A stretch of 53,028 bases of DNA from Patescibacteria group bacterium (GCA_023484515.1 JAMDAY010000023.1:1-53028); one strand, 5' to 3'; positions 1 to 53,028 are shown, counted from the first letter of the stretch. Program-made: numbers and translations. Notes: generated by a model from the letters alone, not told the origin.

Positions 1-180
1 GTAATATGCTGGTAAGCCATGTAATTGTGGGTTTAATGGTAAAGTTTGTTGCTTTAACCATCTTACCTTAATTACTGGCCCTTTTTAATGCCTGCGGAGG
101 CGGTTGCACTTCAGATTAGAATTCGAGTGCCTGAATTTGCCAAATTTATATAAATAAGTTAAAATAAATAAGTTCACTTT

Positions 181-267
181 GGGCAGGTAGCGAAGCGGTC
201 AAACGCGACTGACTGTAAATCAGTTGGCTTTATGCCTTCATAGGTTCGAATCCTATCCTGCCCACCA
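181..267 (+). tRNA. tRNA-Tyr (anticodon GTA), CCA encoded
   Basis: gggcagg...cctgccc acceptor, GACTGTAAATC anticodon arm, long variable arm, GGTTCGAATCC T-arm, A-CCA end at 264-267. Confidence 0.95.
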
Positions 268-287
268 CGTCGTTCGCGAACGACGTG
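266..287. repeat. 22-bp perfect palindrome abutting tRNA-Tyr CCA end
   Basis: CACGTCGTTCGCGAACGACGTG. Confidence 0.9.
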
Positions 288-414
288 TCCCACCACTTCT
301 TCGCTAAAGCTACGAAGTGCAGGCGCGGCTTAGGGGTTAAATATTGTTTTGATTATTGACACTGGTTAAAGATCAAATTTTTAGTTTTAATTACTGGCAT
401 TGCTTATACTATCA

Positions 415-444
415 AAACACCTCAACCGGACGGTTGAGGTGTTT
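415..444 (-). terminator. Hairpin terminator downstream of ahcY
   Basis: AAACACCTCAACCG-ga-CGGTTGAGGTGTTT, 14-bp inverted repeat just 3' of the minus-strand gene. Confidence 0.7.
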
Positions 445-464
445 AATTTCATTATCCGACTAAT

Positions 465-1718
465 CTATGTCCCTTCCTGCCAGGAGGCCAGGTATTTTTT
501 TTGCTCGGGCGTGAGAATGTCTATTTTTACGCCCATGGCGGCAAGCTTTAATTTTGCCACGCGCCGGTCAATCTCGTCCGGGACATTGTGCACATTTATG
601 GAAAGTTTGCTGTGGTTTTTCGCCAGCCAGGCGGCGGTTAAAGCCTGGTCGGCAAAGGACATGTCCATAACCGAAGAAGGATGCCCTTCGGCCGCCGCCA
701 AATTTACCAGCCTGCCTTCGGCCAAAAGGTAAATCTTGTTGCCATTGTTCAAGTTATATTCTTCCACCGCACTGCTAACAGGCCGGTGCGACTTAGACAA
801 GCTTTCCAAATCGGGAATGGAAATTTCCACGTTAAAGTGCCCGGTGTTGGCCAACATGGCGCGGTCTTTCATTACGGCCATATGTTTTTTGGTAATAACG
901 TCCCTGTCGCCCGTGGCGGTAATAAAAATGTCGCCCAGCTTTGCCGCCTCCCGCATGGGAGCCACGTAAAAGCCGTCCATAACCGCCCTTAACGACTTAA
1001 CGGGATCCACTTCCGTTACAATGACATGCGCGCCCAAGCCCCTGGCTTTTTGCGCCACGCCGCTGCCGCAATAACCATAGCCTGCTACCACCACTTTTTT
1101 TCCGGCCAGCAAAATATTCGTGGCCCGGATAACCGCGTCCAGCGTGCTTTGCCCGGTTCCGTAATAATTGTCAAACATGTGCTTGGTGGGAGTGTCGTTT
1201 ACCGCGACCACCGGATACTTTAACGCGCCGTCCTTGGCCATGGCTTTCAGCCTAATTACCCCGGTAGTGGTTTCTTCCTGGCCGGCCCAAATGCTTTTTA
1301 AAGCCTCCGTCCGCTTGGAATGGATAAGGGAAATTAAGTCCGCGCCGTCGTCTATGGTTATTTGCGGCTTGCCGTCCAAAACCAGGTTGAGGCAGCGGTA
1401 ATAGTCCTTGTTGGAAATTCCCCGCCATGCGTAAATATTTATACCCGACTTGGCCAGAGCCGCGGCTACGTCGTCTTGCGTGGAAAGGGGATTAGACCCG
1501 CATAAAAAAACAGAAGCCCCGCCTTGCGCCAAAACTTTGGCCAAAACCGCGGTTTCCTTTGTCACATGCAGGCATGCGGCGATTTTGGTATTTTTAAACG
1601 GCTGCTTGGCCTTAAATTCCTTGGCAATGGCCTTTAGCACCGGCATTTCGTTTTCCGCCCATTGGATTTTTAAGTTGCCCTGCGCGGCCAGGGAAATATC
1701 TTTAACCAGGTATTTCAT
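465..1718 (-). CDS. ahcY: Adenosylhomocysteinase
   Basis: 417 aa; NDTPTKHMFDNYYGTGQSTLDAVIRATN and VVAGYGYCGSGVA NAD-binding motif, ATGDRDVI, C-terminal DEID..VA..KL. Confidence 0.95.
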   Translation of the reverse strand: MKYLVKDISLAAQGNLKIQWAENEMPVLKAIAKEFKAKQPFKNTKIAACLHVTKETAVLAKVLAQGGASVFLCGSNPLSTQDDVAAALAKSGINIYAWRGISNKDYYRCLNLVLDGKPQITIDDGADLISLIHSKRTEALKSIWAGQEETTTGVIRLKAMAKDGALKYPVVAVNDTPTKHMFDNYYGTGQSTLDAVIRATNILLAGKKVVVAGYGYCGSGVAQKARGLGAHVIVTEVDPVKSLRAVMDGFYVAPMREAAKLGDIFITATGDRDVITKKHMAVMKDRAMLANTGHFNVEISIPDLESLSKSHRPVSSAVEEYNLNNGNKIYLLAEGRLVNLAAAEGHPSSVMDMSFADQALTAAWLAKNHSKLSINVHNVPDEIDRRVAKLKLAAMGVKIDILTPEQKKYLASWQEGT

Positions 1719-1984
1719 ATTTTTAAAGTTACAAATTTAAATTATGGACTAAGATGTCTTCCTAAAAAAACTTTAAACTTTCAACCCTTAATAATATTTT
1801 AAATTTTATGATTAATGTTGGAAGATGCCTTCCGTTTATATTATAACAAATTTTACGTAAAAACTAAACTGCGAAGGGCGCAGAGCGTCAATTAAGTTTT
1901 CTTGCATTAAAACGTCAATTTACCCGTAAGCATTAAATTTTATTTTGCAATTATTCCTGTAATTCAAATTTGCGCAGCGCGAAC

Positions 1985-1990
1985 TATAAT
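1985..1990 (+). promoter_or_regulatory. Candidate -10 box (TATAAT) upstream of SR-rich microprotein
   Basis: Perfect TATAAT about 55 nt upstream of ATG 2045; no clear -35. Confidence 0.35.
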
Positions 1991-2044
1991 GCAAAATAAA
2001 CATGAACGAAAACATTTTGTTTACGGAAGGGGGTGAAAATAATT

Positions 2045-2146
2045 ATGGCCACATCCAGAAGCCGCAGCAGGAGCAAGCGCACCAGCAGCCGCAGCAGAAG
2101 CTCCGGCAGCTCCAGCAGGAGATCCTCGCACCGCAGCCGCAGGTAG
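2045..2146 (+). CDS. 33-aa arginine/serine-repeat microprotein (MATSRSRSRSKRTSSRSRSSGSSSRRSSHRSRR)
   Basis: SD-like ggaagggggtg upstream of ATG, stop at 2144-2146 followed within 10 nt by a terminator hairpin; not in the supplied ORF track. Confidence 0.65.
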   Translation: MATSRSRSRSKRTSSRSRSSGSSSRRSSHRSRR

Positions 2147-2153
2147 ACACAAA

Positions 2154-2203
2154 AAATCCCGTCTTGCCGTCCGCTATTCTTATAGCCGGGCAAGGCGGGA
2201 TTT
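2154..2203. terminator. Hairpin terminator, probably bidirectional
   Basis: AAATCCCGTCTTGCC / GGCAAGGCGGGATTT inverted repeat between convergent genes. Confidence 0.75.
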
Positions 2204-2217
2204 ACTGCTTATTATTG

Positions 2218-2637
2218 CTATTTTTTCACGTTAGTTTGCTGCAATAAATTATAAACTTGCAAGGTTTCTTCCACTTTCCTGACCACCCCTTCCAGGGACC
2301 AATGGCTCTTGACCAAGTATTCTATTACTCCGGTCTTGGCGCCCAGCACTTCGGTAATCCGTTCCACTTCGCTCAAGTTGCTGATAATAATTACCGGGAT
2401 ATGGGCAATGCGCTCGTCCGCGCGCATCCGCTTAATCATAGTTACGCCGTCCACCAAAGGCATAACAATGTCCAATAAGATTAAATCAGGCTTGTTCTTT
2501 ATGGCCATCTGCAGGCCTTTTTCCCCGTTGCTGGCCTTGGCCACCCGAAAGCCTTCGCGCTTGAATTTATCCGACAGCACGTTTAGCAAATACAATTCGT
2601 CTTCCACGATTAAAATTTTATTCTGCGGTTTTTTCAT
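2218..2637 (-). CDS. Response regulator, receiver domain only (CheY-like)
   Basis: KILIVEDELYLLNVLSDKF, DLILLDIVMP, PVIIISNLS, K in LVKSHWS. Confidence 0.92.
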   Translation of the reverse strand: MKKPQNKILIVEDELYLLNVLSDKFKREGFRVAKASNGEKGLQMAIKNKPDLILLDIVMPLVDGVTMIKRMRADERIAHIPVIIISNLSEVERITEVLGAKTGVIEYLVKSHWSLEGVVRKVEETLQVYNLLQQTNVKK

Positions 2638-2695
2638 AATTGCGTAAAATTATTTGACTTATTTGACGGAAAAAAAGATTTTTTCTTACCGCGCA

Positions 2696-3451
2696 TTATT
2701 GGCTCAGCCGGGCATTTTCTTTTATCTCTGCAAGTTCTTCGGGGCAAAAATTAACCAACACTGTTTCCGGGCTTGGCCGCGCATTGTGGCTGGCTTCCGC
2801 GTTTTCGTTCATGAGGCAGCCGTCCAGTTCGTTATGGGGCAAGCCAAGCTGGTGGCCAAACTCATGCAAAATTGTTGAAAGCAGATAATTGTTAAAAGTT
2901 GCGGGATTGTCCCGGGTAAATTCTTGCAGGGAATCGTAGAAAATTACCATGCCGTATTCTTCCAGGCTGGACCCCAGTTCTTTCATGGATTCGTCGCGCC
3001 GGCTTGCTACCAGCAAATATAGCGAAGCGGTTTCGCCAAGGGCGCTTTCGTTGCGGTATTGTTTGGCCAGACTTTTTACGTCCGCTTCTGAAAGATCGGG
3101 CAAATACGGAAGATTGTCGTCAGATTGGAAGAAGGACGTCTCTTTTCCGGTCAGTTGCCCGATTTTTTCCGCCATCTGCTTTAAAACCGCGTAAGGAATT
3201 TCCAACCCTTGCATACTGTCAACTTCTACGGAAATTTTGCCGAACCTAGGCCCCAGATAATCGGTGCGGGCGTCACCGTCAAAATGCAATCCTAAAATTT
3301 GGCGGGCAACCGGGTATTTGGCAAATTTTAAGCGCAGGTTGCTGTTAAAATAATTGCCTTCCGGGCCCAGCGACCAAAGCTTTATTGCCGTAAAACCGAA
3401 TGACAGAATTATTATGCAGATTAATAATAAGGCAACTATAAATTTTTTCAT
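2696..3451 (-). CDS. Secreted/membrane-anchored metzincin-type zinc metalloprotease (matrixin-like)
   Basis: N-terminal TM/signal; ILHEFGHQLGLPH fits HExxHxxGxxH; downstream LMN. Confidence 0.8.
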   Translation of the reverse strand: MKKFIVALLLICIIILSFGFTAIKLWSLGPEGNYFNSNLRLKFAKYPVARQILGLHFDGDARTDYLGPRFGKISVEVDSMQGLEIPYAVLKQMAEKIGQLTGKETSFFQSDDNLPYLPDLSEADVKSLAKQYRNESALGETASLYLLVASRRDESMKELGSSLEEYGMVIFYDSLQEFTRDNPATFNNYLLSTILHEFGHQLGLPHNELDGCLMNENAEASHNARPSPETVLVNFCPEELAEIKENARLSQ

Positions 3452-3524
3452 TGGGCTATTTTAAAAATGCGCGTCTAAAGGCCGGCTGATAATGATCGCA
3501 ATTCTATAATCTAAAGAGATGGCC

Positions 3525-3668
3525 TAAAAACTCGCTTTGTAGGCGAAATTGCAAAATTTCAAGGCAGTTGGGGCAAATAAATTTTGATGTTTAGCCGTAG
3601 GCTAAGCGGAGAAATTTTTTGGCCCAAATGGCCGAAATTTTGCAATTGCAGCCCAAATGGAGTTTTTA
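3525..3668. repeat. ~144-bp imperfect palindrome
   Basis: TAAAAACTC...GAGTTTTTA, AATTGCAAAATTTC...GAAATTTTGCAATT, centre TTAGCCgtaGGCTAA; arms are concentric. Confidence 0.75.
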
Positions 3669-3742
3669 GACAGCCTCAAAGGCTGTTTATCCCGAAAGGG
3701 TGATCCTGGTAGTATCTTACGTTAAAAGTTTTATCGCCTGGG

Positions 3743-4168
3743 CTAGGGCCACGGCCAGGGGCTCTTGGGCCTGGGCATTTTTTCTATGCCATCTTTAATT
3801 GGCGTTTCTGCCTTCATGCCGTCTTCCGCGCCTTTTCTAACAGCGCCGCCAGCCGGCTCTGTTCCTTTAACAACAGGATCGCCTTTGCCGGCCGCTTTCA
3901 CTGATTCCAGGCCCTGGCTAAACGGACCGCTGGCAGTAGCCTTTTGTATTTGTTCCAGGCCTTTGTCAAAAGGCTTGTCTCCCCGAACCGGCCCTTTGTT
4001 GGCTGTTGCTACCTGCTTATCCTTTGTTTCGGCTGCAGCTTTTAAACCAAAGCCTAAAACTGCAAGGCCCTTTAAGAAAACTCTCCTGGGCGTGCCCTTG
4101 GTGCGATCCGGAGCCTGAAAATTCATATCCGTTTCCACAGGCCCTGTTTCGTTAAAGTTTGATTCCAT
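3743..4168 (-). CDS. Hypothetical protein with Tat-like N-terminus
   Basis: 141 aa; TPRRVFLKGLAVLGFGLKAAA resembles RRxFLK Tat signal; remainder low-complexity G/K/A-rich. Confidence 0.55.
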   Translation of the reverse strand: MESNFNETGPVETDMNFQAPDRTKGTPRRVFLKGLAVLGFGLKAAAETKDKQVATANKGPVRGDKPFDKGLEQIQKATASGPFSQGLESVKAAGKGDPVVKGTEPAGGAVRKGAEDGMKAETPIKDGIEKMPRPKSPWPWP

Positions 4169-4372
4169 AAAATAATAATTAATTGCTTTTATTAATCATA
4201 GCAAAAAAAATGTCTTATTTACAGGGTTGCTATGAACATGGACATTTTTACTCTTTTATGGTAAAATATTTTAAATGGCTTTTGTCAGCTTGGCTTAATG
4301 ACAGGTTCTGCCATTTATAATCGGGAGGGCGGACAGGCGCTCGTTTACCTGCCCGCCAGCCGCGCGCCAAAA

Positions 4373-4467
4373 TAGCTCAGTTGGTAGAGCAACGGTTTTG
4401 CTCCGACGTTCGCCAGAGGCGAAGTCGGAGTCCCGACCCTGCCGCAGGCAGGCGTCGGGATAAACCG
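4373..4467 (+). pseudogene. Broken tRNA-Thr-like copy interrupted by two 30-bp palindromes
   Basis: 4373-4400 identical (28 nt) to tRNA-Thr 5' half; 4401-4460 insert; taaaccg 4461-4467 restores the anticodon arm; no T-arm follows. Confidence 0.65.
4401..4460. repeat. Two tandem 30-bp palindromic elements
   Basis: CTCCGAC-gttcgcc-aga-ggcgaa-GTCGGAG and TCCCGAC-cctgcc-gca-ggcagg-c-GTCGGGA. Confidence 0.8.
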
Positions 4468-4490
4468 CCCCCCCGCCAACCATGGTCTGT

Positions 4491-4566
4491 GCCGATGTAG
4501 CTCAGTTGGTAGAGCAACGGTTTTGTAAACCGTAGGTCGTCGGTTCAAGCCCGACCATCGGCTCCA
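4491..4566 (+). tRNA. tRNA-Thr (anticodon TGT), CCA encoded
   Basis: GCCGATG/CATCGGC acceptor, GCTCAGTTGGTAGAGC D-arm, ACGGT-TTTGTAA-ACCGT, GTCGG-TTCAAGC-CCGAC. Confidence 0.96.
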
Positions 4567-4698
4567 CTGCTTCGCTAAAGCTATGCAGTACAAGCAATAT
4601 CATGATAGGATCGTCATGATGTGCCAAAATTATCCTGACGCCCAGGTGAATTTTGCAATATTTTTATTATTAAATCTTTTTATTTTTAAATTAAGCAT

Positions 4699-4854
4699 AT
4701 GTCCCAAGACAATTTGATCAACATGGAATGCACCGTGTGCCATAACCTGAATTACCAGACTAACAAGAACAAGAAGAACACCCAAAAGCGCCTGGAGCTG
4801 CAAAAATTCTGCAAGTTCTGCAAGAAAAAGCAGTTGCACAAGGAAACCAAATAA
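4699..4854 (+). CDS. rpmG: Ribosomal protein L33 (bL33)
   Basis: 51 aa [51 protein letters not shown]; CxxC pairs; short, absent from ORF track. Confidence 0.88.
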
Positions 4855-4903
4855 ATGCCGGATTTCCAATTTCCAATATCAAATCATCGGAAATTGGAGC
4901 AAT

Positions 4904-4936
4904 GGGGGAATATTTCAATGGTAGAACAGCGGTCTC
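4904..4936 (+). pseudogene. 5' half of an interrupted tRNA (Trp/Gly-like)
   Basis: gggggaatatttcaatggtagaacagcggtctc: acceptor-like, D-arm, and anticodon arm up to position ~34. Confidence 0.6.
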
Positions 4937-4978
4937 TCCGCCTTCGACAATATTATAATAAAATCCGCCGCTGATGGT

Positions 4979-5052
4979 GGGGGGTTCGTATAACGGTAGT
5001 ACATTGGTCTCCAAAACCAATTGCGAGGGTTCGACTCCTTCACCCCCTGCCA
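4979..5052 (+). tRNA. tRNA-Trp (anticodon CCA), CCA encoded
   Basis: GGGGGGT/ACCCCCT acceptor, TTGGT-CTCCAAA-ACCAA, GAGGG-TTCGACT-CCTTC, G-CCA. Confidence 0.93.
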
Positions 5053-5087
5053 AGAGCGGCGGATTTTATATTGCTTCGGCGGACAGG

Positions 5088-5128
5088 CAAAACCGCTTGC
5101 GCGGGTTCGATTCCTACCGCCCCTGCCA
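5088..5128 (+). pseudogene. 3' half of an interrupted tRNA-Trp-like gene, ending in CCA
   Basis: caaaaccgcttgcgcgggttcgattcctaccgcccctgcca. Confidence 0.6.
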
Positions 5129-5150
5129 CGTCGTTCGCGAACGACGTGGC
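5125..5150. repeat. 26-bp perfect palindrome abutting tRNA-like CCA end
   Basis: GCCACGTCGTTCGCGAACGACGTGGC; its 22-bp core also occurs at 266-287. Confidence 0.9.
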
Positions 5151-5249
5151 CTGCCAAGGCATTTTTTATCGAGTTATCGGGATGGATTGCGGCAGTTTCA
5201 AGTTCCAGACCTGGATGCAAAACTCGATAGAAGATGTCTATGCCAATAC

Positions 5250-5278
5250 AAAAATAACCGTTTCATGCGGTTATTTTT
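5250..5278. terminator. Hairpin terminator
   Basis: AAAAATAACCG-tttcatg-CGGTTATTTTT. Confidence 0.75.
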
Positions 5279-5297
5279 GGTAATGTAGAAAAATTGA

Positions 5298-5546
5298 TTA
5301 TTTTATCATTCCGGTTTTTTGTTCCAACCGTGTAACCCGTTTCTGCAACTCAACCAGTTCAAAACGATATGCGACGTTATCCAGCCGCAATTTGATGTCT
5401 TCCTGGCCTTGCTCCAGCTTGGCAATATCTGCTTTAGTGGCCATACTTTTCAAATTATCCTTAGTAGCCATTCCCGAAAAACCCTCCGCTACCATAGCGG
5501 CCAGGTCGTCTAATGTGATTTTTTTTCCCGATTTCTTCATAATCAA
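5298..5546 (-). CDS. Small coiled-coil-like protein, 82 aa
   Basis: TKADIAKLEQGQEDIKLRLDNV...ELQKRVTRLEQK heptad character; preceded by poly-A-rich leader. Confidence 0.7.
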   Translation of the reverse strand: MIMKKSGKKITLDDLAAMVAEGFSGMATKDNLKSMATKADIAKLEQGQEDIKLRLDNVAYRFELVELQKRVTRLEQKTGMIK

Positions 5547-5731
5547 ATTATGAACCTTTTATTTTTGTAAGTCAAACTGCGATTAGTTTGACGGTTTTAT
5601 TGGCAAATACCTACTTTCATTTTATTTAAGTAAAAAATCATTACGAAACATTTGAAATATAATAACCTCTGGCTTGTATTATATGGCAGGAATGGTCGAA
5701 TGCTTAAAAATTAACAAGAAAGGCTTAATGA

Positions 5732-6463
5732 ATGAAACAATTAAACCTTAAAAAGCTCGCCGGATTGGCCGGGGTGCTGGTGCTGATTGGCGCGGCAATT
5801 GTCGGGACTTCAATCCTTGGTTCCGCCAAGACCAGCCAAGCCCAAACCGCAAACAGCGGCAGTTCCAACACCAACTCGAACGGCAGCAGTCCGAGCAATC
5901 AGCCCCCTTACGGTTGGGGTAAAATGGAGGGAAGGGGACAATTTGGTTCGGCAATAACAGGTACGGTATCGTCCGTAAACGGCAATACTATTACCTTAGC
6001 CGGGAAAAATGGCACTACTTATACCGTAGATGCCAGCAAGGCCCAAATTGAGAAATTTGCCAACAATGCCAAAACTACCATCCAAGTTTCCGGCATTGCA
6101 AGCGGAGATACCCTCACCGTATTCGGTCCGGTTTCCAACAACAACGTTGCGGCCAACCGGATCATAGACGGCAACTTGCCAGCCAGACCGGCCAGGCAAA
6201 CACCCGCGGCCTCCGGAACTGTTACCGCAATTAACGGCAATACCATAACTTTGGCCGGCAGCGACAATGCCACTTACACTGTGGATGCCAGCAACGCTCA
6301 ATTAATGGTAGTAAAGCCTGCCGGGACTTCCTTACAAAATTCCGGTATTGCCAACGGCGATACCCTAACCGTGTTCGGAACCCTTTCAGGCAACAATATT
6401 GCGGCAACCAGGATTTTTGACGGCAACCGCCAACAGGGTGGATTCGGAATAATGCACAGGTAA
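5732..6463 (+). CDS. Exported protein with two DUF5666-like repeats
   Basis: Signal/TM, then GTVSSVNGNTITLAGKNGTTYTVDAS and GTVTAINGNTITLAGSDNATYTVDAS tandem domains. Confidence 0.8.
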   Translation: MKQLNLKKLAGLAGVLVLIGAAIVGTSILGSAKTSQAQTANSGSSNTNSNGSSPSNQPPYGWGKMEGRGQFGSAITGTVSSVNGNTITLAGKNGTTYTVDASKAQIEKFANNAKTTIQVSGIASGDTLTVFGPVSNNNVAANRIIDGNLPARPARQTPAASGTVTAINGNTITLAGSDNATYTVDASNAQLMVVKPAGTSLQNSGIANGDTLTVFGTLSGNNIAATRIFDGNRQQGGFGIMHR

Positions 6464-6495
6464 ATTTTCCCCAAGTTTTGCCTGGATTGAAACAG

Positions 6496-6532
6496 AAAAT
6501 CCCATTCTATGAAAACAGAATGGGATTTTTTT
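6496..6532 (+). terminator. Rho-independent terminator
   Basis: AAAATCCCATTCT-atgaaaac-AGAATGGGATTTTTTT. Confidence 0.9.
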
Positions 6533-6741
6533 ATTTACCGCTAAAATTAGTTGAACACTACAGCTTAAGGAGACAGATCAATGAGCGAAGGTGAAGGCGC
6601 TCTTCCGGGCCGGCCCTCTTAAGTCAGGCTGATGACAATCAACATCTAATAATCTAAAAATTACTTATCCCGGAAGGGCGCCTTCACTACCCCGGCTTGC
6701 CTACAAAGTTTGTATCATTGCAATAATACAAACTACGACCA

Positions 6742-7710
6742 TTATATTAAATTATTCAGTATATCCCTGCCGGAAAAATATCCTACCTGCCGGCGCCAGG
6801 AATTGAGATTTGGTATTACTATTTGCCACCCGCCACCTACGTTAACGCTTATGCTTGGCACAGGCGAAATGGCAGGCACAGGCGAAGCAGTAGAAGTTTG
6901 GCCGTTTGAACCTGTCCGGCCCCAGCCGCGGCCGCTATAGCCTGTTACGTTTGGAACGGATGAAACCGCCGCGACATTTGAACGCGTTACGGAAAAATCC
7001 GTACCATCAGTTGCCAGGCTGGAAGTAGACGCCAAAACCTGCTTAGCCTGGTTTATCATATTTATCATTTTTGCGCCGGACTGGGAAATGGTAACCTGAT
7101 TGCCATTTTGAATAGCCCAGCCGTTCGTGAATTGAACGGTCCCAAAATTATCCAAAGGGATAAACGACCGGCCGGAGCTGGGCATCTCCTGGATCCATTC
7201 CGCGGAAGACAAGGAAGAGTTGTAATTTACCGCAGTCTGGTAATTTTGTCCGGAGGTATTATTTTTTACGGAAACGTTCCAAATATTTCCCGATTGGCGG
7301 GTAATGGCAACGGTTATTGAATCTCCGGCATTAACGGAAAGGGGAATGGGCTGGGCGCTGCGGGGCAAAAGTTCTATCCAGGCCTGGTAATCTATATTAC
7401 CCGTCCTGCCTATCATGCCTTGGGTTCCTGCCTGGATAATGTCCTGGCCGGAAATTCCGCCAATCCCGACCCAGGCGGCATCCGCCCCGTAGTTGCTTTT
7501 GCTGACTTGCGGCACAACCCAAGTGCTGCCCACTCCCGTATATGTTCCTCCCGTGGCTGCGTACCCCGACCAATTGGCAGAAGTACGCGCAGCCGTCACT
7601 GGCCCTGATGTTTGGACTGCGCCAGCCGGATCAATTGCCATTGCCAGTCCTGCCAACACAGTTGCCGCGACCGCCAGCCAAAACTTGAACCTTGATGTTA
7701 AATTTTTCAT
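6742..7710 (-). CDS. Secreted G1 (eqolisin/glutamic) peptidase family-like protein
   Basis: Signal peptide; NWSGYAATGGTYTGVGSTWVVPQV, WVGIGG, SSAEWIQEMPSS typical of bacterial G1 proteins. Confidence 0.8.
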   Translation of the reverse strand: MKNLTSRFKFWLAVAATVLAGLAMAIDPAGAVQTSGPVTAARTSANWSGYAATGGTYTGVGSTWVVPQVSKSNYGADAAWVGIGGISGQDIIQAGTQGMIGRTGNIDYQAWIELLPRSAQPIPLSVNAGDSITVAITRQSGNIWNVSVKNNTSGQNYQTAVNYNSSLSSAEWIQEMPSSGRSFIPLDNFGTVQFTNGWAIQNGNQVTISQSGAKMINMINQAKQVLASTSSLATDGTDFSVTRSNVAAVSSVPNVTGYSGRGWGRTGSNGQTSTASPVPAISPVPSISVNVGGGWQIVIPNLNSWRRQVGYFSGRDILNNLI

Positions 7711-8011
7711 ATATCTTGTGTGTTAATTCTCTTCTTGGCTACTACTAATAAATACTTCCATTACCTTAAATTTGCTTCAAAAAACGAAAAAAAATTCTAA
7801 AAAAAATCCCTATATCAATAGGAGAAATTGTCGTATAAAAATTGCTGTTTTGGTGGATTTCTTCCAGTAAGGTAAGTAAATATTTAAAGGACCACAATTA
7901 GTTAAATATGGCAAATTATTCAACAAAAGCGCCCCTTAGGGGATAAGCAGACTTTAGGGGCAAAAGATATCTTTCGTTTAAAATTTAAATCTGTTATAGG
8001 CATAGGCGGCT

Positions 8012-10582
8012 TTATGCATCCGGGACATTGTCACACGCCGCAAAAGGAAGGCGCTGCTGGATAACTTGTCTATTTTTGGCCCAGGCTAGAAATGCTTCGG
8101 AAGAAAGCGGGCGGCTGATAAAAAACCCCTGGGCCTCGTGGCAGCCTAAAGACTGCAGCAGGCCCAACTGCGTTTCCGAGTCCACGCCTTCGGCAATCAC
8201 CTTTAAATGCAGGCTTTCGGCCATGGAGATAATGGCGCGAATAATTTTGGCATCCTGGCTGTCGGTAATGCTATGCCTGACAAACGACTTGTCAATTTTC
8301 AGTTTGCTGACGGGAAAATTTTTTAAATAACTTAGCGACGAATAACCCATGCCGAAATCGTCAATTATAATGCTCACCCCTAAACTGCTTAACTCTTTCA
8401 GCTTCCTTCTGGTAGCCTCAATGTTTTCCATGGCGATATTTTCGGTTAGCTCCAGGTCCAAAGCCGAAGGGTGGAGCAAGGCCCGGCTTAGGGACTGGCT
8501 TACGGTATTTAACAAGTCATCTTCCAAAAACTGGCGCGGCGACAGGTTTACGGAAACCTTTAAGCCATCCAGGCCGTTTTCCTGCCATAACCTGTTTTGC
8601 AGGCAGGCTTGGCTTAAAACCCATTTTCCAATGGGAACGATCATGCCAATTTCCTCGGCCAAATTTATAAAGCGGTTAGGCTTAAAAATTCCCGCATTGG
8701 GATGATACCAGCGCAAAAGCGCTTCCGCTCCCACAAGCGCCTTGGTTCTTATGTCTATAATCGGCTGGTAGTGCAGGCGGAACTCGCCGGCTTCCAAAGC
8801 CTGGCGCAATTTATTTTCCAAATGCAACTTTTCCGACGCGTGGAAGTTCATGGCCTGGGCGTAAAATTGGCAGCGGTTGCGTCCCTTTTCCTTGGCCCGA
8901 TAAAGCGCCACGTCCGCATTTTTTAGCAAACCCTGCAGATCCTCGCCATCCTGGGGGAACAAGGCAATACCTATGCTGGTTGAAACGTGCAAGGTATGGC
9001 GGGCAATGCGGATAACCGGCTCTAAGGCCTTACTGATTTTTTCAGCGGCGCGGGACACATCATAAATGCCAGCCACTTTTTCCAAAAGCACCACAAATTC
9101 GTCGCCGCCCCAGCGGGCTATAACGTCGTCGCTGCGCATGGCAGCCTTTAACCTGGAAGCGACTTCGGCGATTACTTTGTCGCCCAAGTCATGCCCCGAC
9201 GTGTCGTTGATATTCTTAAAGCGGTCCAAATCCAAAAGCATGATTGCGGCCATATGCCGTTCCTTCCTGGCAAAAAACATGGCGCGGCGCAGGCGCTCTT
9301 CAAAAGTTTTGCGGTTCGGCAGGCCGGTTAAAATGTCGTGGGAAGCGTAGAACTGTATTTCCTGCTGCGCCTGCCTAAGCTGGGTTACATTGCGGAAAAT
9401 GCTTACCACCATCAAAATTTCTCCGGACTTGCCGTAAATGGGGCGCGATTTAGCCAATACCCAATACGCTTCACCGATACTTTTAACCACAATCTGGATT
9501 GTTATTTCGTCGGAAACCTTTCCTTTCAGCGCCAAATTTTGCGGCCACTTTTCCCAAGGCAAAGGCTGGCCGGCTTCGTCTAAAATTTCAAGCTTTTTCC
9601 ACATAATTTCCGCAGGCGCGTTTAAAAATCCGTCTATGCCGGAAAACCCAAAAATTTTCGCTCCGGCCTCGTTGGCAAAAGCAATCCGACCGTCGGCATT
9701 TTGCACGACAACCGCGTCTTCAATTCCTTCCAGTATCATTCTTAACCGGTCTTGGGACTTGGCCAATTCTTCTTTATGCGTTTCCAATTTATTTTTTGCT
9801 TCCACCTCGGGGGTAATGTCCCAGGCGGCGTTCATCAGCGCCGTGACCTTGCCGCTGTCGTCCTTAATTGGCCGGTAATAAACCCTAAAATATTTTTCAT
9901 AAGCAATCCCCGTATCGTCCCAGTCTTTTGTTATGGGCATTTGCTCCAATATTTCCTCGCGGCCGCTTTTAAAAGCCCGATCCATGGGTTCCAATAATTT
10001 TTGCCCTTGGTCTTTCAATTCCGGAAAAGCTTCCTGGGGATCTTTGCCTATCATTGCCAGGCTGCCAAAAACTTCCTCCGCTTTCTTATTGACCATGCTA
10101 TAAATATGTTTTGGTCCGTTGGTAATGACTACCAGCATCGGCAGATGGTTAAACAAGTTACGGATATCTTCCTGGTATTTCTCCAGGACCTTAGCCTGCC
10201 TTTTTGCCAAAACCATGCTTTCGGCATGGCGCTTCAGCAGGCTGGCAAGAATTACCAGGATTGGGAATACCCAGGTTAATATGGGTATTTCCACTGCCGC
10301 TTTTCTCTCAAAATAAAAAAAATTTCCCGGCAAGGAAAGGTCAAAACCGCTCAAAAGGACGGCACCAGCCGCGCTGGCAAGCCCGGAATATAAACCGCCA
10401 ACAAACGCCGCAAAAGCGACCGCTGCTCCGTAAATTATGCTCATATTGGGAACGTCAACGTTCAGCCATAAAAGGATTTTGTCAACTATAAAAATTAGCA
10501 AGACCAAAACCGGTCCTTCTATAAACGCCAGGAATTTCTTGAATTTCGGGCCAATTTTTAGGCTGAAAAAAGAATTCCCCAT
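8012..10582 (-). CDS. Membrane PAS-GGDEF-EAL protein (c-di-GMP turnover)
   Basis: RWGGDEFVVLLEK, GAEALLRWYHP, DDFGMGYSSLSYLKNFPVSKLKIDKSFV; N-terminal TM segments. Confidence 0.95.
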   Translation of the reverse strand: MGNSFFSLKIGPKFKKFLAFIEGPVLVLLIFIVDKILLWLNVDVPNMSIIYGAAVAFAAFVGGLYSGLASAAGAVLLSGFDLSLPGNFFYFERKAAVEIPILTWVFPILVILASLLKRHAESMVLAKRQAKVLEKYQEDIRNLFNHLPMLVVITNGPKHIYSMVNKKAEEVFGSLAMIGKDPQEAFPELKDQGQKLLEPMDRAFKSGREEILEQMPITKDWDDTGIAYEKYFRVYYRPIKDDSGKVTALMNAAWDITPEVEAKNKLETHKEELAKSQDRLRMILEGIEDAVVVQNADGRIAFANEAGAKIFGFSGIDGFLNAPAEIMWKKLEILDEAGQPLPWEKWPQNLALKGKVSDEITIQIVVKSIGEAYWVLAKSRPIYGKSGEILMVVSIFRNVTQLRQAQQEIQFYASHDILTGLPNRKTFEERLRRAMFFARKERHMAAIMLLDLDRFKNINDTSGHDLGDKVIAEVASRLKAAMRSDDVIARWGGDEFVVLLEKVAGIYDVSRAAEKISKALEPVIRIARHTLHVSTSIGIALFPQDGEDLQGLLKNADVALYRAKEKGRNRCQFYAQAMNFHASEKLHLENKLRQALEAGEFRLHYQPIIDIRTKALVGAEALLRWYHPNAGIFKPNRFINLAEEIGMIVPIGKWVLSQACLQNRLWQENGLDGLKVSVNLSPRQFLEDDLLNTVSQSLSRALLHPSALDLELTENIAMENIEATRRKLKELSSLGVSIIIDDFGMGYSSLSYLKNFPVSKLKIDKSFVRHSITDSQDAKIIRAIISMAESLHLKVIAEGVDSETQLGLLQSLGCHEAQGFFISRPLSSEAFLAWAKNRQVIQQRLPFAACDNVPDA

Positions 10583-10809
10583 ATCCTTTATTAATTAAGG
10601 ATAAGGCAAAACTAAGTTGCAACTACAGTATAGCCGCAATCTCTGCCGTTTACAAATTTTTATTTCACAAAGCAATGTTTACACCTTTTTGACGGTTTTC
10701 TAAAATATTCCTTACATTTAAAGCCTTTTTATTGTATCAATCACCCTTTACTTGTTGCCCTGAAGAAAAGAAAGCTCTATAATATAGGCACCAAACTTAA
10801 GGGGGAAGA

Positions 10810-11562
10810 ATGACAAACGGACCTAAACCGCATCCTTCAATGGTAGTGAGGGATTACCTCGCACAGGCCAGGGAATACTGGGATGAGCGAGTAAAAACAT
10901 TCCAGCGCCTGGCGTGCGCTCCCACGAAACTAAGGGAAGTATACAAGACAGACCCGGCCAAGGCGCTTAGGATATTTGACAAGGAGATCGGGCGGCTACA
11001 CGAAGTTCTGTTTGATTTTATCTGGCCGTTGTTGGAGGACTGCAATTCAGGCAAAGTTCTGGAAACCGGTTTCGGAACCGGAGAGTTTACCAGAGATCTG
11101 CTGAAGCTGAAAGTCCAGAATCGCTGGAGCTTCACTTACGCAGGGGTGGATATTAGCGATGAAATGCTCAAATTCACCCGCGAAGTCCTCATGCGCGAAC
11201 ATCTTTTAAAGTTCGTTCCCAGGTTGCGCCTGGGAAGGGCCAGCAGCTTAACCGAAATCAGGGACAAATCCAAGAATGGAGTTATCTGGGGCCGCATCGG
11301 TTTCTGGCTCTGGAATGAAGAATGGATTAAGGCATTAAAGGAAGTGAACCGCATAATAATGCCCGGAGGATGGTTTGTAGTTTATGAACCGTTCAGAGAC
11401 ACTAATCCCCACTGGGAAAGGCTGGGGAAAAAAAATACGGTCCGCTATGTCCAGGATTATCGGGATCGGCTACCCAATTTTACATCGGAAGAACCAATTG
11501 AGGTTAAATTTTGCAAGGAGTCCTATCTCATTATCGTCTTCCATAAGAACGGCATGGGTTAG
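10810..11562 (+). CDS. SAM-dependent methyltransferase
   Basis: VLETGFGTGEFTRDLL motif I, AGVDISDEML, late MPGGWFVVYEP. Confidence 0.8.
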   Translation: MTNGPKPHPSMVVRDYLAQAREYWDERVKTFQRLACAPTKLREVYKTDPAKALRIFDKEIGRLHEVLFDFIWPLLEDCNSGKVLETGFGTGEFTRDLLKLKVQNRWSFTYAGVDISDEMLKFTREVLMREHLLKFVPRLRLGRASSLTEIRDKSKNGVIWGRIGFWLWNEEWIKALKEVNRIIMPGGWFVVYEPFRDTNPHWERLGKKNTVRYVQDYRDRLPNFTSEEPIEVKFCKESYLIIVFHKNGMG

Positions 11563-11575
11563 CCGTGAAACCTAT

Positions 11576-11628
11576 ACGGAATCGCTAGATTTGAATTCAT
11601 CATTGCACTTGTACACTAGCGATTCCGT
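11576..11628. repeat. 13-bp perfect inverted repeat, 27-nt loop
   Basis: ACGGAATCGCTAG...CTAGCGATTCCGT between methyltransferase and histidine kinase genes. Confidence 0.85.
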
Positions 11629-11642
11629 GCACTTTACACATT

Positions 11643-13313
11643 ATGCAAACTAAAAATAATCTAATTTTATCCGACAAGTTGAACCTTTTAAACAAGGTTG
11701 TTTTGGAGTGCGTCCAGGTAAATGGCGAAGCCACAATTGTTAAAAAAATTATTAACACTTTAATAATCGCACTAAAAGCCGATTTTGGCTTTAGTTTTTT
11801 TCATACTGAAAACCAAGAGTTCAAGCTGCTCTATAAGACGGCGTCCACCCCTTATATTCCTGCGGCTCCGCGCAAAGAAGGCATTGTTTCCAGGGCATTT
11901 TCAACCAAAATCCCACAGTTGGTGGCTGATGTAGAAAACAGCTATTACGTAAAGGCAGATGCAAAAGAAACCATGTCCAGCGTAGCAGTTGTCCCCATTA
12001 CTTACAAAAAACACAATTATGGCACCTTGCATATTTGCTTCTTAAAAAAACATAATTTTTCCAAAGAGGATGAGGAACTTTGCATTTACGCTGGAAACAG
12101 CGCGGCGCAGGCTATCACTATAAATAGGTTTTACAGCCAGCTGGAAGATCTGGTTAAGGAACGGACCGGACAGTTGGAACAAATAAATAAAAACCTAGAA
12201 CAGGACAAGGTTAAAGACGAGGCCATATTGGACAGTATTGGGGAGGGGATTATTGCCACGGACGAGCGGGGAACGGTGATTATGCTGAATTTCCAGGCGG
12301 AAAAGTTGATCGGCCTAGACCAAAAAGAAGCAATAGGCCTACCGGTTGACCAGGCCATGCCGTTATACGGCGAAGACAAACGCCTTATAATTAAACAAAA
12401 GCGGCCGGTCTTTAAGGCTTTGGGAAACAAGCGCAAGGTTAAAATAAGGAACCTCCTCTTGTCCAAAAACAACGGCAGGCAAATTCCGGTATCCATTACC
12501 GCCGCGCCTATAATTTTAAACGGCAAAGTCATTGGCACTATTCAGGTCATTTCCGACATTACCCAAGAAAAAGCCGTTGACCGCGCCAAAAGCGAACTTA
12601 TTTCCCTGGCGTCCCACCAATTGCGCACCCCTCTTTCCGCAATTAACTGGTACGCCGAAGCCCTGTTAAAAAAGGAATTGGGGCCGCTTAACCGCGAGCA
12701 ATTGAGGTATTTGGGAGAAATAAATAACGCCAACCGGAAAATGATAGAGTTGGTTTACGACTTCCTGAATGTCTCAAGAATTGAACTGGGGACTTTTAAC
12801 ATCCAGCTTTCGGAGCTTGATCCGAAAGAAATAGCGCAAAATGTAATTAAAGAACTGCGCCCCGCCATTGGCAAGAAACGCCTCCAACTGAGGGAAAATT
12901 ATAATAAAAGTTTATGCAAAATTTTTGCGGACCGTAAAATTATCAGGATTATTCTGCAGAACCTGCTTTCCAACGCGGTCAAATACACGCCGCGCCAGGG
13001 AAAAATTTGCCTTAATATGGGTTTACAAGGCAAGCAGCGCCGCAAAACGCTTGCCATTAGAGTCAGTGACACGGGCTATGGCATTCCTAAAAACCAGCAA
13101 AATAAAGTTTTTTCCAAATTATTCAGGGGGGACAACATTGCGGCCATGGACACCGAGGGGACAGGACTTGGCTTATATATAGTTAAGTCCTTTGTGGACT
13201 TATGCAAGGGGAAAATTTATTTTAAATCCGAACAAAACAAGGGAACTTCCTTCTACATAAGTTTGCCTCTGCCAAGCCAAAAAATCCGTTTAAAAACTCT
13301 GGACAAAAAATAG
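11643..13313 (+). CDS. GAF-PAS sensor histidine kinase
   Basis: SLASHQLRTPLSAINWYAEALL, NLLSNAVKYTP, DTGYGIP, GTGLGLYIVKSFV. Confidence 0.93.
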   Translation: MQTKNNLILSDKLNLLNKVVLECVQVNGEATIVKKIINTLIIALKADFGFSFFHTENQEFKLLYKTASTPYIPAAPRKEGIVSRAFSTKIPQLVADVENSYYVKADAKETMSSVAVVPITYKKHNYGTLHICFLKKHNFSKEDEELCIYAGNSAAQAITINRFYSQLEDLVKERTGQLEQINKNLEQDKVKDEAILDSIGEGIIATDERGTVIMLNFQAEKLIGLDQKEAIGLPVDQAMPLYGEDKRLIIKQKRPVFKALGNKRKVKIRNLLLSKNNGRQIPVSITAAPIILNGKVIGTIQVISDITQEKAVDRAKSELISLASHQLRTPLSAINWYAEALLKKELGPLNREQLRYLGEINNANRKMIELVYDFLNVSRIELGTFNIQLSELDPKEIAQNVIKELRPAIGKKRLQLRENYNKSLCKIFADRKIIRIILQNLLSNAVKYTPRQGKICLNMGLQGKQRRKTLAIRVSDTGYGIPKNQQNKVFSKLFRGDNIAAMDTEGTGLGLYIVKSFVDLCKGKIYFKSEQNKGTSFYISLPLPSQKIRLKTLDKK

Positions 13314-13359
13314 GGGATGTGCTGAAATATCTACAGAGAGGACTGACGGCAAATATTTC

Positions 13360-13764
13360 ATGGCTAATCCCAAAAAACCCAAAATTTTAATAGTTGAAGA
13401 CGAAAAATCCCTGCTAATGGTGTTATCGGAAAAATTCCGGCGGGAGGGGTTTTTTGTTCATGAGGCAAACAACGGGGAACAAGGCTTGGACAGCGCGTTA
13501 AAAAACAAGCCGCATATTGTCATATTGGATATTATTATGCCCAGCCTGGACGGCTTAGGCATGCTGAAGAAACTCCGCGAAGACAAGTGGGGCAATAGCG
13601 TGCCAGTGCTTATCTTAAGCAACCTGAGCGATCCCCAGCAGATAGAGGAAGCCAACGGCTGGGGCGTAATTGATTACCTGGTCAAAAGCAACTGGGGCTT
13701 GGACGACGTAGTAAAAAAAACCAAGGAGACCCTGGCAAAAAGCTACCAAACATTCTTCAGATAA
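13360..13764 (+). CDS. Response regulator (receiver only)
   Basis: KILIVEDEKSLLMVLSEKF, IVILDIIMPSLDG, ILSNLS, YLVKSNW. Confidence 0.92.
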   Translation: MANPKKPKILIVEDEKSLLMVLSEKFRREGFFVHEANNGEQGLDSALKNKPHIVILDIIMPSLDGLGMLKKLREDKWGNSVPVLILSNLSDPQQIEEANGWGVIDYLVKSNWGLDDVVKKTKETLAKSYQTFFR

Positions 13765-13799
13765 AAAATGGATAGGTAATACGTCTATTATAATGGCTT

Positions 13800-14645
13800 A
13801 TGTTTTGCCATTATATTTATTTTATGGAAAAATTACCATCTCAGCCATACAAACCGGATATAGATTCTAATATAATAAATGGCAAAAACAGGGCAAAAAG
13901 ACTGAGCCGCGGCCAGATTGTCATAATTTTCCTGCTTGTTTTGCTGATTGTAGCGGCCATAGCAATATTTTTGTGGTGGAAAAACAAACAAAAAACGCAG
14001 CCGAGCGAGCCTGCGGAAACTGCCGGGCAAATTAGGGACGCCTTCGGCGCCGGCCAGGATAATTTTGCAACGTCCACTGCAGGGTTTGTTTCGGCTTTTC
14101 CTGGCGGTATTGGCGGTGACAGCTTGCCCGTTGCTTCTTCTTCCTTGCCCGGCGAAAACTTGGCAACGGCATTGGCAGGCGACCAGCCTATTCCCAACCC
14201 GGGGGCGGCGCAAAACAATGGCGATCTTCCGGGCCTGCCGCCGCAAGACCCATCAGCGCCCTTAACGGAAAATTCCAATCCGTTAACCTATGCCAATCCG
14301 GACATTAAATTTCAAGCCAGCCTGCCTTCCGGCTGGTCAGTTGCGGGACAGCAGCCATATTCTGACAAAGTGTTATTTTATAATGCCTTCACAGGCCAGC
14401 TAAGGGGGTATTTGGAATTTTATCAAAACAGTTTTGGCGAAACGCTAGACTCCTTGTCCGCCGCTTTGCGGGGCAGCCCGGAAATCCAAACGGTTAATCC
14501 TGTTATTGCCGGCGGCAGGCAGGGGGTGCAATTCACTTCTTTTGACCGGACAGGAGACGGAATTGCCGTAATTGCCAATAACAAAATATATTACCTCCGC
14601 GGAGAACTGGCCTCGCCGGATTTTATTTCGGGGATTAAATGGTGA
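13800..14645 (+). CDS. Single-pass membrane protein, unknown function
   Basis: TM IVIIFLLVLLIVAAIAIFLWW then extracytoplasmic domain PDIKFQASLPSGWSV. Confidence 0.75.
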   Translation: MFCHYIYFMEKLPSQPYKPDIDSNIINGKNRAKRLSRGQIVIIFLLVLLIVAAIAIFLWWKNKQKTQPSEPAETAGQIRDAFGAGQDNFATSTAGFVSAFPGGIGGDSLPVASSSLPGENLATALAGDQPIPNPGAAQNNGDLPGLPPQDPSAPLTENSNPLTYANPDIKFQASLPSGWSVAGQQPYSDKVLFYNAFTGQLRGYLEFYQNSFGETLDSLSAALRGSPEIQTVNPVIAGGRQGVQFTSFDRTGDGIAVIANNKIYYLRGELASPDFISGIKW

Positions 14646-14675
14646 GTGTTTTTAATCATAAATTTTAATAATAAG

Positions 14676-14706
14676 ACGGCCTGCGGCATTGCAGGCCGTT
14701 TGTTTT
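14676..14706 (+). terminator. Hairpin terminator
   Basis: ACGGCCTGC-ggcatt-GCAGGCCGTTTGTTTT. Confidence 0.8.
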
Positions 14707-14865
14707 ACAATACAACATATCGAGAGGGAACTTTGAAATAAATGTGTTTTCGGAGGCAGGCAAGCTTTAGATTACCAGCCTGGGATCATTACCTGCCAGC
14801 CTTAAGGCGGATGACCAGGGAGAACGCTCGTTATTATTCATAACATTAAATCTTAAAAAAATAAG

Positions 14866-14937
14866 TGCCTGTCCGCGCGGCATTGCCTTGCCACCGGCAG
14901 AGGCCGGGCAAAAGGGCTAAAAGCGCGCGGACAGGCA
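14866..14937. repeat. 14-bp inverted-repeat element
   Basis: TGCCTGTCCGCGCG / CGCGCGGACAGGCA. Confidence 0.8.
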
Positions 14938-14942
14938 GAAGG

Positions 14943-15092
14943 TCAATCGCCGGGTCCGAAAAAAGAACGTGTCCGTGTCAAGGAAGACAACGGCTTCTCT
15001 TCTTTGTCGGGCGGCTTTAACTTAACCGGAAACGAGGGTTCTTTCGGTTGCTCTGGGGGCTTATTATTCCCCCCTTTTTCTTTTTCTTCCAT
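14943..15092 (-). CDS. 49-aa proline/charged microprotein
   Basis: MEEKEKGGNNKPPEQPKEPSFPVKLKPPDKEEKPLSSLTRTRSFFGPGD*; open frame between genes; absent from ORF track; weak SD. Confidence 0.4.
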   Translation of the reverse strand: MEEKEKGGNNKPPEQPKEPSFPVKLKPPDKEEKPLSSLTRTRSFFGPGD

Positions 15093-15172
15093 ACCTACAA
15101 TAATAGGTTTATAACCATATTTTTGTCAACACAAAAACCAAAAAATGTGCTATAATAATTTTTACGGAATTT

Positions 15173-16948
15173 ATGGATAACGCGAATATAAACAAGCATT
15201 TAACCGGGAAAACGCTGAAAATTTTCTGGCAGCATTCCCAGCCATACAAATGGCTGTTGTTTTGGACCGTGGCCGCAATTTTAACGGGAAGCATTTTTGA
15301 AATTTTAAAGCCGTTATTTTACAAACAATTTTTTGATATTTTAGGAACCAACTCTCCCCAGGCAAGCTCGCTGTTGCGGATTGTGTTTTATATTTTGCTG
15401 CTGGGAACGGGAAACTGGGCAATGTGGCGGTTTGCCACTTTTGCCGGCGCCTATTTCCAGGCCAAGGCCATGACCGATATGAACTACGCCTGCTTTGAAA
15501 ACCTGCACCGGCACTCTTACCGCTTTTTTACCAATAATTTTGCGGGCAGCCTGGTCAGGAAAGTCAACAAATTTTCCAAGTCCTTTGAAACCATAACCGA
15601 CCAGTTTTTTTGGTCGTTAATTACCATTGGCATCAGGGTCGTGGCCATAAGCGTAATCCTGTTCCTGTATTCCAAAATTTTGGGAATAATAGTCATAACC
15701 TGGTCAGCGGCATTTATTGCCATCAATTACTGGCTTTCGCTCTACAAGCTGAAATTTGACATTACCAGGACTGAAATGGACACGCAAACCACGGCAGTTT
15801 TAGCCGATACCATTTCCAACAACATCAACTTAAAACTATTTGCCGCTTACGGCCAGGAAAATTCCAATTTCAAAAAAATCCTGCTTAAATGGTATAAGGC
15901 TGTCATTACCTCGTGGAATTTGCATAACCTGACCGAAGCCGTGCAGTCGCTGCTCATGGTGGTCCTGGAATTTGCCGTGTTTTATTTTGCGGTCAAATAC
16001 TGGCAAAAAGGCATGATCAGCCTTGGGGTATTCGCCATGCTCCAGGCTTATCTGGTGCAACTGTTCAACCGCTTATGGGACTTCGGGCGGAATGTAAGGA
16101 AAATTTACGAAAGCATGGCGGACGCGGTGGAAATGACCGAGATTTTGGAAACGCCGCTGGAAATTCAGGATCGTCCAGGCGCCAAGCGCCTGAAAGTTAC
16201 GGCGGGAAAAATTGAATTCAAAGGCCTTGGCTTCCGTTACCACGAACAAAGGGATGTATTTGAGAATTTCAACCTGGCCATTAATCCGGGCGAGCGCGTG
16301 GCCCTGGTCGGCCCCTCGGGCGGCGGCAAGTCCACCGTCACCAGGCTATTGCTTAGGTTCTTTGACATCCAAGACGGAAAAATTTTAATAGACGGCCAGG
16401 ACATTGCCAAAGTCACGCAGGACAGCCTTCGCCATAGCATCGCTTTAGTCCCACAAGACCCCATTCTTTTCCACCGCACCTTAATGGAAAATATCCGCTA
16501 TGCCCGCCCGGACGCATCCGACGAAGAAGTCATTATTGCCGCTAAAATGGCGCATTGCCATGAATTCATCAGCCAGCTTCCCGAAGGCTACAAAACTTAC
16601 GTGGGGGAGCGGGGAATTAAGCTGTCGGGCGGCGAACGCCAGCGCGTGGCCATTGCCCGCGCCATCTTAAAAAACGCTCCAGTTTTAATATTAGACGAGG
16701 CCACTTCCAGCCTGGACAGCGAAAGCGAGTATTATATCCAAGACGCCCTGAAAAATTTAATGAAAAACAAAACTACCATTGTCATTGCGCACCGGCTTTC
16801 CACCATCATGCAAATGGACCGCATTCTGGTGCTGGACGGCGGAAAAATAACCGAACAGGGCCGCCATGAAGAATTGCTCAAAATGAAGGAAGGCACATAC
16901 CAGCGCCTTTGGGAAATCCAGGCGGGCGGGTTTGCGGCGGCAGGATAA
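15173..16948 (+). CDS. ABC transporter, fused permease and ATPase
   Basis: GPSGGGKSTV, LSGGERQRVAIARAIL, LILDEATSSLD. Confidence 0.95.
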   Translation: MDNANINKHLTGKTLKIFWQHSQPYKWLLFWTVAAILTGSIFEILKPLFYKQFFDILGTNSPQASSLLRIVFYILLLGTGNWAMWRFATFAGAYFQAKAMTDMNYACFENLHRHSYRFFTNNFAGSLVRKVNKFSKSFETITDQFFWSLITIGIRVVAISVILFLYSKILGIIVITWSAAFIAINYWLSLYKLKFDITRTEMDTQTTAVLADTISNNINLKLFAAYGQENSNFKKILLKWYKAVITSWNLHNLTEAVQSLLMVVLEFAVFYFAVKYWQKGMISLGVFAMLQAYLVQLFNRLWDFGRNVRKIYESMADAVEMTEILETPLEIQDRPGAKRLKVTAGKIEFKGLGFRYHEQRDVFENFNLAINPGERVALVGPSGGGKSTVTRLLLRFFDIQDGKILIDGQDIAKVTQDSLRHSIALVPQDPILFHRTLMENIRYARPDASDEEVIIAAKMAHCHEFISQLPEGYKTYVGERGIKLSGGERQRVAIARAILKNAPVLILDEATSSLDSESEYYIQDALKNLMKNKTTIVIAHRLSTIMQMDRILVLDGGKITEQGRHEELLKMKEGTYQRLWEIQAGGFAAAG

Positions 16949-16986
16949 TTCCAATTTAACGTAAAATTATTATAAGAAACAAATTT

Positions 16987-17463
16987 ATGATACAAAAACA
17001 GCCGGGTTTTACTTTGCTTGAGCTGCTGATAGTCATAGCCATTATCGGCATATTGTCCAGCATAGTATTCCTGTCAATCAACAATGCCAGGGTTAGGGGA
17101 AGAGATGCCAAGCGCATCGGGGATATGAGGCAAATGGTCAGCAGCCTGGAGCAATATTATATCCAAAACGGCTTCTATCCGACCGGAACCGCTTCAATTG
17201 CTTCTCCCGGCTCCCTGCTAAGCGGCTCCGATGCCTTAAACGGTTCTCAAGAGCCGCTGACGCCCGGTTATATAGCCACTATACCCGTTGCTCCGGCGCC
17301 GGCTGACGGCAGTTGCGCCGGCAATAGCGGCAGGAACGGTAACAGCTATTGGTATGATGCCGCGCCTGACGGCAGCTTTTACACTATAACCTTCTGTCTC
17401 GGCAAGGACAATGAAAACTGGGGTTCGGGCGTACGTACCGCCACGCCTGACGGGATAGAGTAA
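16987..17463 (+). CDS. Type IV pilin/pseudopilin
   Basis: GFTLLELLIVIAIIGILSSIV prepilin motif. Confidence 0.93.
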   Translation: MIQKQPGFTLLELLIVIAIIGILSSIVFLSINNARVRGRDAKRIGDMRQMVSSLEQYYIQNGFYPTGTASIASPGSLLSGSDALNGSQEPLTPGYIATIPVAPAPADGSCAGNSGRNGNSYWYDAAPDGSFYTITFCLGKDNENWGSGVRTATPDGIE

Positions 17464-17592
17464 AATTTCGCTATCCACGCTCATATTCAGCTGCCGGGTG
17501 CTGAACAAAACCCATAAACCTGTATATTGTTTTTTTGCCTCACCGGTAAAAATTATAAAAATACATTAATCATAAAAATTAATTTTTCTCAA

Positions 17593-17964
17593 ATGCCAAA
17601 TCTTCAAGAAGTGTTCAACCGCATCCGCGAAACTAAAAAAACGCAAAAAGAAATCCGCACCCATTATAAGGATATTTTAACTTCCAGCAACGAATACCAT
17701 GAAATAACCGAAAAGCTGCGCGGCTACAAGCTCCGCAAAAAACAAATGGAAGAAGAAGCCAAGGCCGAACTAGGCAACGAATTCGCCAAGCTGGAAGCGC
17801 TGAAAAAGGATGTTGAATTGGACGGCGAACTGCTGGCCGATCTGGCCATTTCCGCAATGGTAAAAGGCGAAACCGTCATGGTCACTGACGCTGAAAATAA
17901 CGAGTACGAACCCGTATTTACCGTAAAGTTCAAAAAAACCCGCGTAGAAAACAAAAAAACATAA
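17593..17964 (+). CDS. Conserved hypothetical protein, helical
   Basis: MPNLQEVFNRIRETKKTQKEIRTHYKDIL... Confidence 0.7.
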   Translation: MPNLQEVFNRIRETKKTQKEIRTHYKDILTSSNEYHEITEKLRGYKLRKKQMEEEAKAELGNEFAKLEALKKDVELDGELLADLAISAMVKGETVMVTDAENNEYEPVFTVKFKKTRVENKKT

Positions 17965-18016
17965 GCCTCTTTTTCACTTTCGCGGCAGTTTGCCGTCGCA
18001 CAAATTGAAAATGCCG

Positions 18017-18042
18017 AAAAGCGCCCTAATAGGGCGTTTTTT
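18017..18042 (+). terminator. Rho-independent terminator
   Basis: CGCCCT-aat-AGGGCGTTTTTT. Confidence 0.85.
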
Positions 18043-18066
18043 AAGTTTAGAATTAAGGAGGAGGAA

Positions 18067-18522
18067 ATGCAGAGTGGCAAGCAGCAGGAAAAATCCCGCA
18101 ATCGCGCTGAGGTCATCTTAGCGGACGGAGAAGCGGCATTAAGAAGCCTGGGCAGGTATTACTTTGAAAAGGCGGGGTACGCCATCTTGGCGGAAATAGC
18201 CACAATAGACGAGGCTGTTTCCATTACCCCGTGGCTGGTAATGGTCCGGCGGGAAGAAAAGGAAAAAGGTGAGTGCGCAACGCTATTCGGCATAGTGGAA
18301 GAGAATCTTTCTCCCGGACGTTACGACGGCATGGAAGGGGAAAAGATTGCGGAAATATTAAGGGCAAAACTGCCGGATATAGTGATCATTAACTATTCCA
18401 CTTCCTGCCAAAAAGAATTCGGCGACTGCAATATAAGGAAACCGGATTCGTTTGATATAATAGTAAAGGCCTGCGATCAAATACTGGAAGGCCAAAATAA
18501 AAATAACAGGAAGCCAGGCTAA
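18067..18522 (+). CDS. Receiver-like (possibly divergent) protein
   Basis: AEVILADGEAALRSLGRYYFEKAGYAILAEIATIDEAV; SD aaggagg upstream. Confidence 0.6.
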   Translation: MQSGKQQEKSRNRAEVILADGEAALRSLGRYYFEKAGYAILAEIATIDEAVSITPWLVMVRREEKEKGECATLFGIVEENLSPGRYDGMEGEKIAEILRAKLPDIVIINYSTSCQKEFGDCNIRKPDSFDIIVKACDQILEGQNKNNRKPG

Positions 18523-18546
18523 CCGCTGTTGCCGGGAAAACGGCCG

Positions 18547-18592
18547 AAGGGGATCCCGACTGTTGAATAAACAGACGGGAGCCCCTTTTTTT
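18547..18592 (+). terminator. Rho-independent terminator
   Basis: AAGGGGATCCCGACTGTT...AACAGACGGGAGCCCCTTTTTTT. Confidence 0.85.
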
Positions 18593-18615
18593 CTAAATTT
18601 TGTTATAATAAACCC

Positions 18616-19845
18616 ATGGAACCGTTGGCATCAAAAATTCGGCCGCAAAATTTGGAAGAATTTGTCGGGCAACAGCACTTGGCAGGCCCGGGAAAGCCTT
18701 TGCGCGCGGCTATCGGGCAAAAACATTTGTTTTCATTCATCCTTTGGGGGCCGCCCGGGGTAGGAAAGACAACTCTGGCGAGGATTTACGCCAAGGCCCT
18801 GGGTGCGGATTACTACGAGCTTTCCGCGGTCTCCGCAGGCAAGGATGACATAAGAAAAATAATTTCCAACGGCAAGCCCCCAATACCAAATGTTACGTCG
18901 GCTTACGACTTGCCGCCGGCTTTTGCCGCGCAACGCGGTCCGCGCAAAACATCCGAATTAAAAAAGGAAGGACCTGAACCGCAACGTCCAAAAATCCTGT
19001 TTTTAGACGAAATCCACCGCTTTAACAAGGCGCAACAGGACTACTTGCTGCCTTTTGTGGAATCCGGACAACTGACTTTAATAGGAGCCACCACGGAAAA
19101 CCCTTCGTTTGAAGTTATTTCGCCTTTGTTGTCCCGCTGCCGGGTTTTTGTCTTAAACGAGCTTTCCCGCGACGAAATGAAACAGGTAATAAAACGGACC
19201 GGGATAAAAATGGACGGGTCGGCAGGCGACTGGCTGGTAAAAATGGCCAACGGCGACGCCAGGGCGGCCATTACCATGATAGAAAATACCCTAAAGCTTT
19301 ACGGGAAGATTACCGAAGAAAACCTCAAGCAGACTTTGCAGTCAAAATTCCTGCGCTATGACAAGGCCGGGGAAGAACATTACAATACCATTAGCGCGTT
19401 CATAAAGTCCATGCGGGCTTCCCAGGCCGACGCGGCCCTTTACTATTTGGCCAGGATGGTGGAGGCGGGGGAAGACCCGCTGTTTATTGCGCGGCGCATG
19501 GTCGTTTTTGCCAGCGAGGACATCGGCCTGGCCCAACCGACCGCGCTGGTAGTGGCCAATGCGGTGTTCCGCGCCTGCGAGACCATCGGCTACCCGGAAT
19601 GCGCCATTAACCTGGCGCACGGAGCCGCTTATTTGTGCCAGTGCAAAAAAAACCGCTCCGCCTATAACGCCTTGCGTGCTGCACAATCCGACGTCAAACA
19701 ACACGGTAATTTGCCCGTGCCATTAAAAATCCGCAACGCCGTAACAAATCTCATGGAAGATTTAGGTTACGGGGAAGGATACGAAAAATACGACAAAAAT
19801 GATTATTTGCCGGGAGAATTAAAAGGAAAAAAATATTTAGAATGA
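18616..19845 (+). CDS. rarA: Replication-associated recombination protein A (AAA+ ATPase)
   Basis: LWGPPGVGKTTLARI, ILFLDEIHRFNKAQQD, TTENPSFEV, LSRCRV. Confidence 0.95.
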   Translation: MEPLASKIRPQNLEEFVGQQHLAGPGKPLRAAIGQKHLFSFILWGPPGVGKTTLARIYAKALGADYYELSAVSAGKDDIRKIISNGKPPIPNVTSAYDLPPAFAAQRGPRKTSELKKEGPEPQRPKILFLDEIHRFNKAQQDYLLPFVESGQLTLIGATTENPSFEVISPLLSRCRVFVLNELSRDEMKQVIKRTGIKMDGSAGDWLVKMANGDARAAITMIENTLKLYGKITEENLKQTLQSKFLRYDKAGEEHYNTISAFIKSMRASQADAALYYLARMVEAGEDPLFIARRMVVFASEDIGLAQPTALVVANAVFRACETIGYPECAINLAHGAAYLCQCKKNRSAYNALRAAQSDVKQHGNLPVPLKIRNAVTNLMEDLGYGEGYEKYDKNDYLPGELKGKKYLE

Positions 19846-20477
19846 CCCGAAAAGAAAATAAACATATTTTAATATTTGACTTTGACGGCGTGCTGGCTGA
19901 CAGCCTGAAGGCGACTTTATATTGCAACAGGTCCGTCTATTCCCCCAAACTGACAAAAAAACTTATGCTTAAGGCATACGAGGGAAATTTTTTTAAAACC
20001 GCGGGCAAGTGGTTTGTGCCTGAAAGAGTCAAAGATTTCTTTTCTCTCTATTCCGCGCAATTTTCTAAAATACCCCCCTATAAAGGCGTTTCCCAAACTC
20101 TAAAAAAGTTAGCACCCGCATACCAAATGGCCGTAATAACTTCCAATAGCGGCAAAGTAGCCGAATTATATTTGAAAAAATACCATCTGGATAAGTATTT
20201 TAAATATGTCTTGGGCAAGGAGTTCAACAACAGCAAGACCGCTAAAATAAATTTTTTACTTTCAAAGTATCGCACCGTTCCAGCGCAGTGCCTGTTTATT
20301 ACCGACACTTTGGGCGATATTTTGGAAGCCCGGGAGTGCGGAATCAAATCCCTCGCCTTGGCCGGCGGGTTCCACTCCAAACCAACTCTACTCAAAGGCA
20401 AGCCGGCAATCTTTTTAAAAAACCGTTCCAAAATGGACGTGACAATTAACCGATTTTTTAAAGAAAACAATAAGTAA
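19842..20477 (+). CDS. HAD-family hydrolase
   Basis: ILIFDFDGVLADS, VITSNSG, ITDTLGDILEA; overlaps rarA stop. Confidence 0.9.
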   Translation: MTRKENKHILIFDFDGVLADSLKATLYCNRSVYSPKLTKKLMLKAYEGNFFKTAGKWFVPERVKDFFSLYSAQFSKIPPYKGVSQTLKKLAPAYQMAVITSNSGKVAELYLKKYHLDKYFKYVLGKEFNNSKTAKINFLLSKYRTVPAQCLFITDTLGDILEARECGIKSLALAGGFHSKPTLLKGKPAIFLKNRSKMDVTINRFFKENNK

Positions 20478-20592
20478 GAGGCCTTAATCCGGACAATCCG
20501 AGGCGGTACTGCCAAGCAACTTCTCCAAAAAATGATTTTCAGGTATACTTAAAAACGGCAATGGAAATTTTGCAATAAATATTTTTTACATA

Positions 20593-21501
20593 ATGGGCTT
20601 TATCAACATTATTCTTATAATTGCCGGATTGTGCCTGTTTGAAACCATTTCCAGCATTGACAACGCCATTATTAACGCGGAAGTGCTTTCCACCATGCAG
20701 GCCAAGGCCAGGAAATGGTTTCTGCTCTGGGGCATGCTGTTTGCAGTGTTTGTCATCCGCGGGCTGCTGCCTTGGCTGATTGTCTGGCTGACCAATACTT
20801 CCTTAGGCCCCTTAGGCGCTTTGACCGCAACGTTCAGCGCCGACCCGGCCGTGGCTGCGGCCATAGAACATTCCGCGCCGCTGCTGCTTATGGCCGGCGG
20901 CGTATTCCTGGTTTTTTTATTTTTTCATTGGCTGTTTTTGGAACCGAAAAATTACGGACTGTGGGGGGAAAAATTTTTCCACTCGCAGGGCGTGTGGTTT
21001 TACGCCGTCATCTCCGTATTGCTTGCGGTAATTGTCTGGCTGTCCTTGCAGAAAAATCCTTACTTGGCGTTTGCCGCAGTTATCGGTTCCACAGTATTTT
21101 TTATTACCCACGGCTTTAAAGAAAACGCTGCGGCCAAAGAAAAAGAACTGGTTAAAGAAGGCCTGTCTGACATTAGTAAAATTCTATATTTGGAAGTCAT
21201 AGACGCCACATTTAGCATTGACGGCGTACTTGGCGCATTTGCCTTTACCCTGGCCGTGCCCTTGATATTAATTGGCAACAGTCTCGGTGCAATCGTGGTT
21301 CGCCAGGTTACTATAAGCAATATTGAAAGGATAAAAAGATTCGTATTCTTGAAAAACGGGGCCATGTATTCCATCTTGTTTTTGGGAACTATTATGCTGC
21401 TGGATGGTTTCGGCTTTAAATTCCCCTTTTGGGTCTCCCCGGTTGCCACTTTTACCGCCATTTCCTATTTCTTTTATAAATCCTTAAAATTCCGGGCGTA
21501 A
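20593..21501 (+). CDS. DUF475/TerC-like integral membrane protein
   Basis: LFETISSIDNAIINAEVL and LEVIDATFSIDGVLGAFAFT paired acidic motifs in TM helices. Confidence 0.88.
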   Translation: MGFINIILIIAGLCLFETISSIDNAIINAEVLSTMQAKARKWFLLWGMLFAVFVIRGLLPWLIVWLTNTSLGPLGALTATFSADPAVAAAIEHSAPLLLMAGGVFLVFLFFHWLFLEPKNYGLWGEKFFHSQGVWFYAVISVLLAVIVWLSLQKNPYLAFAAVIGSTVFFITHGFKENAAAKEKELVKEGLSDISKILYLEVIDATFSIDGVLGAFAFTLAVPLILIGNSLGAIVVRQVTISNIERIKRFVFLKNGAMYSILFLGTIMLLDGFGFKFPFWVSPVATFTAISYFFYKSLKFRA

Positions 21502-21708
21502 GCTGCCAATTGCCATCTGCGCAAAGTCCATAAGGTTATAGCATAAACACGCTACGGCGTGTTTTAATTTATCCATCTTTCAATATTTTAAACTTAAAAT
21601 TTATTTTGTAAGTAATGCCCGCTCTTGGCGTCTTACAGGCCAAATTGGCGCAATTTAAATATTGCATATTTATAATGTTAAAACATGCTTGGAAGGGAGG
21701 TGGAACTC

Positions 21709-21807
21709 ATGGCAGAAAATATTTACAACCAAAATCGCGGCAATACGGATGAAGACGAAGTAAAAATGGGAACCGGGGCGGGAATGACTGGCGAAGAAAA
21801 TGAATAA
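21709..21807 (+). CDS. 32-aa acidic microprotein (MAENIYNQNRGNTDEDEVKMGTGAGMTGEENE)
   Basis: Strong SD ggaagggaggtggaactcATG and terminator right after stop; absent from ORF track. Confidence 0.7.
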   Translation: MAENIYNQNRGNTDEDEVKMGTGAGMTGEENE

Positions 21808-21824
21808 AGCCAAACTTGAAGCGG

Positions 21825-21856
21825 CCGCCCGGATAAAAAATCCGGGCGGTTTTGTT
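21825..21856 (+). terminator. Rho-independent terminator
   Basis: CCGCCCGGAT-aaaaa-ATCCGGGCGGTTTTGTT. Confidence 0.85.
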
Positions 21857-21947
21857 ATGCATGGTATTTTTGGTATAATTACCGGGCGCTAATGAACTGG
21901 CGCTATTATCAAAGTTCCTGCCGCAGTTGCAAATATCGGCAAATATT

Positions 21948-22991
21948 ATGATTTCTTTCCAATCCCTGCTTAAAAAATATGACTACCAACTGCCGGAAAG
22001 TTTTATCGCCCAGCAGCCGGCTGCGCCGCGCGATCATGCCAAACTGCTGGTTTTCCGCAAGTTTGCCAAAAATGAGGCGTTTAACAAATTTTATAATCTG
22101 CCAAATTATCTTCCCGCAAACAGCGTATTGGTTTTTAACCATACCCGCGTCCTGCCGGCGCGTTTCAGCGTGTTAAAAAATACCGGCGGCAGTGCGGAAA
22201 TCCTTTTTGTAGAAAAAAATAAGAAATTTTTAAAAACGTTATGCAATAAAAAACTGCCAGCCAACCAGACTGTCCGGCTTTTGCAAAACCCAAACTATAA
22301 ATTTTTAGTGGCAGGAAAACAGAACCGGCATTATCTCTTAAAACCGCTATTTGCAATGGAAAAATGGTTGCCGGTTCTGAATAAATTTGGAAAGATGCCG
22401 CTTCCGCCTTACATTAAACATTCTTCTTTAAACGAAAAGCAAAAACGCGACAAATACCAAACCGTATTCGCCAGGTCCGGAAAATCCATTGCCGCGCCAA
22501 CGGCCAGCCTGCATTTTACGAAAAGGTTGATGCAAAATCTTAAACAAAAGGGGATTGCCGTTAAATTTGTCAGGCTGGACGTCGGTTTGGGTACATTTGC
22601 CCCCTTGCAAGAGGGACAAGTCCGCCAAGGCAGGCTACATCGGGAATTTTATTCCATTGATCCGGTTACCGCCGCTTATCTGAACAAGGCTAAAGAAACA
22701 GGCCGGCCGATTATTGCAGTAGGAACTACGGTTACCCGGACATTGGAATCCGCGGTTCGGGCCGGCCGGTTAAGCAAATTATCCGGCGAAACAAGCTTGT
22801 TCATCCAAGAAGGATACGAGTTTCAGTTTGTTCGCGGGCTGATTACCAATTTCCACGTGCCCCGATCCAGCCTGCTTATGCTGGTATCGGCTTTTGCCGG
22901 CAGAAAAAATATCTTCAGGCTTTACCGTAAAGCCATGGAAAAAGATTTTAAATTCTTCTCCTTCGGCGACTCCATGCTTATTTTACCTTAA
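21948..22991 (+). CDS. queA: S-adenosylmethionine:tRNA ribosyltransferase-isomerase
   Basis: YDYQLPESFIAQQPAAPRDHAKLLV, GTFAPLQEG, ITNFHVPRSSLLMLVSAFAG. Confidence 0.95.
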   Translation: MISFQSLLKKYDYQLPESFIAQQPAAPRDHAKLLVFRKFAKNEAFNKFYNLPNYLPANSVLVFNHTRVLPARFSVLKNTGGSAEILFVEKNKKFLKTLCNKKLPANQTVRLLQNPNYKFLVAGKQNRHYLLKPLFAMEKWLPVLNKFGKMPLPPYIKHSSLNEKQKRDKYQTVFARSGKSIAAPTASLHFTKRLMQNLKQKGIAVKFVRLDVGLGTFAPLQEGQVRQGRLHREFYSIDPVTAAYLNKAKETGRPIIAVGTTVTRTLESAVRAGRLSKLSGETSLFIQEGYEFQFVRGLITNFHVPRSSLLMLVSAFAGRKNIFRLYRKAMEKDFKFFSFGDSMLILP

Positions 22992-23068
22992 ATTTATGGT
23001 AAACTGTGGATATTTATTAAAAATTGACTTTTGATAAAAAATTGCAAGATTTGCTTTAAATAAGGCAC

Positions 23069-23104
23069 TTTTTAACGGCTCAACAGCGTTGAGCCGTTAA
23101 AAAA
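23069..23104 (+). terminator. Hairpin terminator
   Basis: TTTTTAACGGCTCAA-cagcg-TTGAGCCGTTAAAAA. Confidence 0.8.
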
Positions 23105-23236
23105 TTACCAAAGATGCCCGGAATATTTAAAAAAACCTTGATTTTATTGGGGTTTTTGCTTATCATACCTTTAGCAAATTATCAATTAATTTCTCCTATG
23201 GATAATTTCCTAAGGGGGACAAGGAAACACACAAGT

Positions 23237-23509
23237 ATGACTAAGTCAGAACTTTTGCAGGCCATTGCCGACAAATTAGGCAAGACCCGCAAGGAAGTCA
23301 GCGAAATGCTGGATGTCTTGGTGGAAATGGCTTATGCCGAAACCAAGAAAGCCGGCGAATTCACCATTCCCGGACTGGGCAAGCTGGTAAAGAAGCATCG
23401 CGATGCCAGGCAGGGCAGAAACCCCGCCACCGGCGAAACCATCCAAATTCCGGCCAAAACCGTAGTCAAATTCCGCGTTGCCAAGGCAGCCAAGGACGCA
23501 ATTCTTTAA
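23237..23509 (+). CDS. HU-family DNA-binding protein
   Basis: MTKSELLQAIADKLGKTRKEVSEMLD...RNPATGETIQIPAKTVVKFRVAKAAKDAI; the longer ORF from 23114 adds an unlikely N-terminus. Confidence 0.93.
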   Translation: MTKSELLQAIADKLGKTRKEVSEMLDVLVEMAYAETKKAGEFTIPGLGKLVKKHRDARQGRNPATGETIQIPAKTVVKFRVAKAAKDAIL

Positions 23510-23517
23510 TCAACCAT

Positions 23518-23550
23518 AAACAAACAACCCCATTATGGGGTTGTTTGTTT
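23518..23550. terminator. Bidirectional hairpin terminator
   Basis: AAACAAACAACCCC-att-atGGGGTTGTTTGTTT. Confidence 0.85.
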
Positions 23551-23563
23551 ATAGAATGCTGAC

Positions 23564-24034
23564 TTAGGCGGAAACCGGCGGGGGAGCTACTGCGGCAGCG
23601 GTACTCCTTTGTTTCGTCAAAATTTCCTTTACCTTGTTTAAAATTTCTTCCGTGGTAAAATAAGCCTTTACCATGTAGGCCTGGATCTGCAGGGCCTGGG
23701 TGCTTAAAATGTCCTTGCTGCTCCACAGGTTGCTTAACACGATTACCGGCGTTTTGGCCAAGGCCTGGTCCGAATTTTTCCGGATAGTTTCCAATACTTT
23801 AAATCCATCTACTTCAGGGAGCATTAAATCCAACAATATCAAATCCGGCCTGTTTTGCTGGAACAAATCCAAAGCCTTGCGGCCGTCCTCGGCCTGGGTA
23901 ACCTCAAAACCGTGCGAAACCAGCTTATGCGTGACTATTTCCCGCATAGCCGGGTCATCTTCCACCACCAAAATTTTGCTTGGTTTCTGGTCTGGCATAT
24001 TCTTACTAGAATTATAGCATAAATAAGCTAACAT
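23564..24034 (-). CDS. Response regulator (receiver domain)
   Basis: KILVVEDDPAMREIVTHKL, DLILLDLMLPEVDGFKVLETIR. Confidence 0.92.
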   Translation of the reverse strand: MLAYLCYNSSKNMPDQKPSKILVVEDDPAMREIVTHKLVSHGFEVTQAEDGRKALDLFQQNRPDLILLDLMLPEVDGFKVLETIRKNSDQALAKTPVIVLSNLWSSKDILSTQALQIQAYMVKAYFTTEEILNKVKEILTKQRSTAAAVAPPPVSA

Positions 24035-24154
24035 GTGCTATAATAAATAAAATGTCAATAAGCCTGTTTTACAGAAATTAAAATAATAGTCTATTATTTA
24101 TCCACAACATTTCGGGCTAATCCCTATTTAAAAGTACCCCGGAATGCATTATTT

Positions 24155-25246
24155 ATGCCTAAAAATAATACCTTTCCAGGCTTAATGCAAAACCCTCTTT
24201 TTGATAGCCACTACCGGGTTATTGCTCTTGATCTGCCAAAAAGCATGCTAAAAGGTTTTATTGCAATCCACAGAAAATTTCCAAATATTCCCTCATTCGG
24301 AGCGACCAGAATGGCACATTACCGCACAGACCAAGAAATGCTGGATGACGCGTTAAAACTTTCGCGGCTCATGTCCTATAAAAATGCAATGGCCGGACTT
24401 CCTTATGGCGGCGCCAAAGCCGTTATCATGCTTCCTTCCAGAGTTACCTTGGCCCAAAAGAAAAACATTTTAAGGGCCTACTCGGAAAAAGTTAATGAAC
24501 TGGCCGGAAGTTTTATTACCGGGGCGGATGTAGGCATTGATGATTACGATCTTAAAGTGATGTACGAAAAAAGCAAGTATATGGTGGGCTTAAAAAGCAA
24601 GCCGGTGCCTTATACCGCATTAGGAATATATTACGCCCTCAGAGTCGGGCTTAGGGAAATCTTTGGCAGCGATTCCGTGTCGGAAAGGACCTTTGCCATA
24701 CAGGGCTTGGGAAAAATAGGCAGCAATTTATTAAAACTTATTTACAAGGAAGCGGGCAAGATTTATGCCGCGGACACAAATCCCGATACCAGAAAAAATA
24801 TAAAAAAAACATACCCTAAAGTAAACCTGGTCCCGCCGGAAAAAATTTTCAGCCTGCAAGTGGACGTATTTTCCCCCTGCGCTTTAAGCGGGGCGATTAA
24901 TAAGTCAAACGTAAACAAACTCCAATGCAAAATAGTGGCTGGCGGGGCAAACAACCAGCTGGAGTCTCCCGAAATGGGCAGAAGGCTGTTTGAAAATAAA
25001 ATTTTATACGCACCAGACTATGTAATAAACGCCGGCGGCTTAATAAGCGTAGCTGACGAATATGAAAACCGGAGAATTAACAATGAAAGGCTGCTTGGCA
25101 AATTGCAGGTAATTGCCAGAAACTTCCGCGCCATAATTTCCACCAGCAACAATAAACATCTTCCCACCAATTTAGTTGCAGACCAGATGTCAGAAAAAAT
25201 TTTAAACAGGAAATATGAGCCCCAAATTACGGCTGTCAGAATATAA
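24155..25246 (+). CDS. Glu/Leu/Phe/Val dehydrogenase family (leucine dehydrogenase-like)
   Basis: AGLPYGGAKAVIMLP catalytic Lys region, GADVGIDD, FAIQGLGKIGSNLL, AGGANNQLE. Confidence 0.9.
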   Translation: MPKNNTFPGLMQNPLFDSHYRVIALDLPKSMLKGFIAIHRKFPNIPSFGATRMAHYRTDQEMLDDALKLSRLMSYKNAMAGLPYGGAKAVIMLPSRVTLAQKKNILRAYSEKVNELAGSFITGADVGIDDYDLKVMYEKSKYMVGLKSKPVPYTALGIYYALRVGLREIFGSDSVSERTFAIQGLGKIGSNLLKLIYKEAGKIYAADTNPDTRKNIKKTYPKVNLVPPEKIFSLQVDVFSPCALSGAINKSNVNKLQCKIVAGGANNQLESPEMGRRLFENKILYAPDYVINAGGLISVADEYENRRINNERLLGKLQVIARNFRAIISTSNNKHLPTNLVADQMSEKILNRKYEPQITAVRI

Positions 25247-26735
25247 ACCAGAAAAACTCCTTGAGGATCTGGCTATAAAACCCGAAAGTTATTGGGCAAG
25301 CCGCGGCCAAAAAAAAGCCTTGGAGCTTTTTCGTGGAATGTCACAAAGGGTGCCTGCATATAAAGATTTCCTGAAAAAACGCAAAGTCAATCCCGAAAAA
25401 ATAAAAACCTTTGCTGATTTCCAATTTGTCCCGCCGCTGGACAAGCAATCTTATCTGCGGCAGTACTCCCTGGAAAAACTTTGCTGGGACGGGAAGCTTT
25501 CCGAAGGCCAATGGACAATCGCCTCAACTTCCGGCACCTCTGGCGAGCCGTTTTATTTCCCCCGAACCGCAGAGCAGGATGCCCAATATGCCTTGACTGC
25601 GGAATTGTATTTAAGGACCAATTTTGAAATTCAAAAAAAATCAACTTTGTATATTAACGGTTTTGCCCTTGGCGTCTGGATTGGCGGCTTGTTTACCTAT
25701 GAATCCATAAGGCTCCTGTCAAAAAAAGGAAACTACAATTTAAGCCTAATTAACCCCGGGCTGAACAAGGCGGAAATTATCAAGGCTTTAAAAAATTTAG
25801 GGCATCTTTACGACCAAGTTATTATCGGCGGCTACCCGCCGTTTATCAAGGACACAGTGGACGATGCGACTGAGGCAGGAATTAACTGGAAAAAATACAA
25901 CCTGGGTTTTATATTTTCCGCTGAAGGCTTCAGCGAAAAATTCCGGGATTACATTATCAAAAAAACAGGTTTAAAAAATCCCCATGCTTCCACCCTAAAC
26001 CATTATGGTACCGTAGATCTTGGAACCATGGCGCATGAAACGCCGTTGTCTGTGTTAATTCGCCGCCAAGCGATGAAAGATAAAGAATTATACCAAAGCC
26101 TTTTTCACAATGCCAACCGTTTGCCGACTTTTGCGCAATATCTCCCGGAAATGTTCTATTTTGAAGAAATATCCGGAAGCTTGTACTGTTCCGCTTTTAG
26201 CGGCTTGCCTTTAGCCAGGTATGACCTAAAAGACAGGGGAGGAGTGATTGGTTTTGATAAAGTTAAGCGCCTTTACCAAAACCTCCAATTGGATTTAGGT
26301 ACAAAAATTAACCATGCGGGGATCGGTAAAACAGTTTGGAATTTGCCGTTTGTATATGTTTACGAAAGAAACGACTTGTCCGTAGTATGGTATGGCGCAA
26401 ATATCCATCCGGAACACATTAAGACGGCGCACGAATATAAAGACCTCCATTCTAAAGTCAGCGGAAAATTCACCATGCAAATCGTTCTAGACCGCAAGCA
26501 TAATCCCATTTTAACAATCCATTCTGAAACAAAAAAGGGCATTAAGCCTTCGGCAGGTTTAAGCAAGCAGGTGGAAAGGGCGGTTGTGCAGACATTGCTG
26601 GAAAATAACTCGGAGTATAAAAATAACTACGACGCCATGCCTAAAAAGAATACGCCTTTAGTCAAACTATGGCCTTACGAGAGCCATCCATACTTTAAAA
26701 TAACCGGCAAGCAGCCTTGGAGCGTCAAAAAATAA
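25215..26735 (+). CDS. PaaK-like adenylate-forming enzyme
   Basis: WTIASTSGTSGEPFYFPRT AMP-binding loop; overlaps upstream gene by 32 nt. Confidence 0.8.
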   Translation: MSPKLRLSEYKPEKLLEDLAIKPESYWASRGQKKALELFRGMSQRVPAYKDFLKKRKVNPEKIKTFADFQFVPPLDKQSYLRQYSLEKLCWDGKLSEGQWTIASTSGTSGEPFYFPRTAEQDAQYALTAELYLRTNFEIQKKSTLYINGFALGVWIGGLFTYESIRLLSKKGNYNLSLINPGLNKAEIIKALKNLGHLYDQVIIGGYPPFIKDTVDDATEAGINWKKYNLGFIFSAEGFSEKFRDYIIKKTGLKNPHASTLNHYGTVDLGTMAHETPLSVLIRRQAMKDKELYQSLFHNANRLPTFAQYLPEMFYFEEISGSLYCSAFSGLPLARYDLKDRGGVIGFDKVKRLYQNLQLDLGTKINHAGIGKTVWNLPFVYVYERNDLSVVWYGANIHPEHIKTAHEYKDLHSKVSGKFTMQIVLDRKHNPILTIHSETKKGIKPSAGLSKQVERAVVQTLLENNSEYKNNYDAMPKKNTPLVKLWPYESHPYFKITGKQPWSVKK

Positions 26736-26739
26736 CCAT

Positions 26740-27891
26740 ATGGGTTTTCTTAAGGACAACACGGATAGGGAATCGTGGAAAGCGGTAAAAATTAATCCGG
26801 AAAAAAACGTAAAAAAACAAATTCTTGTTGCCGGGGGCAATTCGCATTTCAACGTTATAGACCGTTATTTAGAACAACTGGAAGAAATTTTTTTGCTGCG
26901 CCACCCCCAATGCCGATTTAATCCTAATTATCAAAACGACCGGATTCAATTACTCAATAAACATTTAAACGGCAAGGCCGCCGCGGCCAAAGGCAGCTGG
27001 TTCTATTTTCCCTGGCAGAACACGCTAGCCCATTTCTTGCCGGAAAAATTACATTTGGAATTACGCACCGGACGCAACCGGAATCTGGTTACCAAAGAAG
27101 AACAGGCCAGATTTTATAACTCCACCATTGGATATTTGGGCATGAGCGTCGGGAGCCACGTTGCCTTGACTGTCGCGCTTACCGGAGGGGCCAAGCATGT
27201 TAAACTGGCCGACCCGGATTCAATTTCCGGATCAAATTTAAACCGGATCAGGTCGGGGTTTCTCAGCGTGGGTCTGAAAAAAACCGTTGCCGTTGCCAGG
27301 CAGCTTGCAGAAATGAATCCTTATGGTAAAATTGAAATTTTCTCCGAAGGGATAAATGACAAAAATATTGAATCTTTTTTTTCCGGACCGGCGCTTGATT
27401 TAATTATTGAAGAGACTGACAATCCCTATATAAAAATTAAATCCAGGTTTATATCTAAAAAACTAAAACTGCCCGTATTAATGGCGGCTGACAATGGCGA
27501 CAATGCTATCGTGGACGTGGAAAGATATGATTTGTATAAAAATTTGCCAATTCTTCATGGCATTTTAGGAAATATAACAGCGGAAGAATTTAAGCAAATA
27601 CCGCCAACCGAGCTTCCCAAAATTATCGCCAAAATGGCCGGAGCGAACTTTTCAACCGTACGCATGCTGCAATCTGTCAGCGAAGTAGGCAAAACCTTAT
27701 ATTCCTGGCCGCAACTTGGCACGGCCGCAACACTTTGCGGAACCGTCTTGGCCGGCCTGGCCAGAAAAATCATTACGGGCAAAAAGATTAAGTCCGGCCG
27801 GTACAACGTCAACATAGACGCGATTATTTGTCCCGCATCCAAACAAGAGCTGGAACAAAGGGACAAAATTCTAAATAAAATATTCACATAA
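26740..27891 (+). CDS. ThiF/HesA/E1-like adenylyltransferase (Rv1355c/MoeY-like N-terminal part)
   Basis: STIGYLGMSVGSHVALTVALTGGAKHVKLADPDSISGSNLNRIRSG; LDLIIEETDNPYIKIKSR. Confidence 0.85.
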   Translation: MGFLKDNTDRESWKAVKINPEKNVKKQILVAGGNSHFNVIDRYLEQLEEIFLLRHPQCRFNPNYQNDRIQLLNKHLNGKAAAAKGSWFYFPWQNTLAHFLPEKLHLELRTGRNRNLVTKEEQARFYNSTIGYLGMSVGSHVALTVALTGGAKHVKLADPDSISGSNLNRIRSGFLSVGLKKTVAVARQLAEMNPYGKIEIFSEGINDKNIESFFSGPALDLIIEETDNPYIKIKSRFISKKLKLPVLMAADNGDNAIVDVERYDLYKNLPILHGILGNITAEEFKQIPPTELPKIIAKMAGANFSTVRMLQSVSEVGKTLYSWPQLGTAATLCGTVLAGLARKIITGKKIKSGRYNVNIDAIICPASKQELEQRDKILNKIFT

Positions 27892-27896
27892 ATTTT

Positions 27897-28964
27897 ATGG
27901 ACATAGATGCTGTATTGTCCCAGGCAATCCAGGCCCCTTCAGGTGACAATTGCCAACCATGGGAAATTCAAAAAACTTCAGACGGCGTAGAGATATTTAA
28001 CGTACCCGCAAAAGACCAGTCCCTGTATAATTTCCGGCAACAAGCCTCTTATCTGGCTCACGGGGCATTGTTAGAAAATTTCAGCATAGCCGCCAAGCAT
28101 TTGGGGTTTGATCCCGATGTTAAACTTTTTCCTGACGCAAACAATTTAAACCTCGTCGCTAGAATTAAATTGCGCATAATTAATCCGCAGCCGCAGCAAC
28201 TATTTGAATGCATTGCCAAAAGAACAACCAATCGCAAACCTTATAAAAACATAGACTTACCGCCGGTTTTGCTGGAAACATTAGAATCTGCGGCCAGCGA
28301 CGTGCCGGGAGTGCGCCTCATGCTGGCCAAAGGGGCGCAACAGCGCAATATTCTGGCAAAGTCGTCCGCCATAAACGAACAAGCAGTCTTAGAAAATGAA
28401 TATTTGCATAAATTTTTGTTCCAGCATGTTGTCTGGACCCGAAAACAATTAGAACAGTTAAAATCGGGGATGTTTATTAAAACCTTGGAAATGCCCCGAC
28501 CAGCCGAAACGGTATTTAAAATGGCAAGCTCTTGGAAAACTGTTTGTATACTTAACAAGCTAGGCCTTTCCAAAATAGTAGCCAAGCAGAACGAGCAGGT
28601 TTACAATCATTCCGCTGCTTTTGGTCTAATCGTTATAAAAAACAATAACCACGATTCTTTTGTAAGGGCAGGCCAAGCTCTGGAAAGGGTTTGGCTCAAT
28701 CTTACAAAAGAAGATTTGAGCCTGCACCCCGTTGCCGGCATAATTTTTTTGATTCTTAGAATTAAAGGGGGAGGGGTAAAAGAAATTTCCGACAAGCACC
28801 AAAAAATGGTGCTGCGCTCATATGAAAATATTAAAAATGTTTTCCATTTGGACGATACCGACATTCCGGCTTTTATGTTCCGCCTCGGCCAGGGAGGCAA
28901 GCCGAGCGCAACCTCGCCGCGACTGCCCTTAAAAAGCCTGCTCCGACCTGGACAAAACTTCTGA
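27897..28964 (+). CDS. Nitroreductase-like (Acg/MoeY-type) protein
   Basis: AIQAPSGDNCQPWEI FMN-binding-like motif; RTTNRKPYKN; adjacent to ThiF gene. Confidence 0.8.
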   Translation: MDIDAVLSQAIQAPSGDNCQPWEIQKTSDGVEIFNVPAKDQSLYNFRQQASYLAHGALLENFSIAAKHLGFDPDVKLFPDANNLNLVARIKLRIINPQPQQLFECIAKRTTNRKPYKNIDLPPVLLETLESAASDVPGVRLMLAKGAQQRNILAKSSAINEQAVLENEYLHKFLFQHVVWTRKQLEQLKSGMFIKTLEMPRPAETVFKMASSWKTVCILNKLGLSKIVAKQNEQVYNHSAAFGLIVIKNNNHDSFVRAGQALERVWLNLTKEDLSLHPVAGIIFLILRIKGGGVKEISDKHQKMVLRSYENIKNVFHLDDTDIPAFMFRLGQGGKPSATSPRLPLKSLLRPGQNF

Positions 28965-29021
28965 TTTTGTTAATATTAAAGGGGTTATTTCCGTAGAAAC
29001 AAATATAATAATAAATTATTA

Positions 29022-30710
29022 ATGGCTTTTTTTGATATATTCACCAACTACGACCTGCTGTCCGTAGGGATTGCAATAGCCGCCAGTACTTTATTGGGGT
29101 TCATTGTATTTTTTAGCAACCCTAAAAGTTATACCAGCAAATTTTTTTTAATGTTTACATTGGTAAGTTCGGCCTGGGGAGGGGTTAATTATTTGGTTTA
29201 TCAATTTAGCAAGCCTGAGGTGTCGCTCATTTTTATCAGATTAGTCATGTTTATGGCAACATGGCAAGCTTTTTCTTTTTTTTTGCTAACCTTCGTGTTT
29301 CCAAAAGAGGAATGTGAAATACCGAAAAAATTTAAATATCTCTTGCTGCCTCTGACTATTTTGGTTTCTTTACTGGCATTAACTCCTCTCGTATACAAAA
29401 ACATCAACACAGCAGCTTCGGCCGGGGAGGTGGCCCAGGCCACGCCCGGGCCGGGAATTATTGCTTTTGGATTGCTTGCGATCGGCTTAGTGTTAAGCGG
29501 GATTATAAATTTAATAAGAAGGGCCGGGCGTTCGGATAAGGCGGACGAAATAAAATATAGATTCTTTTTGTTAGGGGTGGGGTCTATGTTTATACTGATC
29601 ATAACCCTAAATTTCATTCTGCCTAACATCTTTTCCAATTATAATTTCATACCTTTTGGAGCACTCTATATATTTCCTTTCGCAGCCTTTACCAGCTATT
29701 CTATCTTGCGGCACCACTTACTAAATATAAAAATAGTAGCGACTGAAATTCTGGTTTTTTTCCTTATTATCCTAAACTTTTTGGAAGTCCTTTTGTCTAA
29801 AAGCCAAAGCGAAGTCCTGTTCCGTTTGATAGTACTGATAGCCTTGCTAATTTTTAGCGTGCTGTTAATCCGAAGCGTGCTAAAAGAAATTGAACAGCGG
29901 GAGCAGCTGCAGATTTTGACCGGGAAATTGGAAACGGCCAATGAGAAGCTAAAGGCTTTGGACCAGGCCAGGGCGGAGTTTATTTCCATTGCCAGCCACC
30001 AGCTAAGGACGCCGCCGGCCACCATTAAGTGGTACTTGGCCGCAATTTTGTCGGGTGACTACGGACCGCTCGACCCGGAGGTAAAAACCGCGCTGCAAAA
30101 AACCGAACAGACCAACAACCTCCTCATTTCGCTGATTGAAGACATTTTGAACGTGTCGCGCATAGAACGGGGCAAGATGGAATTTTTGTTTGAGCCGGTG
30201 GATTTGGAAAATTTGGCGGAAATTACCTATGAGCAGTTAAAACCGATCGCTTTGGAAAAAAAGCTGGATTTAACCTTTAAAAAACCAACGGTCAAGCTGC
30301 CCCAAGTCCTGGCTGACAAGGAAAAAATCAGGCAAGTAATGAACAACTTGATAGATAACGCCTTAAAATACACCAAGCAGGGGAGCGTGGCAGCGGAAAT
30401 TTGCCGGGATAACGACGATATTAAATTTAAAGTAACCGATACAGGCAAGGGGATAAGCGAGCAGGACAGGAAATCCATATTTGACAAGTATAAGCGGGGC
30501 AAAGAATCAATCCACCAAAGCGCCGGTTTGGGCTTGGGACTTTATGTGGCCAAGGTGGTTATGGACCAGCACCACGGGAAAATTTGGGCCGAAAGCGCCG
30601 GCGAAGGCAAAGGCTCGTCTTTTATTTTCAGCATCCCCATGCACAATTCGTTGAAAGCGACCACTTTGCTGGACCTGACCGAACAAACGCAAAAAGCGGC
30701 TGTCCCGTAA
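29022..30710 (+). CDS. Sensor histidine kinase with multi-TM N-terminal region
   Basis: SIASHQLRTPPATIKWYLAAIL, NNLIDNALKYT, DTGKGIS, GLGLGLYVAKVV. Confidence 0.93.
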   Translation: MAFFDIFTNYDLLSVGIAIAASTLLGFIVFFSNPKSYTSKFFLMFTLVSSAWGGVNYLVYQFSKPEVSLIFIRLVMFMATWQAFSFFLLTFVFPKEECEIPKKFKYLLLPLTILVSLLALTPLVYKNINTAASAGEVAQATPGPGIIAFGLLAIGLVLSGIINLIRRAGRSDKADEIKYRFFLLGVGSMFILIITLNFILPNIFSNYNFIPFGALYIFPFAAFTSYSILRHHLLNIKIVATEILVFFLIILNFLEVLLSKSQSEVLFRLIVLIALLIFSVLLIRSVLKEIEQREQLQILTGKLETANEKLKALDQARAEFISIASHQLRTPPATIKWYLAAILSGDYGPLDPEVKTALQKTEQTNNLLISLIEDILNVSRIERGKMEFLFEPVDLENLAEITYEQLKPIALEKKLDLTFKKPTVKLPQVLADKEKIRQVMNNLIDNALKYTKQGSVAAEICRDNDDIKFKVTDTGKGISEQDRKSIFDKYKRGKESIHQSAGLGLGLYVAKVVMDQHHGKIWAESAGEGKGSSFIFSIPMHNSLKATTLLDLTEQTQKAAVP

Positions 30711-30724
30711 AAAATCTTTTCGCC

Positions 30725-32167
30725 ATGAGCTCGCACATTACAAAAAATATTTTTTGGCTGACCGCTTCCCGCATAGCCGCACTGGTTATGCTGTTTTTGG
30801 CATATACGCAGCTATTCCGCTACCTGGGGCCGTTCGGGTCCGGACAATACCAATTTGTCCTTTCCTACGTTCTGCTGTTTTCCACGGTCGTGGATTTCGG
30901 CATTCAGCAGTTTATTACGAAAAAAATCGCCGAAAACCCCGGCTCGGCTAAAAGCTATTTCCATGAATTTTTCTCTTTTGAAGCGGTAATTGCGGCATTG
31001 CTGTACCTGCTTTTGGTTGCAGTCGCGCGTTTTCGCTATCCGGACCAGGCGGTATTTTACGGGATCTGCCTGGCCGGCCTGGGCATGGTCGCCAATGCGC
31101 TGACTTACCCTTATTTGGCGGTAATGGCCGCATTCCAGGACTTGCGGAGAGTCGCCTGGATTAACTTTTTAAATTCCTGCGTCAATGTCAGCATAATTTT
31201 TTTGGCGATCTTCTTCCACCGTTATATCGTATTCTTAGCCAGCGTCCAATTGGCTTTCGGAATATTGGATTTAATTTTGTACCGTTTTTTTGCCGCCAGG
31301 CACATACCGGACCCGCAAGTCCTTAAGGGCATAAGGCTGTTCGACTTCCATCTTATTAAGAATATCATCGGGCAAGGCTGGCCGTTTGCCTTGCTGGTCG
31401 GCTTTAGCGCCATTTACAACCGGATAGACGTGGTCATTATTACTTTTTTAAAAGGATACGCGCAAACCGGATTATATACGGCAGCTTATAAAATTTTTGA
31501 CCTTTTGGGATTCTTCCCTTCGGTCGTCTCTTACACCTTATTCCCGTTTTTTGCCGGACTCATGGCAAAAAAGGCAATTCCTGAAATTAAATTTAATCTG
31601 GAAAAATACGTCCGGCTAATGCTGGCCGCGGCTTTGCCCATGGCCGTAGGGGGAACGCTTTTGTCCGCGAAACTGATAGAACTGGTGGCAGGGCCGCAAT
31701 ATACGGGCGCCGGGCCAATTTTGTCAATTCTAATTTGGGCGCCCGCCATTTTGTTTACTTACATCCCAGTAAATTCACTGGTAATTTCCCAACTGACGAA
31801 AAAAGCGGTAGCCATAACCGGCATAAACGTCATAGTGAACATTGCGGGCAACCTTTTGCTGATTCCGCTTTTGGGAATAAAAGCTGCGGCTATTATGACC
31901 GTAGTATCCGAAAGCCTGCAGGGAATATTCTACTTTTATTTCGTCCGAAAAAATATTACGCCGTTTAAATTTTTTAACAGTTTAATTAAGCCGCTATTTG
32001 CGTCTATAATTATGGGCGTTGTTTTGTGGCCTCTCAGAAATTCAAACCTATTTTTATCTTTGGCTGCGGGAGCCGCGGTTTACATTCTCATTTTATTGAT
32101 TACCGGCTTTATAGGCAAAGAGGAAATTAAGGTTGTCCGCTCCTTGTTTAGCGAAGCTGAAATTTAA
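30725..32167 (+). CDS. Polysaccharide flippase (Wzx/MATE-like)
   Basis: Multi-TM; NRIDVVIITFLKGYAQTGLYTAAYKIFDLL; start set at MSSHITKN. Confidence 0.88.
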   Translation: MSSHITKNIFWLTASRIAALVMLFLAYTQLFRYLGPFGSGQYQFVLSYVLLFSTVVDFGIQQFITKKIAENPGSAKSYFHEFFSFEAVIAALLYLLLVAVARFRYPDQAVFYGICLAGLGMVANALTYPYLAVMAAFQDLRRVAWINFLNSCVNVSIIFLAIFFHRYIVFLASVQLAFGILDLILYRFFAARHIPDPQVLKGIRLFDFHLIKNIIGQGWPFALLVGFSAIYNRIDVVIITFLKGYAQTGLYTAAYKIFDLLGFFPSVVSYTLFPFFAGLMAKKAIPEIKFNLEKYVRLMLAAALPMAVGGTLLSAKLIELVAGPQYTGAGPILSILIWAPAILFTYIPVNSLVISQLTKKAVAITGINVIVNIAGNLLLIPLLGIKAAAIMTVVSESLQGIFYFYFVRKNITPFKFFNSLIKPLFASIIMGVVLWPLRNSNLFLSLAAGAAVYILILLITGFIGKEEIKVVRSLFSEAEI

Positions 32168-32170
32168 AAT

Positions 32171-32602
32171 ATGAGTTTAAAAAAGCGTAAGCAAATTACC
32201 CGCATTATGGTCTTTGGTACCTTTGACGCGCTCCACAAAGGGCATTTGAATTTTTTTAAGCAAGCACTTAACCTTGCCAAAAATCCTTTTTTGATCGTTT
32301 CGGTCGCCCGCGACGTTAACGTAAAAAAAGTCAAAGGCAGGTTGCCGCGCAATTCGGAGCGGCAGAGGCTAAGGGCTTTAAAAAAGATCGCTTGGATAAA
32401 TAAACCGGTTTTGGGAAACACAAAAAAATACCTCTCCCATATTGCCAAGGAGCGGCCGGAAATTATCGCCTTAGGATACGACCAGGGGGAATTTATAAAA
32501 AATTTAAGGCTTAGGTTAAAAAAAACCGGCCTTACGCCAAAAATTATCCGCTTAAAGCCTTACCGGCCGGAAATTTACAAGTCGTCAAAAATAAAAAAAT
32601 AG
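32171..32602 (+). CDS. Cytidylyltransferase-like nucleotidyltransferase (FAD synthase/TagD type)
   Basis: VFGTFDALHKGHLNFFKQA HxGH motif. Confidence 0.9.
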   Translation: MSLKKRKQITRIMVFGTFDALHKGHLNFFKQALNLAKNPFLIVSVARDVNVKKVKGRLPRNSERQRLRALKKIAWINKPVLGNTKKYLSHIAKERPEIIALGYDQGEFIKNLRLRLKKTGLTPKIIRLKPYRPEIYKSSKIKK

Positions 32603-32655
32603 CGTTTTTCCGGCAATTTGCTATAATAAATTTAGGATAATTAACCAAACAAAAA

Positions 32656-32880
32656 ATGAAAAAACAAATAAATGGCTGGCATTTAAAGAGCGCTTGGGCA
32701 ATAATTATTATTATTGTTGTTGCCGTTGCGGTATGCGGATTAATTTTTTGGGTAAAATTTAACATGGAAGAAGATTTCCAGCTGAATTCGTTCAAATTTG
32801 GCAGCCATGCCCAGCAAAACCAAAACCCGCAGCCAGACAACCCCAATGAACCGGACCAGGTGGAAATTTTATCCGAATAG
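32656..32880 (+). CDS. Small single-pass membrane protein
   Basis: AWAIIIIIVVAVAVCGLIFWVKF TM segment. Confidence 0.65.
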   Translation: MKKQINGWHLKSAWAIIIIIVVAVAVCGLIFWVKFNMEEDFQLNSFKFGSHAQQNQNPQPDNPNEPDQVEILSE

Positions 32881-32883
32881 CGA

Positions 32884-33993
32884 ATGGTTATAGGCATAGA
32901 AGCGGAACGGGCCAACGCCGGACAAAAAACCGGCGTGGAGCATTACACCAAACAGTTAATTCTCCATTTGGCCAAGCTGAAAACCGAACATCAATTTATT
33001 TTATACTTGCGCAGCAAGCCGGAAGCGTGGCTTTTAAGCTTGCCGGAAAACTTTCGGATTAAAACTTTAGGATACGGACCTGTCCCGTTTCCTTTTTTAT
33101 GGACCCAGGTCCGGCTGTCATGGGAAATGCTGCTTAGAGCGCCGGATATTTTATTCGTTCCGGCAGCTTCGCTGCCGGCCGTGCATCCCAAAAAATCTTA
33201 TGTTACAATCCATGACGTAGCGTGGCGGATATATCCAAAAACTTTTAAAATGCTAAAAAGGCTATATTTGGAATTTATAGCCCGGTTTGCCTGCAAATTT
33301 GCCGCCAAAATAATTGCCGTTTCCCAAGCCACGAAAAATGATTTGATAAAATTTTATGGCATTGCGGGAAGTAAGATTGCGGTAGTACACCACGGTTTTG
33401 AAGAAACGCCCGTTCAACCAGAAATCCCGGCGGACTCGCCGTTGCTGCCGGAAAAATACGCGTTATTTTTGTCCACTTTGCAGCCTCGCAAAAACTTGGA
33501 AGGCCTAATTGAAGCGTTTAAAATGCTAAAAACCGAATGCCCCGATTTGCCGCATAAGTTGGTCGTAGCGGGAAAGCCGGGCTGGAAATTTGAACGGATC
33601 CTGAAGAAAATAGGAGAAAATAAGGACATAGTTATTTACCTCAACCACGTATCAGACGCAAGCCGGCTGGCAATAATGAAAAAAGCAGACCTTCTGGTAT
33701 TGCCAAGCTTTTACGAAGGATTCGGCATGCAAATTTTAGAGGCTTTCGCCGCCGGCACGCCGGTTGCGGTTTCCAATGTCTCCAGCCTGCCTGAGGTGGC
33801 AGGGGAAGCTGCCGCATATTTTGATCCTAAAGACACGCGGGATCTTGCCAAAGCGATCAAAGCGGTGCTGTCTGACCAGTCGCTGGCAGACCGGCTGCGG
33901 CAAAAAGGCAAAGACCGATTACAACTATTCAGTTGGGAAAAATGCGCCAAAGAAACGCTGGAAGTATTAACGGAAAAGGATACTGCAAATTAA
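32884..33993 (+). CDS. Glycosyltransferase family 4
   Basis: SFYEGFGMQILEAFAAGTPVAVSNVSSLPEVAGEAAAYF. Confidence 0.93.
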   Translation: MVIGIEAERANAGQKTGVEHYTKQLILHLAKLKTEHQFILYLRSKPEAWLLSLPENFRIKTLGYGPVPFPFLWTQVRLSWEMLLRAPDILFVPAASLPAVHPKKSYVTIHDVAWRIYPKTFKMLKRLYLEFIARFACKFAAKIIAVSQATKNDLIKFYGIAGSKIAVVHHGFEETPVQPEIPADSPLLPEKYALFLSTLQPRKNLEGLIEAFKMLKTECPDLPHKLVVAGKPGWKFERILKKIGENKDIVIYLNHVSDASRLAIMKKADLLVLPSFYEGFGMQILEAFAAGTPVAVSNVSSLPEVAGEAAAYFDPKDTRDLAKAIKAVLSDQSLADRLRQKGKDRLQLFSWEKCAKETLEVLTEKDTAN

Positions 33994-34103
33994 CCAAATT
34001 GTTTAAATTTCCGCCAACTGGCGGACTAAGTACACCTAAATAATGTCTAAGGCCGTATTAAAAATTGAAGATTGAAAATTTTAAATAATTCTTCCATACA
34101 TTT

Positions 34104-35681
34104 TTGGCTGACGAACTAATGCAAAAAATCAAATTCCTTCCGAAACTGCGGCTGCTAATTATTATTTTTACTGCCTGGCAGTATTTTAGCGTGCTTGGCA
34201 TGGCCATGCTGCATTGGTCAAATTCCCTGGTCTGGCTTAACCTGGGAATCCTTTTGGCTTTTATTTTGCTTTGCCCGGTTTACGAATCGCTGCTGCTGCT
34301 TATTTTGTCCATCCCTTTTTCCGTGGTTATTCCCAATTCGCATTTTGACTCTTTACCGATGTGGCGCATATTATACCTGGCGCTGTTTGCGGTCTGGCTT
34401 GCCAGGGACAAAAAATTTAAAATATGGGAGATAAAATTCCTGCCCTGGGACAAATATCTGGCGGCATTTATCGGCCTGGGATTCGTGCTGGTGCTGGCAT
34501 TCGCGCGGTTTAAGGCCGAAGGTTTAAAACAAATTTTCTTTTGGCTGAACGTTTACCTGCTTTATGTGGTGCTAATAAACACCTTGAAAAGCAAACAGCA
34601 GATTTACGAAACAATCCGCTATGCCGTCTGGTCGCTGGCAATAATCGTCACCCTGGGCTTTGCCCAGCTTTTCGGCTATTTATTTACAAACCTTGACACT
34701 TTCTGGGTCTATTGGGCGGCCAACATTACGAAACTTTATTACGGGACCGGCTTTGCCGGCGTAGCCATGTTTTCTAATTCCTGGTTTTCCTATGCCAACG
34801 GGGCGCGGGAGCTGCGGATGTTTTCCATTATGCCCGACTCCCAATCCTTTGCCTACATTTGCCTAATTGCCCTGTGCGTTGGCACGGCCCTTACGCGCAG
34901 CGTGTTTGTGCACATCCGCAAATGGCTGTGGTCAGGCATCAGGTTTGCCGGCCTGGCCCTGATCCTTTCCGGCACGCGCGCCGTCTGGGTCGGCATGCTG
35001 GCGCCGCTGGCCGCGATTAGCGCGGCAAATTATAAAAATTACCAGCCGCACCTGGTTAAAAAATTCTTATGGCCGTTTATTATAGTATTCCTGCTGTTTA
35101 TAGCCTCGCCGCTCATTAACAAAGGCCTGGCTTTAATGCAAGTCCGGAAATTCCAGGAAAATTTCCTGTCGCGCGCGGCCAGCATCTACAACTTAAATGA
35201 AACGTCCAACCAGGGCCGGATAAAAATCTGGGAAGAAAGCTCTTATTTTGCCGTTACCCATCCGTGGGGGATTGGCTTTGGCAACTTTTTAGTGTCGTTT
35301 AGCCCGGACTCCCAAGGCAAAAGCTACGGCGAACTGGCCAATCGGCTTAACACCCGTTATAACCTGCCGGGCAAGGACGTTTCCGCCCACAGCCTTTATT
35401 TGCAAGTTTTGGTGGAAACCGGCGTGCTCGGTTTAATTATTTTTATGCTGTTCTGGGGCAGCGTGGTCAAACACCTCTGGGAATTTATAAAGCATTACCG
35501 CAGCCAGCATGATTTTTTAGTTTATTTTGCAGCCCAAGCTTTGTTGATGGTGTTATGGGTCATGGCAGCCGCAATATTTGACATCACGTTATTTAACGAC
35601 AAGGTATTAATGTTCTTCCTGATCAATCTTGGCATCGCGGGGTTAATTTCTACCAGATATCGGGAGTACGAAGAAGATTAA
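34104..35681 (+). CDS. O-antigen ligase/polymerase-like membrane protein
   Basis: Multi-TM; SGTRAVWVGM, GIGFGNF..., AHSLYLQVLVETGVLGLIIF. Confidence 0.88.
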   Translation: MADELMQKIKFLPKLRLLIIIFTAWQYFSVLGMAMLHWSNSLVWLNLGILLAFILLCPVYESLLLLILSIPFSVVIPNSHFDSLPMWRILYLALFAVWLARDKKFKIWEIKFLPWDKYLAAFIGLGFVLVLAFARFKAEGLKQIFFWLNVYLLYVVLINTLKSKQQIYETIRYAVWSLAIIVTLGFAQLFGYLFTNLDTFWVYWAANITKLYYGTGFAGVAMFSNSWFSYANGARELRMFSIMPDSQSFAYICLIALCVGTALTRSVFVHIRKWLWSGIRFAGLALILSGTRAVWVGMLAPLAAISAANYKNYQPHLVKKFLWPFIIVFLLFIASPLINKGLALMQVRKFQENFLSRAASIYNLNETSNQGRIKIWEESSYFAVTHPWGIGFGNFLVSFSPDSQGKSYGELANRLNTRYNLPGKDVSAHSLYLQVLVETGVLGLIIFMLFWGSVVKHLWEFIKHYRSQHDFLVYFAAQALLMVLWVMAAAIFDITLFNDKVLMFFLINLGIAGLISTRYREYEED

Positions 35682-35755
35682 AGATAAAAAGCCGCCTGCT
35701 CGGCGGCCCGCCGAAAAGGCGGGATTAAAAATTGGAAAATTTTCCAAACCGAATT

Positions 35756-36793
35756 ATGGCCAAGGTCACCATAATCCAAGTCGTATATAATAATTGCCGG
35801 TATATTGAACCGGTATTTTCCGCAATGTTTGGCCAGACATTTAAAGACCTGGAGATTGTGGCGGTGATTGCGGGAAATGACGACAAAGGCAAGGAACTGC
35901 TTGCGGACAAATTTCCGAAAGTAAAAATAATTGATCCCGGCTATAACATTGGTTTTGCCAAAGGCCACAATTTGGTTTTTGGGCAATGTGATTCGAAGTT
36001 TTTCCAATTAGTGAATCCGGACCTGGTAATGGAGCCGGATTACGTGGAAAAGATGGTAAAGGCCATGGAAAGCGACCCGAAAATTGGCGCAGCAACCGGA
36101 AAGCTGTATCAAATCACCGAATCAGGAATCAGGAATTATGAATTATGGAAGCGGCAGAATACCGAAAGGCGCCTGGACACTACGGGCGTTGCCATAAGCA
36201 AATCCGGACGGGCGCGTGACAGGGGACAGCACGAAACGGATAAAGGCCAATATGACAATAATCTAATCGTTCCGGCCGTTTCCGCTGCCGGCGCCATGTA
36301 TCGCCGCTCCGCTTTGGAAGCGGTCAAAATGCCCATACTTAGCACTAAGCACTTAGCACTTAGCACTAATTACGAATATTTTGACGAAGACTTCCACAGT
36401 TATTGGGAAGACGCGGACTTAGCCTGGCGCATGACAAACGCGGGATGGGAATGCGCGTATGTCCCGGCAGCCGTTGCCTATCATGGCAGGGGAGCGGGGT
36501 CTTCCAAAGGGGGATATAAAAAAGTCTTTTCCTATATAAAATTCCATCGCCAACTGCCGCAAAGAATCCGCCAACTTAACTATCAGAACCACATTTTCAT
36601 GTATGTAAAAAATTCGGAAAAATTTTATTTGCGATTTTTTGCCCGCGAACTTTTTATGCTAGTGTATATTTTATTATTTGAAGCATCAACCTTAAAAATT
36701 TTTCCGAATTTTTTAAAATTACTGCCGAAAATGCGGCAAAAACGCCGCTTGATTCGTATGAATATAAAGTCCGGCCGGACTTTATATTCATAA
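35756..36793 (+). CDS. Glycosyltransferase family 2
   Basis: VTIIQVVYNNCRYIEPVFSAMFGQTF, LVNPDLVMEPDYVEKM, SYWEDADLAWRM. Confidence 0.9.
   Translation: MAKVTIIQVVYNNCRYIEPVFSAMFGQTFKDLEIVAVIAGNDDKGKELLADKFPKVKIIDPGYNIGFAKGHNLVFGQCDSKFFQLVNPDLVMEPDYVEKMVKAMESDPKIGAATGKLYQITESGIRNYELWKRQNTERRLDTTGVAISKSGRARDRGQHETDKGQYDNNLIVPAVSAAGAMYRRSALEAVKMPILSTKHLALSTNYEYFDEDFHSYWEDADLAWRMTNAGWECAYVPAAVAYHGRGAGSSKGGYKKVFSYIKFHRQLPQRIRQLNYQNHIFMYVKNSEKFYLRFFARELFMLVYILLFEASTLKIFPNFLKLLPKMRQKRRLIRMNIKSGRTLYS
36339..36366 (+). repeat. Four tandem heptamers (TTAGCAC consensus) inside GT2 coding sequence
   Basis: TTAGCAC TAAGCAC TTAGCAC TTAGCAC. Confidence 0.9.
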
Positions 36794-36939
36794 ATATCTT
36801 TAAATTAATGATTAGGTTGAAATTTATGTGTCCTCGCGAGGAACTTTAAAGGTCTGTTGCCGAATGCGCTTTTAAGGCCCCGGCTAAACCTTGCGTCTGG
36901 GCAGTCAAAATGGCATTCGGTAATAGACCCATCCGGAGA

Positions 36940-36969
36940 TGTAGGGACAGGTCTAGACCTGTCCCTACA
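36940..36969. repeat. 30-bp perfect palindrome
   Basis: TGTAGGGACAGGTCTAGACCTGTCCCTACA. Confidence 0.95.
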
Positions 36970-37178
36970 AGGACAGGGGCGGAGCAAACAAAGGAAGTAG
37001 TTGCCCAATCCATTTAGCTGCGCATTCCGCATATTTTAATGTTATGCCGGAATATTTGGAAATCTTGCCCCCTAAAGCAGGCAAGTGCCATTGCGGACAT
37101 AAAAAAGCGCCATTCGGAGCCGGAAGAGGAGTCTTGCTGGAAATTCCCCGTCGGACTCGAAATGGCACGCTGGCGTAT

Positions 37179-37505
37179 TTAGGAAGCCAGGAAAGGAACT
37201 GCGATGACCCGCAAGAATGCTGCACCAGGGGCAGTCATTGCCTCGCGAAAGAGATTGTGAGCCGTAAGCAAAGGCACGGCCACAGCCCCTCTCGTTGGCA
37301 CCTTAATTCTGACGAATTGGTCGTCCCCGAGATGCAGGTAGGATCCCATAGGATTTTTGCAGGAACCTTCGCCCCCGCATTCGCGGCCGTCTTCGCAGAC
37401 GACTTCCAAAATTTCTCCGCGCAGCAATTCAACATCCTCTCCCTGCAAAGTTTCATAACCTCCCGGAACCATTCTTAGTACGTCACCCATTTGTACATCT
37501 CTCAT
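37179..37505 (-). CDS. Hypothetical protein, 108 aa
   Basis: Strong SD (cgaaaggaggaatcttATG) on minus strand. Confidence 0.65.
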   Translation of the reverse strand: MRDVQMGDVLRMVPGGYETLQGEDVELLRGEILEVVCEDGRECGGEGSCKNPMGSYLHLGDDQFVRIKVPTRGAVAVPLLTAHNLFREAMTAPGAAFLRVIAVPFLAS

Positions 37506-37553
37506 AAGATTCCTCCTTTCGCCAATTGCGAATAAACAATAATAGGCATATTT

Positions 37554-38621
37554 ATGGAAAAAGTCAATATAGATGATAAATACAACACATCCTCAACCCT
37601 TCCCTTAAAAGGAGGGGAGGAATTGGTTGATCTTACGATTATCATTCTTTCTTACAAGTCCAAAGAGCATCTAAAGGCACTTTTGCCCAGTGTGTTTGCG
37701 AGCGAAGGGGTTTGTTTTGACGGTGTAGCGCCGCGCCATGGCGCGGCGGCTAACGGCGGCGCGCCGCGGCGCGGCGCTACACCGCCACTCGCCGATAAAC
37801 TTGCCACAACCGGAGAGTCGGGATCGGCGCGCTACAGCGCAGAGGTTATTGTCGTGGACAACGGCTCCAACGATGGTACTCTCGATTGGCTAAAAGCTAA
37901 TAGCTATAAGCTAAAAGCTATACAGAATATCAACAACGGTTTTGCCGCAGGCAACAATCTTGGCATAAAAAAAGCTTGCGGACGATACATCTTGCTGCTA
38001 AATCCCGACACCAAAGTGGAGCCGGATACTTTTAAGACGATGCTGGACTTTATGGAATCGCGGCCTGAGGTGGGAATTTCCGGATGCAAGTTAATTAAAG
38101 CGGACGGCAAACTTGACCTGGCGTGCCGCCGGAGATTTCCGAACCCCTGGAACAGTTTTAAAAGATTGTTTTTGCAAGACAATACTTATTATAATTATTC
38201 CGACATTGACGAAAATCAAAGCATGGAAGTAGACAGCGTTGTCGGCGCGTTCATGCTTGTTAGGAAATTGGTTATAAAAAAAATTGGCCTGCTGGACGAA
38301 ACGTTCTTTATGTATGGCGAAGACCTGGACTGGTGCTGGCGCTGCAAAGAAGCCGGATACAAAGTCTGGTATCTTCCCAAAACCTCCATTACCCATTACA
38401 AAGGCGAGTCGTCGCGCCAAATTCCTTTTTCGGCCTTAAAGTGGTTCCACGACGCCATGTGGATTTTTTACCAAAAACATTACGCTAAAAATTATGCGAA
38501 AAAATTTGGAAATTTTTTCGGCATAATTTTTAGCGGCTTGGTCTTTGCGGTCATTTATAGCAGGCTGCTAATGCTGGCAATAATAAACCTGTTTAAAAGA
38601 AATAAAGCTGTCAGCAAGTAA
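37554..38621 (+). CDS. Glycosyltransferase family 2 with in-frame palindromic insertions
   Basis: VDNGSNDGTLDWL, LLLNPDTKVEPDTF, EDLDWCWRCKEAGYKVWYLP. Confidence 0.9.
   Translation: MEKVNIDDKYNTSSTLPLKGGEELVDLTIIILSYKSKEHLKALLPSVFASEGVCFDGVAPRHGAAANGGAPRRGATPPLADKLATTGESGSARYSAEVIVVDNGSNDGTLDWLKANSYKLKAIQNINNGFAAGNNLGIKKACGRYILLLNPDTKVEPDTFKTMLDFMESRPEVGISGCKLIKADGKLDLACRRRFPNPWNSFKRLFLQDNTYYNYSDIDENQSMEVDSVVGAFMLVRKLVIKKIGLLDETFFMYGEDLDWCWRCKEAGYKVWYLPKTSITHYKGESSRQIPFSALKWFHDAMWIFYQKHYAKNYAKKFGNFFGIIFSGLVFAVIYSRLLMLAIINLFKRNKAVSK
37721..37784. repeat. Palindromic insertion within GT2 coding sequence
   Basis: CGGTGTAGCGCCGCGCC...GGCGCGGCGCTACACCG, 17-bp arms. Confidence 0.9.
37889..37923 (+). 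repeat. Five tandem heptamers (GCTAWWA) inside GT2 coding sequence
   Basis: GCTAAAA GCTAATA GCTATAA GCTAAAA GCTATAC. Confidence 0.9.
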
Positions 38622-38630
38622 CCGTGTTGC

Positions 38631-38727
38631 CATCCCGGAACTCCGATGTTACGTCGGAGTATCCGGGATCCAAAACTAATCACAGGCTGGATTCCGGATC
38701 AATTTGATATCTTACAAATTATCCGGA
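38631..38727. repeat. Two adjacent REP-like palindromes
   Basis: ATCCCGGA-ACTCCGA-tgttacg-TCGGAGT-a-TCCGGGAT and TTCCGGATcAATTTG...CAAATTATCCGGAA. Confidence 0.8.
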
Positions 38728-38871
38728 ATGACACAGGAGGTATAGGAGGAACGGGCGGGGCAAAGCGGTTGCGCTTCAGATTAGAATTGGCGAAGCCCAA
38801 TTTGGCAAAAATCCTTAAAATTGGTATGATAAATTCACTTTAAAGCCAGCTAAAACAAGGAAACATAATTT

Positions 38872-40131
38872 ATGGAAACGCCTTTACAGGAACAAAATTA
38901 CTTGAATAAATCTTCAAACAGGACCCTGCGCATTTTGGCGGTAATTGCCATTTTCGCAGTGGCCGGCAGTTATGTTTTAGGCTACAACACCGGAAAAAAA
39001 GGGTTTATTTTCCAACCTAAGGAGTTCAAAATAATCAACCAGGCGGATGCGCCTAAAACCGTGGATTACCAGTTGCTATGGGATGCAATAGATACCATAA
39101 ACCAGAAATACATAGACAAGCCGGTTGACCAGCAAAAGATTTTATACGGAGCGGTTAAGGGCGCCATAGACGCGGTAGGGGACCCCTACACGGTATTTTT
39201 CCAGCCGAGCGAACTGGAAAGCTTTAAGACGGACCTAAAAGGAAGTTTTGACGGCATTGGGGCGGAAGTGGGCATGAGCGGTGGCAATGTGGTGGTTGTG
39301 GCGCCGCTGGACGATTCCCCGGCCGCGCGCGCCGGCCTTTTGGCCAAAGACGCCATAGTCCAGGTAAACGGCGAGTCCACGGCCGGCTGGTCCGTGGAGC
39401 AGGCCGTGAACAAAATCCGCGGCCCCAAGGGGACGGAAGTAACGCTGACCATTTACCGCGAAGGCAAAACCAAGCCGTTTGACGTTAAGATAGTGCGCGA
39501 CGAAATAGTTGTTAAAAGCGTAAAATGGGAATACAAAAACGTTTCCGTTAACGGACAAAATAAAAAGATTGCCGTTGTTACCTTGTCCCAATTTGGCGAT
39601 GATACGAAAAGCTTGTTCAGCAGCGCGGTTAATGATATTTTAAGGCAGAACGTAAACGGTATTGTATTGGACTTGCGCAATGATCCGGGCGGCTACCTGC
39701 AAACCGCCGTGGATATTGCTTCCAATTGGATACCCGAGGGCCAAGTGGTCGTGACCGAGGACCGCAGCGAAGGTATGCCGCAAAAATACAACGCCGAAGG
39801 CAATAACCGGTTAAACGGAATAAAAACCGTGGTTCTAATTAACGGCGGCAGCGCTTCGGCTGCGGAAATTTTAGCCGGCGCCCTGCACGATTACAATATA
39901 GGAGAACTGGTAGGTGAAAAAAGTTTTGGCAAGGGGAGCGTGCAGGAGCTAGTCGATCTGGCAAGTGGCGCTGCGGTAAAAGTGACAGTGGCCAAATGGA
40001 TTACGCCTGACGGGAAAAACCTTAACAAGGACGGGCTAAACCCTGACGTGGAAGTAAAAATGACCGAAGACGACATTAACAACAATCGCGACCCGCAGAT
40101 GGACAAGGCGCTGCAGGAAGTAACAAGGTAG
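38872..40131 (+). CDS. ctpA: S41 carboxy-terminal processing peptidase with PDZ
   Basis: GIGAEVGMSGGNVVVVAPLDDSPAARAGL PDZ; LINGGSASAAEILAGAL catalytic Ser; GEKSFGKGSVQ Lys. Confidence 0.94.
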   Translation: METPLQEQNYLNKSSNRTLRILAVIAIFAVAGSYVLGYNTGKKGFIFQPKEFKIINQADAPKTVDYQLLWDAIDTINQKYIDKPVDQQKILYGAVKGAIDAVGDPYTVFFQPSELESFKTDLKGSFDGIGAEVGMSGGNVVVVAPLDDSPAARAGLLAKDAIVQVNGESTAGWSVEQAVNKIRGPKGTEVTLTIYREGKTKPFDVKIVRDEIVVKSVKWEYKNVSVNGQNKKIAVVTLSQFGDDTKSLFSSAVNDILRQNVNGIVLDLRNDPGGYLQTAVDIASNWIPEGQVVVTEDRSEGMPQKYNAEGNNRLNGIKTVVLINGGSASAAEILAGALHDYNIGELVGEKSFGKGSVQELVDLASGAAVKVTVAKWITPDGKNLNKDGLNPDVEVKMTEDDINNNRDPQMDKALQEVTR

Positions 40132-40313
40132 CTTTTAGCTTATAGGCATTAGCTTATAGAGATTGAACTGGCAAGGCGCTGGATTATGTAAGTATAAGCG
40201 ATTCCTCCGCTCATCCTTACTGCATCGGGCTCGGTCGGAATGGGCGCATGGGGTTACCTTTTATAATCGTCAGCCATGCATTCCTAATAGCTACAAGCTA
40301 ATACCTAACACCA

Positions 40314-42194
40314 ATGAAAATTACAGCACAAGAACTTCGAGTAAAATATTTAAACTTTTTCAAATCCAAAGGCCACACCATAATCCCTTCGGCGTCTTTG
40401 GTGCCGGAAAACGACTCTTCGGTATTATTTACGACCGCAGGCATGCACCCGCTGGTGCCTTATTTGCTCGGCCAACAGCATCCGGGCGGCAGGCGAGTTA
40501 CCAACGTCCAAAAATGCATCCGCACCGGCGATATAGACGAAGTAGGCGACGATACGCATTTGACGTTTTTCGAAATGCTCGGAAACTGGAGCTTTGGGGA
40601 TTACTTCAAGGAAGACGCTATAAAATGGTCATTTGGGTTTTTGACATCCAAGGAATACTTGAACTTGCCTCTGGAAAGGCTGGCGTTCTCTGTATTCTCG
40701 GGAGACAATGACGCGCCTCGCGATGAGGAAGCTGCTGGCATTTGGAGATCGCTCGGCGTTCCCGAATCGCGCATAGCATACCTGCCTAAAGATGATAACT
40801 GGTGGATTGCCGGCAACACGGGGCCATGCGGTCCGGATACGGAAATGTTTTACTGGATAGACGACGGCACGCCTGCGCCCGAAAACTTCCAAGACACGCA
40901 TCATGATAAGCGCTGGGTGGAAATCTGGAACGACGTGTTCATGCAATTTGAAAAACAAGCTGATGGAAAACTTATACCGCTCAAACAACAAAATGTCGAT
41001 ACCGGAATGGGTCTTGACCGCACGCTGGCGGTCCTAAACGGCCAAAGTTCCGTATACGACACGGAACTGTTTTCGGAAATGTGGGAAGTGATTGAACTCG
41101 ATCAGCAAATTATGACTAACGACGAAGTTCGCAAGGCGCGCATTGTCCTTGACCATATCCGCGCGGCCGTATTCATCGTAACTGACGGCGTCGAGCCGTC
41201 CAATAAAGACCGTGGTTATGTTTTGCGCCGATTGCTTCGCCGCGCCATGGTTATGGGCAGGCTGCTTAATTTAAAACATCATTGGTTGGAAAGCTTAATG
41301 GGCAAAGTCGCTGCCACATATGTGCAAGCGTATCCGCCAGTCGTAGAAAAATCGGAAAATACGTTTAAGGTGATTTTAGCGGAGCAGCAAAAGTTTGAGA
41401 AAACTCTGGAGAAGGGGCTGAAAGAATTTGAAAAGTTAATTAAAAATCATTCGGATGTAGGGGCGAGCTTTAGCCGCCCTCCATATCCGTCCGAGCAGCG
41501 ACATAATCCGCTTGATGAAGCCGGGCGCCTAAAGGCAGCCCCTGCAATTATGGGATTGACAGGAAAAGATGCTTTTGACCTTTATCAGACTTACGGTTTT
41601 CCTTGGGAACTGACCAAGGAGCTTGCCGAACAAACCGGGCAACAAATTGACAAAACCGAATTTGAGGAAGAATTCAAGAAGCATCAAGAATTGTCGCGAA
41701 CTGCTTCTGCCGGCCAGTTTAAAGGCGGGTTGGCTTCGCACTCCGAAAAAATTGTGCGCTATCACACGGCAACGCATTTGATGAACGCGGCATTGCGAAA
41801 AGTACTGGGCGATCACGTTTGGCAAAAGGGGAGCAATATTACGGAAGAGCGCACAAGGTTTGACTTTACGCATGACAAAAAAATGACGCCGGAAGAAATA
41901 TACCAAGTGGAAGTTGCGGTCAATGATTGGATAGCGCGCGACTTGCCGGTAAAAAAGGACATTTTGCCGCTAGAGGAAGCGCGTAAACTGGGAGCAATCG
42001 GCGTGTTCGGCGCGAAATACCCCGACCAGGTATCCGTCTATACCATCAGCGATCCCAAAACCTCCGAAATAATCAGCCGCGAATTCTGCGGCGGTCCGCA
42101 CGTGGAGCACACAGGCACCATCGGTAAATTTAAGATACAAAAAGAAGAAGCGTCCTCCGCCGGAGTTAGAAGAATCAAGGCCATTATAGAATAA
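40314..42194 (+). CDS. alaS: Alanyl-tRNA synthetase, short form without C-Ala domain
   Basis: LRVKYLNFFKSKGHTIIPSASLVPENDSSVLFTTAGM, GLDRTLAVL, HTATHLMNAAL, CGGPHVEHTG. Confidence 0.95.
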   Translation: MKITAQELRVKYLNFFKSKGHTIIPSASLVPENDSSVLFTTAGMHPLVPYLLGQQHPGGRRVTNVQKCIRTGDIDEVGDDTHLTFFEMLGNWSFGDYFKEDAIKWSFGFLTSKEYLNLPLERLAFSVFSGDNDAPRDEEAAGIWRSLGVPESRIAYLPKDDNWWIAGNTGPCGPDTEMFYWIDDGTPAPENFQDTHHDKRWVEIWNDVFMQFEKQADGKLIPLKQQNVDTGMGLDRTLAVLNGQSSVYDTELFSEMWEVIELDQQIMTNDEVRKARIVLDHIRAAVFIVTDGVEPSNKDRGYVLRRLLRRAMVMGRLLNLKHHWLESLMGKVAATYVQAYPPVVEKSENTFKVILAEQQKFEKTLEKGLKEFEKLIKNHSDVGASFSRPPYPSEQRHNPLDEAGRLKAAPAIMGLTGKDAFDLYQTYGFPWELTKELAEQTGQQIDKTEFEEEFKKHQELSRTASAGQFKGGLASHSEKIVRYHTATHLMNAALRKVLGDHVWQKGSNITEERTRFDFTHDKKMTPEEIYQVEVAVNDWIARDLPVKKDILPLEEARKLGAIGVFGAKYPDQVSVYTISDPKTSEIISREFCGGPHVEHTGTIGKFKIQKEEASSAGVRRIKAIIE

Positions 42195-42220
42195 AATTCA
42201 AATGAAAATATAAATAAATT

Positions 42221-42568
42221 ATGGATGGAATAAAGATAATAAAAGAAAGTATTACTATCGATGATTTAAGAAAAATCGCTCAAGAACGTTTTGGCGATAT
42301 GGTCAAAACGGTGGTTGATGTCGATCAAAAAATTATGGCCCTCGGCAGTGACTTGCACGCGGATGAAGAGGCGAAACTTTTAGAGCAAGGGTCAAAGCAG
42401 GAAAATTTATGGGGCATTAACATTTATCCCGATCAGCCAAGGGGATCCTGGGTTGAATTTGACTCTATGATCAACGTGCGGCCGCGCCAGAACAACCGTT
42501 CCAGATCGGTGGAAGACGCCGCTATGCAAGATCGAATCATTAGAATAGTTAACGATTTGATCCAATAA
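42221..42568 (+). CDS. DUF5674-like hypothetical protein
   Basis: MVKTVVDVDQKIMALGSDLHADEEAKLL..WGINIYPD...NVRPRQNNRSRSVED. Confidence 0.7.
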   Translation: MDGIKIIKESITIDDLRKIAQERFGDMVKTVVDVDQKIMALGSDLHADEEAKLLEQGSKQENLWGINIYPDQPRGSWVEFDSMINVRPRQNNRSRSVEDAAMQDRIIRIVNDLIQ

Positions 42569-42569
42569 T

Positions 42570-42902
42570 ATGGCCAATTTTCAACATAAAAATTTGGCGG
42601 GCGGGCGGTGGCAGACTTTTACTTTTGCCCAGCAGATGGGGAACATTGGCAGTGAAGTCGAGCGGGCAATTAATTGGAAGCAAAAGGGAAACGCCGAGCA
42701 AATGCAAAAAGCGCTGGACCGCGGTTTGGAACTGTTTGACCTGACTTTGTCCGACAGGCGCTTAAAGTATCCGCAGCTCAAAGAGGTTGCCCGCGCGCGG
42801 GAATTGGTCTGCGACTTTTTGATAGGGGATAACGAATATAAAAGCGACGATAAATTTTTGAACAAATATTTCCTGGATTTTACGGTTTTAGCCAGAAGTT
42901 AA
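42570..42902 (+). CDS. Conserved hypothetical helical protein
   Basis: 110 aa, 1-nt gap to upstream gene. Confidence 0.65.
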   Translation: MANFQHKNLAGGRWQTFTFAQQMGNIGSEVERAINWKQKGNAEQMQKALDRGLELFDLTLSDRRLKYPQLKEVARARELVCDFLIGDNEYKSDDKFLNKYFLDFTVLARS

Positions 42903-42979
42903 CTGGCAATTTTGAAGACTAAAACAGAATAGCGAGAATGTGTATTAAGTGATATTAAATATGAGGTTAGAAAAGAAAT

Positions 42980-44191
42980 ATGAAACTAGAATTTTACAAT
43001 TGTCCCAAGCCGGAAGAGATGCCGGGAAAAAACAACCTCTCCCCGACCCTCCCCTTAAAAGGGGAGGGAGGCGCAGCGCTACTGGAAAAGCCGGAGTTTG
43101 TTAAGTATGTTCCGGATTTACAAAAGATCAATAAAATCGCTTCCGAGCATGCCCAATATCAAAACATTTTAATTATCGGCCATGGCGGCAGCGTAAACCC
43201 TTTTTACGGATTATACGAAGCGTTAAAATACCAGGCCAAGAAGCAGGTTTTTATTTTAAACACCGTTGACCCGGATTATATTTTTGAATTAAAGCAAAAA
43301 TTGCAGCCGGAAAACACTTTGGTCATCCCCATAAGCAAATCGGGAGAAACAGTGACGCTTATGGAAGCGCTGGCGCAATTTTTAAATTATCCCTTGCTGT
43401 TTATTACGGGCAAAAGCTCCCCCTTGCGCGCCATTGCGGAAAAAATTAAAGCGCCAACGGTTTTTCATCCGCCCATTGGCGGCAGGTATACCGGCTTGAC
43501 CGAAGTGGCGCTCTTGCCATTGGCAATTGCGGGAATAGGCGCGGAAGATGTTTACCAAGGAGCGAAAAATTTCTATCAATTATACGAAAAAGACAACCTG
43601 GCCTGGCGCGCGGCTTCAACTTTTTGGCAATTGGAACAGCAAGGATATGTGGACGTGTTCATGCCTTTTTATAGCCATAACCTGTTTCCGTTTTCCAATA
43701 TTATAGTGCAGCTTTGCCACGAAAGTTTCGGCAAGGCCAAAAAAGGCCAGACCTACTTTGCGCATGAAGCGCCGGAAAGCCAGCACCACACCAACCAACG
43801 GTTTTTTGGCGGGCAAAAGAACATAGCGGGTTTTTTTGTGGGCAGCAATACATTCTTGCATCAAGCTTCCGCGGATTACCCGCCGTCCTTACATAGCGTG
43901 CAGCTTAAAAGCCATGCCCTGTTTGACATCAGCAAAATTCCCTTGGAAAAATCCATGGAATTTGAATTGCAGGGGACCATGGAAGACGCGCGCATAAACG
44001 GCATCCCTTTGGCGCACTTGTCAATTTCAGGATTTTCCTCCTCGGAAATTGGGGGGCTTATGGCATTTTGGCAGTTATACGCGGTTTATTCTTCGGCCCT
44101 GCGCAAGGTGGATCCTTTTGACCAGCCGCAGGTGGAAAACAGCAAAAAAATCAGTTTTACCAAACGCCTGGCTTTCAAAGGATTGTTATAA
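42980..44191 (+). CDS. pgi: Glucose-6-phosphate isomerase-like (SIS domain)
   Basis: ILIIGHGGSVNPFYGLYEAL, LVIPISKSGETVTLMEAL, FAHEAPESQHHTNQRFFGG. Confidence 0.82.
   Translation: MKLEFYNCPKPEEMPGKNNLSPTLPLKGEGGAALLEKPEFVKYVPDLQKINKIASEHAQYQNILIIGHGGSVNPFYGLYEALKYQAKKQVFILNTVDPDYIFELKQKLQPENTLVIPISKSGETVTLMEALAQFLNYPLLFITGKSSPLRAIAEKIKAPTVFHPPIGGRYTGLTEVALLPLAIAGIGAEDVYQGAKNFYQLYEKDNLAWRAASTFWQLEQQGYVDVFMPFYSHNLFPFSNIIVQLCHESFGKAKKGQTYFAHEAPESQHHTNQRFFGGQKNIAGFFVGSNTFLHQASADYPPSLHSVQLKSHALFDISKIPLEKSMEFELQGTMEDARINGIPLAHLSISGFSSSEIGGLMAFWQLYAVYSSALRKVDPFDQPQVENSKKISFTKRLAFKGLL
43047..43068. repeat. 22-bp palindrome in SIS-gene N-terminus
   Basis: CCCTCCCCTT-aa-AAGGGGAGGG encoding SPTLPLKGEGG. 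Confidence 0.85.
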
Positions 44192-44192
44192 A

Positions 44193-44318
44193 ATTTCCAA
44201 TTACAAATATCAAATAAATTCCCAAATTCCAATTTAAAAACTTCAAACCCGATATTTGGATATTGGAAATTAGGCATTGGAAATTCATTTGATATTTGAT
44301 ATTTGAATTTTAGAATTT
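44193..44318. repeat. Degenerate heptamer repeat region, two inverted halves
   Basis: ATTTCCA ATTACAA ATATCAA ATAAATT... and ...TATTTGA TATTTGA. Confidence 0.7.
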
Positions 44319-44392
44319 ACCCCACTATTGCATCATCCCTTATTTTCCCTTAAAATAAAGGCAACAAGTAAGCCAGTCTGCATAACCATTTT

Positions 44393-46159
44393 ATGATTCC
44401 TAGCATTTACCTGGACCTGGAGGATGACGTATCCAGGATAACCGCCAGGCTAAAAAAGGAAAAATCATTACAAGCGGTTTTGGTCTGCCCCAAGCGCTGT
44501 TTTCTGTTTTCGGACAGTATAAACTTAAGGCTCCTGAAAAAACAGGCGGATTTGCTGAAAAAGGAAGTCTATATTTTAACAATGGATGAACGCGGGCAAG
44601 CGTATGCCAAAGAAGCCGGTTTCGGCTTGAAATTTTTGCCAAAACATTCCGGAGGGAAGGCAATTTCCGATATCCGGGCAAATGGGACAAAAAGCCAGGA
44701 AAGCGCCGCAGGAGCCGGCGTCAATATGCTGGCCCAAACTGTCAAGGAAATTAAAAATATCACCAAATTATTCAGCAAAGAAACCGGCCAGCCAAGGCCG
44801 CCTGTCCGGAATAAAAGCGCCGAACGCGCGCGCCATGCCGCAAATCCCGAAAAAACGCAGCGTAAAATCCATCACACGCCGACCGTAGAAGTGTCGGAAC
44901 CGAAAGTTATGGCAACAGATTCCATCTTCCCGCCGGAAATTGAGGAGTCGTACAAGCTGCGGAAAAAAAAGGCTGCCAACCAGCGCATAGCCACCGGCCT
45001 TGTAGCGGTATCCCTAATTACAATACTGGCTCTAGTTTTTGTGGTATTGCCCAAAGCAGAGGTGGTAATATACCCGAAATTTGAACCCATAACCCGCGAC
45101 ATAGATGTCACCATAAGCCCCAGCATCCAGTCGGCTGATTCAGGCAGGCTGCTTTTGCCCGCCACCAAAGTTAATGAAACCATGAAAGTGTTCGACAAAT
45201 TCCAAAGCCAAGGGAAAAAAGAGGTTGGCAACAAGGCCACGGGCACGGTCAGGATTTATAATTTTACCGGCCAGGCTCTTAACCTGAAAGCTGCTACCAC
45301 CGTGTTAACGGCAGGCGGAAAATCTTATTCGTTGGCCGAAGACGCCATGTGGCTCAAGGCGGCGGTATACTTAAATTCCAAAACCAAAGAAGTGGATCCC
45401 GCAAGCCTGCCCGAGCCAATAACAATAGTAGCCCAGGACGGGGGAGAAAGTTTCAATCTGCCGGCTGGCGCCAGGCTGGAAATTACCAACCAGGTATTCG
45501 GCAGCAAGCCGCAATCTTTGTATGCCAAAACCGATTCTCCCATTACGGGAGGAACCTCGCGTTTACTGTCCGTAGTTACCGACCAGGACATTAACAACGC
45601 CCAAACCGCCCTGCAGGAAAAATTCGTTCAAAATGTCCAGGCGGAATTGCAGAAAAAAAACCTGGCAATCCCGACTTCGCCCAGCAACGCTTATGTTTTA
45701 AATGACATAAAATTTGCCGGCGACAAGCCCGCAGGCACGCAAAGCCCGGCTTTCCAGGCGAACCTGTCGGCCACCCTGACCGGACTGGCTTACGATTCCC
45801 AGGCATTGGACCAATTAATACTTGATCGTATCGGCCAGACCTTGTCAGGCAATAAAAATTTAGAAGTAAACGGAGAACAGGGTATTAGCGTAAAATTAAA
45901 AAGTTACGACCCGGGAAGCCAGATTGCAATTTTAACGGCGCACTTTGAAGGCCAGGCCGTAATGAATATTAGCCTCAACGGCCTCGCCTCGGAATTGGCC
46001 GGGAAAAATAAAACCCAGGCTAACGAAATCTTGCGGTCCAAAGCGGACATTGACCGCATAGAGATGACCGTAGCGCCATCCTGGCAAAATACCCTGCCTT
46101 GGCTAAAAAGCAAAATCACGGTAAAAACCGGGGATGTCCGCAATTTAACCGGAAATTAG
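44393..46159 (+). CDS. Large membrane-anchored hypothetical protein (baseplate-J-like architecture possible)
   Basis: Central TM LVAVSLITILALVFVVLP then VEVVIYP-type extracytoplasmic domain. Confidence 0.65.
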   Translation: MIPSIYLDLEDDVSRITARLKKEKSLQAVLVCPKRCFLFSDSINLRLLKKQADLLKKEVYILTMDERGQAYAKEAGFGLKFLPKHSGGKAISDIRANGTKSQESAAGAGVNMLAQTVKEIKNITKLFSKETGQPRPPVRNKSAERARHAANPEKTQRKIHHTPTVEVSEPKVMATDSIFPPEIEESYKLRKKKAANQRIATGLVAVSLITILALVFVVLPKAEVVIYPKFEPITRDIDVTISPSIQSADSGRLLLPATKVNETMKVFDKFQSQGKKEVGNKATGTVRIYNFTGQALNLKAATTVLTAGGKSYSLAEDAMWLKAAVYLNSKTKEVDPASLPEPITIVAQDGGESFNLPAGARLEITNQVFGSKPQSLYAKTDSPITGGTSRLLSVVTDQDINNAQTALQEKFVQNVQAELQKKNLAIPTSPSNAYVLNDIKFAGDKPAGTQSPAFQANLSATLTGLAYDSQALDQLILDRIGQTLSGNKNLEVNGEQGISVKLKSYDPGSQIAILTAHFEGQAVMNISLNGLASELAGKNKTQANEILRSKADIDRIEMTVAPSWQNTLPWLKSKITVKTGDVRNLTGN

Positions 46160-46218
46160 GCTGAAATATAAAGGTTTTTTTTCTTTTACTCCTTAATTTT
46201 CTTTTTTTCGCATCCGTA

Positions 46219-46246
46219 TTGACAATTTACCTGATTGTGATACAAT
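46219..46246 (+). promoter_or_regulatory. Sigma70-type promoter for infA-ribosomal operon
   Basis: TTGACA-16 nt-TACAAT. Confidence 0.7.
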
Positions 46247-46300
46247 AATACAAAATCATTTAAACAGCAATTAAAAGCCATTTCTACCAGCAATCACGAC

Positions 46301-46531
46301 TTGGGGAAGCCCGGGAAAAATAAAGACGTCTTGGAACTTGAGGGCAAAGTCATAGAAAATTTGCCTAATGCTATTTTTCGCGTGCAATTGGAGTCCGGCC
46401 AAACCGTGACCGGGCACTTGTCCGGAAAAATGCGCGTAAATATGATCCGGGTGTTGCCGGGCGACAAGGTAATTATAGAAATGACTCCCTACGACCTTTC
46501 CAAAGGCAGGATTATCAGGAGATTAAGATAA
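46301..46531 (+). CDS. infA: Translation initiation factor IF-1 (TTG start)
   Basis: [62 protein letters not shown]. Confidence 0.93.
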
Positions 46532-46532
46532 T

Positions 46533-46646
46533 ATGAAAGTCAGAGCAAGCGTAAAACCAAGGTGCAAAAACTGCAAAATCGTGAAAAGATTTGGCAGGGT
46601 TTATGTAATTTGCACCAACCCCAAGCACAAGCAAAGGCAAGGGTAA
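46533..46646 (+). CDS. rpmJ: Ribosomal protein L36 (bL36)
   Basis: [37 protein letters not shown]; absent from ORF track. Confidence 0.97.
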
Positions 46647-46737
46647 ACTAAAACGGATCACGCGGAAAATCTGATGGAGAAAATTTGCAGTTCCGCGCCA
46701 TTCGCCAAACATTTCACATCATTAGCATCATATTTTT

Positions 46738-47127
46738 ATGGCCAGAATAGCAGGCATTAACATTCCCAACGAAAAAAGAATAGAGGCTTCCTTGCCCTAC
46801 ATTTACGGCGTTGGCCTAAGCCTCTCCAGAAAAATTTTAAACGCCACCCAAATTAATCCTGACAAGCGCACCCAAGACCTGACGGAACAGGAGATGAACA
46901 GGCTGCGCGATTATATTGAAAAAAACTATAAAGTGGAAGGCACTTTGCGCCAGCAGGTATTGTTAAACATTAAACGGATGAAAGAAATGGCCTGCTACCG
47001 CGGAGTAAGGCATATGCGAGGCCTGCCGGTAAGGGGCCAGCGCACCAAAACCAATTCCCGCACCAGGAGAGGAAACGTGCGCAAAACAGCAGGCTCAGGC
47101 CGCAAAGCGGCATCAGAAAAGACATAA
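46738..47127 (+). CDS. rpsM: Ribosomal protein S13
   Basis: [45 protein letters not shown]. Confidence 0.97.
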
Positions 47128-47220
47128 AGCTAATGCGAATTATGCGAAAAATGCAAAATAAGAATTTCGCAGGTTCGTATTATTTGCAGGACATTTCGTA
47201 TTATTAGCATTATATTTCAT

Positions 47221-47688
47221 ATGGCGGAAGAAACTACTATAAACCAACCCGTGCAAGCGGAACCGGCTGCAAGCAGCGAAGCTGCGGCCGTTCCGGGGGA
47301 AGCCAAAATCAAGCCGGGACGCAAAAAGAAGTCCAAGTCCAAAGTGACCAAGGGTAAAATTTATATTAATTCTACCTATAACAACACCATTGTTTCGGTA
47401 ACCGACATGTCCGGAAACGTCCTGCTCTGGAGCAGTGCAGGAAAAATAGGGTTTAAGGGTTCCAAAAAATCCACCCCTTACGCCGGGCAAAAAACCATGG
47501 AAGACGTATTGTCCCGAGTGCGTGAACGGGGACTTTCCGAAGTTGACGTGCTAATTAAAGGCATAGGTTCCGGACGCGAATCCGCAGTTCGGGCCCTCCA
47601 AGGGTCTGGCATGAGCGTCCTGACCATTAAGGACCAGACACCCATCCCTCATGGCGGAGTCAGGCCGAAAAAACCCAGGAGAGTGTAA
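47221..47688 (+). CDS. rpsK: Ribosomal protein S11
   Basis: GKIYINSTYNNTIVSVTD, PIPHGGVRPKKPRRV. Confidence 0.97.
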   Translation: MAEETTINQPVQAEPAASSEAAAVPGEAKIKPGRKKKSKSKVTKGKIYINSTYNNTIVSVTDMSGNVLLWSSAGKIGFKGSKKSTPYAGQKTMEDVLSRVRERGLSEVDVLIKGIGSGRESAVRALQGSGMSVLTIKDQTPIPHGGVRPKKPRRV

Positions 47689-47703
47689 TAAACCGCAGTA
47701 ATT

Positions 47704-47731
47704 AGTTATCAATTATAAGTTATCAGTTATT
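47704..47731 (+). repeat. Four heptamers (AGTTATC-type) directly upstream of rpsD
   Basis: AGTTATC AATTATA AGTTATC AGTTATT then ATG at 47733. Confidence 0.8.
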
Positions 47732-47732
47732 T

Positions 47733-48341
47733 ATGAGATATACCGGACCAAAAGCTAAAAAAGCAAGAAGGCTGGGCATGGCCTTTACGGCCAAAGACGC
47801 CAAGGTGCTGCAAAAACGCAGCTTCGCCCCGGGACAACACGGCCAAAACCGCGTAAGGCTTTCCGAATACGGTTTGCAGTTGCGGGAAAAGCAAAAGGCC
47901 AAGGCCAACTACGGGATAATGGAACGGCAATTTTCCAATTATTTCCGCAAAGCTTTAAAACAGCCGGGTGTGACCGGCGACATACTGCTGAAAATTCTGG
48001 AACTGCGCCTGGACAATGCGGTATTCAGGATGGGTTTTGCCGAAACCCGCCCCCAGGCCAGGCAATTGGTCAGCCACGGTTTTTTTGAGGTTAACGGGAA
48101 AAAAGTCAATATTCCTTCGTACTCCCTGAAAGTAGGGGACGCAATTGCAATCAGGCAAGGCAAGCAGAAAGCCAAGTACGTGGAGAAGCTTAAGGAAAAA
48201 TTAAAAAATTTCCGGCCGCAGGATTGGGTTGGATTGGATGCGGGCAAGCTTTCCGGAAAAATTTTAACCGAACCGACTCCTGAACTTATTGGCAATTTAA
48301 TCAATACGCAACTTATAGTAGAACATTACAGCAGGACATAA
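47733..48341 (+). CDS. rpsD: Ribosomal protein S4
   Basis: MRYTGPKAKKARRLG, LRLDNAVFRMGFAETRPQARQLVSHG. Confidence 0.96.
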   Translation: MRYTGPKAKKARRLGMAFTAKDAKVLQKRSFAPGQHGQNRVRLSEYGLQLREKQKAKANYGIMERQFSNYFRKALKQPGVTGDILLKILELRLDNAVFRMGFAETRPQARQLVSHGFFEVNGKKVNIPSYSLKVGDAIAIRQGKQKAKYVEKLKEKLKNFRPQDWVGLDAGKLSGKILTEPTPELIGNLINTQLIVEHYSRT

Positions 48342-48410
48342 TTAATCAGCTTAAACATTATTATCCGGCATCACGGATTTAACCTGGGCCGGATACCAAA
48401 GGCACATAAT

Positions 48411-49340
48411 ATGGAGGCCATTCCACTTCCGAATCATGCGACAGTACAAGACTTGGGGCAGAATAGGTACAGCGTAACATTGGAACCTTTATATCCCGGC
48501 TACGGCGTTACCATAGGCAACGCCATGCGCCGCGTTTTGCTGTCCTCCATGCCCGGAGCCGCCGTTACCGCCGTAAAAATTAAATATGTTGACCACGAAT
48601 TCTCCACTATTCCGAACATAAAAGAAGATGTCATCCAGATTATTTTAAACCTCAAGCAACTGCGGGTAAAAAGCTACAGCGCGGAACCGGTAAAACTGCA
48701 GCTAAAAGTAAAAGGGGAAAAAACCGTGACAGCCGCGGATATTAAGGAAACGGACCAGGTGCAAATTGTCAACAAAGATTTGCACATTGCCTCGCTGGAC
48801 AACAAGTCCGCAGACCTGGAGATGGAACTAACGGTAGAACAAGGCAGGGGCTATTTGCCGGTAGAAGCCAGGGAAAACGCCAAGCAGGAAGTGGGGGTAA
48901 TCGCCATGGACGCCATTTTTACCCCCGTAAAATCCGTGCATTTTGACGTATCCAACGTGCGCGTCGGCCAATTGACGAACTTTGACAAGCTGGAGTTGGT
49001 AATGGAAACCGACGGAACCATTGGCGGACAGGAAGCCGCGGATATCGCCTCCCATATTCTGGTTGACCATTTTACCATGATGTTCTTTAGCGCCGAACCG
49101 GTTAAGGAAGAGATTGTTGCCTCGGAAGAAGCAGAGGAGTCCGTTCCTTCTGCCATGATAAGCGGAGAAAATGAAATTGAAGATACCACCCTTTCCACCC
49201 GCGCCAAAAATGCCCTAACCAAGAACGGGATAACCTCCATAGATGCCCTAAGGGTTTTAAGCAACGAGGAAATAGGCAATTTGAGCGGCTTGGGAGAAAA
49301 AACCATTAAGGAAATTGTGGACTTTCTGGCAAGAAAATAG
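48411..49340 (+). CDS. rpoA: DNA-directed RNA polymerase subunit alpha
   Basis: LEPLYPGYGVTIGNAMRRVLLSSMPGAAVT; C-terminal alpha-CTD. Confidence 0.97.
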   Translation: MEAIPLPNHATVQDLGQNRYSVTLEPLYPGYGVTIGNAMRRVLLSSMPGAAVTAVKIKYVDHEFSTIPNIKEDVIQIILNLKQLRVKSYSAEPVKLQLKVKGEKTVTAADIKETDQVQIVNKDLHIASLDNKSADLEMELTVEQGRGYLPVEARENAKQEVGVIAMDAIFTPVKSVHFDVSNVRVGQLTNFDKLELVMETDGTIGGQEAADIASHILVDHFTMMFFSAEPVKEEIVASEEAEESVPSAMISGENEIEDTTLSTRAKNALTKNGITSIDALRVLSNEEIGNLSGLGEKTIKEIVDFLARK

Positions 49341-49384
49341 AATCATAAATTTTATCTAATCAGAAAACTTTATTTTATTAGCTT

Positions 49385-49729
49385 ATGCGCCACCAAAAGA
49401 AGAAAAAAATCGGCAAAGGGAATGACCATAGGAGAAAATTGCTCCGCAGCCTTGCTTCCGCCGCCATCCTTTATGAAAAGATAGAAACTTCGTATGCCAA
49501 CGGCAGGGCCGTAAAACCTTACGTGGAAAAAGTTATCACTTCGGCTAAGAACAATTCTTTGCATTCCCGCAGGCTGCTGCTAGCCAAAATTAGCCCCATG
49601 GCAACCAAAAAGGCCGTGGAAGTGCTTGGGCCGAAATACAAGGAACGCAAAGGCGGCTATACCAGACTGACCAAATTGTCGGCACCCCATGGCGGAAAAT
49701 CAAAAGTCCTATTGGAATTAGTTCAGTAA
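49385..49729 (+). CDS. rplQ: Ribosomal protein L17
   Basis: DHRRKLLRSLASAAILYEKIETSYANGRAVKPYVEKVIT. Confidence 0.95.
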   Translation: MRHQKKKKIGKGNDHRRKLLRSLASAAILYEKIETSYANGRAVKPYVEKVITSAKNNSLHSRRLLLAKISPMATKKAVEVLGPKYKERKGGYTRLTKLSAPHGGKSKVLLELVQ

Positions 49730-49758
49730 ATATAACGTAAATTGAGACTCTACATTAT

Positions 49759-50178
49759 ATGCAAAGCCAGAAACTTACACTGCCCAAAGAAAATAATCGC
49801 ATTTGGTGGGAAATAGACGCCTCCCAAAAACCCATGGGCCGCGTTGCTACGGAAATAGCCAATCTGCTGCGCGGCAAACATAAGAGGGGATTTACCCCGC
49901 ATATGGACATGGGCGATTTCGTAGTGGCTGTTAATGCCGACAAGCTGCAGTTTACCGGGCGCAAGCTGGTGCAAAAACAATATTACCGCCATTCCGGATA
50001 TTTAGGCGGCCTGAAATCCACCACCTTAAAGACCGAACTCCAAAAACATCCCGAAAAAGTCCTGCAAAAAGCGGTCTACAACATGCTGGACGACCTGAAA
50101 TTCAGGAAAAAAATGGTTTCCCGCCTTAAGTTAATAAAAGGCAAAGACCATAATTACAAGATAGACAAAAAGGCCTAA
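49759..50178 (+). CDS. rplM: Ribosomal protein L13
   Basis: WWEIDASQKPMGRVATEIANLLRGKHK, YRHSGYLGGLK. Confidence 0.96.
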   Translation: MQSQKLTLPKENNRIWWEIDASQKPMGRVATEIANLLRGKHKRGFTPHMDMGDFVVAVNADKLQFTGRKLVQKQYYRHSGYLGGLKSTTLKTELQKHPEKVLQKAVYNMLDDLKFRKKMVSRLKLIKGKDHNYKIDKKA

Positions 50179-50215
50179 ATTTTAAATTTTGATTTTTAAA
50201 TTTTTATTTTCTAAT

Positions 50216-50776
50216 ATGCCAACCAAAGCGACTACAACCAAATCCGATGCGCCCAAGGCGCCGCGCAAGCCAAGAGCTCCCCGCAAGGCAGCGGTAAAAA
50301 CCGATGCCGCTCCCAAGGCAGTCCACCACAAAAAACCGACAGCGGCCAAGCCCGAGGAAGCGCAGGTTACCGCGGAAACGGCTCCCCAGGGAAAATACAT
50401 CTTCAGCACTGGCAGGAGAAAAACTTCCATTGCTAATGTCAGGCTGTTTGCCGGGCAAGGTGAAATTATTGTAAATAAAAAGTCCTTAAATACTTATTTT
50501 CCTTACGTCTATTACCAGGAAGAAGTGCTAAGGCCGTTTAATTTGACCGGTTTGGCCGGACAGTATTACCTGGTTGGCAGCATTACCGGCGGCGGCCCCC
50601 ATTCCCAGGCCCAAGCCCTGCAGCATGGCATTGCCATGGCTTTGGGAACCATTTCTCAGGAAATCAGGAAAGTTTTAAAAAAGAACGGACTGCTTACCCG
50701 CGACGACCGCAAAAAAGAGCGCAAAAAGCCCGGCCTCAAACGCGCCCGCCGCTCCCCGCAGTGGGCGAAGCGTTAG
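50216..50776 (+). CDS. rpsI: Ribosomal protein S9 with K/A/P-rich N-terminal extension
   Basis: STGRRKTSIANVRLF...GGGPHSQAQALQHGIAMAL...RKKPGLKRARRSPQWAKR. Confidence 0.95.
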   Translation: MPTKATTTKSDAPKAPRKPRAPRKAAVKTDAAPKAVHHKKPTAAKPEEAQVTAETAPQGKYIFSTGRRKTSIANVRLFAGQGEIIVNKKSLNTYFPYVYYQEEVLRPFNLTGLAGQYYLVGSITGGGPHSQAQALQHGIAMALGTISQEIRKVLKKNGLLTRDDRKKERKKPGLKRARRSPQWAKR

Positions 50777-50802
50777 GGGCGCACTCCTCAATCCAATACA
50801 CC

Positions 50803-50830
50803 AAAAACACCTGTAAATACAGGTGTTTTT
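50803..50830 (+). terminator. Rho-independent terminator of ribosomal operon
   Basis: AAAAACACCTGT-aaat-ACAGGTGTTTTT. Confidence 0.9.
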
Positions 50831-50836
50831 ATTTTG

Positions 50837-50910
50837 CGCGCCGGTGAGGTCCGGGGCTAGTTCCCCGGATATACCTGCCATGTCATCCCTCTAGGATGGC
50901 CGCCGGCGCG
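50837..50910. other. Putative three-way-junction structured element, ~74 nt
   Basis: Outer CGCGCCGG/CCGGCGCG; inner TCCGGGG-CCCCGGA and CATCC-GGATG hairpins. Confidence 0.5.
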
Positions 50911-50985
50911 AAGGATAAAAACCTTCAAAAACAAAAATTAAGGCCGAATGCCAAAATTAGCAAACGGCCAAAAAAGGGAGTTTAT

Positions 50986-51249
50986 ATGACTAAGTGGCAA
51001 AGAATTAAGCACGAATTGGCGAACGTGCGCAGGCATTGGAAATTATTTAGCCTGATAGCCATTATGGTGTTTGTTTGTTATCGCATGTTTGTTGCAAATT
51101 ATACGCTGGTTTCCCCAATTGTTAGGATCGGCAACCAAGACAGCTATACAACCATTTGGAACGAACGGGCCATGTGCCTTACCGAATTGGACCAATTAAA
51201 GGCGCAGGCCACAGCGAAAGGCGGTGATAACTATGACTATGCCAACTAA
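50986..51249 (+). CDS. Small single-TM protein, phage-like context
   Basis: MTKWQRIKHELANVRRHWKLFSLIAIMVFVCYRMF; SD gggag. Confidence 0.6.
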   Translation: MTKWQRIKHELANVRRHWKLFSLIAIMVFVCYRMFVANYTLVSPIVRIGNQDSYTTIWNERAMCLTELDQLKAQATAKGGDNYDYAN

Positions 51250-51388
51250 AGAAGAACTAAAAAAATACGAAGAAGAATTGTTTGGATCCTTTTCCCAAAA
51301 GGAATTAGAAAATCCTATTACCAAACAAAGTTTTGATGAACGTTTGCGGAATATTCGGGCATTGCGTAGCAGCTATGCCTGCAATTGA
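51233..51388 (+). CDS. 51-aa protein overlapping its neighbours
   Basis: MTMPTKEELKKYEEELFGSFSQKELENPITKQSFDERLRNIRALRSSYACN; start and stop overlap flanking genes. Confidence 0.6.
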   Translation: MTMPTKEELKKYEEELFGSFSQKELENPITKQSFDERLRNIRALRSSYACN

Positions 51389-51869
51389 AAAATTTGACTA
51401 TTCGGAAGCCTTGAAGCATTTAGCGGAAGAAATCAAGGCCATTATGGAAGAAAGCAAGTTTCAGGCTTCCGAATTGGTGATTAAGACTAATCATTTAATT
51501 GGCGAAGCGATAACTAAGCATCCGGCCTATAAAAAAGGCAAGCACGGCAGCGGCGATATTATTAAGCATTTGGCGCTGCTGACCGGATGCAGCGAAGCAC
51601 ATTTATACCTTTGCATTAAGTTCGTAGAGAAATACCCGGAAGTTTCTAACGCGTTAGAAACTTTGCAGCCAGACAAGAAAACCCTGACATGGCGGCAGAT
51701 TACAGCGACTTTTAAGGAAGCGGAAGAAGAAGGCAAGGAAGTTGGAAACGAACCCGGGCAAATAAAGGGTTGCCGGCACCTGCACATTAAAACCATCACG
51801 ATCTGCGTAGATTGCGGATCTAGAGTGGATGACCGGAAAAAGGAACACGTTCATGCGGCCCATACCTAA
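51375..51869 (+). CDS. Phage-type hypothetical protein
   Basis: MPAIEKFDYSEALKHLAEEIKAIMEESKFQASELVIKTNHLIGEAI; overlapping gene organisation. Confidence 0.65.
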   Translation: MPAIEKFDYSEALKHLAEEIKAIMEESKFQASELVIKTNHLIGEAITKHPAYKKGKHGSGDIIKHLALLTGCSEAHLYLCIKFVEKYPEVSNALETLQPDKKTLTWRQITATFKEAEEEGKEVGNEPGQIKGCRHLHIKTITICVDCGSRVDDRKKEHVHAAHT

Positions 51870-52191
51870 AAAATTAAGAAGCGATATGGCAATGGATCCC
51901 TATTACCATACCTGCGCGCGGCAAGCGGTCTTCCATGACCATGTTTGTCAGGCGGATCCGGCTACGGGAAAGCTGATCGAATGGGAACATGCTTTCATTT
52001 ACGGCGGCCAGCAGGTGAACGAAAAATGGGCCATCATTCCGCTTTGCTGGTATGTGCATCGCGGACCGGGACTGGATAAGAACATTAACCGCTTGCTGGC
52101 GCTGCGCCGGGCAACGGCGGACGATCTGCAAAAATATCCGCGCAGCAATTGGATGCAGCAAAAATTGTATTTAGAAAAACAATATGCTTGA
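51853..52191 (+). CDS. HNH-nuclease-like phage protein
   Basis: C..H.HVC...WEHAFIYGGQQVNEKWAIIPLCWYVH; SD aaagga. Confidence 0.5.
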   Translation: MRPIPKKLRSDMAMDPYYHTCARQAVFHDHVCQADPATGKLIEWEHAFIYGGQQVNEKWAIIPLCWYVHRGPGLDKNINRLLALRRATADDLQKYPRSNWMQQKLYLEKQYA

Positions 52192-52354
52192 AGCTATAAA
52201 AATCGCGCACATCTTAGGGGTTTCCGTAAGGAACCTAAGCGGAAAGTCACTGGATGACTATAAGGCCAAACAGCCTGATAGTTTTCCAAAAGCCTGCGAA
52301 GCGATCGCGGCATTAGCGTTGGACAATAGTTTGACCGAATTAGCGAAACAATAA
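52184..52354 (+). CDS. 56-aa hypothetical protein
   Basis: MLEAIKIAHILGVSVRNLSGKSLDDYKAKQPDSFPKACEAIAALALDNSLTELAKQ; overlaps upstream stop. Confidence 0.55.
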   Translation: MLEAIKIAHILGVSVRNLSGKSLDDYKAKQPDSFPKACEAIAALALDNSLTELAKQ

Positions 52355-52426
52355 TTGGTGTTTGATGTTTGGCCGCGTCAATTGGGCGGCCAAGAATTAG
52401 GAACTAATTAATTGAAAGGAAATAAA

Positions 52427-52669
52427 ATGGAAGAAGCAAATTTTGGTTTTGCGCTGCAAAATTTGAAAGCAGGCAAAAAAGTTGCCCGGGCTGGATGGAA
52501 CGCCCATCACGTGCTTGGATTGCAGGTGCCGGATGAAAATTCCGCTAATACCTTGCCTTATATTTTTATGGTAGTTGGCGCTGATGCGCAGGATATGCAA
52601 GGTAAGCGCGTGCCGTGGATAGCAAGCCAAACAGATATGCTGGCTGATGATTGGACGGTTGTAGAGTAA
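52427..52669 (+). CDS. tad2: DUF2829/Tad2-like protein (Thoeris anti-defence 2 family)
   Basis: NFGFALQNLKAGKKVARAGWN...LPYIFMV...VPWIASQTDMLADDWTVVE; SD aaagga. Confidence 0.8.
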   Translation: MEEANFGFALQNLKAGKKVARAGWNAHHVLGLQVPDENSANTLPYIFMVVGADAQDMQGKRVPWIASQTDMLADDWTVVE

Positions 52670-52724
52670 TTTAGTTATCCCTTTAGCCTCTGCTAACAGT
52701 GGGGGCTGGGATGGATAACTAAAT
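52669..52724. repeat. 12-bp inverted repeat downstream of tad2-like gene
   Basis: ATTTAGTTATCC...GGATAACTAAAT. Confidence 0.8.
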
Positions 52725-52926
52725 AATTTGTTTACGCATACCGGTAAATATAAATCAAACTTATCACTTGATTTAGTAACCACAATAGGGTTGATACCGC
52801 CCAAAAAGGTAAGCGTGATGCTTGTAGGAATAAGAAGTGGTGCTTAAAAGATTGGAACGCTAGCTTAAACACCCTCCTATTACATTACCGGTAGTCGTAA
52901 GCAAATTAAATAAAAACAGCAATGAA

Positions 52927-53028
52927 ATGTCTGGGGGCTTAAAAGCAAAAGTAACAAAAATTGAACAATTGAAAGGATCCCGGAATTGGGACGGGACCAT
53001 GTATTATCGCCTGAAATTCCAAGTTAAG
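52927..53028 (+). CDS. Partial ORF running off the window end
   Basis: MSGGLKAKVTKIEQLKGSRNWDGTMYYRLKFQVK, open at 53028. Confidence 0.45.
   Translation, partial: MSGGLKAKVTKIEQLKGSRNWDGTMYYRLKFQVK

Follow-up and report, generated by a model that had tools for sequence, protein, structure and literature searches.

Organisation of the locus

The window, that is, the whole stretch of DNA analysed here (53,028 nucleotides, from a Patescibacteria group bacterium; GCA_023484515.1 JAMDAY010000023.1:1-53028), contains the following genes and features at the locus under study.

23564-24034, minus strand: single-domain response regulator, 156 aa (Pfam Response_reg, 9e-23)
24035-24154: intergenic region of 120 nt, shared by the response regulator and gene A
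24068-24097, plus strand: promoter-like TTTACA-18-TATTAT, a consensus match only
24155-25246, plus strand: gene A, LeuDH-like ELFV amino-acid dehydrogenase, 363 aa (PF00208/PF02812)
25215-26735, plus strand: gene B, PaaK-fold ANL ligase, 506 aa (model, profile and motifs)
26740-27891, plus strand: gene C, ThiF/E1-like cyclase, 383 aa (NF005901)
27897-28964, plus strand: gene D, nitroreductase-superfamily flavin-dependent oxidase, 355 aa (PRK14851 C-terminus, NF005901, Acg)
29022-30710, plus strand: histidine kinase with a 7-helix membrane sensor, HisKA and HATPase domains (PF16927, PF00512, PF02518)

The four co-directional reading frames of a first-pass annotation of this DNA were all found, with a 32-nt overlap of A and B (25215-25246) and gaps of 4 nt between B and C and 5 nt between C and D. 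All four are genuine, intact genes, and many relatives have them in synteny; an A-B overlap of about 30 nt is seen again in L025, L026 and L028. The annotation had let a four-gene cluster end upstream of the kinase. The kinase reading frame starts (29022) 57 nt past gene D and the response regulator is divergent from gene A, giving the layout RR <- / -> A-B-C-D-HK; the natural unit comprises an operon of five genes, kinase included, and the divergent response regulator. No riboswitch was found, the Rfam matches being three tRNAs. The family calls (ELFV dehydrogenase, PaaK fold, ThiF/E1, nitroreductase-type) were confirmed by HMM, profile and structure comparison, and the active-site residues, namely the dehydrogenase Lys, the ligase motifs and the E1 Arg/Lys/Asp, are invariant.

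Gene A and the exchangeable first step

Gene A has the two catalytic Lys, the Asp and the dinucleotide fold of ELFV dehydrogenases; Lys76, Lys88 and Asp125, the catalytic positions of LeuDH, are invariant in 10 homologues. The closest solved structures in the PDB are leucine dehydrogenases (LeuDH 6acf, 226 bits), and the top NCBIfam match is the tryptophan dehydrogenase ScyB (249 bits). Oxidative deamination, and with it the supply of an acid, is predicted from the sequence.

Across the loci the first slot of the operon is filled in different ways. It holds a LeuDH-like gene at 16 loci, a FlxA-type tyrosine ammonia-lyase at 9 and an aminotransferase-like protein at 1 (L081), and two such enzymes never stand together. 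Gene A and the lyase co-occur at 0 of 27 resolved loci, for which the hypergeometric chance is about 1e-5 with kinship ignored, and genus g2 contains both types of first gene. The ammonia-lyase in L035 is closest to FlxA, at 599 bits against a cut-off of 700. Aminotransferases were also recognised from sequence near L076, L098, L100 and L109.

Since enzymes of unrelated folds, each removing an amino group, occupy one slot, step one is read as the conversion of an amino acid to an acid, and the exchange is strong evidence for such a supply. The LeuDH-like gene, counted as a pathway part from the start, is thus present in the window but not universal, being swapped elsewhere for an ammonia-lyase or an aminotransferase.

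Gene B, a PaaK-fold ligase

No Pfam match was obtained for gene B, and its NCBIfam matches are weak (FlxY, the best, PaaK and F390 synthetase). The AlphaFold model (pLDDT 89.8; 21 homologues) has PaaK (2y27/2y4o) as its best PDB match, with a Foldseek E of 2e-23. A profile search added the ClxA-type ligases (ClxA 9s3l, 6siw and AjiA1), which have the PaaK fold in common with gene B at only distant similarity (E 2e-5 to 4e-3; PMC12519233). Ser106, Gly107, Gly110, Tyr264, Gly265, Asp340, Arg385 and Lys499 are invariant in 21 homologues, so that both the fold and the nucleotide-binding and catalytic motifs of PaaK-like ANL enzymes are present. Gene B is predicted to adenylate an acid and to form an amide.

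CoaE and CoaBC are missing from all 16 genomes with the cassette that were searched, while among 14 control genomes CoaE was found in 10 and CoaBC in 14. Likewise, an acyltransferase of the FeeM/AHL-synthase type (PF21926) was found in 0 of the 16 cassette genomes and not in the operon. Because both the FeeM-type acyltransferase and the CoA-synthesis genes are missing, gene B probably forms the amide directly. The simplest reading by analogy is that it acts as ClxA does, a PaaK-fold ligase which joins an aromatic acid and an amine in an ATP-driven amide bond in a benzoxazole pathway (PMC12519233). The cassette genomes could also scavenge CoA.

Genes C and D, the halves of an Rv1355c-type protein

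The suggestion that a fused Rv1355c-type protein is split here was borne out: gene C corresponds to the N-terminal half of Rv1355c (NF005901, 309 bits over 6-373, E 6e-92) and gene D to the C-terminal half of Rv1355c/PRK14851 (PRK14851 C-terminus, 228 bits; NF005901, 183 bits). Taken separately, C (309) and D (183) do not reach the 476-bit cut-off of the Rv1355c model, and the fused C-D protein of L029 (738 aa) matches the whole of NF005901 at 452 bits, also under that cut-off. The flavin oxidase lies beside the cyclase in the window and within the same chain in L029. Gene C has a ThiF/E1 fold with intact adenylation residues, the NLNR motif (Asn166/Asn168/Arg169), Lys181 and Asp227 being invariant in 19 homologues. 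In gene D, which also matches the Acg family (147 bits; PDB match Acg 2ymv), APSG-N-QPW and Arg109/Arg113 are conserved. A role of gene C as a sulfur-carrier or molybdopterin E1 was rejected: such models score no higher than 65 bits, and Rv1355c scores 309.

Rv1355c is TrzS, in which cyclase and flavin oxidase are fused and which produces N-acyl oxazolones in mycobacteria: ATP-dependent cyclisation of N-acyl-tryptophan takes place in the ThiF-like part, and O2-dependent desaturation of the ring in the oxidase part (PMC12856293). The exchange D217A abolishes cyclisation, R540A and Q651A impair the oxidase, and Arg540 is required for FMN and activity (PMC12856293). These residues were placed by aligning the window proteins with TrzS homologues of actinobacteria. 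In gene C, Asp227 falls at the position expected for Asp217. The Arg540 region (DRIR) reads Asn-Glu in most gene D homologues; at the Gln651 position the gene D of the window has His, and most relatives have Gln. This makes the assignment of the cyclase more secure than that of the oxidase, and the last step is uncertain because a residue required in TrzS is not conserved. The annotation had a candidate undescribed system, but the system is not wholly undescribed: the chemistry of C and D has its precedent in TrzS (PMC12856293), and what stands is a conserved candidate pathway.

Distribution and variation of the cassette

Of 60 close relatives, 21 have a homologue of gene C, nearly always with B next to it, and the order A-B-C-D-kinase is retained at about 36-58% protein identity; the expected synteny is widespread. 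In 287 genomes of the phylum, full-length C was found in 35, B (match E below 1e-60) in 41 and both in 32. The annotation called such a system surprising in a CPR genome; this stands, yet the system is common in the phylum. A peptide-pattern scan of contigs, its patterns probably too narrow, returned one relative, L024 (Ca. Taylorbacteria).

Neighbourhoods were read in 58 stretches with profiles built from the set. A-B-C-D-HK is the commonest order; C-B-D and fused C-D also occur. About 11 loci have a more distant Acg-type flavoprotein instead of gene D, and C or D is missing at several B-kinase loci, which means that not every locus would carry out the oxazolone step. Methyltransferases stand between D and the kinase in L031, L035 and L043, with a weaker match in L028 and L081; an alpha/beta-hydrolase occurs in L080 and is fused to D in L076. 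Optional methyltransferases and hydrolases are as expected of variable small-molecule tailoring.

Beyond the phylum, Nonomuraea has a homologue of B (34.5% identity) directly after a kinase and a response regulator, and in Gemmatirosa another follows an Acg-type flavoprotein. On actinobacterial plasmids, the C homologue is accompanied by a GNAT protein in Streptomyces and by a GGDEF gene in Rhodococcus.

The linked histidine kinase

A kinase with a related 7-helix sensor lies on the same strand downstream of B within 4.5 kb at 43 of 49 B loci in Patescibacteria; of the six B loci without one, three (L041, L085, L101) lie within 2.5 kb of a contig end. By our own estimate, with about four HisKA genes in each genome, chance would account for roughly 0.01 kinases at each locus and about 0.5 over all 49, and the linkage is about 90-fold over this expectation. 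A synthase is thus linked to a membrane receptor kinase, as in synthase-receptor systems, at these 43 loci. Since loci with B but without C or D (L079, L094, L100, L103, L104) still retain the kinase, B-HK is the core of the system. A response regulator homologue occupies the divergent position at about ten of the 21 near loci and is present at 19 of the 49 B loci; it has no output domain.

The sensor comprises residues ~1-260 at the N-terminus of the kinase and was predicted (pLDDT 85) as a bundle of long helices ahead of a coiled coil that enters the kinase. A PDB fold search with the sensor returned nothing below E 0.001, and the weak seven-helix matches, mostly GPCRs at E >=0.006, were judged uninformative. 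We know of no defined ligand for the sensor family PF16927.

Taken over every locus, sensor divergence correlates at r 0.55 with that of B and at 0.62 with that of C; within the order the value for B is 0.34 (p about 0.01). Across the full set of loci, B and C correlate with the kinase core almost as strongly as with the sensor, which supports co-inheritance more than recognition. In a first Mantel test, agreement with the enzymes was much stronger for the sensor than for the kinase core; with tree distances this contrast was mostly gone outside the order, and it was therefore dropped as proof of ligand specificity. The kinase may be a receptor for the operon product, a putative role, and the linkage strengthens the idea of a signal raised by the annotation.

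A proposed synthesis-and-sensing operon

The reading that we put forward, with a probability of about 0.5, is that of a self-contained synthesis-and-sensing operon making an oxazolone-type product. Every reaction, the substrates, the order of steps and the identity of the kinase ligand with the product are what we infer, as follows. Gene A would deaminate an amino acid to a 2-oxo acid, a lyase or aminotransferase doing the equivalent in sister operons. Gene B would use ATP, and no CoA, to acylate a second amino acid at its amino group with this acid. Gene C would adenylate the free carboxylate of the resulting N-acyl amino acid and cyclise it to an oxazolone. The FMN enzyme encoded by gene D would desaturate the ring, and the product would act on the 7-helix sensor of the operon kinase, which would signal to the divergently encoded response regulator.

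This model builds on the established gene families, the motifs of A, B and C, the linkage, the exchange at step one and the absence of CoA genes and FeeM. By analogy it is favoured by the match of C and D to the halves of Rv1355c, that is TrzS, a known cyclase/oxidase, and by the presence of the amide ligase ClxA among the relatives of B. Against it stand the Arg540 region, not conserved in D, the His at the Gln651 position in the window, and the need of the known FDO reaction for O2. The response regulator without output domain, at only 19 of 49 loci, and the lack of an evident exporter also count against it. The more general claim of the annotation is supported, namely that of a candidate pathway, here found to be conserved, leading from an amino acid to a small molecule.

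It is possible, though rather doubtful, that an outward-acting N-acyl (dehydro) amino acid or oxazolone is made, antimicrobial or host-modulating, and that the kinase merely regulates production; it would then sense envelope stress or the host. The N-acyl tyrosines of Stieleria are antimicrobial and use ThiF and nitroreductase genes (PMC12479983, PMC12856293), and sub-inhibitory antibiotics induce oxazolone production in proteobacteria (PMC12856293). The sensor, with neither a PDB match below that threshold nor a family ligand familiar to us, would also fit such a role. The kinase, however, lies inside the biosynthetic operon at nearly every locus, B-only loci included, and the operon has neither a dedicated exporter gene nor an immunity gene linked to it. 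It is on account of the linked kinase that the signal reading is preferred.

Gene B is unlikely to be a CoA or carrier ligase, with C and D taking substrates of another kind than N-acyl amino acids, as in sulfur or peptide chemistry. Its best named relatives, FlxY and PaaK, are indeed CoA ligases, and ThiF-fold enzymes have many acceptors (MccB, TcdA, RiPP cyclases). Nevertheless CoaE and CoaBC are missing in all 16 cassette genomes, gene C scores far higher with Rv1355c/TrzS than with any sulfur-carrier E1, and no carrier protein or precursor peptide reading frame is conserved in the operon.

Co-location without functional unity, with catabolic amino-acid genes travelling beside a neighbouring kinase, is very improbable and already largely refuted by the phylum-wide synteny: LeuDH-type enzymes and ammonia-lyases are often catabolic and the cassette is patchily distributed, but order and spacing are retained over many families, deaminating enzymes of unrelated fold swap in one slot, and the kinase linkage far exceeds expectation. 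Chance co-location was likewise rejected.

Comparison with known systems

Among the closest precedents for the proposed synthesis-and-sensing operon is TrzAS (Rv1356c-Rv1355c), which makes tryptazolone in Mycobacterium and Rhodococcus and likewise pairs a ThiF-like cyclase with a flavin oxidase (PMC12856293). The adenylation Asp is common to TrzS and gene C. Unlike in TrzAS, cyclase and oxidase are here split in two genes (fused in L029), the acyltransferase TrzA is replaced by a PaaK-fold ligase, an acid-supply enzyme is added, the unit takes in a 7-helix kinase and a response regulator, and the equivalent of R540 is not conserved. The tyrazolone systems TyzABC (M. tuberculosis) and OxzAB (Pseudoalteromonas rubra) also combine cyclase and FDO on N-acyl amino acids; their N-acyl amino acid comes from an acyl-CoA-dependent N-acyltransferase with the FeeM/AHL-synthase fold (PMC10404671), an enzyme missing here. 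ThiF, nitroreductase and methyltransferase genes are likewise found around N-acyl tyrosine synthesis in the stieleriacine/thalassotalic acid clusters, which have an NAS acyltransferase where a ligase is found here, and no described kinase (PMC12479983).

Sister operons start, like flexirubin clusters with FlxA and FlxY, with a FlxA-type lyase followed by B (best NCBIfam match FlxY), whereas polyene genes are absent here and the window has a dehydrogenase instead of the lyase. Quorum-sensing synthase-receptor pairs likewise combine biosynthetic genes with linked genes for a membrane histidine kinase and a response regulator. To our knowledge the operon synthase has no homology to the LuxI, LuxS or CqsA types.

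A survey of quorum-sensing genes in CPR bacteria makes no mention of ThiF, oxazolones, ammonia-lyases or histidine kinases (PMC7567580), and no description of the operon in Patescibacteria/CPR was found in the open-access literature searched. The authors of the TrzS study regard the physiological role of oxazolones as a major unresolved question, with signalling as a possibility (PMC12856293).

The recurrence of the unit across the phylum suggests an undescribed chemical signalling system. Somewhat more tentatively than the operon model, we propose signalling throughout the Patescibacteria by signals that a CoA-free ligase and a cyclase would make and a 7-helix kinase would detect, and that would vary by lineage. 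Lineage-specific signals would arise from the swapped acid-supply enzyme and the added methyltransferases. CPR bacteria are thought to be poor in biosynthesis, and their communication with kin or hosts is poorly known. An oxazolone enzyme pair beside a receptor kinase in many genomes makes the signalling idea directly testable, and the ligase gene together with the kinase beside it can serve as a marker in the search for further clusters of this kind. A CoA-independent route with an interchangeable first enzyme would be new for oxazolone chemistry and, if the model is true, oxazolones would gain a function as signals.

Gene content of the cassette in related genomes

The composition of the cassette (LeuDH-like dehydrogenase, PaaK-fold ligase, ThiF/E1-like cyclase, nitroreductase-family flavoprotein and histidine kinase) varies among relatives, for example through additional or fused genes at these two loci:

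L102, 2747–3820: amidinotransferase-like gene, between the ligase gene directly upstream and the kinase gene
L076, 3631–5532, minus strand: fusion of a nitroreductase-family flavoprotein with an alpha/beta-hydrolase (633 aa), between the cyclase and kinase genes

The amidinotransferase-like gene suggests that a further building block, an acid or an amine, is used. At four loci (L080, L082, L083 and L086) the cassette adjoins genes recognised from their sequence only as tyrosyl- and arginyl-tRNA synthetase-like, and in three of the four a VKOR-like membrane protein gene, recognised in the same way, also lies beside it. Tyrosine could be a substrate at these loci.

A Ca. Taylorbacteria contig (L024, 2343–5169) encodes the ligase and cyclase without flavoprotein or kinase; this pair, whose neighbours are DinB-, LexA- and DNA-methyltransferase-like genes, is possibly a copy that is mobile or has degenerated. 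Genome G112 has two ligase paralogues (L084, L105), one accompanied by cyclase and kinase and the other by an Acg-type flavoprotein only.

Other genes of the window

6742–7710, minus strand: protein of the Peptidase A4 (glutamic peptidase) family, 129 bits
8012–10582, minus strand: protein of 856 aa with domain matches to PAS (several), GGDEF and EAL
11643–13313, plus strand: histidine kinase, domain matches GAF-PAS-HisKA-HATPase
44393–46159, plus strand: ORF of 588 aa, zero Pfam matches at E 1e-4

The PAS-GGDEF-EAL product is predicted to be a full cyclic-di-GMP turnover protein, encoded in a small genome. The histidine kinase is the window's second, besides that of the cassette; with this one included, the genome encodes only three HisKA proteins. 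Fungi are the best-known source of Peptidase A4 proteins, which makes this one unusual for a CPR genome.

Possible ligase-kinase linkage outside the phylum

In Nonomuraea gerenzanensis (L115, 7699–11371), histidine kinase and response regulator genes are directly followed by a ligase homologue; in this single case, ligase-kinase linkage possibly extends beyond Patescibacteria.
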